DNA of 42,635 bases. Source: a virus. Position numbers and translations under genes: made by a program. A model generated the notes under the pieces. It saw nothing but the letters and a program-made list of their open reading frames with translations. It did not search any database and was not told the origin of the DNA. Each line of letters begins with the position of its first letter. The first letter of the stretch is position 1. The stretch is from the IMG/VR virus record IMGVR_UViG_3300047178_000172, positions 1 through 42,635 of that record; one strand, 5' to 3'. Positions 1-42,635 of this stretch are shown here, in pieces.

Positions 1-26
1 CCCACTATACCGCTCAAACCCTTATG

Positions 27-35
27 TGATATAGT
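27..35 (+). promoter_or_regulatory. Possible rightward extended -10 promoter
   Basis: The bases TGATATAGT fit an extended -10 (TG-n-TATAGT) that would start a transcript near base 42 toward the regulator gene. No convincing -35 is visible. The leftward promoter would start near the same base, so each transcript would cross the other promoter. Confidence 0.3.
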
Positions 36-48
36 GTCTATGTAGGTA

Positions 49-76
49 AGTATAGCAGGCGCTATAAAGATGTCAA
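49..76 (-). promoter_or_regulatory. Leftward sigma-70-like promoter inside the repeat
   Basis: On the minus strand there is a perfect -35 TTGACA (71-76), a 16-base spacer and -10 TATACT (49-54). The same promoter is at 41027-41054 and 42557-42584. In the circle this copy is the one at the right end, placed to drive the leftward operon starting at 42474. The spacer contains the palindrome TATAGC-AGGC-GCTATA, a likely operator. Confidence 0.65.
51..66. promoter_or_regulatory. Palindromic operator candidate
   Basis: TATAGC and GCTATA form a perfect inverted repeat around AGGC, inside the leftward promoter spacer. A second inverted pair, CACTATA (3-9) and TATAGTG (30-36), brackets the rightward -10. 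All four arms contain CTATA or its complement. Repressor sites are an inference from position and symmetry. Confidence 0.4.
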
Positions 77-582
77 GAATTATTTTGCCATTTAGTTATT
101 TTTTTTTTGATATGACGGACGATGAGATTCGGGGCGAGATTACTCGCCTCCAAAAGATGATGCGCGCACGCGCGTTGCGGCGTGCGATAGCTTGGGCCGG
201 GAGCCCGCGTGCCCTTGCTCAAATTATGGGGCTGCGTCCAGCAACTGCTAACCATTGGGTCCGCCGAGGGGAGATGCCCCCCGGCGCGGCGTGTATGTTG
301 ACGCGCCCGAGAGCATTTGGGGAGTCTGGTGCATACACTCAACTTTGCCCGGTTAAATTTGACGATTTGTGTTGCGGTTTGCCGGTTGGATTGTGGCGCA
401 CGCGGCGCTGCGAATGGTGCCACAAACCAAGCATGCCACCGAATATGAGATTGGCCGGTTTGCGATTGATCAAAGAATCACGAAGTCGAATAGATAAAGC
501 GCTGGGAATTAGAGCTGCTAATATAATCGCCGAGTCGCGCGCAAAATACAAGGACAAGTATGCGCTCAAAATCACCGACTAA
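70..582 (+). CDS. Helix-turn-helix regulator, YdaS/Cro-like
   Basis: A 170-residue basic protein. Residues about 38-72 look like a helix-turn-helix: an Ala-rich first helix, the turn SPRALAQIMGLRPATANHW, then RRGEMPPGAACML, the pattern of Cro/YdaS-type phage regulators. A Cys pair (CEWC) follows near residue 114. The start at 70 lies on the leftward -35 box; an in-frame ATG at 112 is an alternative and lies near the HTH-bearing part. The internal copy of the repeat carries the same first 19 codons but runs into a stop after two more. It may control the divergent promoters in the repeat. Function is inferred from fold pattern only. Confidence 0.65.
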   Translation: MSRIILPFSYFFFDMTDDEIRGEITRLQKMMRARALRRAIAWAGSPRALAQIMGLRPATANHWVRRGEMPPGAACMLTRPRAFGESGAYTQLCPVKFDDLCCGLPVGLWRTRRCEWCHKPSMPPNMRLAGLRLIKESRSRIDKALGIRAANIIAESRAKYKDKYALKITD

Positions 583-904
583 TATTACAATTTGCTTTCT
601 AAGCAATTGTTAGACTGCATTATTTTATGGGAATTCCTTTAAAATCAATGTCTTAAAGTTGCATGTTGTAATATTATTTTGCCCGATAATTACCATTATG
701 TTAAGTAGCGCCAAAAAGCCGTAAGATTTGGTTTCGCGTTGCCCCCCCTCCAATACGCCATACAGTACCTTTTTTCGGGGCGTGGCAGGGGGGTAAAATC
801 GTGGTAACCGTTATTGTTACTAGGCCCCTTCTAAAAATTTAACAAAAATAAAGGAATCGAAAAAGTAGTACTATGCTGTTTATTCCATCAACGATTAACT
901 GTTA
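583..904. other. Non-coding gap upstream of the terminase genes
   Basis: No gene was found in these 322 bases. Besides the hairpin at 587-610 there is a C7 run near 741 facing a G6-7 run near 788, and an inverted repeat GTAAC/GTTAC at 804-820. Packaging initiation sites are often next to the small terminase gene, so a pac or cos site could lie here, but nothing identifies one. No convincing sigma-70 promoter was seen. Confidence 0.5.
587..610 (+). terminator. Hairpin after the regulator gene
   Basis: ACAATTTGCTT and AAGCAATTGT pair as a ten-base stem with one bulged T and the loop TCT, five bases after the stop codon. There is no clean U tract, so termination is probable rather than certain. 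Confidence 0.4.
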
Positions 905-1504
905 ATGCCGACTACCACACCGAAAATTGTAAAGCGAGTCTACGCATATGATGATGCAACCCGGGATCATTTTGTCAGGGCACATTTTGAGACAGGGGAT
1001 TTAGTAAAAGCAAGTAAAGCATGTAAAATCAGTTACGACACAGCCAAAATTTGGAAAAAAGCGCCTTGGTTTGAGGAAGCGACCAAAGAGTTAAAAAGAG
1101 CGATTGATCGTCAATTTGATGGGCGCATTACTTACTTATTGGAAGATACGATCAAGGAATTAGAAAATCGAGTTAAGGAGGGGGATGTTAAAGCCTTTCT
1201 TTCTAAGGATTTTGTAATTAAAGAGCGGGTACCTATTCCTGGAAAAGATTTAGCGCTTATCGCTGGGATATTATTTGATAAACGCAAGATGATTCGTGAT
1301 AATGCGGAATTTTCTGGCGCATCGGAGCATGTATTGGATCGGTTGGGGAATATTGCGGATCGGCTAAGGGAGTTGGCGCGAATGAGTAAGCCGGAAGTCA
1401 TTGATGTTGAGATGAAGGGGGGCAAAAATGAAGGCGGCGAAGTTGGTGAAGTCGGTGAAAGTAGGCCAGCAAGTGAAGCCGTATCGGGAGTCGGCGGCGC
1501 GTAA
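905..1504 (+). CDS. Terminase small subunit
   Basis: This 199-residue protein probably recognises phage DNA and loads the large terminase. Residues about 14-60 form a helix-turn-helix-like region (TRDHFVRAHFETGDLVKASK, then YDTAKIWKKAPWFEEA), typical of small terminases. A helical middle and a low-complexity Gly/Glu tail follow. It sits directly ahead of the large subunit. The assignment rests on the DNA-binding fold, size and gene order rather than a diagnostic motif. Confidence 0.75.
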   Translation: MPTTTPKIVKRVYAYDDATRDHFVRAHFETGDLVKASKACKISYDTAKIWKKAPWFEEATKELKRAIDRQFDGRITYLLEDTIKELENRVKEGDVKAFLSKDFVIKERVPIPGKDLALIAGILFDKRKMIRDNAEFSGASEHVLDRLGNIADRLRELARMSKPEVIDVEMKGGKNEGGEVGEVGESRPASEAVSGVGGA

Positions 1505-1568
1505 AGGGGGTGGAGGATACCCTGCGCCTAAGTGCCCGATTAAAAAGCCTTCTGGTCGAGGCCGGTAA
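1428..1568 (+). CDS. Small basic protein between the terminase genes
   Basis: A 46-residue ORF overlapping the 3' end of the small terminase gene in another frame. An AAGGGGGG site precedes the ATG. The product is rich in Lys, Arg and Gly, with the tail PKCPIKKPSGRGR. Its stop overlaps the next start (TAATG), which supports real translation. No function is recognised. Confidence 0.55.
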   Translation: MKAAKLVKSVKVGQQVKPYRESAARKGGGGYPAPKCPIKKPSGRGR

Positions 1569-1726
1569 TGCCGATGCGATCAAAGGCGCAGAATCGGGCG
1601 ATGCATGCGGCAGCGGCGGGGCGTTCTACGATTGGTATTCCGAAGAAAGTCGCCAAGAAGTTTGTTAAAGAGCAAAAAGGTAAATCAGAAAAGGGTTTGC
1701 CGGAAAAGAAACGCAAAAGAAAATAA
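1568..1726 (+). CDS. Small basic protein between the terminase genes
   Basis: A 52-residue, very Lys/Arg-rich product whose start overlaps the preceding stop and whose stop is three bases before the large terminase. The opening MPMRSKAQNRAMHAAAAG and the segment STIGIPKKVAKKFV resemble small proteins often found near phage packaging genes. The role is unknown; nucleic-acid contact is only suggested by charge. Confidence 0.65.
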   Translation: MPMRSKAQNRAMHAAAAGRSTIGIPKKVAKKFVKEQKGKSEKGLPEKKRKRK

Positions 1727-1729
1727 CGA

Positions 1730-3202
1730 ATGTCAGAAAAACTAGATGCCGAAGCGGTGGAGGGGTTTCAGCGGCTGTACTTGTGGGATAAGTTTGACTC
1801 GCCTGCCCCGACGCCGGGATTTCATCGGATCATGTGGCGAGAGGCTTGTGATGAAAGTTTGCCGCGTTGCGCTTGGGCTGCACCTAGGAACTTTGCCAAG
1901 TCAACGGCGATTACGTTTACGTTTGCCTTGGCGGCGATCGCTTTTCGTATGCGTGATCATATTATGATCGTATCGGACGCTTATGACCAAGCGGTTTTAA
2001 GGTTGAAAGAAATTCAAATGGAGTGGGATGAGAACGAACATTTAAGGTCGGATTTTAGTTTTTCTGGTTTTATTAAAGAAAAAGAAGGCGAGATCATTTT
2101 ATCTTTTGAAGATGGGTATAAAGTTAGGGTGTTGGCGAGGGGGTCTGAGCAGCGACTACGCGGGATGCTTTGGAGAGGCAAGCGTCCTAACTTAATACTG
2201 GGGGATGATTTAGAGTTTGATGAAATTGTTGAGAGTGCTGAAAGATTAAAAAAGTTCAAGGCTTGGTTTTTTAAACAATTGCTACCTGCTGCAGCTAAGA
2301 ATAGTTTGTTTCGGATTGGGGGGACAATTTTAGCGTTTAATTCGCTCCTTATGAATTTGATGACGGATTCGCAATGGCGTTCGCATCTATGGAAAGCGCA
2401 TGAGGATTTTGACGATTTTAGTAATTTGTTGTGGCCTGAACATTGGCCCGAAGAGCGGCTAAGAGATCTTAGGCAGACTTTTATTAATCAGGGTCAATCT
2501 GATGCATATTCGCAAGAGGTATTAAATACGCCTATTGCAAGAGGCAATGCGGTGTTTGATCGGGAGGATTTGTTAGACATCCCATTTGGGTATTGGCGCG
2601 ACTGGGAAAGTTATCCTGAAAAGAGGCCAGTGGTATTTTATGCCTCGGTCGATTTTGCGGTATCGAAAACATCTTCAGCAGATAGGACTGTTATTTCTAT
2701 CGCAACGGTGGATGCAAATCGATATTTGGATATTGTAGATGTCGTTAGGGGGCGGTGGGATGCTAAGGAAGTCATTGAAAAGTTATTTGAAGTCAGTGAG
2801 GCTTACGAAATTGATACTTGGTTCATGGAGCGGGGCGCGATTTTGAAGTCGCTAGGGCCATTTTTAGAAGAGGAAATGGTTAAGCGGAATCGTTTTTTAA
2901 ACTTGCATTTAATGAATCCGAGTAAGGATAAGATAACGCGATCTAAGTCTATTCAGGCTAGGATAAAAGCTGGAAGAGTTCGATTCGACCATTCAGCAGG
3001 ATGGTGGCCGTATGCTGAGCAAGAGATGTTGCACTTCCCAAGAGCTGCCCATGATGACTTTGTCGATACGATGAGTCAATTTGGGTTGGCGCTAGATGAG
3101 ATCATTACGCCATTGACTGAAGAAGAAACCGAAGAAGAAGCGTATGCTTTGGAATTGTCAATGAATAATCAGCAAGGTCGAAATAAAGTGACGGGATATT
3201 AA
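1730..3202 (+). CDS. terL: Terminase large subunit
   Basis: The 490-residue packaging motor with ATPase and nuclease domains. The Walker A-like motif is APRNFAKST (about residues 51-59), and Walker B is LILGDDLE (about 155-162). The nuclease half begins near 300 with an acidic strand (ASVDFA, Asp about 308) and has a late acidic motif HDDFVDT (about 440), consistent with an RNase H-like metal site. Full length for the family. It abuts the portal gene with no gap, as usual for motor and portal. Confidence 0.93.
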   Translation: MSEKLDAEAVEGFQRLYLWDKFDSPAPTPGFHRIMWREACDESLPRCAWAAPRNFAKSTAITFTFALAAIAFRMRDHIMIVSDAYDQAVLRLKEIQMEWDENEHLRSDFSFSGFIKEKEGEIILSFEDGYKVRVLARGSEQRLRGMLWRGKRPNLILGDDLEFDEIVESAERLKKFKAWFFKQLLPAAAKNSLFRIGGTILAFNSLLMNLMTDSQWRSHLWKAHEDFDDFSNLLWPEHWPEERLRDLRQTFINQGQSDAYSQEVLNTPIARGNAVFDREDLLDIPFGYWRDWESYPEKRPVVFYASVDFAVSKTSSADRTVISIATVDANRYLDIVDVVRGRWDAKEVIEKLFEVSEAYEIDTWFMERGAILKSLGPFLEEEMVKRNRFLNLHLMNPSKDKITRSKSIQARIKAGRVRFDHSAGWWPYAEQEMLHFPRAAHDDFVDTMSQFGLALDEIITPLTEEETEEEAYALELSMNNQQGRNKVTGY

Positions 3203-5371
3203 ATGCAATTAGCAAAGCATCTTTCTTTCGACACAATTGTCGAATCGAACAATTTGGTTGAGCATATGGACCCTGACGACGTTAAAAACGTTGGGGAACT
3301 GATTTACCGAAATTGGCAAAATGATTGTCAATCTCGTTATGAATGGGAAGTGAGATACGCGGAAGCTGAAAAATTAGTTATGCAGCTGATGGAAGAAAAG
3401 TCATTTCCTTGGCCTGGCGCAGCGAATGTCCGGTTTCCGTTATTGACAATTTCAGCTTTGCAATACCACGCGAGGGCTTATCCAGCGTTAGTCCGTGGTG
3501 CGTATCCTGTATCTTGCCGAGTGATTGGGGATGACCCTGATGGCAAGAAAACGGAACGGGCTAAGCGAGTGTCTCAGCATATGAGTTTCCAACTGATGGA
3601 AGAGGATACTCAATGGGAGGACAGCACGGACAAGGCGCTCCTCGTTCAGGCCATCATGGGCTGCGCGTTTAAGAAAACTTTTCATTGCTCCAGCCAACAT
3701 CATGTGCGCAGTGAGTTGGTGATGCCTAAGGACTTGGTCATTCCTTATTACGCTAAATCGTTAGAGCTAGCTCCGCGATTAACTCACGTTATAGGATTGT
3801 ACTATGACGATGTAGAGGAGCGGATACGCAGGGGTTTATACACACGACCTGAAATGCCGATTGATAGCAACGATGGTAGCGTTCCAATGGCTCGGACCGC
3901 GCCAATGGTCGGGATAATTAAAGAGATTGAAGCAAACATTGATGGGGTCCAACCGGGGGCTGTCGATCAAGATACCCCAATCATGTTTTTAGAGCAGCAT
4001 TTCTGGATGGATTTGGATGGGGATGGGCTGCGCGAGCCGTATATTGGTTGGGTGCGTCAGGACGATCAAGTCCTGTATCGGTTGGTTGCGCGTTTTGAAA
4101 AGGATCGAGTTGAGTATGATCCTGAAGACACCAAAAAGATTTTACGCATTGAGCCAGAGCATTATTTTACAAAATATGAGTTTATCCCGGCCCCCGATGG
4201 CTCTATTTATGGGATGGGCTTTTTGATTTTGTTAGGCGCGACTAACGAAGTTATTAATTCATTAACGAATTTGTTAGTTGATTCTGGAGTGATGAGTACC
4301 TTAGGCGGGGGATTTTTGGCAAGGGGTATCCGTGTACGCGGCGGGGAGTATGCTTTTCGACCTCAAGAATGGAAGCGAACTGACTCTAATCCTAATGATT
4401 TGAAAGCGGGCATTTATCCTTTACCTGTTCGAGAGCCGTCTAATGTTATTTTTCAATTACTTAATTTGTTAATTGATTGGGGGAGTCGGATTGGTATGGC
4501 AACTGATGCTGCCACTGGGCAAAACCCTGGGCAGAATCAAAAAGTAGGGACGACTGAAGCGGTAATTGATCAAGGGGAAAAAGTATTTAACGGAATTTAC
4601 AAGCGAACTTATCGAGCGATGAAGAAAGAGTTCAGGCTGATATACCGCTTGAATTATTTAGCTAATCCGGCAACGGGAGTATTCGATTATTCAGACGATT
4701 CCGGTAACGGAGGTAGGGCATATTGGCAGGACTATTTTGAGTCGGATAAATCGATTATGCCAGCGGCAGACCCAAGTATTGCGTCACGTGAAAAGCTGAT
4801 TGCCCGAGATATGATGGTACTACAGCTGGCTGGCTCGACTCCTGGATTTAATCGTTATGCGATTATGCGTCGGGTATTGGATAATATGGAAATACCGGCT
4901 ATTGATGAGATTTTCCCGAAGCCGGGTACGCCGGGAGCGCAGCAGCCTCAACCGCCTTATCAAGTTCAGGTTGCGCAGATACGCGCGCAAACAGAGATGG
5001 CGAAAGTTCAAGCTCACGATAGACGCCATCAGTTAGAGTTGATGACCGAGGCTAGAATGAATATGGCTAAGATTCAACAGTTAGAAGCGCAAGCACTTAA
5101 ATTAAGAACCGAAGCTGGAGTAGCAGAAAACGATCAACTAATTAGTTTGATGAACCAAGAGCTGCAAGCAGCGCATGCCTTTAAGGAACAATTAACAGGT
5201 GCAATTGAAGGATATTCAAAGTTGTTTGACCAAATGCAACAATCACAAGGAAATGAAAATGGAACTCATGAGCAAGGAGCAGTGGCAGGGATGGCGCAAC
5301 CAGGAGGAAACTCAACAGTTTCTAGCGTTCCTGAAAACCCAGGTGGAGGAAGCCAAGCAAGCATGGGGTGA
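3203..5371 (+). CDS. Portal protein
   Basis: A 722-residue protein right after the large terminase, in the position and size range of long podovirus portals. It should form the dodecameric ring at the head vertex through which DNA passes. The middle holds a conserved-looking stretch with GMGFLILLGATNEVINSLTN and later ATGQNPGQNQKVGTTEAV, patterns I associate with P22-like/long portals. The C-terminal 130 residues are Gln-rich and helical (about 585-690), a likely barrel or crown, then a Gly/Ser tail. The last 113 bases overlap the next gene. Confidence 0.85.
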   Translation: MQLAKHLSFDTIVESNNLVEHMDPDDVKNVGELIYRNWQNDCQSRYEWEVRYAEAEKLVMQLMEEKSFPWPGAANVRFPLLTISALQYHARAYPALVRGAYPVSCRVIGDDPDGKKTERAKRVSQHMSFQLMEEDTQWEDSTDKALLVQAIMGCAFKKTFHCSSQHHVRSELVMPKDLVIPYYAKSLELAPRLTHVIGLYYDDVEERIRRGLYTRPEMPIDSNDGSVPMARTAPMVGIIKEIEANIDGVQPGAVDQDTPIMFLEQHFWMDLDGDGLREPYIGWVRQDDQVLYRLVARFEKDRVEYDPEDTKKILRIEPEHYFTKYEFIPAPDGSIYGMGFLILLGATNEVINSLTNLLVDSGVMSTLGGGFLARGIRVRGGEYAFRPQEWKRTDSNPNDLKAGIYPLPVREPSNVIFQLLNLLIDWGSRIGMATDAATGQNPGQNQKVGTTEAVIDQGEKVFNGIYKRTYRAMKKEFRLIYRLNYLANPATGVFDYSDDSGNGGRAYWQDYFESDKSIMPAADPSIASREKLIARDMMVLQLAGSTPGFNRYAIMRRVLDNMEIPAIDEIFPKPGTPGAQQPQPPYQVQVAQIRAQTEMAKVQAHDRRHQLELMTEARMNMAKIQQLEAQALKLRTEAGVAENDQLISLMNQELQAAHAFKEQLTGAIEGYSKLFDQMQQSQGNENGTHEQGAVAGMAQPGGNSTVSSVPENPGGGSQASMG

Positions 5372-5510
5372 GGGTCAATTTACACATTATAAAATGAAAA
5401 ATGACGAAATTGCAGCCGCTAATATGGCTGCGGTAGAGAATGTTCAGTTTTGCAATCGTATTATTAATATGGAGTATGACGACTACCTAAGAGCAATGGA
5501 GAAAAATTAA
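5259..5510 (+). CDS. Small helical protein overlapping portal
   Basis: An 83-residue ORF in a different frame from the portal C-terminus. The chosen ATG lies seven bases after AAGGA. The product is acidic and helical (EETQQFLAFLKTQVEEAKQ), with a later conserved-looking NRIINMEYDDYLRAME. Its stop overlaps the start of the GroES-like gene. The position suggests a head-assembly accessory role; no family is recognised. Confidence 0.7.
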   Translation: MELMSKEQWQGWRNQEETQQFLAFLKTQVEEAKQAWGEGQFTHYKMKNDEIAAANMAAVENVQFCNRIINMEYDDYLRAMEKN

Positions 5511-5923
5511 TGATGAAAATAGCTCAATATATTCTTTGGCCATACAAAAAAAAATCTATAAAAGAAAATCTTGGTGAAGTTCCAAAAAATAGTTTTTCTA
5601 ATATTTCCGGTTTTATTCCTCTCGGCCATCGCGTCCTAGTATTACCTGATGTAATAGAAAAGAAAACGGAAAGCGGAATTATCCTTGCGTTAGATACCGT
5701 TGGTCGAGAGGACATGGCTCAAATTAAAGGGACGGTAATTGCAATCGGCGATGGATGCTGGAAAGACACAACAACCTCAGATTGGGCAGCGCCTGGTGAT
5801 CGAATTGTATTTGGTAAATATTCTGGATTGGCATGGGAAGGTTCAGACGGGCAAAAATACCGAATTTTAAATGATTTAGATGTTGTGGGACTTATTACTG
5901 AGGGAAATGAAAATGGAAAATGA
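5510..5923 (+). CDS. GroES-like co-chaperonin (Cpn10)
   Basis: A 137-residue protein with the Cpn10 fold signature. The N-terminal strand motif is PLGHRVLVLPDVIEKKTESG (about residues 38-57), followed by GTVIAIGDG and the C-terminal GDRIVFGKYSGLAW with DLDVVGLI. Known phage relatives (T4 gp31 type) replace host GroES so that GroEL can fold the major capsid protein. An extra N-terminal segment of about 34 residues precedes the domain, unlike typical 95-residue GroES. It lies between portal and capsid genes, so a capsid-folding role is the natural inference. A second ATG three bases in is an equally good start. Confidence 0.85.
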   Translation: MMKIAQYILWPYKKKSIKENLGEVPKNSFSNISGFIPLGHRVLVLPDVIEKKTESGIILALDTVGREDMAQIKGTVIAIGDGCWKDTTTSDWAAPGDRIVFGKYSGLAWEGSDGQKYRILNDLDVVGLITEGNENGK

Positions 5924-6803
5924 ACCGCAAGAAACGTTTGACAGCAATGAAATTCCAGAGTATGTTTCTAACAATACGGATAACGATACGGATAACGATA
6001 CGGATAACGGTGTTGAAGACCAAGCGAGGTCTTTGGGCTGGAAACCAAAAGATGAGTTTCGTGGCGATCCTTCTAATTGGGCGGACGCTGAGCAGTACGT
6101 AGAGTTCCACAGCAAAAATAATGGGATGCTGCGTAGTGCAAATGAAAAAGTTAGTAAAGAATTAGCAGAAGTAAAAAGGCAGCTTCAAACACTAGACAGC
6201 TCGCATCGCAAGATTTTTGAACTACAAATCAAAAAGATGAGAGAAGAGTATGACTCTCAAATCTCATTTCTAAAAGCACAAAAACGGGAAGCGTTGCGCA
6301 GTGGCGAGCACGAAATGGCGGCTGATTTGGACGACCAAATCGACAATCTAAAATCTCGTGGTCCAGAACTACCAGACATACCTCAAAATCGGCCTCAACT
6401 TGATAGATATGGATTGCCGCCTAATTGGCGAAGTGATCCTACGCTGTCGGAATGGGCGGATAGAAATACTTGGTTTGCAAAAGATGAAGATATGACGGCG
6501 TGGGCTGGGAATATTGGTCAGATTTTAAGAGACCAATATCCGCAAATGCCAATTGATGAATTATTGAATACTGTTTCGGAAAGAGCGCGTAAAGCTTTTC
6601 CGCATAAATTCACTTCGCGGCGTGCGGGGCCAGAAAGCGCAACCACGGGTGCTGCGCAAGCCAGCAATGCAAAAAGTTATGGTTCTTTGCCCCGCGACGC
6701 TAAACAGGCTTGTGATGATGCGGTAAAAGAAGGCGGCATTACACAAAAAGAATGGGTTGATTTGTATTACGGATACGAGGAACAGCGAAGGGGGCGTCGA
6801 TGA
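5913..6803 (+). CDS. Putative scaffold/head assembly protein
   Basis: An acidic, highly charged 296-residue protein, Glu/Asp/Lys-rich and coiled-coil-like over about residues 70-125, located between portal and capsid as scaffolds are. The start was set at 5913, eight bases after AGGG. An Asn-Asp-Thr-Asp tandem repeat lies near residue 20. The Trp-containing segment AQYVEFHSKNN recurs in phage head proteins. Scaffold function is inferred from place and composition. Confidence 0.6.
   Translation: MENEPQETFDSNEIPEYVSNNTDNDTDNDTDNGVEDQARSLGWKPKDEFRGDPSNWADAEQYVEFHSKNNGMLRSANEKVSKELAEVKRQLQTLDSSHRKIFELQIKKMREEYDSQISFLKAQKREALRSGEHEMAADLDDQIDNLKSRGPELPDIPQNRPQLDRYGLPPNWRSDPTLSEWADRNTWFAKDEDMTAWAGNIGQILRDQYPQMPIDELLNTVSERARKAFPHKFTSRRAGPESATTGAAQASNAKSYGSLPRDAKQACDDAVKEGGITQKEWVDLYYGYEEQRRGRR
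5973..6008 (+). repeat. 12-bp tandem repeat, three copies
   Basis: The unit GATACGGATAAC is repeated three times (the first begins AA instead of GA). It encodes acidic Asn/Asp/Thr residues near the N-terminus of the scaffold-like protein and is a likely slippage site that stays in frame. Confidence 0.9.
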
Positions 6804-7351
6804 GCAGACAAAGATTGGATGCGCTCGCATCAGCGACTAGCGCGGAAATGCTACAAGGGGTACCAAGGGTGCGGGTAGAAAGCGATCGGCAATTGGTGCG
6901 CGAACGTGGTGTTTTTAACGGTACGCACCAAAAAACTAGAGTCTTAACTAAAATCCCGGGGTATCAACTACGATGGTTTAACGATGAACCTGGACGAATT
7001 GATACGGCAATTCAACGCGGGGGTTGGGAGTTTGTAACTGAAACTGAAGTGGCGCAATCAGACACCAACCGCGTTTTGCAAAACAATTCTGACCCTGGAA
7101 CGCGAGTTAGGATGATTTCTGGGAAAACCAACGAAAACGCGCCGCTGTATTCTTATTTGCTTAAAATTAAGCAAGAATGGTATGACGAAGATCAAATGGA
7201 CTTGATCGATAGAAATAGATCACAAGAACAAGAAATGATTCGTAATGGCGGCCTAAATACAGATCGTGTCGGTGAAAAATATTTGCCTGATAATCGAAAA
7301 GTTGCTTTACGTATGAAGCAAGACACTTTCGAGAAGGGATCGATTAATTAA
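6800..7351 (+). CDS. Virion-region protein of unknown function
   Basis: A 183-residue soluble protein overlapping the preceding stop by four bases (ATGA). It is Arg/Asp/Gln-rich with no signal or membrane segment, and contains RGGWEFVTETEVAQSD and SYLLKIKQEWYDEDQ. Its place just ahead of the decoration and capsid genes suggests a head component. Not recognised beyond that. Confidence 0.75.
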   Translation: MSRQRLDALASATSAEMLQGVPRVRVESDRQLVRERGVFNGTHQKTRVLTKIPGYQLRWFNDEPGRIDTAIQRGGWEFVTETEVAQSDTNRVLQNNSDPGTRVRMISGKTNENAPLYSYLLKIKQEWYDEDQMDLIDRNRSQEQEMIRNGGLNTDRVGEKYLPDNRKVALRMKQDTFEKGSIN

Positions 7352-7364
7352 TTTGGAGTAAAGT

Positions 7365-7991
7365 ATGGCAAACGTAATCGCGCCACACGGTTTTCAGCCT
7401 ATTAAAGGGATGGGGGTATACACCGGACAAATTAACACTTATTACATCCCTGCAACCGATACGAATCAGTATGGCATCGGCGATGCTGTTATGTCTACGG
7501 TAGGGAGTGATTCGACGAATGGGTTCCCGGCTGTGACTAAATCGACGGGAGTTGCGGGAGAATACCAACTTGGGGTTATTGTATCCGTTCTTCCGGTACA
7601 AGCTCTTGGTGTGCCATCGTTGATTGGCGTTCCTTTAACGTTGGAAAATATTAATATTCCGGCGACCAAAACTCGGGGTTATTATGTCGCGGTCAGTGAT
7701 GATCCGCAGCAACTTTATCAAATCCAAGATGACGGTTTAAATGCATTAACGGCGACGGCGACGAATAAAAACGCCGCATTTACGCCGACTAATCCACCTG
7801 CGCCGTTGCAAATTTCGGCTACTGTTTTAAACAGCGGCAGTGTTGCTACAACGGCAAATTTACCTTTAAAAATGATGGGGCTATACCAGCAATATGCGCC
7901 AGCTGGGGGTAATACTTTGGGCGCCAATGCTATTTGGGTAGTCAAGTTTAATCTTCATGTTTATTGCGCAAATGGTATTGCGGGTAACTAA
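7365..7991 (+). CDS. Putative head decoration-like protein
   Basis: A 208-residue beta-rich protein with a strong site (TTTGGAGTAAAGT) before the ATG. The opening ANVIAPHGFQPIKGMG and repeated Gly/Thr/Val strands resemble small capsid decoration proteins, and it sits directly before the major capsid gene. There are no membrane segments. A structural role is likely; the exact identity is not certain. Confidence 0.65.
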   Translation: MANVIAPHGFQPIKGMGVYTGQINTYYIPATDTNQYGIGDAVMSTVGSDSTNGFPAVTKSTGVAGEYQLGVIVSVLPVQALGVPSLIGVPLTLENINIPATKTRGYYVAVSDDPQQLYQIQDDGLNALTATATNKNAAFTPTNPPAPLQISATVLNSGSVATTANLPLKMMGLYQQYAPAGGNTLGANAIWVVKFNLHVYCANGIAGN

Positions 7992-8015
7992 CATACGCTA
8001 GCGAGGGGAAATATT

Positions 8016-8933
8016 ATGGCAGGTGGTGTAATTACAACTGGCAATTTGCCGAAACTACTTTGGCCTGGACTATTTGCAACATTTGGTCGGGGATATAATG
8101 AAACCGCTCAAGAGTGGAAACCGCTAGTCGATGTTTTCTCATCGCAAAAAGCATATGAAGAAATTGTTCAGGTCGTGGGTTACGCATCCGCACCGGCTAA
8201 ACCGGAAGGTACGCCGACGACTTACGATTCAGAGTGGCAGGGTTATATTACTCGATTCATCCATGTCGCCTATGGTTATGGTTATATCGTATCGTTTGAA
8301 GAAAAAGAGGATAATTTGTACCCTCAAGTCGCGGCAGAGCGAGCGGAGGCGTTGGGTTTTTCTTTCCGGCAAACAAAAGAAACGATTGTTGCGAATTTCT
8401 ACAACAATATGTTTTCGACTCCGGGGTCAGATGGTGTCTCCATTATTAATACGGCGCATCCTTTGCAGGGCGGCGGAACGGGGTCTAATACGCTATTTAC
8501 GCCAGCGGATTTGTCTGAGGCCGTGCTAGAAGATTTGTGGATTCAAATGACTCAAACGACAGACGACCGCGGAAACCGGATATCTCTAATGCCACGGTCA
8601 TTAATTGTTGCTCCAGCAGAGTTAATGAACGCTCAGCGCATCTTAAAGTCGACTTTCCAGTCTGGAACGGCAAACAATGATATTAATGCGATGAAGTATA
8701 TGAATCTTTTCCCAGAAGGGATTAAGATGAACCGTTACCTATCCGCGCCGCATTCATTTTTTGTTCGCACTAACCTGATGGCTAAGCAAGGCCCGGTTCT
8801 ATTTCAGCGTAACCCAGTCAGATTTTCGGACGACGGCGATTTCGATACCGGCAATATGAAATATAAAGCTTATGAGCGGTATTCTGTCGGTATGGCGGAT
8901 TTTCGTGGCGTTTTTGGTGTAGCCGGACCGTAA
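8016..8933 (+). CDS. Major capsid protein
   Basis: A 305-residue protein in the capsid position after a scaffold-like and a decoration-like gene. It shows the layout of Mu gpF/HK97-fold major head proteins: a long helix region (VAAERAEALGFSFRQTKETI), the motif NTAHPLQGGG, a strand LMPRSLIVAPAELM near residue 195 and C-terminal VRTNLMAKQGPVLFQRNPV. It would form the icosahedral shell, perhaps folded with help of the GroES-like protein. Confidence 0.8.
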   Translation: MAGGVITTGNLPKLLWPGLFATFGRGYNETAQEWKPLVDVFSSQKAYEEIVQVVGYASAPAKPEGTPTTYDSEWQGYITRFIHVAYGYGYIVSFEEKEDNLYPQVAAERAEALGFSFRQTKETIVANFYNNMFSTPGSDGVSIINTAHPLQGGGTGSNTLFTPADLSEAVLEDLWIQMTQTTDDRGNRISLMPRSLIVAPAELMNAQRILKSTFQSGTANNDINAMKYMNLFPEGIKMNRYLSAPHSFFVRTNLMAKQGPVLFQRNPVRFSDDGDFDTGNMKYKAYERYSVGMADFRGVFGVAGP

Positions 8934-8951
8934 TTTTTCTTAGGGGCGTAA

Positions 8952-9134
8952 ATGAAAGATCGTAAAATCGCAAAGCGCGAATTGGCGGATCATTCGCCTA
9001 AAAAGAAAATGAAGCCGAAAGGGTCTATCTCAATGAGTGGCCCTGAAAAACTACTAGGGATTGTTAGAGCGGCTCGCGGAGCAGCAAAAAAAACCTCGTC
9101 GCGCCGGATTAGACATAAAAAGACGGTGTATTGA
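8952..9134 (+). CDS. Small Lys/Arg-rich protein
   Basis: A 60-residue, strongly basic protein with TTAGGGGCG upstream of its ATG, just after the capsid gene. Its sequence (AARGAAKKTSSRRIRHKK at the end) suggests binding to nucleic acid or an acidic partner. No family is recognised. Confidence 0.6.
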   Translation: MKDRKIAKRELADHSPKKKMKPKGSISMSGPEKLLGIVRAARGAAKKTSSRRIRHKKTVY

Positions 9135-9135
9135 C

Positions 9136-9327
9136 ATGAATAAAAAAAATCGTCCTGACGTGCTAAAAAACTGTGCTAGTGTTGTGGGTGGTTCAGATCG
9201 CGGTAAAGTTATTTCGACTCCGTCAAGCGTAGTAAAAAATCCTGCTAGTGTCCCTGGTACGGATGCCGCGATGTATGCTTATTTAAAAGGGCCTGGAAAA
9301 AAGTGTTTTGACGGGGTTAAGTCATGA
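9136..9327 (+). CDS. Small hypothetical virion-region protein
   Basis: A 63-residue protein starting one base after the preceding stop. It has two related segments (NCASVVGGSD and NPASVPGTDA), a minor internal repeat. It overlaps the next gene by four bases, as expected for coupled translation. The function is unknown. Confidence 0.6.
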   Translation: MNKKNRPDVLKNCASVVGGSDRGKVISTPSSVVKNPASVPGTDAAMYAYLKGPGKKCFDGVKS

Positions 9328-10094
9328 CTATGCCAACCAGATACCCCGGCGGTATTTCTAACGCTGCTCCGTGGCAATTTTTCTCGGGGATGGGGGTTGC
9401 AAATCCTTTTTACTATCACTCTTTTGTGGACGACTTTGATATTGCGCCAGCCGAAAATAGCTGGGAAGCTTTTGGCACTGGATCTGGCACGCTTGCATCG
9501 GGTGATGGCGGCGTTACAACTCGAACGACGCTTGCGACGGTGGGCAGCATATCTGCTATCCAACGAGAAAGCGCGACTTTCCAGCCAGCAGTAGGCAAGA
9601 AGCTTTATTTTGTTACGAGAGTCACTTTAACGGATGTTGTGGACGCGGCTTTAGGTGTTGGGATTGTAACGTTAGCGGACACGCCTTTTACTCCGCCGCC
9701 TAATGGTATTTGGATTGGAATGGCATCAGGAGGTACTCAGTTAACATTGAATGTAGCCAACAATGGCACGATTACCACAAATAATTTTCCGACTTCGGCA
9801 TACACATTAGTTAACAACGTATCTTTTGATGTGGGCTTTATTGTAAAAGGCGGTACGGGTAAACAACCAGTACGAATTATTGGTGCGGTTGCGCCAACGT
9901 TGGTATCTTATATTCCCCAAAGTGGCACTGGGGCTATCGGATCTACGGATCGCGCACCAAGTATTGCCAGCACCGCACCGCTCCTTACGACATTACAAAA
10001 TACGGTTTTAGCTCCTACGCTAGCGGTTCAAACTGGGGTTAACTCCGTCATTACCGCTACCTTCGATTTCGCTGGTTGTTTCAGAGAGCGCTAA
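9324..10094 (+). CDS. Tandem virion paralogue 1 of 3
   Basis: A 256-residue beta-rich protein, first of three adjacent homologues. Shared landmarks are an N-terminal PTR(Y/F)P-G-SNAAPWQ segment, NPFYYHS with VDDFD, the centre KKLYFVTRV, PNGIWI, then TLVSY(I/V)PQSGTG, TAPLLTTLQ and the C-terminal GCFRER. The composition and length suggest a jelly-roll-like or decoration fold, so a capsid or appendage component is likely. The function is not established. Confidence 0.75.
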   Translation: MTMPTRYPGGISNAAPWQFFSGMGVANPFYYHSFVDDFDIAPAENSWEAFGTGSGTLASGDGGVTTRTTLATVGSISAIQRESATFQPAVGKKLYFVTRVTLTDVVDAALGVGIVTLADTPFTPPPNGIWIGMASGGTQLTLNVANNGTITTNNFPTSAYTLVNNVSFDVGFIVKGGTGKQPVRIIGAVAPTLVSYIPQSGTGAIGSTDRAPSIASTAPLLTTLQNTVLAPTLAVQTGVNSVITATFDFAGCFRER

Positions 10095-10095
10095 G

Positions 10096-10875
10096 ATGAC
10101 CGTACCCACACGTTTTCCAGAGGGGCTGTCTAATGCTGCCCCTTGGCAATTATTTTCAGAAATGGGTGTTACGAATCCATTTTACTATCACTCTTTGTTT
10201 GATGATTTTGATGTTTACCCGTTGGCAGGGACTATCACCGGCTGGGAAGTATTAGGAACGGGGACAAGAGCTTTTATTTCTGCGGATGGTGGTGTTGTGG
10301 AGCTAACGACTGCGGCGACGACGGGGTCTTATAACTATATCCAGCGCCAAACTTCGACTTTCCAACCGATAGCGGGTAAAAAACTTTATTTTGTTACGCG
10401 AGTTTCTTTAACCGACGTAATCGATTCCCAGCTTTTTGTTGGAATTGTACCCGTAGGGGATACGCCATCGGGTAGCGTGCCGAATGGTATTTGGATAACG
10501 AAAGCATTAGGTAGTACTCAACTATCACTCGTTGTTGTTAACAATAGCGTAATAACCATTAATCCTTTTCCGGCTTTGGCATATACTTTAACCAATAATG
10601 TGTTTATTGATGTCGGTTTTTCTATCGTTCCAGATAATATAACTGGAGCGAATGTTATTAGCGGTTCAGTCGCCCCAACATTGGTATCTTATGTCCCTCA
10701 AAGTGGTACGGGTACAAGCGGGTCAAAAGAGCGCTCTCCCGTTGTGGTAAGTACTGCGCCACTGCTTACCACATTGCAAGCTAATGTTTTAGCCCCAACG
10801 GTTGGATTACAAACTGAAAGTAACGTAGCGTATTCAGCAACTTTTGATTTTGTTGGTTGTTTCCGGGAGCGTTAA
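10096..10875 (+). CDS. Tandem virion paralogue 2 of 3
   Basis: A 259-residue homologue of the gene before it, separated by one base. It keeps the same landmarks (APWQLFSEMG, NPFYYHS, KKLYFVTRVSLTDVI, PNGIWI, SYVPQSGTG, FVGCFRER). It looks closer to the third copy than to the first (for example FPEG, SEMG and RSPVVVSTAPLL are shared), which suggests two successive duplications. Confidence 0.75.
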   Translation: MTVPTRFPEGLSNAAPWQLFSEMGVTNPFYYHSLFDDFDVYPLAGTITGWEVLGTGTRAFISADGGVVELTTAATTGSYNYIQRQTSTFQPIAGKKLYFVTRVSLTDVIDSQLFVGIVPVGDTPSGSVPNGIWITKALGSTQLSLVVVNNSVITINPFPALAYTLTNNVFIDVGFSIVPDNITGANVISGSVAPTLVSYVPQSGTGTSGSKERSPVVVSTAPLLTTLQANVLAPTVGLQTESNVAYSATFDFVGCFRER

Positions 10876-10877
10876 TC

Positions 10878-11651
10878 ATGGTTGCGCCTACACGTTTTCC
10901 AGAGGGGGTGACGAATGCAGCCCCTTGGCAGTTTTTTTCAGAAATGGGTAATGAAAACCCATTTTTTTATCATTCCATGGCGGATGATTTCGATATAGAG
11001 CCTAACAGTAGCGTTAATTGGGTAGCGTCTGGTGTCGGCATTATTAGTTTTAATTCGGCAGATGGTGGGACGGTTACTTTAGAGACATCTTCGACCGTTA
11101 CTTCTTATACGGCTATCCAGAGAAAGTCGGCTACTTTCCAGCCTATAATCGGAAAAAAGTTATTTTTTGTCGCTCGAATAGCTTTAACCGATGTGATTAA
11201 TTCTGTGTTTGTTGCTGGGCTTATACCTTTAGGCGACAACCCATTCGGTAGCGTACCGAATGGCATTTGGATAGCTAAGGCACCAGACAGTACTAATTTA
11301 TCTTTAGTTGTTATTAATAATAGTGTGATGACGGCTAATCCCTTCCCGACTTCGGCATATACCTTAACCAACAATACGTTTTTTGATATTGGTTTTTGCG
11401 TATGCCCTGATATTAAAACAGGGGGCACGCTGATTCAAGGTTCAATTGCCCCAACCTTGGTATCTTATGTGCCTCAAAGTGGCACGGGTACAGCAGACTC
11501 AACAGAGCGGTCTCCTGTTGTCGTAAGTACCGCACCGCTTCTTACGACATTGCAAAGTACGGTTTTAGCTCCCGTCGTGGGGGTGGAAACGGAGGATTCG
11601 GTTGTTAATTCTATAACGCTTGATTTTGTTGGCTGCTTCCGGGAGCGTTAA
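10878..11651 (+). CDS. Tandem virion paralogue 3 of 3
   Basis: A 257-residue homologue starting at the ATG two bases after the preceding stop; a longer start upstream would overlap the previous gene without need. It carries the family landmarks to the end (FVGCFRER). Differences concentrate in surface-like loops between the conserved strands, as expected for paralogues serving different contacts. Confidence 0.75.
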   Translation: MVAPTRFPEGVTNAAPWQFFSEMGNENPFFYHSMADDFDIEPNSSVNWVASGVGIISFNSADGGTVTLETSSTVTSYTAIQRKSATFQPIIGKKLFFVARIALTDVINSVFVAGLIPLGDNPFGSVPNGIWIAKAPDSTNLSLVVINNSVMTANPFPTSAYTLTNNTFFDIGFCVCPDIKTGGTLIQGSIAPTLVSYVPQSGTGTADSTERSPVVVSTAPLLTTLQSTVLAPVVGVETEDSVVNSITLDFVGCFRER

Positions 11652-11653
11652 TT

Positions 11654-12115
11654 ATGGCTGCGACCAATACAGTTCGTATTATGGAGAATGGGCCACGTAA
11701 TACGATATTATGGATTGAAGGAAATAACGGCGCAACAGGAGCGTCTCCCGGCGCTGGGGGTGCGGATTTAGCTTACACTACGATTCTTTTACCCGCTGGT
11801 GTAGGGTATGTTAATCGCGCGACTAAGGAGCATCCTACTGGGTTCCGTATTGATAAAATCGAATGGGATATACAAACAGAGCAACAAATGCGTGTAGATT
11901 TATGGTGGGATGCATCGCCTTCTGCTGACGCACAGATTGCTTATAGTTGTATTGGTCGTGCTAATAAATGTTTTAAAGATTTTGGTGGGTTGTATCCGCC
12001 AGCCGGAATCACGGGTAAGACAGGTGGTTTAGGACTGTCTACTACAGGGTCACCTACGACTTATGGAGCGTGGACAATTGTTCTGTATCTCGTTAATTTA
12101 CTTAATCCAGCGTAG
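11654..12115 (+). CDS. Virion-region protein of unknown function
   Basis: A 153-residue beta-rich, Gly-rich protein directly after the three paralogues. Strands such as YTTILLPAGVGYVNRA and the closing WTIVLYLVNLLNP suggest a small structural domain. No motif is recognised. Close spacing places it in the same virion transcript. Confidence 0.7.
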   Translation: MAATNTVRIMENGPRNTILWIEGNNGATGASPGAGGADLAYTTILLPAGVGYVNRATKEHPTGFRIDKIEWDIQTEQQMRVDLWWDASPSADAQIAYSCIGRANKCFKDFGGLYPPAGITGKTGGLGLSTTGSPTTYGAWTIVLYLVNLLNPA

Positions 12116-12180
12116 TATGGGCGCAGGGCTGTTATGTCGGTTGACGCTTTTATATCTTGTAGCAAGGGGCTAGGGAAACG

Positions 12181-12579
12181 ATGGGTCGCGCAGATTTTTA
12201 TAAAAAAGGTGAGTGGCTTGCGATCTGCGATGTATGCGGAATGAAATACCATTCTAATGACTTAAAAGAGCGTTGGGATGGTTTGATGTGTTGCCGCCAA
12301 GACTGGAATCCAAGGCAGCCACAAGATTTTGTACGTGGAATACCTGACCCACAGGCTATACCATGGTCTAGACCGGATGTACCGCCTAATTTTGTTTACA
12401 ATCCTGTAACGTGGGCGATAACAGATTTTTACGGTAACACCATGCGCGATTTTGCTAACGATATCGTAGTTGCTTTTCCAAATACGGTATTGCCACCGGG
12501 TGTATTTGGTTCTGTATGGTCTGGTATAGTCGGTTCGGAGTTGGAAATTCAAGACCAGCAAACGGTACTGGGGCCATAA
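12181..12579 (+). CDS. Zinc-ribbon-like phage protein
   Basis: A 132-residue protein with an N-terminal Cys cluster: CDVCG near residue 19 and CC near 39, about 18 residues apart, a probable zinc ribbon. This is followed by RQDWNPRQPQDFVRG and a Pro-rich linker. Similar N-termini occur in phage head-tail regions. AGGG precedes the ATG. A structural or assembly role is inferred from context. The 65 bases before it hold no convincing gene. Confidence 0.65.
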   Translation: MGRADFYKKGEWLAICDVCGMKYHSNDLKERWDGLMCCRQDWNPRQPQDFVRGIPDPQAIPWSRPDVPPNFVYNPVTWAITDFYGNTMRDFANDIVVAFPNTVLPPGVFGSVWSGIVGSELEIQDQQTVLGP

Positions 12580-13335
12580 GTGTCAATTAATTTTAGTCAA
12601 TTTCCTACGCCGACGCTTCCTATTAACGAGGGAGATTTTGTTGTTGGATACCAGAATCCGGGAACAGGTGGCAATCTTACGTTAGCCCAATATACTTTTG
12701 CGGAAATTGCGGAAGTCATAGGGGCTGGCTCGCCTTCTGGGCCAGCGGGGGGCGATCTTTCAGGAAACTACCCTAACCCAACGGTATCGGCGGTACACGT
12801 AACAACTGGCACGATAGATAATACGATAATTGGAGGCACGGTACCTAACGCAGCCAATTTTACCGATGTTAATGTATCGGGGAATTTTATTCCTTCGTCA
12901 TCAAATGGCATCACAGGAACCGTGGTAGGGGATAACGCTAACGCGGGTAGTGTAGGGGAGTATGCTAACGTTAGTACGGGATTTTCTAGCGTCCCCTTGG
13001 ACGTGGCAACTAATATCGGCGCTTTACCTTTATCCGCTGGGGATTGGGATGTTTGGGGTAGTTTGACTTTTGGGCAGTTCACTAATGCGACGGTAAGTTA
13101 TACGGTAGAGGCGGGTCTTTTTACTGACACGAGCGCGCCATTTGGTCCAGAAGGTATAATTCAAAGTACGATGGTATCTTTAGGGGGCGATTTTACGGCG
13201 GCCCTTCCTCTTATTCCGATAAGAGCTAATTTGAACGCTCCTTTTAATGTTTCTTTGGTTGCATCACAAACAGATTCTTCGTCAACGGGTCCGGCCAGTA
13301 TGATAGGTTATATTTATGCTAGAAGGCGCAGGTAA
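12580..13335 (+). CDS. Tail-fibre-like protein with AGDW module, 1 of 5
   Basis: A 251-residue protein starting with GTG right after the preceding stop. The N-terminal half has the fibre-type motif GPAGGDLSGNYPNPTVSAV (about 50-68). The C-terminal half is a beta module with GITGT(V)xGDN, LSAGDWDVWGSL (about 151-162), and the ending YIYARRRR. Four following genes share this C-terminal module. Likely a virion appendage or adhesin subunit, where the shared module could assemble and the N-terminus attach. Confidence 0.75.
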   Translation: MSINFSQFPTPTLPINEGDFVVGYQNPGTGGNLTLAQYTFAEIAEVIGAGSPSGPAGGDLSGNYPNPTVSAVHVTTGTIDNTIIGGTVPNAANFTDVNVSGNFIPSSSNGITGTVVGDNANAGSVGEYANVSTGFSSVPLDVATNIGALPLSAGDWDVWGSLTFGQFTNATVSYTVEAGLFTDTSAPFGPEGIIQSTMVSLGGDFTAALPLIPIRANLNAPFNVSLVASQTDSSSTGPASMIGYIYARRRR

Positions 13336-13805
13336 TGGCTAATACGGATGTAGTTGTATCAGGAACAATTTATCCTGCTACTACGAATGGGATAGCGGGA
13401 ACAACATTAGGGGATAACGCTGTTTCTGGCAGCGTTGGGGAATATATAGAGAAATCAATTGCTCCCGTAGTAATGCCTAATAGTACTCCGACCAGCCTTG
13501 GTGGTTATACTTTTCCAGCTGGGGATTGGGACATTTGGGGATCGGTATATACAAACTCCGCGGCTGGGATAACCGAGACGCGGATTGTTACAGGGTTATC
13601 TTTAAATACTTCTTTACCTTCGGTACCCAATATTGCCGAAATAACTGGAATTTCATCCGTTAATATTGGCCAAAGCCTTTCGGCACCTATGTTAAGGTTT
13701 AATTTTTCTACGCCGACTAACGTTTATTTAGTAGGATTTGTTAGTTTTACGGGGAGTGGATCAGAAACAATGGGCGGTGTAATTCGAGCCAGGAGAGTTA
13801 GATAA
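13335..13805 (+). CDS. Tail-fibre-like protein with AGDW module, 2 of 5
   Basis: A 156-residue protein consisting almost only of the shared module: NGIAGTTLGDNAVSGSVGEY, then PAGDWDIWGSVY and the ending VIRARRVR. Its ATG overlaps the previous stop (TAATG), so it is probably translated by coupling. It lacks the long N-terminal attachment part of copies 1 and 3. Confidence 0.75.
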   Translation: MANTDVVVSGTIYPATTNGIAGTTLGDNAVSGSVGEYIEKSIAPVVMPNSTPTSLGGYTFPAGDWDIWGSVYTNSAAGITETRIVTGLSLNTSLPSVPNIAEITGISSVNIGQSLSAPMLRFNFSTPTNVYLVGFVSFTGSGSETMGGVIRARRVR

Positions 13806-14842
13806 TGGCAAATCTTCTTTATGCTAATAACGCAGTTGGGACATTAGCCGCTTCTATCACTTCGGCTTCGACTTCTTTGGTTTTAGGCGCGGGGCAAGCC
13901 GTAGCATTTCCGGCGCCTACGGCGGGGCAATCGTTTTACGTAACGCTAACAGACGCCGCGACACAAACATTGAAAGAAATAGTTCAAGTTACAGCGGTCG
14001 CAGGAGATGTTTTTAGTATTATCCGAGCGCAAGATGGAACAACGGCGTTATCTTGGAATACAAACGATATTGTTCAGCAATGTGTTATTGCGCAAGAGTT
14101 ACGCGGATTTGAGAATGCTGCGGAAGGTATTTTCTTAGGTGATATTAGCGTAGGTGGTACTACTGCGATAACTGGAAATTTGAATGTAACTGGAAATGCG
14201 AATCTTTTTTCAAATTTGAATGTAACTGGAAATGCGAATCTTTTTTCAAATGCGAATCTAACTGGACATTTGGATGTAACTGGCACCGTACAAATTAACG
14301 CTAATACTGTAATTAATAGCACTTTAATTACAGGGAGCGGCATAGTTGATTACGGTAATTTAACGATGGGAAGTAGTTCCATTATCCCCAATACGACTTT
14401 AGGAATAGTTGGTACAACGCTGGGAGATAACGCTAGTGCAGGGCGTGTCGGTGAGTATCTTTTTTTTTCTCCGGTTAGTCCTATTGCTACGTATTCAGGG
14501 GTTGTAACTAACTTAGGAAGCATTACATTATCAGCCGGAGATTGGATGATTTATGCGATGGCTAGAACGCGACGGGATTTAGTTTCTCCGTTAACTGAAT
14601 ATGCGTTTATGGTGGGAGGGTCAACCGCACCAACTACTTTTGAATTTGGCCACTATGGTGCGATGAACGGAATCCGTAACGCCACGTTTCTTAGCGACTT
14701 TCCTGGGGTTGCGTTAGCCGCGCCTAAATTTCGTGTTAGCATAACTTCGGATACGGTATATTATCTTAACGCTAGTGTTATTTTTTCGAGCAGCGGTATA
14801 AATTATTTAGATGGAACTATATCGGCTAGAAGAATGAGGTAG
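13805..14842 (+). CDS. Tail-fibre-like protein with AGDW module, 3 of 5
   Basis: The longest copy, 345 residues. An N-terminal domain of about 110 residues (LYANNAVGTLAASITSASTS, a type seen at the base of phage fibres) leads into Asn-rich repeats (NLNVTGNANLFS, twice), then the module with GDNASAGRVGEY, SAGDWMIYAM and the ending ISARRMR. The repeats look like a beta-helical shaft. Probably the fibre that carries the attachment domain for the set. Confidence 0.78.
   Translation: MANLLYANNAVGTLAASITSASTSLVLGAGQAVAFPAPTAGQSFYVTLTDAATQTLKEIVQVTAVAGDVFSIIRAQDGTTALSWNTNDIVQQCVIAQELRGFENAAEGIFLGDISVGGTTAITGNLNVTGNANLFSNLNVTGNANLFSNANLTGHLDVTGTVQINANTVINSTLITGSGIVDYGNLTMGSSSIIPNTTLGIVGTTLGDNASAGRVGEYLFFSPVSPIATYSGVVTNLGSITLSAGDWMIYAMARTRRDLVSPLTEYAFMVGGSTAPTTFEFGHYGAMNGIRNATFLSDFPGVALAAPKFRVSITSDTVYYLNASVIFSSSGINYLDGTISARRMR
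14177..14248 (+). repeat. 36-bp tandem repeat in the fibre shaft
   Basis: Two exact 36-base units (14177-14212 and 14213-14248) encode NLNVTGNANLFS, with degenerate further units on both sides. In-frame repeats of this kind can lengthen or shorten a fibre shaft. Confidence 0.9.
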
Positions 14843-14846
14843 CAGG

Positions 14847-15209
14847 ATGACAATACCTGTATCGAGCGGACAACTAGTTGTCATAGGGAGTATTACAGTG
14901 CCTCCTGGGCACTGGGAAATTTTTGGTTCAGGGGGGTCGTATTTGCCGAGTTCTCCTCAAATAGTTGAAAACGTTCTTAGGCTCGGCATTTCGAATGTCA
15001 CGACAGGTTTTTCTGAACTATATAGCTTAGTAAATGGGGTAGAAAGCTACACATACACCACTGGAACGGGCAATGTGCTTTCAGCGCCGACTCTTTATCA
15101 TAATTCTACTAATACTGTTGTGTATTACCTTTTAGGGCAATCTTTTTTTGCAGGGCCTGGGACTACTAATTATTTATATGGAACGATATCCGCGAGAAGG
15201 ATAAGGTAG
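14847..15209 (+). CDS. Tail-fibre-like protein with AGDW module, 4 of 5
   Basis: A 120-residue, module-only copy: short strand start IPVSSGQLVVIGSITVPPGH, then HWEIFGSGGS in place of AGDW, and the ending ISARRIR. Four bases separate it from the preceding stop. It also lacks the GDNAxxGxVGEY segment, so it is a shortened version. Confidence 0.7.
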   Translation: MTIPVSSGQLVVIGSITVPPGHWEIFGSGGSYLPSSPQIVENVLRLGISNVTTGFSELYSLVNGVESYTYTTGTGNVLSAPTLYHNSTNTVVYYLLGQSFFAGPGTTNYLYGTISARRIR

Positions 15210-15213
15210 GAAA

Positions 15214-15591
15214 ATGCCAATAGTTGTATCTAGTGGACAAATACTCAATCTTGGAAACATCACACTTTCCCCTGGGGATTGGGATGTCGAAGGATATGCT
15301 ATATCGTATTCTACGTCGTCGAGCGTAATGGAAAATATATTTAGGGTCGGAATATCAGATACACTGACAACTTTTAATATTCCGTATGGTTTTAGTAAAA
15401 TATCGGGGATAATTACCAATTTCCCGACTGTGTACTTGCCTACAATAGGTAACGCTTTAGTCACGCCTACGTTACGTGTAAATATTACCACGACAGAAAC
15501 AAGATACATTTTAGCGCAATCTTTTTACACGGCCCCCTCTGGTCAATTTATCTCATTAGCTGGAAGTATATACGCTATAAGGCGTAGATAA
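15214..15591 (+). CDS. Tail-fibre-like protein with AGDW module, 5 of 5
   Basis: A 125-residue, module-only copy most similar in layout to copy 4 (opening PIVVSSGQILNLGNITLSPG). It has SPGDWDVEGYAIS and the ending IYAIRRR. A TAGGAAA spacer precedes the ATG and its stop overlaps the next start. Together with copy 4 it may form short caps or hetero-oligomers; this is inference. Confidence 0.7.
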   Translation: MPIVVSSGQILNLGNITLSPGDWDVEGYAISYSTSSSVMENIFRVGISDTLTTFNIPYGFSKISGIITNFPTVYLPTIGNALVTPTLRVNITTTETRYILAQSFYTAPSGQFISLAGSIYAIRRR

Positions 15592-16331
15592 TGGCGACCT
15601 ATAACTATTCGATTTCGCAGCAGTCTCTTATACAGGCTTCATTTCGTGTGATTGGTGTGTTCAATGATGACGCGCCGCCGCCGCAGTCGGACTTGGATAA
15701 TGCGGCTCAAGCATTAAACTTGATGATCAAGTATTGGATGAGTAAGAATTATCCTTTATGGTGTGTAACGGATCTTACTTTTACGCAGGTACAGGGGCAA
15801 ACTTCGTATTTAATTGGCCCGGATTCGACAACATCAGGATTGCAAGCGTATCGGGTATTGCGTATTCCAATGGCGCGAATTCAGTATGCTAATACGAGCG
15901 GAAATTATCCTTTGCAAGTGCCTTTAATCCAGCTTTCTAGGCAAGAATACGATCAAATGGGGCAAAAAACTGCGCAAGGCGTGCCGAATTCGTATTATTA
16001 CGACCCCCAATTACTAAATGGCGTATTGTATCTTTACTTAACGCCAGATGCGCAAGAAAACCAAATTATTTTAACTTGCCAGCGACCGATTGCGGATGTC
16101 ATTAACGCAACCGATAGCTTTGATTTTCCGATTGAGTGGTTGAACGCCTTGAAATTTGGGTTGGCAAAAGAACTTTTAACGGAGTATTTTGTTCCTGATT
16201 CTGTCGCGGCTCGTGTGGAGAGATACGCGGATAAATATCTTGACGACATGTTAAACTGGGATCAAGAAGAGGCAGCGACTTTCTTTACGCCAGACCGAAG
16301 AGGCTATTCTCGCCACGGATACAATGGATGA
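15591..16331 (+). CDS. Head-tail adaptor, P22 gp4-like
   Basis: A 246-residue protein with the features of podovirus tail accessory factors: QQSLIQASFRVIGVFNDDAP at the start, AAQALNLMIKYWMSKNYPLW (about 43-62), and a late FPIEWLNALKFGLAKELLTE helix. Such proteins bind below the portal and extend the DNA channel. The next gene overlaps by eight bases and encodes the companion stabilisation protein, which supports the call. Confidence 0.82.
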   Translation: MATYNYSISQQSLIQASFRVIGVFNDDAPPPQSDLDNAAQALNLMIKYWMSKNYPLWCVTDLTFTQVQGQTSYLIGPDSTTSGLQAYRVLRIPMARIQYANTSGNYPLQVPLIQLSRQEYDQMGQKTAQGVPNSYYYDPQLLNGVLYLYLTPDAQENQIILTCQRPIADVINATDSFDFPIEWLNALKFGLAKELLTEYFVPDSVAARVERYADKYLDDMLNWDQEEAATFFTPDRRGYSRHGYNG

Positions 16332-18000
16332 AATTCCGCGCATTCCTTTTGCGCAAACTATTTCAACTCGGGATTCGACGATGATGGCGGATGCCATCAT
16401 GTATAACTATTTCGCCACAAAAAACTCAGATGGCCGCGTATTTTCAGAAAGACGTTTTGGTTTTCAGTCTATTTATACTGCGGCACCAGGCATGGGGTTA
16501 GGACTTTTCCAATTCAAAAACTCAATTCTTTCTATTATTGGCACGACGTTTTATGTTAATGGTGTTTCTACCGGTACGGTAGATAATACTAGCCCATACC
16601 AATTCACTTTAACTGGTGTTGGTGCTACGGGAGTGTTTTTAAAGAATAACACCCATGCCTATACATGGGATGGTTCTGCTTTAGTCCAAGTTACTGATGC
16701 TAATTACCCTTCTGTCACGGCACCAGGCGTAGCTTGGTTAGATGGATATGTTTTTGTGCAGACACCTGGCGGAATACTCGCCAATAGTAACCTTAACACG
16801 CCAGCGGTATGGGGTGCGCTAAATACCATTAGCGGGAGTCTTTCTTCTGACAATGGCGCGGCAATTACTAGGTTATATAACTATGTAGTTAGTTTTGGGG
16901 TGTACTCAACGACTTTTTTTTACGATGCTGGTAACTCGATAGGTTCGCCATTACTGCCTAATATTTCAGCAGAGTTAAATATCGGCTGCGCGGTAGGGAC
17001 GTCCGTTGTGGCATCTGAAAACACTGTATTTTGGATAGGGCAAACGCATCAAAAAGGTCGTCGTGTTTACATGTTTGAAGGGCTGACACCTAAGCCTATT
17101 TCAGACGAATTCATAGATAAGATTTTAAATCAGGATTCGTTAAACAACGTTTATGCATATTATTTAGAGATTAATGGCGCAGCGCTATATGTTTTGACTT
17201 TAACTAATAGTAATTGCACCTTAGTGTACAACTTAGTTTCTGGGATGTGGAGCCGTTGGAGCAGCTCTTCTTTGGGTAGCTCTCGGGTGGCGGATTCGGC
17301 TACTCAAGTGGGTACTAAGGTAATAGTTGTATTGCCAGGACATGGCTTTTCAAATCCTACCATAGTACTTGTTACGAGCGAAGATTCGGCTGGTATGTAT
17401 CGGGGTGTTTTTGTTATAGACGTTATAGATGTTAACACTTTTAGCTATACCGTTGGAAACGTTTTAATCGGAGGTGTTTCTGGGGGAATCAATTCTTCGC
17501 CTATTAATCGCTTAGCGATCAACAATGAATTTGTGATTTCTGGGGTGATTGGTGGTCTAGGAACGTTAACAATTACGCCTTTTGTGCAAAATTATTTTGC
17601 TCCCGTGTATTATGCCTATGCTAACAACATCGATTATTTATTAGATGTGGCGAATGGAATGACCTATATTATGCAACAAGATATTGCTAATGATAATGGT
17701 AATTTTATTTATGGGTTGCTTAGAACCAATGCGGGAGATTTTGGAACGAATAATCAAAAGTTCTTCCCGAGTTTACAAATTATTGCGGATAAAGTCCCTG
17801 CTTATGCTTATTTAGGCTATTCGGATAATGATTTTTATAGTTATAGCTCGTTTAGGCCGATTAGCTTGAATGCTAACCGGGCATTGCTAAGGCGATGTGG
17901 CGCAGCGCGCCGCCGCGCATTTTGCTTGCTTTATTATGGGGGCTACGCAGCCAGGTTCTACCAATTGGAGCTTCCTGACCTTGTCGTTAGTTCGCAATGA
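16324..18000 (+). CDS. Packaged-DNA stabilisation protein, P22 gp10-like
   Basis: A 558-residue beta-rich protein. In the P22 type it plugs the portal channel and supports the tail. It has repeated blades with Thr/Ser/Gly strands, the motif FWIGQTHQKGRRVYMFEG (about 237-254), and VYNLVSGMWSRW (about 302-313), typical of these tail proteins. The C-terminus runs to LELPDLVVSSQ. It overlaps its neighbours at both ends (eight and four bases), a tight head-completion operon. Confidence 0.8.
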   Translation: MDEIPRIPFAQTISTRDSTMMADAIMYNYFATKNSDGRVFSERRFGFQSIYTAAPGMGLGLFQFKNSILSIIGTTFYVNGVSTGTVDNTSPYQFTLTGVGATGVFLKNNTHAYTWDGSALVQVTDANYPSVTAPGVAWLDGYVFVQTPGGILANSNLNTPAVWGALNTISGSLSSDNGAAITRLYNYVVSFGVYSTTFFYDAGNSIGSPLLPNISAELNIGCAVGTSVVASENTVFWIGQTHQKGRRVYMFEGLTPKPISDEFIDKILNQDSLNNVYAYYLEINGAALYVLTLTNSNCTLVYNLVSGMWSRWSSSSLGSSRVADSATQVGTKVIVVLPGHGFSNPTIVLVTSEDSAGMYRGVFVIDVIDVNTFSYTVGNVLIGGVSGGINSSPINRLAINNEFVISGVIGGLGTLTITPFVQNYFAPVYYAYANNIDYLLDVANGMTYIMQQDIANDNGNFIYGLLRTNAGDFGTNNQKFFPSLQIIADKVPAYAYLGYSDNDFYSYSSFRPISLNANRALLRRCGAARRRAFCLLYYGGYAARFYQLELPDLVVSSQ

Positions 18001-18434
18001 GGTTTCTCGTTGAAAACTACGAGGATGTTATTGCTGAAATGCGGCTATTGCATCCTGCTCATTGGGAAGAGGTTGGCATCGAAGAACCTTTAAGCATGGA
18101 TTATGTTAAATATGATGAGTTAGCAAAAGGTGGAGCTTTTATCTTAGTGACTGCGAGAGAAAAAAACAAGCTAGTAGGGTATCATTTAGTTATTGTTTCT
18201 AAGTCTTTGCGCCAGAAAGATAAGCTTTGCGGTTTTACGGATATATTTTACTTATCCACGGATTTTAGAAAAGGGTTCAACGGGATAAGGTTTCTTAAGT
18301 TTACCATGGGCGTTTTGCGAGATGCGGGTGTTTATCGATTCCTTACGACGGCGACAACACGCAATCCTTTTTATAGGATTTTAGAAAGACTAGGTTTTGT
18401 TGAGTTAGAGCGTGTTTTTACTAAGGTCCTGTAA
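17997..18434 (+). CDS. GNAT-like acetyltransferase
   Basis: A 145-residue protein with the GNAT pattern: strands around ILVTARE-KNKLVGYHLVIV, then DIFYLSTDFRKGFNGIRFLK (an acetyl-CoA-loop-like region near 85-100, but without the full Q/R-x-x-G-x-G/A motif), and NPFYRILERLGFVELE at the end. Similar proteins occur in this genome position in podoviruses. The substrate is unknown; a virion or host protein is possible. Confidence 0.7.
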   Translation: MRFLVENYEDVIAEMRLLHPAHWEEVGIEEPLSMDYVKYDELAKGGAFILVTAREKNKLVGYHLVIVSKSLRQKDKLCGFTDIFYLSTDFRKGFNGIRFLKFTMGVLRDAGVYRFLTTATTRNPFYRILERLGFVELERVFTKVL

Positions 18435-18808
18435 TGTCATTTATTAGCCATGCAGTCAAGGGTATCACTCATGCCGTTGGCGGATTATTTGGCGGTGGTG
18501 GTGGTGGTGGTGGTTCAGCGCCAGCACAAGCGCAACCTAGTCAAACAGTAGTGGTTAACAGAAACAACAATAGCGGAAGCTTATTTGATTTAGCGCAGCA
18601 AGCACAACAGCAAGGATTGCAGATGGTGCAATCTAATCCATTTACTAACCAGTTATTCCAGATGTCGAATCAGATGGATAACAGGATGAGTGGGCAACAC
18701 CAATCTTTATCTCCGGTAGCGCCTCCCGATCCCGCTCAGTTAGCCGCTGGAATAGCGGCGGACTTCTTTAATAAAAGAATGGATGCTCAGCAACAGTTTA
18801 GATTTTAA
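18434..18808 (+). CDS. Small Gly/Gln-rich internal virion protein
   Basis: A 124-residue protein with an N-terminal amphipathic helix (SFISHAVKGITHAVGGLF), an eight-Gly run, and a long Gln/Asn-rich helical tail. It begins the ejection-protein group. The composition matches proteins stored in the head and ejected with DNA, but no family is recognised. Confidence 0.65.
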   Translation: MSFISHAVKGITHAVGGLFGGGGGGGGSAPAQAQPSQTVVVNRNNNSGSLFDLAQQAQQQGLQMVQSNPFTNQLFQMSNQMDNRMSGQHQSLSPVAPPDPAQLAAGIAADFFNKRMDAQQQFRF

Positions 18809-18821
18809 TACGAGGTAAACA

Positions 18822-19802
18822 ATGGCATTCCTTCCGGCAGTGATGGGCGCGCTTGGTACAGTTGGTCAAGTGGCTGGGGGCATAGGTGCGGCTGCGAGTT
18901 TATTTGGCGGCCACGGTGGTGGAGGTGGAGGCGTCGGCCAGATAGGCTCTGGTGCCGCGAACATTGTTGGTGGTTTGCTTTCGGCAAATGAGGCGGAACG
19001 GTTTGGCCTACAAGTCGCGCAAACCGCTGACCCTTATGCTCTTTACCGTGGTCAAGCGGCGAGTCAACTGGCGAACCAAGCTGGTATGGGGATATTTGGT
19101 AACGGTAATAACACCGCTGCCGTTGACCCAGCGTTGCAATTCGCTAGTAACAGTAACGGTTTAACCGGCGCACTTAACGGCGGTCAAATCGGCAATCAAA
19201 TCATGGATTTGATTAACCATCCCGATAGTATCTATAACACCGCACAATATAAAGCTGCATTTGACCAGGGTTCAGGGGCGGTTAATGCACAGCTAGCGGC
19301 GCAAGGACTAAACGCCTCAGGTAATCAACTTGCGGCTCTTCAGAAATACGGTCAATCTTTTGGTTCTCAAGCCTACGCGAATCAGCTGTCCCAACTATCA
19401 GGGTTATATGGGCAAGCGCTAGGTGCTAATCAGCAGCAATATGGTGAGTTGTCGGACGCTTCGCGGTTAGCGATGGCGAATCGGGATCAAATGTTTAATG
19501 AGGCCGCGCTAATGTCTGGTGCGGCAACAGGTTCTCCTGCTGCTGCGGCGGCGGCGCAAGCGCAAATTTTTGGCAATGTTGGATCGGCTGGTCAATCGAT
19601 CGGAACAGGGGTTGGCCAAGTTGCTAGTGGGATAGGTAATTTTTTAAACAATGTTGGGCAAGCATGGGGCGCTGGTCGTTCCAACTACAACACAGGGACA
19701 CTTGGCTACAATTCCGGTTTATTCGGTCCTGGAGGGGGTGTTGACGCTTGGAGTCGCTGGACGCCTAACCCCAGTGGAAACCAGTATGGTTTCCATTTAT
19801 AG
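18822..19802 (+). CDS. Putative DNA ejection protein
   Basis: A 326-residue, Ala/Gly/Gln/Asn-rich protein with a hydrophobic N-terminus (MGALGTVGQVAGGIGAAASL) that could insert in membrane and long helices rich in AQANQ. It lies where P22 gp7-like or T7 internal proteins do. The N-terminus resembles a processed leader or membrane-inserting segment. An ejection role is inferred from position and composition. Confidence 0.65.
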   Translation: MAFLPAVMGALGTVGQVAGGIGAAASLFGGHGGGGGGVGQIGSGAANIVGGLLSANEAERFGLQVAQTADPYALYRGQAASQLANQAGMGIFGNGNNTAAVDPALQFASNSNGLTGALNGGQIGNQIMDLINHPDSIYNTAQYKAAFDQGSGAVNAQLAAQGLNASGNQLAALQKYGQSFGSQAYANQLSQLSGLYGQALGANQQQYGELSDASRLAMANRDQMFNEAALMSGAATGSPAAAAAAQAQIFGNVGSAGQSIGTGVGQVASGIGNFLNNVGQAWGAGRSNYNTGTLGYNSGLFGPGGGVDAWSRWTPNPSGNQYGFHL

Positions 19803-19811
19803 GAGTTAGAA

Positions 19812-21767
19812 ATGGCTAAATACATTGGCCCCATGCTAACTGGAATAGCCCAGGGATTTCAAAACTACCAGAATTTTAAAGAAGAGCAGGATTTTGTTCG
19901 GCAATCTCGAATGAACAAGCTGGTAGGTGAGCAATTGGGGAACCAGTATCAGCAGATGGCGAACCAGCAGAGGCAGAGGCAATTAGATGAAGCAGATCAA
20001 ATTGCGGGGTATGCTAGGCAAGCGGCGACGCCCAACAATGGCGCGCTTTCAGATGCTGCTCAGAGTCGGTCCACCCCTAACTGGAAAGTCAAGGGGGATT
20101 TTTCGGTCGATCAGTATCGGCTGTGGGATCAGAAATATAATCTTCCTCCCGGAACTTCGTATGCACTTTTTCAAACTGAGAGCGGCGGCAACGCGAACGC
20201 GCCAATGTCTTCGAAGGGGGCTGTTGGACCTGGGCAAGTATTGCCATCGACTGCGGCTAATCCGGGCTTTGGGTTATCGCCAAGTAATCCTAAAGACCCG
20301 GATTTTGCGCTCAGCTATTTATCTACACTTTATAAAAAGGTGGGGAACGATTTACCTAAAGCTTTTGCGGCCTACAACAGTGGTATTAAAGGTGATGCTA
20401 ACAATCCCGAAACGCGCCAGTATGTTCCTAAAGCGCTTAATTTCCAAAAAGATTATATCGAGCATACGCAAGCTTCCGAAGCAGTAACGAATACGACGCC
20501 AGCGGACCGGATTAATGCTGCAAGGAATTCGGGGATAGAAGTTGGCGTTAATGACGTTAATCAAGCGGTTAGTGCCCAGCAGCAACAAATAGCCATGTAC
20601 GAAAAAATGGCGCAAGCAGCAGCCCGCGATGGCAAGATGGCGCTTGCGACTAAGTTTGCGGTGACTGCGGATGATTTGCGCGGTAAGCAATTGGTGTTGC
20701 AAAAAGACGCTTTAGCGGTAACAAAAGAAGCTAACAACAACGTGGCTAACTTAGCAGGTGGAGTCAGAAGTCAGGATGACTATAACAATTTACAGCTTCA
20801 AATTTCGCGCAACCCAGCCATGCAGGCTGCGGTTAGGGGGTTGAACTTAACAGGGAATATCGATCTTGATCGTAATAAGTTACAAACGTTAGCGCAACGC
20901 ACTATTAGTTTAAAAGATCAAGCTCAGTTGCGTATGCAGCAGCAAGAGCTGGCAATTAAAGCGGCTGCGGAGCAGCGTCAACAGCAAAAAGAAAATGCGC
21001 CTAAGCAATACCAAAATGAAATTCGCCTACAAGACCAACAAAGGCAGTCCGCCTTAATGGCTAAGGGCATTCCATTTGCGCCATCGCTTGCTGCTACCGC
21101 GCCAGAGGGGACTTCGTTGGAAATGTTGCAACGTGCGCAAGATCGAGTAGCGACTCAAAATGTTACGTTTGATAAGCAGCAAGAGATGGCGCGATCGGGA
21201 GCTAAAAATTTAATGAATTTGGCAAAACAAGCTTATAACATGTTAACGCGAGAAGGGTTAGAAACCGGGGGGCCGGTCAATGTTATCGCTAGCAACAAAT
21301 TTTTTCCTTTTGGGAATGCATTTTTTTCCGCACAGGCGCAGCAATTCAATAAATTAACTGCGGACATGGTAGCGCAAATGCAGGCTTTTAACGGCGCGAA
21401 TGGCGCAGCTCGATCAGCGTCTACTGCTGCGATGTACGAGAATTATAAAAAAGCTAAACCGGAAATTTCGCTTGACACTTCCGCTAATATCCCAATCTCG
21501 CATTACTTTTATGTCGCTAGTGCGGCACAAAACGAGATGTACAATTTTTTGGACCAGTATGCGATTAACAACCCTGATGCGAGTAAACAATCCGGGATGT
21601 TAGCTTGGCGAGTTTATGAACAAGCTTTAGGGCCGGCAATGATTATTGATCCCGATACGGGTAAAACAGTTCCCAATATGAGTGGTATACCAACATTAGA
21701 AGATGGAACGCCTAATCCCAATTATAAACCTTGGACGGTATTTTTTGCTAACGGAGGGCATTTCTAA
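19812..21767 (+). CDS. Ejection protein with lytic transglycosylase domain
   Basis: A 651-residue internal virion protein. Residues about 105-200 form an SLT-type peptidoglycan lyase: catalytic Glu in FQTESGGN (Glu about 123), then SSKGAVGPGQVLPSTA and the AYNSG motif (about 187). The remainder is helical and Gln-rich with Asn-rich loops. It would cut peptidoglycan locally during DNA entry. GGAG precedes the ATG. It is followed without gap by another large ejection protein. Confidence 0.82.
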   Translation: MAKYIGPMLTGIAQGFQNYQNFKEEQDFVRQSRMNKLVGEQLGNQYQQMANQQRQRQLDEADQIAGYARQAATPNNGALSDAAQSRSTPNWKVKGDFSVDQYRLWDQKYNLPPGTSYALFQTESGGNANAPMSSKGAVGPGQVLPSTAANPGFGLSPSNPKDPDFALSYLSTLYKKVGNDLPKAFAAYNSGIKGDANNPETRQYVPKALNFQKDYIEHTQASEAVTNTTPADRINAARNSGIEVGVNDVNQAVSAQQQQIAMYEKMAQAAARDGKMALATKFAVTADDLRGKQLVLQKDALAVTKEANNNVANLAGGVRSQDDYNNLQLQISRNPAMQAAVRGLNLTGNIDLDRNKLQTLAQRTISLKDQAQLRMQQQELAIKAAAEQRQQQKENAPKQYQNEIRLQDQQRQSALMAKGIPFAPSLAATAPEGTSLEMLQRAQDRVATQNVTFDKQQEMARSGAKNLMNLAKQAYNMLTREGLETGGPVNVIASNKFFPFGNAFFSAQAQQFNKLTADMVAQMQAFNGANGAARSASTAAMYENYKKAKPEISLDTSANIPISHYFYVASAAQNEMYNFLDQYAINNPDASKQSGMLAWRVYEQALGPAMIIDPDTGKTVPNMSGIPTLEDGTPNPNYKPWTVFFANGGHF

Positions 21768-23671
21768 TGGCTAATTTGGGCGATCCTCGTGTAGCGACTT
21801 ATGGCGGCGCGACGCCTGAACAAGTGGACGCGCTAAAAAAGCAGTACTCCAGTGTGCCTACCGCTCCAAGAACAATGGCACCCGATCCTAAAAAGGAGGT
21901 CCCTTTACTTTTAGGAAAAGAATTCGTTGCCAAAACCGGGCAATCCGCCACATTTGGGTTTGGTGCGGATGCGGTTGGCGCAATTCTGGGTAAGAATTCT
22001 GAGCATCAGATTCGGGAATTGGCTAAGAATTACGACACTGCCCACCCGCTCGCCGCTACGGGTATCGATTTAGCTACCGCCATGGCGATGACGGTAGCCA
22101 CTCGTGGCGTATTGGGCGGGGGGAAAGTCGCGGCATCAGCCGGGAAAGTGATTAAGCAATCGGCTTTAGGTGGCGCTGCTTTTGGTGGCTTAACTGGAGC
22201 TGGATCAGGAGGTGGCTTATCGGAGCGAGGGCGGAAAGCCGCTATTGGCGCTGGCGTGGGTGGTGTGTTTGGCGGGGGCGCGGGCTATATCGGTACGCTA
22301 TTACGTCCGGCGGCAGAAAAGCTTGGTTTGGCTTCGGCTGAGCGCGGTGCTTCTATGAAAATCCAGGAAGCGCTAAAAAAAGATGGCAAAACCATGGCGC
22401 AGCTTGAATCTTACATCAAAGATAATCCAAATGCTCGGCTCGCTGATTTTTCTCCCGCAACCGCAGACCTTTTGGGAAAGGTGAGCAAGTTAACACAAAA
22501 AACATCTAGATCTTTGGGGGATGTCACTCGCAGTGATAGGGAAGCGCAATTTGGTAGATTAATGGAAGAGGTAAGTCAAGTTACGCCATTAGAGAAAGTC
22601 AGAAGCATGATGTTAGATGATCTCAAAAAACTATTTAGAAAAAAGGAAGACGCCTATAAGCTTTCTAAAACAGAAGGGGTAGAGGTCACGCCTGAGCTGC
22701 AACGAATTTTAGAGCATCCTGAAGTTGCGCCGGTAGCAGAAAAAGCTTTAGCTGAGTTTTCTGAGGGGAAAAAACTGGCTCAGTTATCACCTGATACGGC
22801 TGGTGGGTTAAAAGATTTAATCGACGCGCCTAAACCGCACTATGTTGGCGAGAAATTAAAAAGAATTCCTTCTGCTGCGCTAGATGACCTTCAAAAGCAG
22901 TTAGGAAGTTTAGCAGAAGTAGAGGGGACTGGCTCAACGCGTTATGGAACGCTAAAAGCCGCGCAAAGAGCGATTAAGGACCATCAAACGGGCACGATAA
23001 TCGATGCGCAGCAATTGGCGGCGCGTTTAGGCGGTGACGATGGGGCAAGAAAAACCGGCATAATTGGTGCGCAAGCATGGGGCTACGGTTATGCTTTTGG
23101 CCTTAAATCATCAGACATAGCGCTTTTTCACACATTTAATGCAGAGGAAAAAGAATACGCTAAATTGGCAATGCGTGATGGTTTAGAAAGTTATCTTCGA
23201 GATAAGGGAAGGATGACCGAAGGCGCATTAACAAAGATCGCCGACGCAATGAAAGACCCTAATCTAAAAGACGTATTGGGGTTCCGCGCAGCCGCACAAA
23301 TACGCCAGGTCTTTTCTAAGGAAGCCGCACGTATGCGCGTTACGAACGCGATGGAACGTGGTGGAGACCGTCGAGTCGTGGCCAGAGAAGGGGAGGAGGC
23401 GGGCATGGCTGCGCATATCGGCAATGTTATGTTTAGTGGTCCTCTTCACATGGCGGGTACTGCGGTTAAACTTTTAACAGGTAGGGGTATGTCCGAAAAA
23501 CAAGCTTTGTCTATAATTAAGATAGCATCTCAACCTGGTGGGCTAGCTAAACTCCAAAAAGCGGGGGCAGACAAGAATATCTTGGATATTTTAGAAAACG
23601 CTAGACCCGTTAAAGGCGCGTTAACGGGTCGTACAATGGCTGAGCAGGAAACGCGGTCCACTCGGCGCTAA
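21767..23671 (+). CDS. Large internal virion/ejection protein
   Basis: A 634-residue protein overlapping the previous stop (TAATG). The N-terminal part has Gly/Ala-rich membrane-active segments (about 60-190, GGAAFGGLTGAGSGGGLS) and the C-terminal half is highly charged and helical. Length and position fit P22 gp16-like pilot proteins. It ends the rightward virion block, two bases from the convergent pentapeptide gene. No catalytic motif is seen. Confidence 0.68.
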   Translation: MANLGDPRVATYGGATPEQVDALKKQYSSVPTAPRTMAPDPKKEVPLLLGKEFVAKTGQSATFGFGADAVGAILGKNSEHQIRELAKNYDTAHPLAATGIDLATAMAMTVATRGVLGGGKVAASAGKVIKQSALGGAAFGGLTGAGSGGGLSERGRKAAIGAGVGGVFGGGAGYIGTLLRPAAEKLGLASAERGASMKIQEALKKDGKTMAQLESYIKDNPNARLADFSPATADLLGKVSKLTQKTSRSLGDVTRSDREAQFGRLMEEVSQVTPLEKVRSMMLDDLKKLFRKKEDAYKLSKTEGVEVTPELQRILEHPEVAPVAEKALAEFSEGKKLAQLSPDTAGGLKDLIDAPKPHYVGEKLKRIPSAALDDLQKQLGSLAEVEGTGSTRYGTLKAAQRAIKDHQTGTIIDAQQLAARLGGDDGARKTGIIGAQAWGYGYAFGLKSSDIALFHTFNAEEKEYAKLAMRDGLESYLRDKGRMTEGALTKIADAMKDPNLKDVLGFRAAAQIRQVFSKEAARMRVTNAMERGGDRRVVAREGEEAGMAAHIGNVMFSGPLHMAGTAVKLLTGRGMSEKQALSIIKIASQPGGLAKLQKAGADKNILDILENARPVKGALTGRTMAEQETRSTRR

Positions 23672-23672
23672 T

Positions 23673-24278
23673 TTAAAGCCCTTTTGCGTATGTTAAATTA
23701 ATGCGCGTTAATTTCGCGCGTGTTAATTTCGCGCGTGTTAAATCCGCGTATGTTAAATCCGAGTCTGTTAAATCCGAGTCTGTTAAATCCGAGTCTGTTA
23801 AATTTGCGCCTATTAGTTTTGCCTTTTTTAAAATTGTGTTTATTAAATTTGTCTTTTCTAAATTCGATTTTGTTAAATTTGCGCCCTCTAAATCCGAGCC
23901 CTCTAAATTCCCCTCTTTTAAATTCACCTCTTTTAAATTTGCGACCTTTAAGATTGAGCCTTTTAAATTCACTCGTTTTAAATTCGAGCTTGCCAAATTC
24001 GAGCCTGCAAAATTCGAGCCTGCCAAATTCGAGCCTATAAACTTCGCGTCGAATAAATTTGCGCCTGCAAAATTCGAGCCTGCTAAATTCGCGCCTGCAA
24101 AATTCGCGCCTCTTAATCTGGCGTATTTTAAATTCGAGCCTGCTAAATTCGAGCCTGCCAAATCCACCCACATTAAATCAACTTTTTTAATTACTGCCAA
24201 CTCTAAAGCTTTGCGTAGTGAGATATCGCTTTCACTATAAAAAAGTACCCGCTTATATATATCGTATATGACTGTCAT
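23673..24278 (-). CDS. Pentapeptide-repeat protein
   Basis: A 201-residue protein. After an N-terminal leader of about 35 residues (TVIYDIYKRVLFYSESDISL), about 32 repeats of A(N/D)(L/F)xx run to the end (for example SNLAGSNLKY, TDSDLTDSDL). Such repeats form a right-handed beta helix; Qnr/MfpA relatives mimic DNA and bind gyrase, but no known member is recognisable here. Repeats fall in blocks (AGSNLAGSN, TDSDLTDSD, TRAKLTRAK), so it grew by repeat duplication. Start: AAGGACTTTAAATC precedes the ATG. Two related genes lie near 35.4-36.0 kb. Confidence 0.85.
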   Translation of the reverse strand: MTVIYDIYKRVLFYSESDISLRKALELAVIKKVDLMWVDLAGSNLAGSNLKYARLRGANFAGANLAGSNFAGANLFDAKFIGSNLAGSNFAGSNLASSNLKRVNLKGSILKVANLKEVNLKEGNLEGSDLEGANLTKSNLEKTNLINTILKKAKLIGANLTDSDLTDSDLTDSDLTYADLTRAKLTRAKLTRINLTYAKGL

Positions 24279-24281
24279 GAT

Positions 24282-24356
24282 TTAAAGTCCTTTCGCGTAT
24301 GTTAAATTCTCGCTACCTCTTTTAAGCCTCAGCAGGAAGCATAGCAGCTGCTTCAT
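24282..24356 (-). pseudogene. 3' remnant of a pentapeptide-family gene
   Basis: Immediately upstream of the intact pentapeptide gene, the minus strand encodes a 24-residue ORF ending ENLTYAKGL-stop. The intact gene ends INLTYAKGL-stop, with near-identical DNA around it (ATTTAACATACGC, then CTTTAA). The shared ending shows that another family copy once preceded it; its front part is gone. Confidence 0.6.
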
Positions 24357-24364
24357 GCGGGCCA

Positions 24365-24394
24365 ATGACTTTTAGAATAGATTTAATATATACT
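24365..24394 (+). promoter_or_regulatory. Candidate promoter for the ATP-grasp gene
   Basis: -35 ATGACT (24365-24370) and -10 TATACT (24389-24394) with an 18-base spacer lie 27 bases before the ATG. The -10 matches five of six consensus bases, the -35 four of six. Confidence 0.4.
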
Positions 24395-24420
24395 TGTGTC
24401 ATTACTATTGAATTTAAGTT

Positions 24421-25734
24421 ATGAACATTCTTGTTTTAGATCAAATTGGGTTGTCTCTTGATTTTTGCATGCGCTGCCAAGAGATGGGGCATGCTATTCG
24501 GTTATGGGTGCAGCCTAACGAAAAAAATAAACACATTTCAGAGATAGGTTCAGGCTTTGTGCCTAAAGTGAAGGATTGGCGTGCGCACATGCCTTGGGCA
24601 CATCTTATTGTAACAACGGATAATTCGACTCTTTTGAATTATTTGGAACCTTATCGGAAAAAGGGCTATCCCATATTTGGGAGTAATCCTCTTGGTGCGG
24701 CGCTAGAGCTTGATCGTCAGAGGGGGCAAGCGATTTTCAAGAAAGCGGGGATCAAAGTCATGCCAGCTAACGAGTTTAGCGACTATGACCGGGCAATCGC
24801 TTTTGTTAAAAAAAATCCGCAGCGATGGGTGTGCAAGCCCAATGGCGACGCTGATAAAGCGCTGTCGTATGTCTCGGAATCTCCGAGAGATATGATCTTC
24901 ATGTTGGAGCGATGGAAGGTTGAAAATCCTCAAAATCAAGGATTTATTCTCCAACCATTTATGAATGGAATTGAATTGGCGGTGGGCGGCTGGTTTGGCT
25001 CTAAAGGGTGGTCTCAGTATTTTCTTGAGAATTGGGAGCACAAAAAACTTTTTCCGGGTGAGCACGGCGTCGCTACTGGCGAACAAGGCACGGTTGTGCG
25101 CTATACAAAAACTTCAAAGCTAGCGGATAAGCTGCTTATTCCATTAACTTCTTATCTTCACTCAATCGATTATCGTGGCTATTTTGATATGGCGGCAATA
25201 ATCGATGAAGAGGGTACGCCTTGGCCGTTGGAAGCCACTGCGCGATTTGGTTGGCCATGCAAAATTATTCAGGATACCTTGCACGTTGGTTGCCCTGCGC
25301 AATGGATGCTAGACTTACTTAATGGCGAAGACACGCTGGAAGTTAGCGACGAAATTGCTATCGGCGTGGTGGTTACGATAGGTGATTACCCTTTTACCGA
25401 ATACACCGGTAGAGATTTTAGTGGTTATCCCATTTACGACGCCGATTCGCTGTTGATGGAAGATATCCATTTATGCGAAGTTAAGATGGGAACGGCACCA
25501 GATAATGAGGGTAATTTTTCAGCGGTGCCAGTGACATGTGGCGACTATGTTTTAATCGCTACAGGGACAGATTATTCGGTAATGGGCGCTCAAATACGCG
25601 CAAATCGGGCTTTAAAAAAAGTAGAAATACCGGCTTCGCCAGGGTGGCGCGATGATATTGGGGAACGCTTAAAAAATCAACTGCCTAAACTTCAAGAATT
25701 AGGTTATTGCTTAGATTGGAAATATGAGTCTTAA
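24421..25734 (+). CDS. ATP-grasp ligase, PurD (GAR synthetase)-like
   Basis: A 437-residue protein related to phosphoribosylamine-glycine ligase. It shows a nucleotide-binding lysine motif (WVCKPNGDADKALSYV, about 137-152), the strand FILQPFMNGIELAVGG, a His/Gly segment HGVATGEQGTVVRY standing where GARS has its NTGGMG loop, and the metal-binding end PLEATARFGWPCK (about 266-278). ATP-grasp enzymes join an acid to an amine. With no other purine genes nearby, simple purine synthesis is unlikely to be the whole story; DNA-base or small-molecule modification is a possible role. It lies between ejection and lysis genes. Confidence 0.82.
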   Translation: MNILVLDQIGLSLDFCMRCQEMGHAIRLWVQPNEKNKHISEIGSGFVPKVKDWRAHMPWAHLIVTTDNSTLLNYLEPYRKKGYPIFGSNPLGAALELDRQRGQAIFKKAGIKVMPANEFSDYDRAIAFVKKNPQRWVCKPNGDADKALSYVSESPRDMIFMLERWKVENPQNQGFILQPFMNGIELAVGGWFGSKGWSQYFLENWEHKKLFPGEHGVATGEQGTVVRYTKTSKLADKLLIPLTSYLHSIDYRGYFDMAAIIDEEGTPWPLEATARFGWPCKIIQDTLHVGCPAQWMLDLLNGEDTLEVSDEIAIGVVVTIGDYPFTEYTGRDFSGYPIYDADSLLMEDIHLCEVKMGTAPDNEGNFSAVPVTCGDYVLIATGTDYSVMGAQIRANRALKKVEIPASPGWRDDIGERLKNQLPKLQELGYCLDWKYES

Positions 25735-26002
25735 ACTATCTCCTCCGCCCGATCCTAGAACCGATAAGAATTCCCCGAGTTGGGACACGTGGTACTACAC
25801 AATCTTTTCTTTATTCGGAAACGGTAATCTGGGCAATTTTTCTGTTGCGGACCTCCCAACAGCGCCGCTAGAGGGGCAGCTAGCTTACGCGACAAACGGA
25901 AGGAAGGTCGGGGAGCCCATGGCAGGCGGGACGGGAGTCCCTATTTATTACAGCAATGGGGCGTGGCGCGTTTTTTCAACAGATACTACGGTAAATGCGT
26001 AA
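25724..26002 (+). CDS. Small virion-associated protein, fibre-tip-like
   Basis: A 92-residue protein overlapping the ATP-grasp gene by 11 bases. Its C-terminal GTGVPIYYSNGAWRVFSTDT is a strand pattern common at tips of phage fibre or baseplate proteins. Soluble with no membrane segment. A structural role is inferred. Confidence 0.6.
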   Translation: MSLKLSPPPDPRTDKNSPSWDTWYYTIFSLFGNGNLGNFSVADLPTAPLEGQLAYATNGRKVGEPMAGGTGVPIYYSNGAWRVFSTDTTVNA

Positions 26003-26013
26003 AGGAGTAATAT

Positions 26014-26208
26014 ATGAGGGGAGTTACCTATTTCATGGAATATTTGACTAAAGAAGAAGCGAAACAAGCTGTTAAAGAAGCCCTTAATGAATGGCTTGAT
26101 AAGCAATGGATCCGCTTCGGTAAATGGACAGCGGGAGGATTCCTATCGCTAGCGATTGTTGTATTCGCTTGGCTGTATCAAAAAGCGCATGGGGTTATGT
26201 TTAAATGA
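26014..26208 (+). CDS. Single-membrane-span protein of the lysis cassette
   Basis: A 64-residue protein with an acidic amphipathic N-terminus (EYLTKEEAKQAVKEALNEW) and one hydrophobic span near residues 38-55. AAGGAG precedes the first ATG; an in-frame ATG 21 bases later is possible. Its place before the holin gene suggests a holin accessory, antiholin, or structural adaptor. Confidence 0.65.
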   Translation: MRGVTYFMEYLTKEEAKQAVKEALNEWLDKQWIRFGKWTAGGFLSLAIVVFAWLYQKAHGVMFK

Positions 26209-26414
26209 GGATTATTTCTCCCAATTGGAGGAAAACGCATAAAAGATATTCTGTTTGGGCGCTCGCGGCGAGTGGTTTTCTCCAAGGGGTATGGACAGCG
26301 ATTCCTTATGCTCCTATGTGGTTGGTTATCTCAGTGCAGTTAGTCATTGCTTTGCTAGGGATTGTTGGCGCTTACCTAGCGCAACCTTGTTTGCAGAATG
26401 CAGAAACAGAATAA
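26205..26414 (+). CDS. Holin (two-span)
   Basis: A 69-residue protein with two hydrophobic spans (about 19-36 and 40-60), a basic N-terminus and an ATGA overlap with the upstream gene. Size and topology match class II holins, and it directly precedes the endolysin gene, overlapping it. In a cassette with a SAR endolysin it would probably be a pinholin-like trigger that depolarises the membrane; which type cannot be told from sequence. Confidence 0.72.
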   Translation: MRIISPNWRKTHKRYSVWALAASGFLQGVWTAIPYAPMWLVISVQLVIALLGIVGAYLAQPCLQNAETE

Positions 26415-26907
26415 AACATTAGCATCAATCTTAGGCGCAAGCGTAGCCGCTATGCTGATTGCCTTTACTGTTTCTTTTGAAGGAACTTCGTTAGAGCCTT
26501 ATAGCGATCCAGCGGGGAAAATGACAGTTTGCATAGGGGAAACAAATACTGAAATGCGAAACTATACGTTGGCTGAATGCAAAGCGATGTTGGCAACAAG
26601 TTTATCGAGTTATGTTCAAGAAATTAAAGATATGACGCCAGGGTTTGACTCTTTGACAGACGGGCAAAAGATAGCAGTGGTAGATTTTGTCTATAATCTA
26701 GGTGCGGATCGATACAAAAATTCTACAATCCGAAAAAGATATTCAGAAAAGGCATTTCCACAAGCATGCGATGAATTTTTAAGATGGAAGATAGTATCTA
26801 AGAAAGATTGTTCAGTAAAAACAAACAATTGCTATGGCATTTGGCTCAGACGCCAAAACGAAGCAAAAATGTGCCGAGGTGAATATGAGTTCTTATCTCC
26901 TGCTTAG
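26398..26907 (+). CDS. SAR endolysin, GH24 lysozyme
   Basis: A 169-residue lysozyme with the catalytic pattern Glu28-x8-Asp37-x5-Thr43 (FEGTSLEPYSDPAGKMT). A hydrophobic N-terminus (about 9-27, ILGASVAAMLIAFTVSF) with short Ala/Ser/Gly residues fits a signal-arrest-release segment, which exports the enzyme and holds it inactive until the membrane is depolarised. The C-terminus has Cys residues. The start overlaps the holin end. Confidence 0.88.
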   Translation: MQKQNKTLASILGASVAAMLIAFTVSFEGTSLEPYSDPAGKMTVCIGETNTEMRNYTLAECKAMLATSLSSYVQEIKDMTPGFDSLTDGQKIAVVDFVYNLGADRYKNSTIRKRYSEKAFPQACDEFLRWKIVSKKDCSVKTNNCYGIWLRRQNEAKMCRGEYEFLSPA

Positions 26908-27406
26908 TATTATTGGATTAGTCGTTGGGATATTGGCAACACGGATGTTCGATTCTAGCTACTACGGTAAGCGATTATCGGAAGAAAAAGCCAGTCATGC
27001 TAGCGATATTGCTAAGATTAACGCCGAGTCGTATCAACAACTGCAAGAAGCAGTTAAACAAAAAACTTTAGCCGAAAGTAAGGTATCTGATATAACAAAT
27101 ACCTACAATACTGAGATTGCTAAACATGCCAAAGATACTTTGGATTATCGTACCCAGCTTGCTAATAATATTAAGCGGTTGCGCGTGCACGTCTCCCGTT
27201 GCGATAGTAACGCCACCTCAGATCAAAGCCCCAGCGCCCCCAGCAGCGTTAATGGCTCCGCCGCCTCAGCAGACTTATCGCCAACAACTTCTGAACGCCT
27301 TATCGCAGTAGTCGACTCAGCGGATAGCGAAATGATAAAGCTAAAACAACTTCAAGGGTATGTTAGTACTTTGCAAAATCAAGGGTATATAGAAAAAACA
27401 CCTTGA
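26885..27406 (+). CDS. Rz-like inner-membrane spanin
   Basis: A 173-residue protein with one N-terminal membrane span (about 3-21, SYLLLSIIGLVVGILATRM), then a long charged coiled-coil periplasmic part (EEKASHASDIAKINAES). The ATG at 26885 follows GAGGTG and overlaps the endolysin end by 23 bases. The distal third is the site of a nested lipoprotein gene in the +1 frame, the layout of lambda Rz/Rz1. Confidence 0.85.
   Translation: MSSYLLLSIIGLVVGILATRMFDSSYYGKRLSEEKASHASDIAKINAESYQQLQEAVKQKTLAESKVSDITNTYNTEIAKHAKDTLDYRTQLANNIKRLRVHVSRCDSNATSDQSPSAPSSVNGSAASADLSPTTSERLIAVVDSADSEMIKLKQLQGYVSTLQNQGYIEKTP
27126..27311 (+). CDS. Rz1-like outer-membrane spanin lipoprotein, nested in Rz
   Basis: A 61-residue product entirely inside the Rz gene in the +1 frame. 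It has a signal peptide with lipobox ILSGC (Cys about residue 20), then a short Pro-rich mature part (PPQIKAPAPPAALMAPPPQQ), the hallmark of Rz1. The Rz-Rz1 complex disrupts the outer membrane after peptidoglycan is cut. A TTG nine bases upstream is an alternative start. Confidence 0.82.
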   Translation: MPKILWIIVPSLLIILSGCACTSPVAIVTPPQIKAPAPPAALMAPPPQQTYRQQLLNALSQ

Positions 27407-27412
27407 AAGTGT
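27393..27412 (-). terminator. Rho-independent terminator of the leftward early operon
   Basis: On the minus strand, ACACT-TTCAA-GGTGT folds into a five-pair stem (one G-T) followed by TTTTTT. It overlaps the last bases of the Rz gene, ending leftward transcription just past the gene at 27460. Confidence 0.5.
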
Positions 27413-27459
27413 CTACAAGAGGGGTTGGCAATACCCTAATTTATGAAAAATACATAACA

Positions 27460-27783
27460 TTAATGGAGCGTAGTATTTTCGCCATTATGCATCATTAAAA
27501 ATAGCTCAGCTTGGGCAAAAACAAATTCTTCTGATTCGCCAAAGAAAACAAAATTGTCGATGGGGGACGGTCGAAGGATATATAAATAATCAAGTTCCGT
27601 ACTTCTTAATACAGATAATGGAATGTTATATTTTTTTAAGTAAATATCAATCATTTTATGTGGATGGGAAAATCGGAACAAAACTTCCCCACTAAAAAAG
27701 TGTTTAACTACAATCTCGACTATTGTGCTATCTTCCTCGGATAAAGGAATTTCGCGTTTTATTTCGTTGAAATCGCAGAACAT
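27460..27783 (-). CDS. Hypothetical protein, last gene of the leftward operon
   Basis: A 107-residue acidic protein with no membrane segment (STIVEIVVKHFFSGEVLFRF, then SVLRSTELDYLYILRP and AQAELFLMMHNGEN). AAGGATTAAC precedes its ATG and it follows the next gene by one base. Not recognised. Confidence 0.65.
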   Translation of the reverse strand: MFCDFNEIKREIPLSEEDSTIVEIVVKHFFSGEVLFRFSHPHKMIDIYLKKYNIPLSVLRSTELDYLYILRPSPIDNFVFFGESEEFVFAQAELFLMMHNGENTTLH

Positions 27784-27784
27784 G

Positions 27785-27976
27785 TTAATCCTTATTTAAA
27801 TTTTTTAATCCTTGTTTCGCATCATGAACTATTATGGCCTCTAGCTCTTTTGCCATTTCGTCACAATGACTAAGAAATGGATGAAGCTCCCACATATCTA
27901 TCATTGTGTCTTCTAGCTTTTCTAACTCCTTTCGTTCTTTTAGTTCTTTAAATTCTTTAAGGTCTTTAATTTTCAT
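27785..27976 (-). CDS. Small helical protein, paralogue of the adjacent gene
   Basis: A 63-residue, Lys/Glu-rich protein beginning MKIKDLKEFKELKERKELEK. Its start region duplicates that of the next gene upstream (MKITDLKEFKERKEL), including DNA before the ATG. The later EDTMIDMWELHPFLSHCDE matches EDILTTRLLLESYPFLSYF in that gene. Function unknown. Confidence 0.65.
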   Translation of the reverse strand: MKIKDLKEFKELKERKELEKLEDTMIDMWELHPFLSHCDEMAKELEAIIVHDAKQGLKNLNKD

Positions 27977-28379
27977 CGTTTTTCTCTGTTATGATTCCTA
28001 GCTCTTTCAATCTTTCGACGGAAATGCTTTTTTTCCGGCCGTTATATTCTAATTCCAACCCCCCCAAGCTTGTAAAATTTGCTTTAAAATAACTAAGAAA
28101 TGGATAGGACTCCAACAACAACCTGGTTGTTAATATGTCTTCTAGCTTTTGTGACTCCTTTAATTCTTTACGCTTTTCTGACTCCTTTAATTCTTTACGC
28201 TTTTTAAATTCTTTAATGCATTGAATTTTCATCATCTCCATTTCCTTATATTCCATAAAAACTTTTGGAGGAAGCTCCCCCTTGGCTATTAATGCGGCCA
28301 ATATCTTTTCTGCCTCCTTTAGTTCTTTATCCTTTAGTTCTTTACGCTCTTTAAATTCTTTAAGGTCTGTAATTTTCAT
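27966..28379 (-). CDS. Chimeric helical protein with a helicase-derived segment
   Basis: A 137-residue charged, helical protein. The first part is KEFKERKELKDKELKEAE; the middle, GELPPKVFMEYKEMEMM (about residues 34-50), matches NLPPKAFIQYKEMEKK of the adjacent SNF2 helicase, and the DNA matches as well (28234-28274 against 28967-29008). A second MKI start-like segment follows (MKIQCIKEFKKRKELKE). The ATGA overlap with the helicase stop supports expression. Function unknown. Confidence 0.65.
   Translation of the reverse strand: MKITDLKEFKERKELKDKELKEAEKILAALIAKGELPPKVFMEYKEMEMMKIQCIKEFKKRKELKESEKRKELKESQKLEDILTTRLLLESYPFLSYFKANFTSLGGLELEYNGRKKSISVERLKELGIITEKNDEN
28152..28205 (-). repeat. 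27-bp tandem repeat inside the chimeric gene
   Basis: Two units (28152-28178 and 28179-28205) differ by one base and encode KRKELKESE on the minus strand. Being a multiple of three, the repeat keeps the frame. Confidence 0.9.
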
Positions 28380-29737
28380 CGTTTTCCTCTGCTTTTCATT
28401 GCTTTCATTAAAATACTTTGAACGCTGGCTTTGGTCTCAATCCGCTCTAAAACTTCGTAATCTAAAGTCCCATTTGCTAAAATATAGCAAATAAATACGG
28501 GTCGGTCGTATCCTGATTGTATTTGGCGGGTAGGACCTATGCGCTCGATAATCTGCATGTGGTTTTCTAAATTCCAATCTAAAGAAAAAAAGCAAATTAT
28601 GTTACCACCATGCTGCAAAGATAGCCCATGACCTGCGCTACCAATCAGGATAGGAATTTTTCCTTGATTCCAATCCTCCACAGTTTTAGGATTATCGTCC
28701 AGCACACGGCTATTAGGAAAAGCGGACCTAAGGCGAACAAGATCATGCCTAAAATGGTAAGCGACAAGTATGGGTGTACCGTTCGCCTCCTCAACAACGC
28801 TCTCAAGCGCCTGTATTTTAACGTCATGGACTACTACCCAATTCTTGTCTTCGTCGGTGTAAATCGCGCCATTTGCTAGTTGCAAGCACTTCTGAGTTTT
28901 GCTAGCAGCATTATGCGCCTCGATCTCTGTTGGCCCTAGATGCCCTTCCAACTCTAAGAACATCTTTTTCTCCATCTCCTTATACTGGATAAAAGCTTTT
29001 GGAGGAAGATTAACCGCTATCTTACTAACAATCGGCTCTTTAAGGTCGAAATAATCTTTAGCTTCCAACGCTAAACACACATCAGCTATTCTACTTTGTA
29101 TTTCGGATTGCGCATGCGGCAAAGGTTCGATACCATACCCATCTGGGGTTGGCTTAAACCATCGATTTTCAAAAGCGGTATACGATTTACCCAACCGTTT
29201 TCCAGAATCAACAAACCACATTGGTCCCCATAAGTCTTTAACACCATTTGGCGCAGGCGTTCCTGTCAATCCAATCCACCGGGTAACACTCTTATGGGCG
29301 ACTTCGGATAACGCTTTCGCGCGTTTAGTCCCTTGGCGTGTTCTAAAACCCTTCAAACGAGTTACTTCATCCGCGACTACGATCTTAAAAGGCCAGGGTC
29401 GGCCACTATACCAATCAACCAGCCAAGGAAGATTTTCGTAGTTCGTCCCATAAATATGGGATTTACTTTCAACAGCTTTCGCTTTTTCCGCCGATGTCCC
29501 TACGATGGCGACGTAATCCATATTGAGATTCCATTTTTTGATCTCGTCCGGCCATGTGGATAAGACCACTCGAATTGGAGCTATTACAAGGATTGGAGCG
29601 GGTTCCACCAATAAAAGCATCTCTAGCGCTTTTAGCGTGCTTATTGTCTTACCTAATCCCATACCCGCAAATAGATTGCAACGAGGGTTGTCAAGTATGA
29701 AGTCTCTAGCTATTATCTGATAAGGGCGGAGATCCAT
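28376..29737 (-). CDS. SNF2-family DNA helicase/translocase
   Basis: A 453-residue superfamily 2 motor. Motif I AGMGLGKT (about 24-31), motif Ia VIAPIRVVLSTW, motif II DEVTRLKG in place of DEAH (Asp-Glu kept), motif III LTGTPAPNG (about 159-167), motif V SAGHGLSLQHG (about 371-381) and motif VI QIIERIGPTRQ. The last differs from the usual RxxRxGQ. It likely remodels phage DNA with the nuclease and ssDNA-binding protein upstream. Overlaps at both ends show it is in the same operon. Confidence 0.88.
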   Translation of the reverse strand: MDLRPYQIIARDFILDNPRCNLFAGMGLGKTISTLKALEMLLLVEPAPILVIAPIRVVLSTWPDEIKKWNLNMDYVAIVGTSAEKAKAVESKSHIYGTNYENLPWLVDWYSGRPWPFKIVVADEVTRLKGFRTRQGTKRAKALSEVAHKSVTRWIGLTGTPAPNGVKDLWGPMWFVDSGKRLGKSYTAFENRWFKPTPDGYGIEPLPHAQSEIQSRIADVCLALEAKDYFDLKEPIVSKIAVNLPPKAFIQYKEMEKKMFLELEGHLGPTEIEAHNAASKTQKCLQLANGAIYTDEDKNWVVVHDVKIQALESVVEEANGTPILVAYHFRHDLVRLRSAFPNSRVLDDNPKTVEDWNQGKIPILIGSAGHGLSLQHGGNIICFFSLDWNLENHMQIIERIGPTRQIQSGYDRPVFICYILANGTLDYEVLERIETKASVQSILMKAMKSRGKR

Positions 29738-30048
29738 TATTTAGTCATTATTTCTATAAAATCGTCTACGCCGCCGATGGTGTCTATTACAAAAACTAAA
29801 AACTTAAGTTTGCGCCACCTGGTATGCTCTCTAAGTTGATCCGGTCTTGCTTTCTGACCGGGCCTTTTAAACTCGACAAACGCAAATTTACCACCATCAA
29901 AACCGCAAAGCCGATCAGGGACACCCCGACACCCTGGCGAGATATACTTGCGCTGTAGCCCACCGGCCTCTTTCACTTTGCGAATAAAATAGCGCTCGAT
30001 GTGCTTTTCGTAAAACATTGCCTTATGAAGATTATCTAAATTTATCAC
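29737..30048 (-). CDS. VRR-NUC nuclease
   Basis: A 103-residue PD-(D/E)xK nuclease: Glu in YEKHIERYFIRKV, then GCRGVPDRLCGF with catalytic Asp, FVEFKRPGQKARPDQ (Glu, Lys, Gln). This is a complete stand-alone VRR-NUC domain, commonly next to an SNF2 helicase in phages. It overlaps both neighbours. Probably acts on structured DNA in replication or recombination. Confidence 0.88.
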   Translation of the reverse strand: MINLDNLHKAMFYEKHIERYFIRKVKEAGGLQRKYISPGCRGVPDRLCGFDGGKFAFVEFKRPGQKARPDQLREHTRWRKLKFLVFVIDTIGGVDDFIEIMTK

Positions 30049-30263
30049 CTAACGATAACTTTGGATAACTTTGCGCTAGCATTTAATAATTTTCGCCAAA
30101 AGCCTACTTTATGACTAAAGTCTGCTTTACGGTTAAAATCTATGACTAATAGGCCGTTTTCATCACGTTTAAAAGGTATAAAACCTAATTCACGGTCTAA
30201 ACGATCTATTTTTTCTAAATGCATTAGATATTCTGAATCTACATGGTAAAAAATAGTTTTCAT
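30045..30263 (-). CDS. Small hypothetical early protein
   Basis: A 72-residue soluble basic protein (EKIDRLDRELGFIPFKRDEN and VGFWRKLLNASAKLSKVIV). Its start directly follows the preceding stop and it overlaps the nuclease gene by four bases, so it is part of the operon. Not recognised. Confidence 0.6.
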   Translation of the reverse strand: MKTIFYHVDSEYLMHLEKIDRLDRELGFIPFKRDENGLLVIDFNRKADFSHKVGFWRKLLNASAKLSKVIVR

Positions 30264-30443
30264 TTAATGAATACCTTGGAATACCATCCACCCATACCAT
30301 ACACCTATCACGATTACCGCTAAAGCAGCGCCCAATTTAGCAGAAAACTTTTTTCTTTCCGTATCAAAGCGATGATAAGGGCCAAAAGCTTGTTGTATCG
30401 TATGTGGAATTGCTCTATGGTATTTCGTATCACGTGAAAACAT
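30264..30443 (-). CDS. Small membrane protein, 59 residues
   Basis: AGGAGATCC precedes the ATG. The soluble, basic first half (MFSRDTKYHRAIPHTIQQAF) leads to one hydrophobic span near residues 36-55 (KLGAALAVIVIGVWYGWMVF). It abuts the next gene exactly (stop then ATG). A membrane role is clear; function is unknown. Confidence 0.65.
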   Translation of the reverse strand: MFSRDTKYHRAIPHTIQQAFGPYHRFDTERKKFSAKLGAALAVIVIGVWYGWMVFQGIH

Positions 30444-30468
30444 GGTATGGATCTCCTATAGATACTTT

Positions 30469-30497
30469 ATACTAGCAAGTGCTGCGACGACTGCCAA
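30469..30497 (-). promoter_or_regulatory. Leftward promoter with internal operator
   Basis: On the minus strand, -35 TTGGCA (30492-30497), 17-base spacer, -10 TAGTAT (30469-30474). The spacer holds GCAGCACTTGCT, whose complement AGCAAGTGCTGC (30474-30485) also occurs at 34672-34683 in the main control region. A shared repressor site is likely. Confidence 0.45.
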
Positions 30498-30507
30498 TTA
30501 ATTTTTT

Positions 30508-30726
30508 TTATCTTTCTTGCGTATCGATTAATTTCTTATCAAGCTCGATTAATTTCTTATCAAGCACGTCAATGCAGTTTTGCAAGGCACCTCGCAACGA
30601 ATTGAATAACTCCTTATCATCGATCAAATCAGGCTTATAAATACCCAACGTCAACATGCCATGTAAAGAATTGCATAAATGTAAGGGAGTCTCTAGCGCT
30701 CTATGAATTTCGATAGAATTTATCAT
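30508..30726 (-). CDS. Small hypothetical early protein
   Basis: A 72-residue protein, helical, ending in a short internal repeat (LDKKLIELDKKLID, DNA repeat near 30532-30560). It overlaps the next gene upstream by four bases. No family is recognised. Confidence 0.6.
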   Translation of the reverse strand: MINSIEIHRALETPLHLCNSLHGMLTLGIYKPDLIDDKELFNSLRGALQNCIDVLDKKLIELDKKLIDTQER

Positions 30727-30947
30727 ACGTTAATACCTTTAGCCATTTTAAGCTCCAATGCTCTAGATTCGCGTAAACTTTTGCGACGCTCTTGCAAGGC
30801 TTCTAGGCGATCTAGGTCGTCATAATATTCAGCGTGAAATTTCCCGGCCAGCTCGCAATCACAAAGATCATTACTAATATTAACCATTTCTGCGAGTATC
30901 GCGCTTATGCGAGCTTCATAGGCTTCAGCGAGGTTTTCTAAAGTCAT
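30723..30947 (-). CDS. Small coiled-coil early protein
   Basis: A 74-residue, Leu/Glu/Arg-rich, probably coiled-coil protein (ARISAILAEMVNISNDLCD, then LEALQERRKSLRESRALELK). AGGAGAAGAT precedes the ATG. Position suggests an accessory of the replication set; no homologue recognised. Confidence 0.6.
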   Translation of the reverse strand: MTLENLAEAYEARISAILAEMVNISNDLCDCELAGKFHAEYYDDLDRLEALQERRKSLRESRALELKMAKGINV

Positions 30948-30965
30948 ATCTTCTCCTAAACGGTT

Positions 30966-31559
30966 TTAATACAAATCTTCTTCCGGTATTTCTGCTAAAG
31001 CATTGAAATCATCATCATTTGGTCTTGATACGCCACCAAACGAGTCGCCATCCTTATGAAATTGAACAACAAGCAAACTCGCCCGCATACCTGAGTGCGG
31101 CTCCAGTTGCGCCCATATCTCAACGCTGGCATTAACGTAGCAGCCCCCATAAATACGCCCTTCCTTGCCCGTTAAGCGCTTTGCTTTTTGAATTTCTGGA
31201 TCTCGAATATTATCCAGCAGCAAAGGAGGTCCATCTTCTATTCTACGATTGGCCGCCAAGGCATATTTCCCAGAGAATCCCTCATAGATATCACCCGATG
31301 AATTTTTTTTGTCTTTTTGGTAACAGTATTTATTGGGTTGCGTCTTTAGCATCTCAAGCATTTGTTCGCTTTTAGAACCAAAAGAAGATTTGGCTTCTTT
31401 CACAATGGCCGCTTGGATCACCTTATCCGCTTCGCTATCAGGGTCAACAATGAAAGTGGCACTATATCTAAACTTCTTGTTGTCCTGATAATCTCTTGCT
31501 TCGCTTAATGCATTGATAAAAGCAATGCGAACATTTTTTAATTGACATCTGGTACCCAT
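30966..31559 (-). CDS. DUF2815 ssDNA-binding protein
   Basis: A 197-residue protein matching phage single-stranded DNA-binding proteins of the DUF2815 family (T7 gp2.5-like role). Landmarks: YSATFIVDPDSEADKVIQ (about 33-50), NKYCYQKDKKN, YALAANRRIEDGPPLL, GRIYGGCYVNASVEIWAQ and an acidic tail ending PEEDLY, as typical of phage SSBs. The ATG at 31559 sits after AGGAGG. It protects DNA and recruits replication proteins. Confidence 0.82.
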   Translation of the reverse strand: MGTRCQLKNVRIAFINALSEARDYQDNKKFRYSATFIVDPDSEADKVIQAAIVKEAKSSFGSKSEQMLEMLKTQPNKYCYQKDKKNSSGDIYEGFSGKYALAANRRIEDGPPLLLDNIRDPEIQKAKRLTGKEGRIYGGCYVNASVEIWAQLEPHSGMRASLLVVQFHKDGDSFGGVSRPNDDDFNALAEIPEEDLY

Positions 31560-31578
31560 CAAAACCTCCTATTTAAAT

Positions 31579-31968
31579 TCATTCTTCCAAATCAGAAATC
31601 GCGGCTTGCTTAGGAATTACTATTTCTTTAAAGCCCTCCTCTAAATCCTCTTCCCTCTCCCAGGTTAAAATCCACGGCTTCCCTAGCATCATCTTCTGCC
31701 ATGAATGAGTATCCTTGTTTTGGTAAAAATTTGCGCCTTCAGATCTATATTCAGATTTATATCCTCTCCAATCCCTAACGGTTGCCAAAATAGCGGATCG
31801 AATTGATTTAGTCACTTCCTCTATAAAATCAAAATCCGGCGGCCCCAGGGGGTCGTCCGCCAATGCAAATTTATACGGGCGCCATGTCCTAGGAAAAAGC
31901 GTTACGACATCTTCAGCACTGGGCTCAATATTAAAAACCGCGCTATATTTATACTTTTTTTCTTCCAT
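31579..31968 (-). CDS. Divergent DUF2815-like fragment or paralogue
   Basis: A 129-residue protein directly upstream of the DUF2815 gene. KYKYSAVFNIEPSAEDVV resembles KFRYSATFIVDPDSEADK there, and GANFYQNKDTHSW resembles KYCYQKDKKNS. The C-terminal part of the family is absent, and its tail is acidic. It may be a shortened SSB paralogue. AGGAGA precedes the ATG. Confidence 0.5.
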   Translation of the reverse strand: MEEKKYKYSAVFNIEPSAEDVVTLFPRTWRPYKFALADDPLGPPDFDFIEEVTKSIRSAILATVRDWRGYKSEYRSEGANFYQNKDTHSWQKMMLGKPWILTWEREEDLEEGFKEIVIPKQAAISDLEE

Positions 31969-31977
31969 AAAAATCTC

Positions 31978-33231
31978 CTATTCAAATTCAAAACCTTCTT
32001 CCAAATTAGAGTTCACCGCTTCCCTAGGGTCATCCTCGGCTACGACTTGGTATTTACCCGGCTCTCTAACAACAAACGCCAAAACCTCTTCAATTGCTTT
32101 GGGATCATTTTTTGCTAACTTTAATATCTGTGTCGGCGATTTTAATCTAGTATCACACCATTCATCAGCCATGTAAAAGGCAAGGCGCTCGCGGGCTAGT
32201 GATTCATCTACCCATTTTCTATTACCCTCTCTTCCCCGAACTAACTTAAGCCCCGGCACCGGATTCCCAGCAAGCAGTTCAGATTTAACTCTACCTTCCA
32301 CCGCTTTAACCCAGCCCTTAACTAAATCAAGCTGTTTGAAGTTCTCTCCTACTTGATTAATATCTAATAGATCTCCAGAAATCATATTTTTTACCTCCTC
32401 GGCAATGGCGGGGCAGACGGCTTTAGCTTTGCAATGACGGCAACCGTCAATTGTTACGTTATAAACTTTAGGGTAAAGTCTGCCGCCTAGTGAGACAAGC
32501 TTATGAAACATAAGCGCGGTAGATGCTTTTACAAATGCCTCAAACTCAAAGCGCATTAACTGCTCTAGCGACGGGCTCCACTCTTTACTTTTATATCGCG
32601 GCTGCTCAATGACTAAAGTGACTTTCTGAACCTCCGTCGATTGACCACGCCGCCTCCAGCGGTCAGGCCATTGGTGATATGCCGCCAATCCATACATTAG
32701 GAGCTGCGGATTGTTAATAGCTCCTACCTCTACGTAGCCAAACTTAGCATCTATAATGACTATTTCAACTCCATGTGGCTGGCCATAGATCACTGGCGGA
32801 TAGCCAAGGATCACGATATCACCTGTGCCGTAAGCATCAATTTCACCTGTGATTTTAGAAATAGGCAGCGGATCCTCCAATAAAACTGTTAATTGGTGCC
32901 CCAGCGCAGCAAGCCCCTTTACCCGTTTCTGAACCCGATCTATCACTACCTGTACATCTTCGGCAAAATTTTCATCTACTCTAATTTTTTTTCCGCCTAC
33001 TCTAATAACCTTACCTATCCAATCCTTGGCGTCGGCCGCCCAATCCCTAGAGTAATCCCTATCTACTCTCATCCCATCTATCGAAAGACATTCATTTAAT
33101 AAGATATGCTTCGCCGTACCTAAATCGGCAGCCGAGGTATCGCCTTCCGGCTGCCCGATCTCTGCAGCTAATGAATTACCGCACGCCAGCCATGTTACCG
33201 CGTGGCTGGGGCTGGCTAGTGCGTGTCCCAT
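31978..33231 (-). CDS. DUF2800 RecB-like nuclease
   Basis: A 417-residue protein with the PD-(D/E)xK layout of phage DUF2800/RecB-type exonucleases: GEIDAYGTGDIVIL with acidic residues (about 129-142), VIIDAKFGYVEVGA (about 157-170, D-x-K), then NPQLLMYGLAAYHQW (Gln about 174), and a Cys cluster CRHCKAKAVCP (about 263-273), as in iron-sulphur RecB families. It probably recombines or degrades DNA together with the ssDNA-binding protein. The start overlaps the next gene by 16 bases. Confidence 0.8.
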   Translation of the reverse strand: MGHALASPSHAVTWLACGNSLAAEIGQPEGDTSAADLGTAKHILLNECLSIDGMRVDRDYSRDWAADAKDWIGKVIRVGGKKIRVDENFAEDVQVVIDRVQKRVKGLAALGHQLTVLLEDPLPISKITGEIDAYGTGDIVILGYPPVIYGQPHGVEIVIIDAKFGYVEVGAINNPQLLMYGLAAYHQWPDRWRRRGQSTEVQKVTLVIEQPRYKSKEWSPSLEQLMRFEFEAFVKASTALMFHKLVSLGGRLYPKVYNVTIDGCRHCKAKAVCPAIAEEVKNMISGDLLDINQVGENFKQLDLVKGWVKAVEGRVKSELLAGNPVPGLKLVRGREGNRKWVDESLARERLAFYMADEWCDTRLKSPTQILKLAKNDPKAIEEVLAFVVREPGKYQVVAEDDPREAVNSNLEEGFEFE

Positions 33232-33560
33232 TCCACCCCCGCCAAAGCCTTCTTCACCACAGCGATAAACTCAGGCCAATCTTCTTGTTTTACTTGGGAT
33301 GCGCTCGTAACGAAAAAATAATCCAAAACGTCTTTTACCACATCCTTGCCCCTTTCTTTTAACAATTTTATTACCAATGGTTTGATATCTGCTTCGTAGG
33401 TTAAATTTTGCTTAACTTCTTCCTCAATACGGCTCGCATTTTTTTCGCCAGCCGCTAACTTGTCTTCTGATATCCCACAAAAGTGTTTGTTGGACAGATA
33501 CAACTCTAAAACCTTCTCCATTTCACTTCTAATCACGAAACGTAGCGATTCTTCTAGCAT
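33216..33560 (-). CDS. Hypothetical early protein
   Basis: A 114-residue soluble helical protein (LEESLRFVIRSEMEKVLELY, KDVVKDVLDYFFVTSAS, ending WPEFIAVVKKALAGVEWDTH). It lies at the upstream side of the nuclease gene, overlapping it, and directly follows the repeat protein. No family is recognised. Confidence 0.65.
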   Translation of the reverse strand: MLEESLRFVIRSEMEKVLELYLSNKHFCGISEDKLAAGEKNASRIEEEVKQNLTYEADIKPLVIKLLKERGKDVVKDVLDYFFVTSASQVKQEDWPEFIAVVKKALAGVEWDTH

Positions 33561-34019
33561 TTAAAACTCCCAATTAAGTTTCTGAGCTTTATCATCTTCC
33601 TCATCTAATCGACTATCTATCACCTCTCTAAAATAAAGATAGTATTCTTTGTCCGAAATTCCGTCACCCGGATAAAGATAGTATTCTTTTTTCGACATTC
33701 CTTCACACGGGACATAACGTCGAATGTCGTCTAAAGCCTTCTGTAAATAACCCATGAGTTTAAGACCCATCAGGTCATCTACCACATTTATAAGATATAA
33801 ATAAAATTCTTTATCTGACATCCCATTGCTCGGGGCGTTACGTCGAATGTCTTTTAAAGCCTTCTGTAAATAACCCATGAGTTTAAGACCCATCAGGTCA
33901 TCTATCACATTTCTAAGATATAAATAAAATTCTTTATCTGATATCCCATTGCTCGGGGCGTCACGTCGAATTTTGTCTACAGCATCCTGGAAATAACGCA
34001 TAATTTTAGGATCCATCAT
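33561..34019 (-). CDS. Repeat protein of 41-residue helical modules
   Basis: A 152-residue protein made of three modules of about 41 residues, each LMGYLQKALKDIRR, then a short polar turn (NAPSNGMSDKEF), then YLYLRNVIDDL. The third carries a small insertion (SKKEYYLYPGDG) and ends VIDSRLDEE. The DNA repeats at 123-base spacing (33768 and 33891). It overlaps the related upstream gene by four bases. A helical scaffold or binding protein is plausible; function unknown. Confidence 0.7.
   Translation of the reverse strand: MMDPKIMRYFQDAVDKIRRDAPSNGISDKEFYLYLRNVIDDLMGLKLMGYLQKALKDIRRNAPSNGMSDKEFYLYLINVVDDLMGLKLMGYLQKALDDIRRYVPCEGMSKKEYYLYPGDGISDKEYYLYFREVIDSRLDEEDDKAQKLNWEF
33768..34013 (-). repeat. 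123-bp tandem coding repeat
   Basis: Two nearly identical 123-base units (33768-33890 and 33891-34013) encode the helical modules of the protein above; a third, more divergent unit lies on the left. Few differences indicate a recent duplication. Confidence 0.85.
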
Positions 34020-34306
34020 CTAGATTCCTCATCTAATCGACTATCTATCACCTCTCTAAGATGTAAATAAAATTCTTTATTCGACAGCGCAAAGTTACTA
34101 GACAAGCGACTACGAATATCGTCTAAAACATCATGAAGGTGGCATATGAGTTTAAGATCCATCGTGGCCAGCGCATCCAACCGACTATCTATCACCTCTC
34201 TAAAATGGAGATATAATTCTGTATCTGACATTTCATTTCTAGGTACGTGGCGTCGCATTTCGTCTAAAACACGTTGAAAATAACTCATGAGCTTAAGATC
34301 CGTCAT
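34016..34306 (-). CDS. Two-module paralogue of the repeat protein
   Basis: A 96-residue protein of two modules related to the next gene: DLKLMSYFQRVLDEMRRHVP with MSDTELYLHFREVIDSRLD, then DLKLICHLHDVLDDIRSRLS with SNKEFYLHLREVIDSRLDE. Both genes end modules with REVIDSRLDEE. It is the first gene after the regulator in the leftward operon. No recognised function. Confidence 0.65.
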   Translation of the reverse strand: MTDLKLMSYFQRVLDEMRRHVPRNEMSDTELYLHFREVIDSRLDALATMDLKLICHLHDVLDDIRSRLSSNFALSNKEFYLHLREVIDSRLDEESR

Positions 34307-34345
34307 TTATTTGGTTCTTAACCATATAGCAAACGCTAGGGGAAG

Positions 34346-34615
34346 TCAACTTATTTGATCCTCGGGCGGCTTAGGATGATAAGGGCATTGCCAGCACGCC
34401 TCGCAAAGATCGCCACGCAGGACAGTCGGTAAAGTTGGATTGTATCGATTCGCTTTAGCTATCCCATTTTCTAAGCGACCCGCAAAAGCCGCGCTCGGCT
34501 TGCGATAACCGTTGCCTATCTGATAAAAGGTAGCGAGCGAAGTCTTCGCAATTTCAATCGCAATCTCCTTTTCATCTGTGGATGATGCGCGTATCCACTC
34601 CTTCAATTTAGACAT
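34346..34615 (-). CDS. Cro/CI-like DNA-binding regulator
   Basis: An 89-residue protein; the start was set at 34615 behind GGAGGGCAAAGGGCAA rather than a longer open frame through the promoter region. SKLKEWIRASSTDEKEIAIE, then AKTSLATFYQIGNGYRKPSA and AGRLENGIAKANR match the HTH of phage Cro-type repressors (recognition helix near residues 27-40). The C-terminus adds a Cys-rich tail (CEACWQC). It probably binds the operators at 34637-34695 and 30474-30485, controlling both early directions. This is inference. Confidence 0.65.
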   Translation of the reverse strand: MSKLKEWIRASSTDEKEIAIEIAKTSLATFYQIGNGYRKPSAAFAGRLENGIAKANRYNPTLPTVLRGDLCEACWQCPYHPKPPEDQIS

Positions 34616-34636
34616 TTGCCCTTTGCCCTCCGTATG

Positions 34637-34695
34637 CACTTTACTGCAGTGTAGAGAGTCGCCACCAAAAAAGCAAGTGCTGCAAAAAAGTGCTT
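34637..34695. promoter_or_regulatory. Operator cluster and leftward promoter of the control region
   Basis: Three AAGTGC-type sites: the complement near 34637 (GCACTTTACTGCAG), AGCAAGTGCTGC at 34672-34683, and AAAGTGCTTG at 34687-34696. A weaker leftward promoter is visible on the minus strand, -35 TTGCTT, 17 bases, TACACT, its -35 overlapping the middle site. The arrangement is that of a lambda-like switch between two regulators. Confidence 0.5.
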
Positions 34696-34722
34696 GACAG
34701 CGGGGGTAGCTATTGCTATAGT
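34694..34722 (+). promoter_or_regulatory. Strong rightward sigma-70 promoter
   Basis: Perfect -35 TTGACA (34694-34699), 17-base spacer, -10 TATAGT (34717-34722). It drives the small genes from 34755 rightward. An AAGTGCT motif overlaps the -35 box. Confidence 0.7.
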
Positions 34723-34754
34723 TGGCTGCAACATAACCAACGAAAAGAGAAGAC

Positions 34755-34808
34755 ATGGAGCGATGGAAAGCCTCGGTAAATGAATATCATCCTGAGTGGA
34801 GAATATGA
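34755..34808 (+). CDS. Possible 17-residue leader peptide
   Basis: The ORF MERWKASVNEYHPEWRI is the first after the rightward promoter, with AAGAGAAG before the ATG. Its stop overlaps the next start, so it could couple translation. Too short to judge from coding signal. Confidence 0.3.
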   Translation: MERWKASVNEYHPEWRI

Positions 34809-34981
34809 TGCTATCCGATAACCGAATTAAATATCTATGGGACAGCATGGATCGGTCGGACTTAGATTATGTAGACCATCCTAACAGCTCGATAGAGACC
34901 GCACGCCTGCGATTCGCAAGACGTATAGAGCAATATATATACGATATTAAAGGACTAAAATTAGACGAGGAGAAGGAATAA
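34808..34981 (+). CDS. Small hypothetical early protein
   Basis: A 57-residue protein from the second ATG of ATGATG, six bases after GGAG; starts at 34796 (GTG) or 34805 are possible. Charged and soluble (DSMDRSDLDYVDHP, then LRFARRIEQYIYDIKGL). Its stop overlaps the next start (TAATG). Not recognised. Confidence 0.55.
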   Translation: MLSDNRIKYLWDSMDRSDLDYVDHPNSSIETARLRFARRIEQYIYDIKGLKLDEEKE

Positions 34982-35115
34982 TGGGCGACAAAGAACAGTG
35001 GACAAAAAAAGAATTTTTGGAAATTCTGAATAAAACGATAATTCACTTAATGAGCGTAAAAGAATTAGAGACACTTGCGAAGAGAGTGATACGTGAACTT
35101 GCTATGCGAATATAA
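34981..35115 (+). CDS. Small hypothetical early protein
   Basis: A 44-residue protein behind GGAGAAGGA (MGDKEQWTKKEFLEILNKT, then a helical Leu/Arg end). It resembles the start of the next gene (MGDKDHIKQW), which suggests an old duplication. Function unknown. Confidence 0.55.
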   Translation: MGDKEQWTKKEFLEILNKTIIHLMSVKELETLAKRVIRELAMRI

Positions 35116-35118
35116 CCA

Positions 35119-35301
35119 ATGATGCTAATGGGCGATAAAGACCATATAAAACAATGGAGAACCGATATGAACGAAGAAAAAGTAATGGAAATTTGGAGCA
35201 AAACGGTGCTGCAATTACAGTATCGATATCCAGGCCAAACCGTCCCACTCAAAGAAGTCATTTGCCTTTTTGCCGATCTTATTAGAAGACACGGTTACTA
35301 A
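35119..35301 (+). CDS. Small hypothetical early protein
   Basis: A 60-residue protein, possibly starting at the internal ATG of MGDKDHIKQWRTDMNEEKV. The C-terminal half (GQTVPLKEVICLFADLIRRHGY) is helical. It ends the small rightward group. No clear ribosome site is seen. Confidence 0.5.
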   Translation: MMLMGDKDHIKQWRTDMNEEKVMEIWSKTVLQLQYRYPGQTVPLKEVICLFADLIRRHGY

Positions 35302-35345
35302 AAGTTTATTTTAATAAAATGCTATTTATATTTATTGTATTTATC

Positions 35346-35361
35346 ATAGTATATATACTAT
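35346..35361. promoter_or_regulatory. 16-bp perfect AT-rich palindrome
   Basis: ATAGTATATATACTAT is perfectly self-complementary and lies 48 bases before the pentapeptide-family gene at 35409. An operator or structural element is possible. Confidence 0.35.
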
Positions 35362-35408
35362 CCGACTACGATTAGCGCGCCTTAAAAAAGAAAAAAGGGA
35401 TTTAAATT

Positions 35409-35786
35409 ATGACAGTCATATACCGTATACATAAAAACATACTTTTTTATAGTGAAAGTGATATTTCGCTAGGAGAGTTGGAAGTAATTAAAAACGCTGA
35501 TTTAAATCAAGCGAATTTTTTTTATAGTGAAAGTGATATTTCGCTAGGAAAGTTGGAAGTAATTAAAAACGCTGATTTAAATCAAGCGAATTCAGCAGGG
35601 GAGAATTTAGCATATACTGATTTTTTGGCAGGCACGTATTTAAAAGGCGCGGATTTAAAATGCGCGTATTTAAAAGGCGCGGATTTAAAATACGCAATTG
35701 ATTATGACTGCTTTAAACCCATCCGAGGACGACTAAGCTGGCTTAAAAAACGACTAATGCGCCTAAAAAAACAAAAATGGCTTTAA
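35409..35786 (+). CDS. Pentapeptide-family protein with duplicated N-terminal segment
   Basis: A 125-residue homologue of the leftward gene at 23.7 kb (same opening, TVIYRIHKNILFYSESDISL). A 25-residue segment (FYSESDISLGELEVIKNADL and onward) occurs twice in tandem. Next come short A(D/Y)LKx repeats (KGADLKCAYLKGADLKYA) and a basic Lys-rich tail ending KKQKWL. The beta-helical part is much shorter than in the first gene. AAAAAGGG precedes the ATG. Confidence 0.7.
   Translation: MTVIYRIHKNILFYSESDISLGELEVIKNADLNQANFFYSESDISLGKLEVIKNADLNQANSAGENLAYTDFLAGTYLKGADLKCAYLKGADLKYAIDYDCFKPIRGRLSWLKKRLMRLKKQKWL
35441..35590 (+). repeat. 75-bp in-frame tandem duplication
   Basis: Two 75-base units with nearly identical sequence (one G/A difference changes Glu to Lys). 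Each encodes 25 residues of the shared N-terminal domain. The few differences suggest recent origin. Confidence 0.9.
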
Positions 35787-35789
35787 ATC

Positions 35790-36057
35790 ATGACAATCAT
35801 ATACGACATACATGGAGAAAAGATTTTTGATAGTGAAAATGATATCCCACTACGCGAAAAATTTGAGCTAGCGATAACTAAAAACGTTGATTTAAAATAT
35901 ACGGATTTAACAGGCTTAACTGTATCATTTAAGAATGTAAAAGACATAGATTTATTACTTGCAAACTTAGTAATTGCACTATCTATAGTATTCCGGGACG
36001 ACTAACGCGACTTTAGACGGCGCGATTTTTACAGGCGCGACTTGGCGAGCTGGTTGA
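35790..36057 (+). pseudogene. Broken pentapeptide-family gene
   Basis: The first 71 codons (to 36005) encode another homologue (TIIYDIHGEKIFDSENDIPL, then LKYTDLTGLTV). After the stop, the +1 frame from 35998 to 36057 continues as pentapeptides (ATLDGAIFTGATWRAG). A frameshift near 35989-36003 therefore separates the domain from its repeats. The intergenic bases CTTTAAATCATGACA repeat the junction found upstream of the other two genes. Confidence 0.6.
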
Positions 36058-36076
36058 GGTCTTTGCGTTTGATCAT
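36029..36076 (-). pseudogene. Possible 15-codon gene start remnant
   Basis: The minus strand reads MIKRKDLNQLAKSRL then stop, which looks like the opening of a soluble helical protein, behind a promoter at 36086-36114. It is antisense to the broken pentapeptide end. It may be a chance ORF; the promoter spacing is the only support. Confidence 0.2.
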
Positions 36077-36085
36077 GGTTCGAGC

Positions 36086-36114
36086 AGTATAGCCCGACCC
36101 CTTTGGCATGGAAA
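36086..36114 (-). promoter_or_regulatory. Candidate leftward promoter
   Basis: On the minus strand, -35 TTTCCA (36109-36114), 17 bases, -10 TATACT (36086-36091). No intact gene follows on that strand; it would transcribe antisense to the pentapeptide-family genes. Confidence 0.3.
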
Positions 36115-36168
36115 GGCTGTTACATTTCAAACTGAAACACTACCGATTATGCATTGTAAATATAGCAC

Positions 36169-36240
36169 CTGCATAACCTGCATATTTGTGTTGCGCCTGC
36201 ATCACCTGCATATTTGTGTTGCGCCTGCATCACCTGCACA
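36169..36240. repeat. 28-bp direct repeats (iteron-like)
   Basis: Two full units (36169-36196 and 36197-36224) differ at one base, and a 16-base third unit follows. Each unit contains ACCTGCAT-like direct repeats. They cut into the 3' end of the P63C-type gene. Repressor or replication-initiator binding is possible; a simple tandem expansion is the alternative. Confidence 0.8.
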
Positions 36241-36607
36241 GTATAACAATTTCAGCCTTAATTGCCCGACTCCCTTGCCGGCCAACAAGTAACCCTAAGT
36301 CACGAGCTTTAAGCCACACTTCACAAGCTGCTGGTAAAACTGATGCCTCAAATCCAGCAACAATTCTGTCGCCATCTTCGTATGAAACTGGCGCTCCGGC
36401 GCCACCCCAATAATCCTTATCAATCAATGGGTTAAGTACGTTTGATGCCAAGAAAACCGGAAGTTTGGCGCCAGCAGATAATTCAAATTGTTTTGCATTA
36501 GGTCGAGAAAGATAGAAGGCGTCCGTAATTCCCCTTTCAGAAAGTATTCGGCGCCCATCATCAAGTACCGCGCAAGGGATGCTAATGTCTGGTAAATTTT
36601 GGCGCAT
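36230..36607 (-). pseudogene. Truncated P63C-domain-like gene
   Basis: The 125-residue frame matches the N-terminal part of phage P63C-type proteins (ISIPCAVLDDGRRILSERGI, then PVFLASNVLNPLI, GFEASVLPAACEVWLKARD). Full members are about twice as long; here the frame ends inside the 28-bp repeats. Its ATG has no ribosome site, but a second ATG at 36633 follows AGGAGA in another frame; eight T's instead of seven in the run between them would join the frames. Both ends thus look decayed. Confidence 0.6.
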
Positions 36608-36650
36608 AAAAAAATGTGATACACTGTAAGCATCTTCTCCTGTGGGGCTT

Positions 36651-36677
36651 GCCCGTCATTAACTGACGGGCTTTTTT
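36651..36677 (+). terminator. Rho-independent terminator
   Basis: GCCCGTCA and TGACGGGC pair perfectly as an eight-base stem with a five-base loop, followed by TTTTTT on the plus strand. It separates rightward transcripts of the 34.8-36 kb region from the AlpA-primase unit. Confidence 0.8.
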
Positions 36678-36730
36678 ATTTGACGAAACCACCTTATACT
36701 CTTCATCATCTTGTCCGGGGGAGTATAAAG

Positions 36731-36898
36731 ATGTTAATTACCGTCTCACAAATACTATCTCTTATCCCAATTTCCCGCAGCACACTCTACCACCGTTTGA
36801 AAGAGGATGATTTCCCTAAACCCATTCGCATTGGGCGGCGTATTTTCTGGAAAGAAGACGATATACACGCTTACATTAAATCTAAACAGGGGATTTAA
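36731..36898 (+). CDS. AlpA-like DNA-binding protein
   Basis: A 55-residue winged-helix protein of the AlpA/excisionase family: MLITVSQILSLIPISRSTLY, then RLKEDDFPKPIRIGRRIFWK and DIHAYIKSK. The ATG lies seven bases after GGGGGAG; a longer start is possible but lacks a site. Its stop overlaps the primase start. AlpA proteins activate excision or replication genes. Confidence 0.82.
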   Translation: MLITVSQILSLIPISRSTLYHRLKEDDFPKPIRIGRRIFWKEDDIHAYIKSKQGI

Positions 36899-38886
36899 TG
36901 TATCCAGAAAAGCCGATTGTCCAAGTCTCAGTATCCGACAGTGGGATCCCTGCCGAACTTAAAATCCTTCCGCGCTGGGTACTTTGGCGCTACCTCTGGT
37001 CCAAAAAAACTCGCCGATGGGTAAAATTCCCGTTCCAACCGTCGGGATCGCCAGCGAGCTCGACCGACCCCGGCGCTTGGGGTGATTACAATTCAGTCTA
37101 CTCGGCTTACGCTATGGGCCACGCCAATGCCGACGGCATCGGCTTTGTCCTCAATGGTGATGGTATTGTCGGGATCGATATCGATGGCGCGATCGATGAT
37201 AACGGCCAATGGTCCGACCTTAGCCAGCAAGTATTAGCCGCCATCGACGGCTACGCCGAAATCTCACCATCAGGCGCCGGGTGCCATCTGATTACCCGCG
37301 CTAATCTTGCGCATAGCTACGTCAAGGCAGGATTGGAGATCTACCCTAGTCAAAGATATTTGACGTTTACCGGTAGCCGGATTAATGCCCATCGTCATAT
37401 ACCACAGACCCATCAAGATCTATCCGCCATTATCACCCACCATTTCGATAAAATCCCCATTAGTCAGCCGAGCTCGCCTGGCGAGATTTTATTAGACGCG
37501 CCGATTATCCCACCACTGGACCGCACCCCAGACCAGTTGCGCGCCACCCTGCAATATATCGATACGCCAGACCATGAGCCCGAAGCCACTCGACTCATTT
37601 GGGCAATCCATCACCAGTACCAGGGGGCTGCGGCAGGGCTCGCACTCGCCCATGAGGTATGTAGTGGATCTATTAAAGGAGCGGCCATCCCACACCCTAA
37701 ATACAGCCGCGATTATGTCGATGAGCGGTGGGCTAGAGCCAATAATGAGAAAGATGGCGCTATCTCGTGGCGCACCATAGAGCGGACCGCCCGAGCCAAT
37801 GGCTGGGATCTTGCGCCATCAATCCCTGCGGATATTGATCGAGACTCGCCCAAGTTGGCATTTATTAAAGACACCACGTTTATTAAAGGATTCGAGGATT
37901 CCAAATACATCATACGAGATGTCCTGCCACAAGCCCAAGTCGGCGTCATTTATGGCGCAAGCGGATCCGGTAAGACATTTTTTGCCATCGATATGGCATA
38001 TAAAATACAAAGAGGCATCGATTGGTATGGTAAAAAGACCCATCGCGCCGATGTATTTTACATCGCGGCAGAGTCAGCAGGCAGCGTCAAGCGTCGTGTC
38101 GCTGCCTGGATCCAGCACTACGGGGAGGGTGACGGTCCCTGGCTCATCGACCACCAGCCTAATCTTATGACCGTTGAGGCCATCCACAATATCGCCACAG
38201 CAATCCAAGCTTGCTCAGAGACTCCCGGCGTTATCTTTGTCGATACCTTGGCCATGTCGCACGAGGGCGACGAGAATAGCTCGAAAGATATGACTATCTA
38301 TATCCGCCAATGCCAAGCGCTGGCACTGACGACCGGCGCCATGGTGATCCTAGTCCACCATACAGGCAAAGATGACGCTAGAGGGATGAGGGGATCCTCT
38401 GTGCTTTACGCCAACTCCGATGCCGTTTTTGAAATATCAGCAGACAGCGAGACGGGGCAACGCACCATGGTAGTCGATAAGCTCAAAGATGGTGAGACAG
38501 GTGCCACCTATGGATTTACTTTAAATAAAATTATAATCGGATACTGTGAAGACAACGAAGAAATAATTTCATGTTACATTCAAGAAACATCAATTAATTC
38601 GGAGCCCCAATATTCCAAAAAACAAGTCGAACAGCTTTCAGCTTTCGATACCGCTCCTCAATTCGATAACGCAAGAAAATATTTAGAAATTATTTCTGAT
38701 CTGATTAATTTCGAAAAATGCGACATCAAAGAATCAGATATTATTGAGGCTATTCAAAAAAATAAAAGATTTAATCCTTTTGAATATTCAAATACGCCTC
38801 GACCCTATAATATACGCCGTGTTTTAATGACCCTCGCCAGCGCTAATAAGATTTATAAAGACGGCAATTATATAAAATTAAAATAA
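36898..38886 (+). CDS. Primase/polymerase-like and RecA-type helicase fusion
   Basis: A 662-residue replication protein. The N-terminal half looks like a PrimPol-type primase: VLWRYLWSKKTRRWVKFPFQ, catalytic-type acidic motif GIDIDGAID (about 92-100), SPSGAGCHLI (about 123-132). A RecA-like AAA ATPase of the RepA type follows: Walker A GASGSGKT (353-360), Walker B VIFVDTLA (about 445-452), LVHHTGKDDARGMRGSS. A C-terminal helical part follows. Codons and base composition change sharply near residue 540. It likely unwinds and primes at the origin just downstream. Confidence 0.82.
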   Translation: MYPEKPIVQVSVSDSGIPAELKILPRWVLWRYLWSKKTRRWVKFPFQPSGSPASSTDPGAWGDYNSVYSAYAMGHANADGIGFVLNGDGIVGIDIDGAIDDNGQWSDLSQQVLAAIDGYAEISPSGAGCHLITRANLAHSYVKAGLEIYPSQRYLTFTGSRINAHRHIPQTHQDLSAIITHHFDKIPISQPSSPGEILLDAPIIPPLDRTPDQLRATLQYIDTPDHEPEATRLIWAIHHQYQGAAAGLALAHEVCSGSIKGAAIPHPKYSRDYVDERWARANNEKDGAISWRTIERTARANGWDLAPSIPADIDRDSPKLAFIKDTTFIKGFEDSKYIIRDVLPQAQVGVIYGASGSGKTFFAIDMAYKIQRGIDWYGKKTHRADVFYIAAESAGSVKRRVAAWIQHYGEGDGPWLIDHQPNLMTVEAIHNIATAIQACSETPGVIFVDTLAMSHEGDENSSKDMTIYIRQCQALALTTGAMVILVHHTGKDDARGMRGSSVLYANSDAVFEISADSETGQRTMVVDKLKDGETGATYGFTLNKIIIGYCEDNEEIISCYIQETSINSEPQYSKKQVEQLSAFDTAPQFDNARKYLEIISDLINFEKCDIKESDIIEAIQKNKRFNPFEYSNTPRPYNIRRVLMTLASANKIYKDGNYIKLK

Positions 38887-39105
38887 TACTTGATTTACCC
38901 GTTTTTTTGGTCAGAGCATGTCTGAGCAGCGCTATATTCGGCGTAGAAAATAAGATCTGAGCGGGTCTGAGCAGCAGGTCTGAGTACTCAGCCACGCTCA
39001 GATCTGCTCAGCCCGCTCAAACCTGACACCCCCTTATAGAATCTGGGCTGCTCAGATCTGTTCAGACCTGCTGCCAGACCTGCTCACCTGTTTGCCTAAA
39101 TCCCT

Positions 39106-39170
39106 CTACCTCCCTCTCTCCCCCCCTTAGGGGGGGGGAGAGGGGGTAGGGGTTAGGGATCAGATTTTTT
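39106..39170 (+). terminator. GC-rich hairpin with possible G-quadruplex
   Basis: CCCTCTCTCCCCCCC (39112-39126) pairs with the mixed G-run ending near 39146 as a 15-base stem, followed at 39165 by TTTTTT. Four G-runs (9, 5, 4, 3) in 39130-39158 also fit a G-quadruplex. It may terminate the primase transcript or mark the origin. Confidence 0.55.
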
Positions 39171-39558
39171 CAAACGCTAAACAAATTAATTTTTTTAAAA
39201 TAATAAATATAATAAATTTTTAAAATAATAAATCGATTAACTTTTTATTTTTCGAAAAAACACCCCATGGCGGAGTCAGGGCTCCACCGCCGCCGCCGCT
39301 CATCTCAAAATGAAGGATTTTTAGAGACACAGGGGCTGCGGATATGCATGGTAGTACCTTCCTACCGGTAGTGCGCTAGGAGAGGCATGATGGTGCGTTT
39401 TATTGGGTTTAAATGGCATTTTAGGATCAATGGTACCCTTCGCATTGTGCAAAGGCTGGAAAGAGGCTTTTGGGGTAGGGAAAAGACCGGTTTCGGGCGG
39501 CTTTTTTGGAGGGGAGGGGAGAGGGGCGCAGGTAGGGGTGAAATTGGCAGAAGATAAA

Positions 39559-39605
39559 ATAAATACCGGCCATTTAATTTTATTTATTAAATGGCCGGTA
39601 TTTAT
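39559..39605 (-). terminator. 20-bp perfect hairpin, leftward terminator
   Basis: Two 20-base perfectly complementary arms around a 7-base AT loop. On the minus strand it follows the last gene of the leftward operon by about 15 bases and is followed by ATTTTATCTT. Strong structure, moderate U tract. Confidence 0.65.
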
Positions 39606-39619
39606 GAGTCTAAACTAAA

Positions 39620-39748
39620 TTAACACCAAACTATATCACGATAGTAAATTGTTTCGAAGGCAATATGGATAATTTCGCCAGAGATTAAATAGTAATCCAT
39701 TGATTTAAGAGTGGCGTACTTTAGGTCGAGGTAAGTATAGATAATCAT
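39620..39748 (-). CDS. 42-residue hypothetical protein
   Basis: A short ORF (MIIYTYLDLKYATLKS, YYLISGEIIHIAFETIYYRD, ending IVWC) at the end of the leftward operon, between the gene at 39811 and the terminator hairpin. No ribosome site is clear. Position is the main support. Confidence 0.45.
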   Translation of the reverse strand: MIIYTYLDLKYATLKSMDYYLISGEIIHIAFETIYYRDIVWC

Positions 39749-39810
39749 TGTGTGGTCATTTTATCATTCGGATATGATCATAATCATCATCTAAAATAAA
39801 TAATCAGAAT

Positions 39811-40233
39811 TTAGCGGAGGCGATTCAGCCATCTAATATGCTCGATATATTCCTCGTTCGGGAGCACAACCCAGCCTCTGTAGCCTTTGCTTCCAAAATC
39901 CCGCATCGCCCTAAATTCGCTATCCAAAAAATTGGCCTCAGCTGCCTTTGTGTCCTCCCCAAAGGTGAGGCACCATGGCTTGCGCCACAGGCCATCAGAC
40001 GTCTTGATCAACACCTCAAATACCGACTGGCCGTCCTCAGTCGTGGCTCTGGCATCTTGCAACGCGTTGCCTTTATCGTCGTAACGATCCGTGATCAATA
40101 CTGGCGATAGGCGGTAATCACCGAGATCGTAGTTATAGATGTGACGCACAACATCATGGGGGGACAAGTTAGTTTTAGCCTCTGCGGGATTGTCGCCGCA
40201 GCGAAAAATTGCGTAAAGTTGAGTAGTGTCCAT
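39811..40233 (-). CDS. Right-end paralogue A
   Basis: A 140-residue soluble protein, related to the genes at 40539 and 41487. Shared landmarks: MDTTQLYAIFRC, HDVVRHIY, ITDRYDDKGNAL, TTEDG and FGED-AAEA-FLD. It is the most diverged copy (its end is YIEHIRWLNRLR). AGGATTAAGCC precedes the ATG. No family recognised; possibly an early host-takeover or anti-defence factor by location and duplication, but this is speculation. Confidence 0.65.
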   Translation of the reverse strand: MDTTQLYAIFRCGDNPAEAKTNLSPHDVVRHIYNYDLGDYRLSPVLITDRYDDKGNALQDARATTEDGQSVFEVLIKTSDGLWRKPWCLTFGEDTKAAEANFLDSEFRAMRDFGSKGYRGWVVLPNEEYIEHIRWLNRLR

Positions 40234-40248
40234 TTGGCTTAATCCTCT

Positions 40249-40494
40249 CTAACAACTACGATTGTCCTGGTACATCTGCGCCTCTTTGGTGAGGCGCTCC
40301 ACGTCGGCCATGCCAACAACATACTGACTAAAGGCCGGAACGCCATCGGCAGCGCACAGACGGGTCAGTTCATTTTTTGCGTCTTCTCGGTTGGAAAACC
40401 AGTATGAAACTTGAGCGACGTACTTACCGCTCTCCAAATGGTCAATGCTGATTTGCTGTGGGGCGTGCTGGACTGCTGCGTAGGTCTTAGACAT
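40249..40494 (-). CDS. Hypothetical small protein
   Basis: An 81-residue soluble protein starting behind AAGGAGATTTCAA (a longer frame lacks a site). SKTYAAVQHAPQQISIDHLE, then SYWFSNREDAKNELTRLCAA and MADVERLTKEAQ. It lies between the two paralogues of the operon. Not recognised. Confidence 0.6.
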   Translation of the reverse strand: MSKTYAAVQHAPQQISIDHLESGKYVAQVSYWFSNREDAKNELTRLCAADGVPAFSQYVVGMADVERLTKEAQMYQDNRSC

Positions 40495-40538
40495 TTGAAA
40501 TCTCCTTGTTGTCACTACATTTTTTGCCAGTATAAGAG

Positions 40539-40934
40539 TCAGTCTTTATGGGATTGGAGGGCCTGATACTCTTCCATCGAGTCGATAAACCACTCGCGGT
40601 CGTCCAAAACCCATCTTTCCCATGCGTCGTCCAAAAATTTAGCCTCCGCCGCAGCTTCGTCCTCCCCAAAAAAGACATCGCCGCACTTCCACCCGAAAGA
40701 GATCTTGATCCAGGCCTGGAATCCCAGCAGGCCGTCATTAGTGGTGACTTGGACATCTGGCAGCGGATTGCCCTCATCGTCGTAGCGATCTGTAATTATT
40801 GTGGGCTCAAGATAATAATCGCCGCCATCGTGTCGGTAAATGTGGCGTACAACGTCATGTGCGGTCAGGTTAGTTATAGCGTGGTCGGGACCGCCGCTGC
40901 AGTGATAGATCGAGTAAAGTTGAGTCCGGTCCAT
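40539..40934 (-). CDS. Right-end paralogue B
   Basis: A 131-residue protein with strong similarity to the C-terminal part of the gene at 41119 (DNA very similar over most of its length): MDRTQLYSIYHCSGGPD, ITNLTAHDVVRH, RYDDEGNPLPDV, LLGFQAWIK, FGEDEAAAEAKFL. AAGGAGCTTAAG precedes the ATG. It starts 45 bases left of the internal promoter repeat, which would drive it. Function unknown. Confidence 0.68.
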   Translation of the reverse strand: MDRTQLYSIYHCSGGPDHAITNLTAHDVVRHIYRHDGGDYYLEPTIITDRYDDEGNPLPDVQVTTNDGLLGFQAWIKISFGWKCGDVFFGEDEAAAEAKFLDDAWERWVLDDREWFIDSMEEYQALQSHKD

Positions 40935-40969
40935 CTTAAGCTCCTTGTGCGAGTTAGTCTGTACTGATT

Positions 40970-41105
40970 ATTTTTTGACCCACTATACCGCTCAAACCCT
41001 TATGTGATATAGTGTCTATGTAGGTAAGTATAGCAGGCGCTATAAAGATGTCAAGAATTATTTTGCCATTTAGTTATTTTTTTTTTGATATGACGGACGA
41101 TGAGA
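40970..41105. repeat. Internal 136-bp copy of the promoter repeat
   Basis: Identical to 42500-42635. It carries the leftward promoter (-35 41049-41054, -10 41027-41032), placed for the operon starting at 40934. It also duplicates the first 19 codons of the regulator, after which the reading frame stops. Its right edge abuts the 3' end of the paralogue C gene. Confidence 0.93.
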
Positions 41106-41118
41106 GGGTTTGATACTC

Positions 41119-41850
41119 CTACATCGAGTCGACAAACCATTTGCGGTTGTCAAACAACCATCTTCCCCAGGCGTCGGCCAAAAATTTAGCCTCCGCCGCA
41201 GCTTCGTCCTTCCCAAAAAAGACACCGCCTCGCATCCAACCTGAAGAGACCTTGATCCAGGCCTGGAATCCCAGCAGGCCGTCCTCAGTGGTGACTTCGA
41301 CATCTGGCAGGGGATTGCCCTCATCGTCGTAGCGATCCCTAATTATTTTAAACTCAAGATAATAATCGCCGTCATCGTCTATGCAAACGTGGCGCACAAC
41401 GTCTTTTGAATCATGTGCGGTTAGGTTAGTTATAGCGTCGGGACCGCGGCTGCAGTGATAGATCGCGTAAAGTTGAGTCCGGTCCATCTTAAGCTCCTCG
41501 CTGTCGCCACATCCGACGACTTTGGTTATGCGGGCGATTGGGCCGTAATCGCTAATGTGTCTTTTGATGTAATAGTCGGTCAAAGCGGGGACGATCCTGT
41601 TGTATAATTTTGCGATGGCCAACTTGTTGCAGTTGATAACAACTTCAGCGTATCGTATTTTGTCGTCATTTATTTCAATAATAAAGGGGTTGGCGTTGAT
41701 GGCGGCAATAAAATCTTCCGCTGGTGTCTCGCGGCACACGTTAACTACCTTTTCAACGCAACGATCATGCTCCGCGTCGCTCATGGTGCCACGCAAAACG
41801 TGGACGTGGACGTGGACTTTGACGCCGTGGATATTGTGGATACTGATCAT
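41119..41850 (-). CDS. Right-end paralogue C fused behind an unrelated domain
   Basis: A 243-residue frame from the ATG behind TGAGG (an earlier ATG at 41892 is possible). The N-terminal part of about 120 residues (ISIHNIHGVKVHVHVHV, CRETPAEDFIAAINANP) is unrelated. From the internal ATG at 41487 it matches paralogue B (MDRTQLYAIYHCSRGPD, ending WFVDSM). The ribosome site AGGAGCTTAAG before 41487 is kept and now encodes EELK, so the two may be made as a fusion, separately, or both. A stop cuts it about 11 residues short of paralogue B, next to the repeat edge. Confidence 0.65.
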   Translation of the reverse strand: MISIHNIHGVKVHVHVHVLRGTMSDAEHDRCVEKVVNVCRETPAEDFIAAINANPFIIEINDDKIRYAEVVINCNKLAIAKLYNRIVPALTDYYIKRHISDYGPIARITKVVGCGDSEELKMDRTQLYAIYHCSRGPDAITNLTAHDSKDVVRHVCIDDDGDYYLEFKIIRDRYDDEGNPLPDVEVTTEDGLLGFQAWIKVSSGWMRGGVFFGKDEAAAEAKFLADAWGRWLFDNRKWFVDSM

Positions 41851-41870
41851 TTTGTACCTCATATAGATAG

Positions 41871-42110
41871 TTACAATCGCACCCCGCTCCATGTGGCGCT
41901 AACCACCGCGATTGTCTCGCCACGCCACACCATGTTATCGGCCCCAATCTGGCGGCGATCATATGCATCGGCTAATTTGAGCGCGACATCCTTGTCCGGG
42001 GCGAGAACAAGGACTGAGTCCACGCCATCCCACTCGGCATCTGAAGCGGCGACAGAGACCTCGCCGTTGGTAACCAAATAAAGCTCAAGTTCGTCTTTTG
42101 AATATTCCAT
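41871..42110 (-). CDS. Hypothetical small acidic protein
   Basis: A 79-residue acidic protein (EYSKDELELYLVTNGEVSVA, DAEWDGVDSVLVLAPDKDVAL, AYDRRQIGADNMVWRGE) behind AGGAGAAAATA. It is the second gene of the operon. The acidic character could fit a DNA mimic or inhibitor, but nothing identifies it. Confidence 0.65.
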   Translation of the reverse strand: MEYSKDELELYLVTNGEVSVAASDAEWDGVDSVLVLAPDKDVALKLADAYDRRQIGADNMVWRGETIAVVSATWSGVRL

Positions 42111-42162
42111 TATTTTCTCCTGTTAATAAAATTTGATCTTAACCGACGATTGTGGGCCGCAA

Positions 42163-42474
42163 TTAGTCCGTATTAATTATTTGGTAATAGCGGCGATCAT
42201 ATTCCGCCCACGCTTTGGCGGCCTGCGCAACCGTCGCGTCGCGGACGGCAAAAAGATTGTTGGAGTTTTCCAAATCTGCGCCCGTTAGCGTTACACTAAT
42301 ATATTTGTTTCCCACTTTTGAGACGCGCAAAGTACTCTCAAATCCAGTGGCGGTTTGCGTCACCCCAAATGATATGCCGTCGGCATTGGCAGTGATCCTG
42401 TTATCGCGCTCGTAAATTAGATCAATTTTTTTCCCGCCTTTGCTGGTTACTGTGATTTTTTGCATTATTTGCAT
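42163..42474 (-). CDS. Hypothetical small protein, first of the right-end operon
   Basis: A 103-residue beta-rich protein (KITVTSKGGKKIDLIYERD, ISFGVTQTATGFESTLRV, ending AEYDRRYYQIINTD). The start ATG lies eight bases after GAGGAG; two TGCAAATAA repeats create extra in-frame starts (42465 and GTG 42483). The repeat promoter at 42557-42584 would drive it. Confidence 0.65.
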   Translation of the reverse strand: MQIMQKITVTSKGGKKIDLIYERDNRITANADGISFGVTQTATGFESTLRVSKVGNKYISVTLTGADLENSNNLFAVRDATVAQAAKAWAEYDRRYYQIINTD

Positions 42475-42499
42475 TATTTGCACTCCTCGCTGTCACTAC

Positions 42500-42635
42500 A
42501 TTTTTTGACCCACTATACCGCTCAAACCCTTATGTGATATAGTGTCTATGTAGGTAAGTATAGCAGGCGCTATAAAGATGTCAAGAATTATTTTGCCATT
42601 TAGTTATTTTTTTTTTGATATGACGGACGATGAGA
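42500..42635. repeat. Right-end copy of the 136-bp promoter repeat
   Basis: Its last 127 bases equal the first 127 of the window, so in a closed molecule it continues straight into the regulator gene. It contains the leftward promoter (-35 42579-42584, -10 42557-42562). Confidence 0.93.

Follow-up and report, generated by a model that had tools for sequence, protein, structure and literature searches.

The host range of a phage is set by its fibre tips. Among solved proteins, the closest to the locus described here is the tail fibre gp47 of Pectobacterium phage PhiM1 (genus Phimunavirus, Corkvirinae; PDB 8vbx, 18 chains), of which six trimeric fibres are placed at the adaptor (PMC11440229). 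The window, meaning the whole stretch of DNA that was analyzed, is an environmental viral record of 42,635 bases in which five tandem genes share a C-terminal module of about 115 residues. When a profile of this module was compared with solved structures, gp47 was the only protein matched well, at its very end (residues 396-534, E 2.4e-24), where it closes with ARRVR. Unlike the window genes, gp47 has a T7-like shaft and is encoded by one gene per genome, with no tip-only copies seen.

The module was also found in PHROG 11393 'tail fiber protein', whose C-terminal 110-180 profile positions span it in four of the five window genes. Members of this family are long (profile 538), whereas the window adds proteins of the last fifth only. 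Judged from these matches, the module is not new: PHROG 11393 and PhiM1 gp47 both have it as their C-terminal domain. It is likewise located at the C-terminus of gp19 from Burkholderia phage BcepC6B and orf35 from Xanthomonas phage PBR31 (66.9% and 55.3% to the family consensus), but these single-copy genes lie by lysis genes, and a signal-peptide-like N-terminus replaces the fibre base. Since the module is already known, the value of this locus lies in its stand-alone copies.

The module genes and their genome setting

The gene order of the window is that of a podovirus-like phage, with the following features.

1730: terminase
3203: portal
8016: coat
9324-15591: appendage region, followed by the gp4-like adaptor (15591) and Hc3 (16324)
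9324..11651, plus strand: three tandem paralogues (9324-10094, 10096-10875, 10875-11651) of about 258 aa each, 61-66% identity
12580..13335, plus strand: fibre A, 251 aa; base 'MSINFSQFPTPTLP...VVGYQ', GDLSGNYPNP linker, neck and C-terminal tip module
13335..13805, plus strand: o1, tip-only, 156 aa; short neck (NGIAGTTLGDNAVSGSVGEY) and module, without base
13805..14842, plus strand: fibre B, 345 aa; base 'MANLLYANNAVGTLAASIT...' (residues 1-105), shaft repeats, neck and tip module
14847..15209, plus strand: o2, tip-only, 120 aa; module alone, without base or neck
15214..15591, plus strand: o3, tip-only, 125 aa; module alone, without base or neck
15591..16331, plus strand: gp4-like tail adaptor (PHROG 12985, E 1.5e-23), annotated 'tail adaptor' in related records
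16324..18000, plus strand: head-closure Hc3 / gp10-like stabilisation protein (PHROG 578, E 3.1e-38; 9vyg 'Stabilization protein', E 1.1e-5)
up to 23671: ejection proteins
about 26400: lysis genes

A GroES-like co-chaperonin gene is located between portal and coat (5510-5923), and relatives have one too. An acetyltransferase-like gene (17997-18434) separates Hc3 from the ejection genes; MW202796 and phage PBR31 also have an annotated acetyltransferase near this position. The ejection genes are followed by a pentapeptide-repeat protein on the minus strand (23673-24278) and then by an ATP-grasp protein (24421-25734) weakly like phosphoribosylglycinamide synthetase, with an ATP-grasp-like gene at the matching place in relatives. 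The paralogue family at 9324-11651 has three copies here versus one per relative, which makes it a second appendage-region gene amplified in the same phage. Foldseek matched its low-confidence model (pLDDT 60) to legume-lectin-like sandwiches, which suggests a lectin-like fold.

The sequence-only reading had described five tandem genes at 12580-15591 with one C-terminal module, and we found both positions and motifs exactly as claimed. All five genes carry (A/P)G(D/H)W followed by A(R/I)RxR, and in each of them the module ends at the last residue. The first motif is AGDW in three of the five genes, PGHW in o2 and PGDW in o3, and the final five residues are, in gene order, ARRRR, ARRVR, ARRMR, ARRIR and AIRRR. 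With the 156-aa gene as query against this genome, the other four were retrieved at E = 2.6e-22, 3.7e-19, 7e-8 and 2.6e-6; by these scores, the similarity among the five genes is far beyond chance. The C-terminus of PHROG 11393 matches o1, fibre B, o2 and o3 (E = 1.3e-10, 5.8e-6, 3.1e-4 and 1e-3), while no match to it was found for fibre A, and no Pfam family scored above its curated cut-off in any of the five.

The N-termini do range as widely as had been read from the letters, from a full base (fibre B) and a short base (fibre A) to a neck only (o1) and none (o2 and o3, which begin at about module residue 3). An N-terminal base joined to a shaft is present in fibre B, occurs with a reduced shaft in fibre A, and is absent from o1, o2 and o3; these three were therefore classed as stand-alone tip domains, not tail fibres. 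The stop codon of fibre A and the start codon of o1 overlap (TAATG). No signal peptide is present in any of the window's five module proteins. The five genes are immediately followed by the gp4-like adaptor and Hc3 genes, in agreement with the earlier placement beside head-tail connector genes.

To describe the fold, o2 was modelled as a monomer, giving a complete eight-stranded sandwich (jelly roll) with a mean pLDDT of 86.1 and a pTM of 0.80. The model matched the cyanophage A4 portal-tail chain 9k09_A (TM 0.66), the A-1(L) short tail fibre domain 8ke9_A (0.56), and chlamydial Pgp3 and IBDV VP2 (TM about 0.5). The best of these matches are trimeric virus or adhesin jelly rolls, and the moderate scores point to fold class rather than kinship; at such modest scores, the model has a TNF/C1q-like or viral jelly-roll knob fold. 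The tie between module and structure, which had been left to modelling, is borne out by the confident stand-alone o2 model together with the sequence match to a solved trimeric fibre.

Conserved bases and exchanged tips in relatives

In relatives, the gene order is a zinc-motif gene, fibre A, fibre B and adaptor. The adaptor, with homologues in 13 IMG/VR contigs at 78-82% identity, directly follows fibre B there by synteny and lies directly 3' of o3 here. Fibre A, fibre B and adaptor are adjacent in every complete relative stretch (L010, L011, L014, L020, L021, L056), which leaves no room for extra genes at this position. Comparing copy number in relatives had been proposed as a check, and its outcome was negative, since no relative with the same gene order carries tip-only copies. 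Their absence from every syntenic relative indicates that the tip-only genes are dispensable for the group.

Identity of the fibre B base is 64-77% across ten viral relatives and drops to 48% in MW202796, which is more distant; the fibre A base shows 52-64% identity in nine relatives. Fibre B residues 1-135 match 8jov_1 'Putative tail fiber protein' (E 8.8e-14), which we take to be from podophage GP4. This protein is homologous to the fibre B base and present in 18 chains, as expected for six trimers, but the match ends before the tip and its C-terminus is different. The tips of relatives vary: some carry the ARRxR module on both fibres, and others have a SINRVP/SIHKIP end or a glycine-rich tip ending in YEYS. 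Such a pairing of conserved base and exchanged tip is typical of host-binding fibres. At 251 aa, fibre A here is about half as long as in relatives, where it mostly has 480-565 aa, indicating a much reduced shaft in the window.

By homology, A and B appear to be two ordinary podovirus tail fibres. They would form trimers held by their N-termini at the portal/adaptor region, and their jelly-roll tips would contact the host surface, as position, variability and the solved relative suggest.

In the distant relative MW202796, the region between coat and adaptor (L008:5389-11506) is likewise rich in appendage genes, with a GP4 fibre I gp80-like gene, a fibre B homologue, a 176-aa C1q-like gene and a gp53-like tip gene. 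The C1q-like gene, next to the fibre B homologue there, was rejected as a homologue; no relation could be detected by sequence, and it is a parallel instead.

Occurrence, origin and expression of the tip-only genes

To survey the module, we scanned viral contigs (IMG/VR) and confirmed it in at least 586 of them; a genome scan gave 36, and a consensus query of GenBank phages gave 86 records with 88 places. The 151 loci that were compared are the best-scoring relatives (for viral contigs, the best 80 of at least 586) with 3-10 kb flanks, so that rare tip-only genes elsewhere could be missed. In these loci the module forms the last residues of the ORF in 162 of 166 modules with a checkable end. 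One module was present in 141 loci, two in 7, three in 2, and five only in the window. The three shortest of 160 complete module ORFs are the window's 120, 125 and 156 aa, and the next is 174. Across the contigs, at least 586 in number, the module nearly always sits at the end of a longer fibre protein.

No tip-only copies were found outside the window among the 151 loci. The 120-aa gene had no match in GenBank phages, and the 120-aa and 125-aa genes gave none and one distant match, respectively, in viral contigs; these searches thus revealed tip-only genes in no near relative. Among the papers covered by the search, nothing useful came up on stand-alone tips, exported fibres or cyanophage A4. 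Taken together, the module family is known, and stand-alone copies amplified within a lineage are an uncommon form of it.

A signal-peptide-like N-terminus (basic, hydrophobic, AxA) was observed in 32 of 141 distinct module-bearing fibre proteins versus 36 of 1397 other ORFs with a length of 150 aa or more, counted by a simple rule with a rough control. Examples are L006:11392-12465, L016:5831-7675, L016:7948-9186, L053, L060, L102 and others. Such export signals would not be expected on fibre-like proteins if these are parts of the virion.

The tips of fibre B, o2 and o3 form one clade (support 100/98; IQ-TREE, 57 rows) apart from the tips of relatives, which indicates that o2 and o3, located directly behind fibre B, come from tandem duplication in this lineage. 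The tree prefers fibre B with o2 (99/71), and o2 with o3 is not rejected (p-AU 0.46). Gene o1 lies directly behind fibre A and shares its neck motif; grouping these two is neither supported nor rejected (p-AU 0.51), and a single clade of all five is not rejected (p-AU 0.55). In each case the 3' end of a fibre gene would have been duplicated in tandem and then gained its own start. The homologous start of o2 and o3 suggests that the tip-only state is probably older than their split.

The predicted Shine-Dalgarno duplexes are -6.9 kcal/mol for o1, -6.9 for o2 and -8.4 for o3, while most late genes range from -2.9 to -10.0. Each of these sites, from which o1-o3 would be translated, is formed or flanked by the A/G-rich ARRxR and stop codons that close the gene before it. 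The o2 and o3 proteins are 42% identical, and their codon positions 1/2/3 differ at 44/38/56%, with position 2 changed less often than position 3 (p = 0.006); stop codons are absent. When neutral drift to this divergence was simulated in a simple way, 0 of 3000 pairs stayed open. On the other hand, the codon usage of o3 is only weakly like that of other late genes. The selection argument would also be weaker if the bases of o2 and o3 were lost independently, as some of the divergence would then be older than the tip-only state. Whether the copies are silent had been raised as a challenge to the sequence-only reading; the ribosome-binding sites and intact frames speak against this, and o1-o3 are probably translated and under selection.

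The same data bear on the idea that o1-o3 are relics, in which a new tip was recombined onto each fibre and the old tip was pushed downstream and kept without function. Tips are clearly exchanged between relatives, the relatives live without the extra genes, and fibre A is truncated in L016 (88 aa), an instance of a gene fragment at this locus. However, the frames are intact at 54% DNA identity, with good ribosome-binding sites and codon-position constraint, and fibre B, o2 and o3 are mutually nearest kin, as expected from duplication and not from the arrival of a foreign tip. We regard relics as distinctly improbable.

The copies might also serve as a bank of donors that recombine into fibre A or B and switch host range, as their tandem position beside the fibre genes and the tip exchange documented in the group could suggest. 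Long shared identical DNA for such switching was not found between any two of the five genes, where the longest identical stretch is 16 bp, no inversion or cassette system was noticed along the way, and the copies carry their own starts. A recombination-donor store is unlikely on this account, and we give it only a very small probability.

Possible roles of the tip-only proteins

The sequence-only reading had proposed a bank of interchangeable appendage subunits. Its evolutionary part stands as reasonable from the comparisons above, with appendage genes beside the connector, a shared tip and tip change over evolution; its stronger part, in which the tip-only products would be virion subunits, form mixed trimers or be swapped for one another within a virion or population, is conjectural. 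We consider it fairly probable that the locus consists of tail fibres A and B plus three extra tips, used likeliest as extra adhesin subunits. Here, o1-o3 would fold independently into knobs, probably as trimers, and would broaden or reinforce host binding while joined to the fibres or the virion through putative contacts. This use as attached adhesins is the weakest step of the proposal, and nothing suggestive of an attachment site was found in o2 or o3.

Alternatively, o1-o3 could be made but left out of virions and released at lysis as decoys or receptor blockers, binding receptors on debris or on the host. Such free knobs would fit proteins that lack base and shaft and, for o2, a domain that is complete on its own in the model, and the signal-peptide-like N-termini on module proteins of other phages, including the relative L016, hint at non-virion uses. 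Nevertheless, none of the window's five proteins has a signal peptide, and a phage that blocked receptors on uninfected hosts would act to its own detriment, so that we hold this role improbable.

Whether the tip-only proteins constitute a distinct kind, as knobs without base or shaft that are mixed into fibre ends or act as soluble off-virion binders, appears doubtful. If true, mixing such knobs into fibre ends would give several specificities per virion. Several intact, diverged tip-only genes beside two fibres would be a natural test of whether tips can act in trans or be mixed, a question relevant to host-range change in phages.

Precedents for the extra-adhesin reading are BppL of lactococcal phage TP901-1 and gp38 of T-even phages, which are separate tip adhesins with a defined attachment region. 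In contrast to these, no such region is visible in o2 or o3. By analogy, though, they offer a works-like precedent for this locus, namely a separate small receptor-binding protein encoded beside a fibre or baseplate gene.
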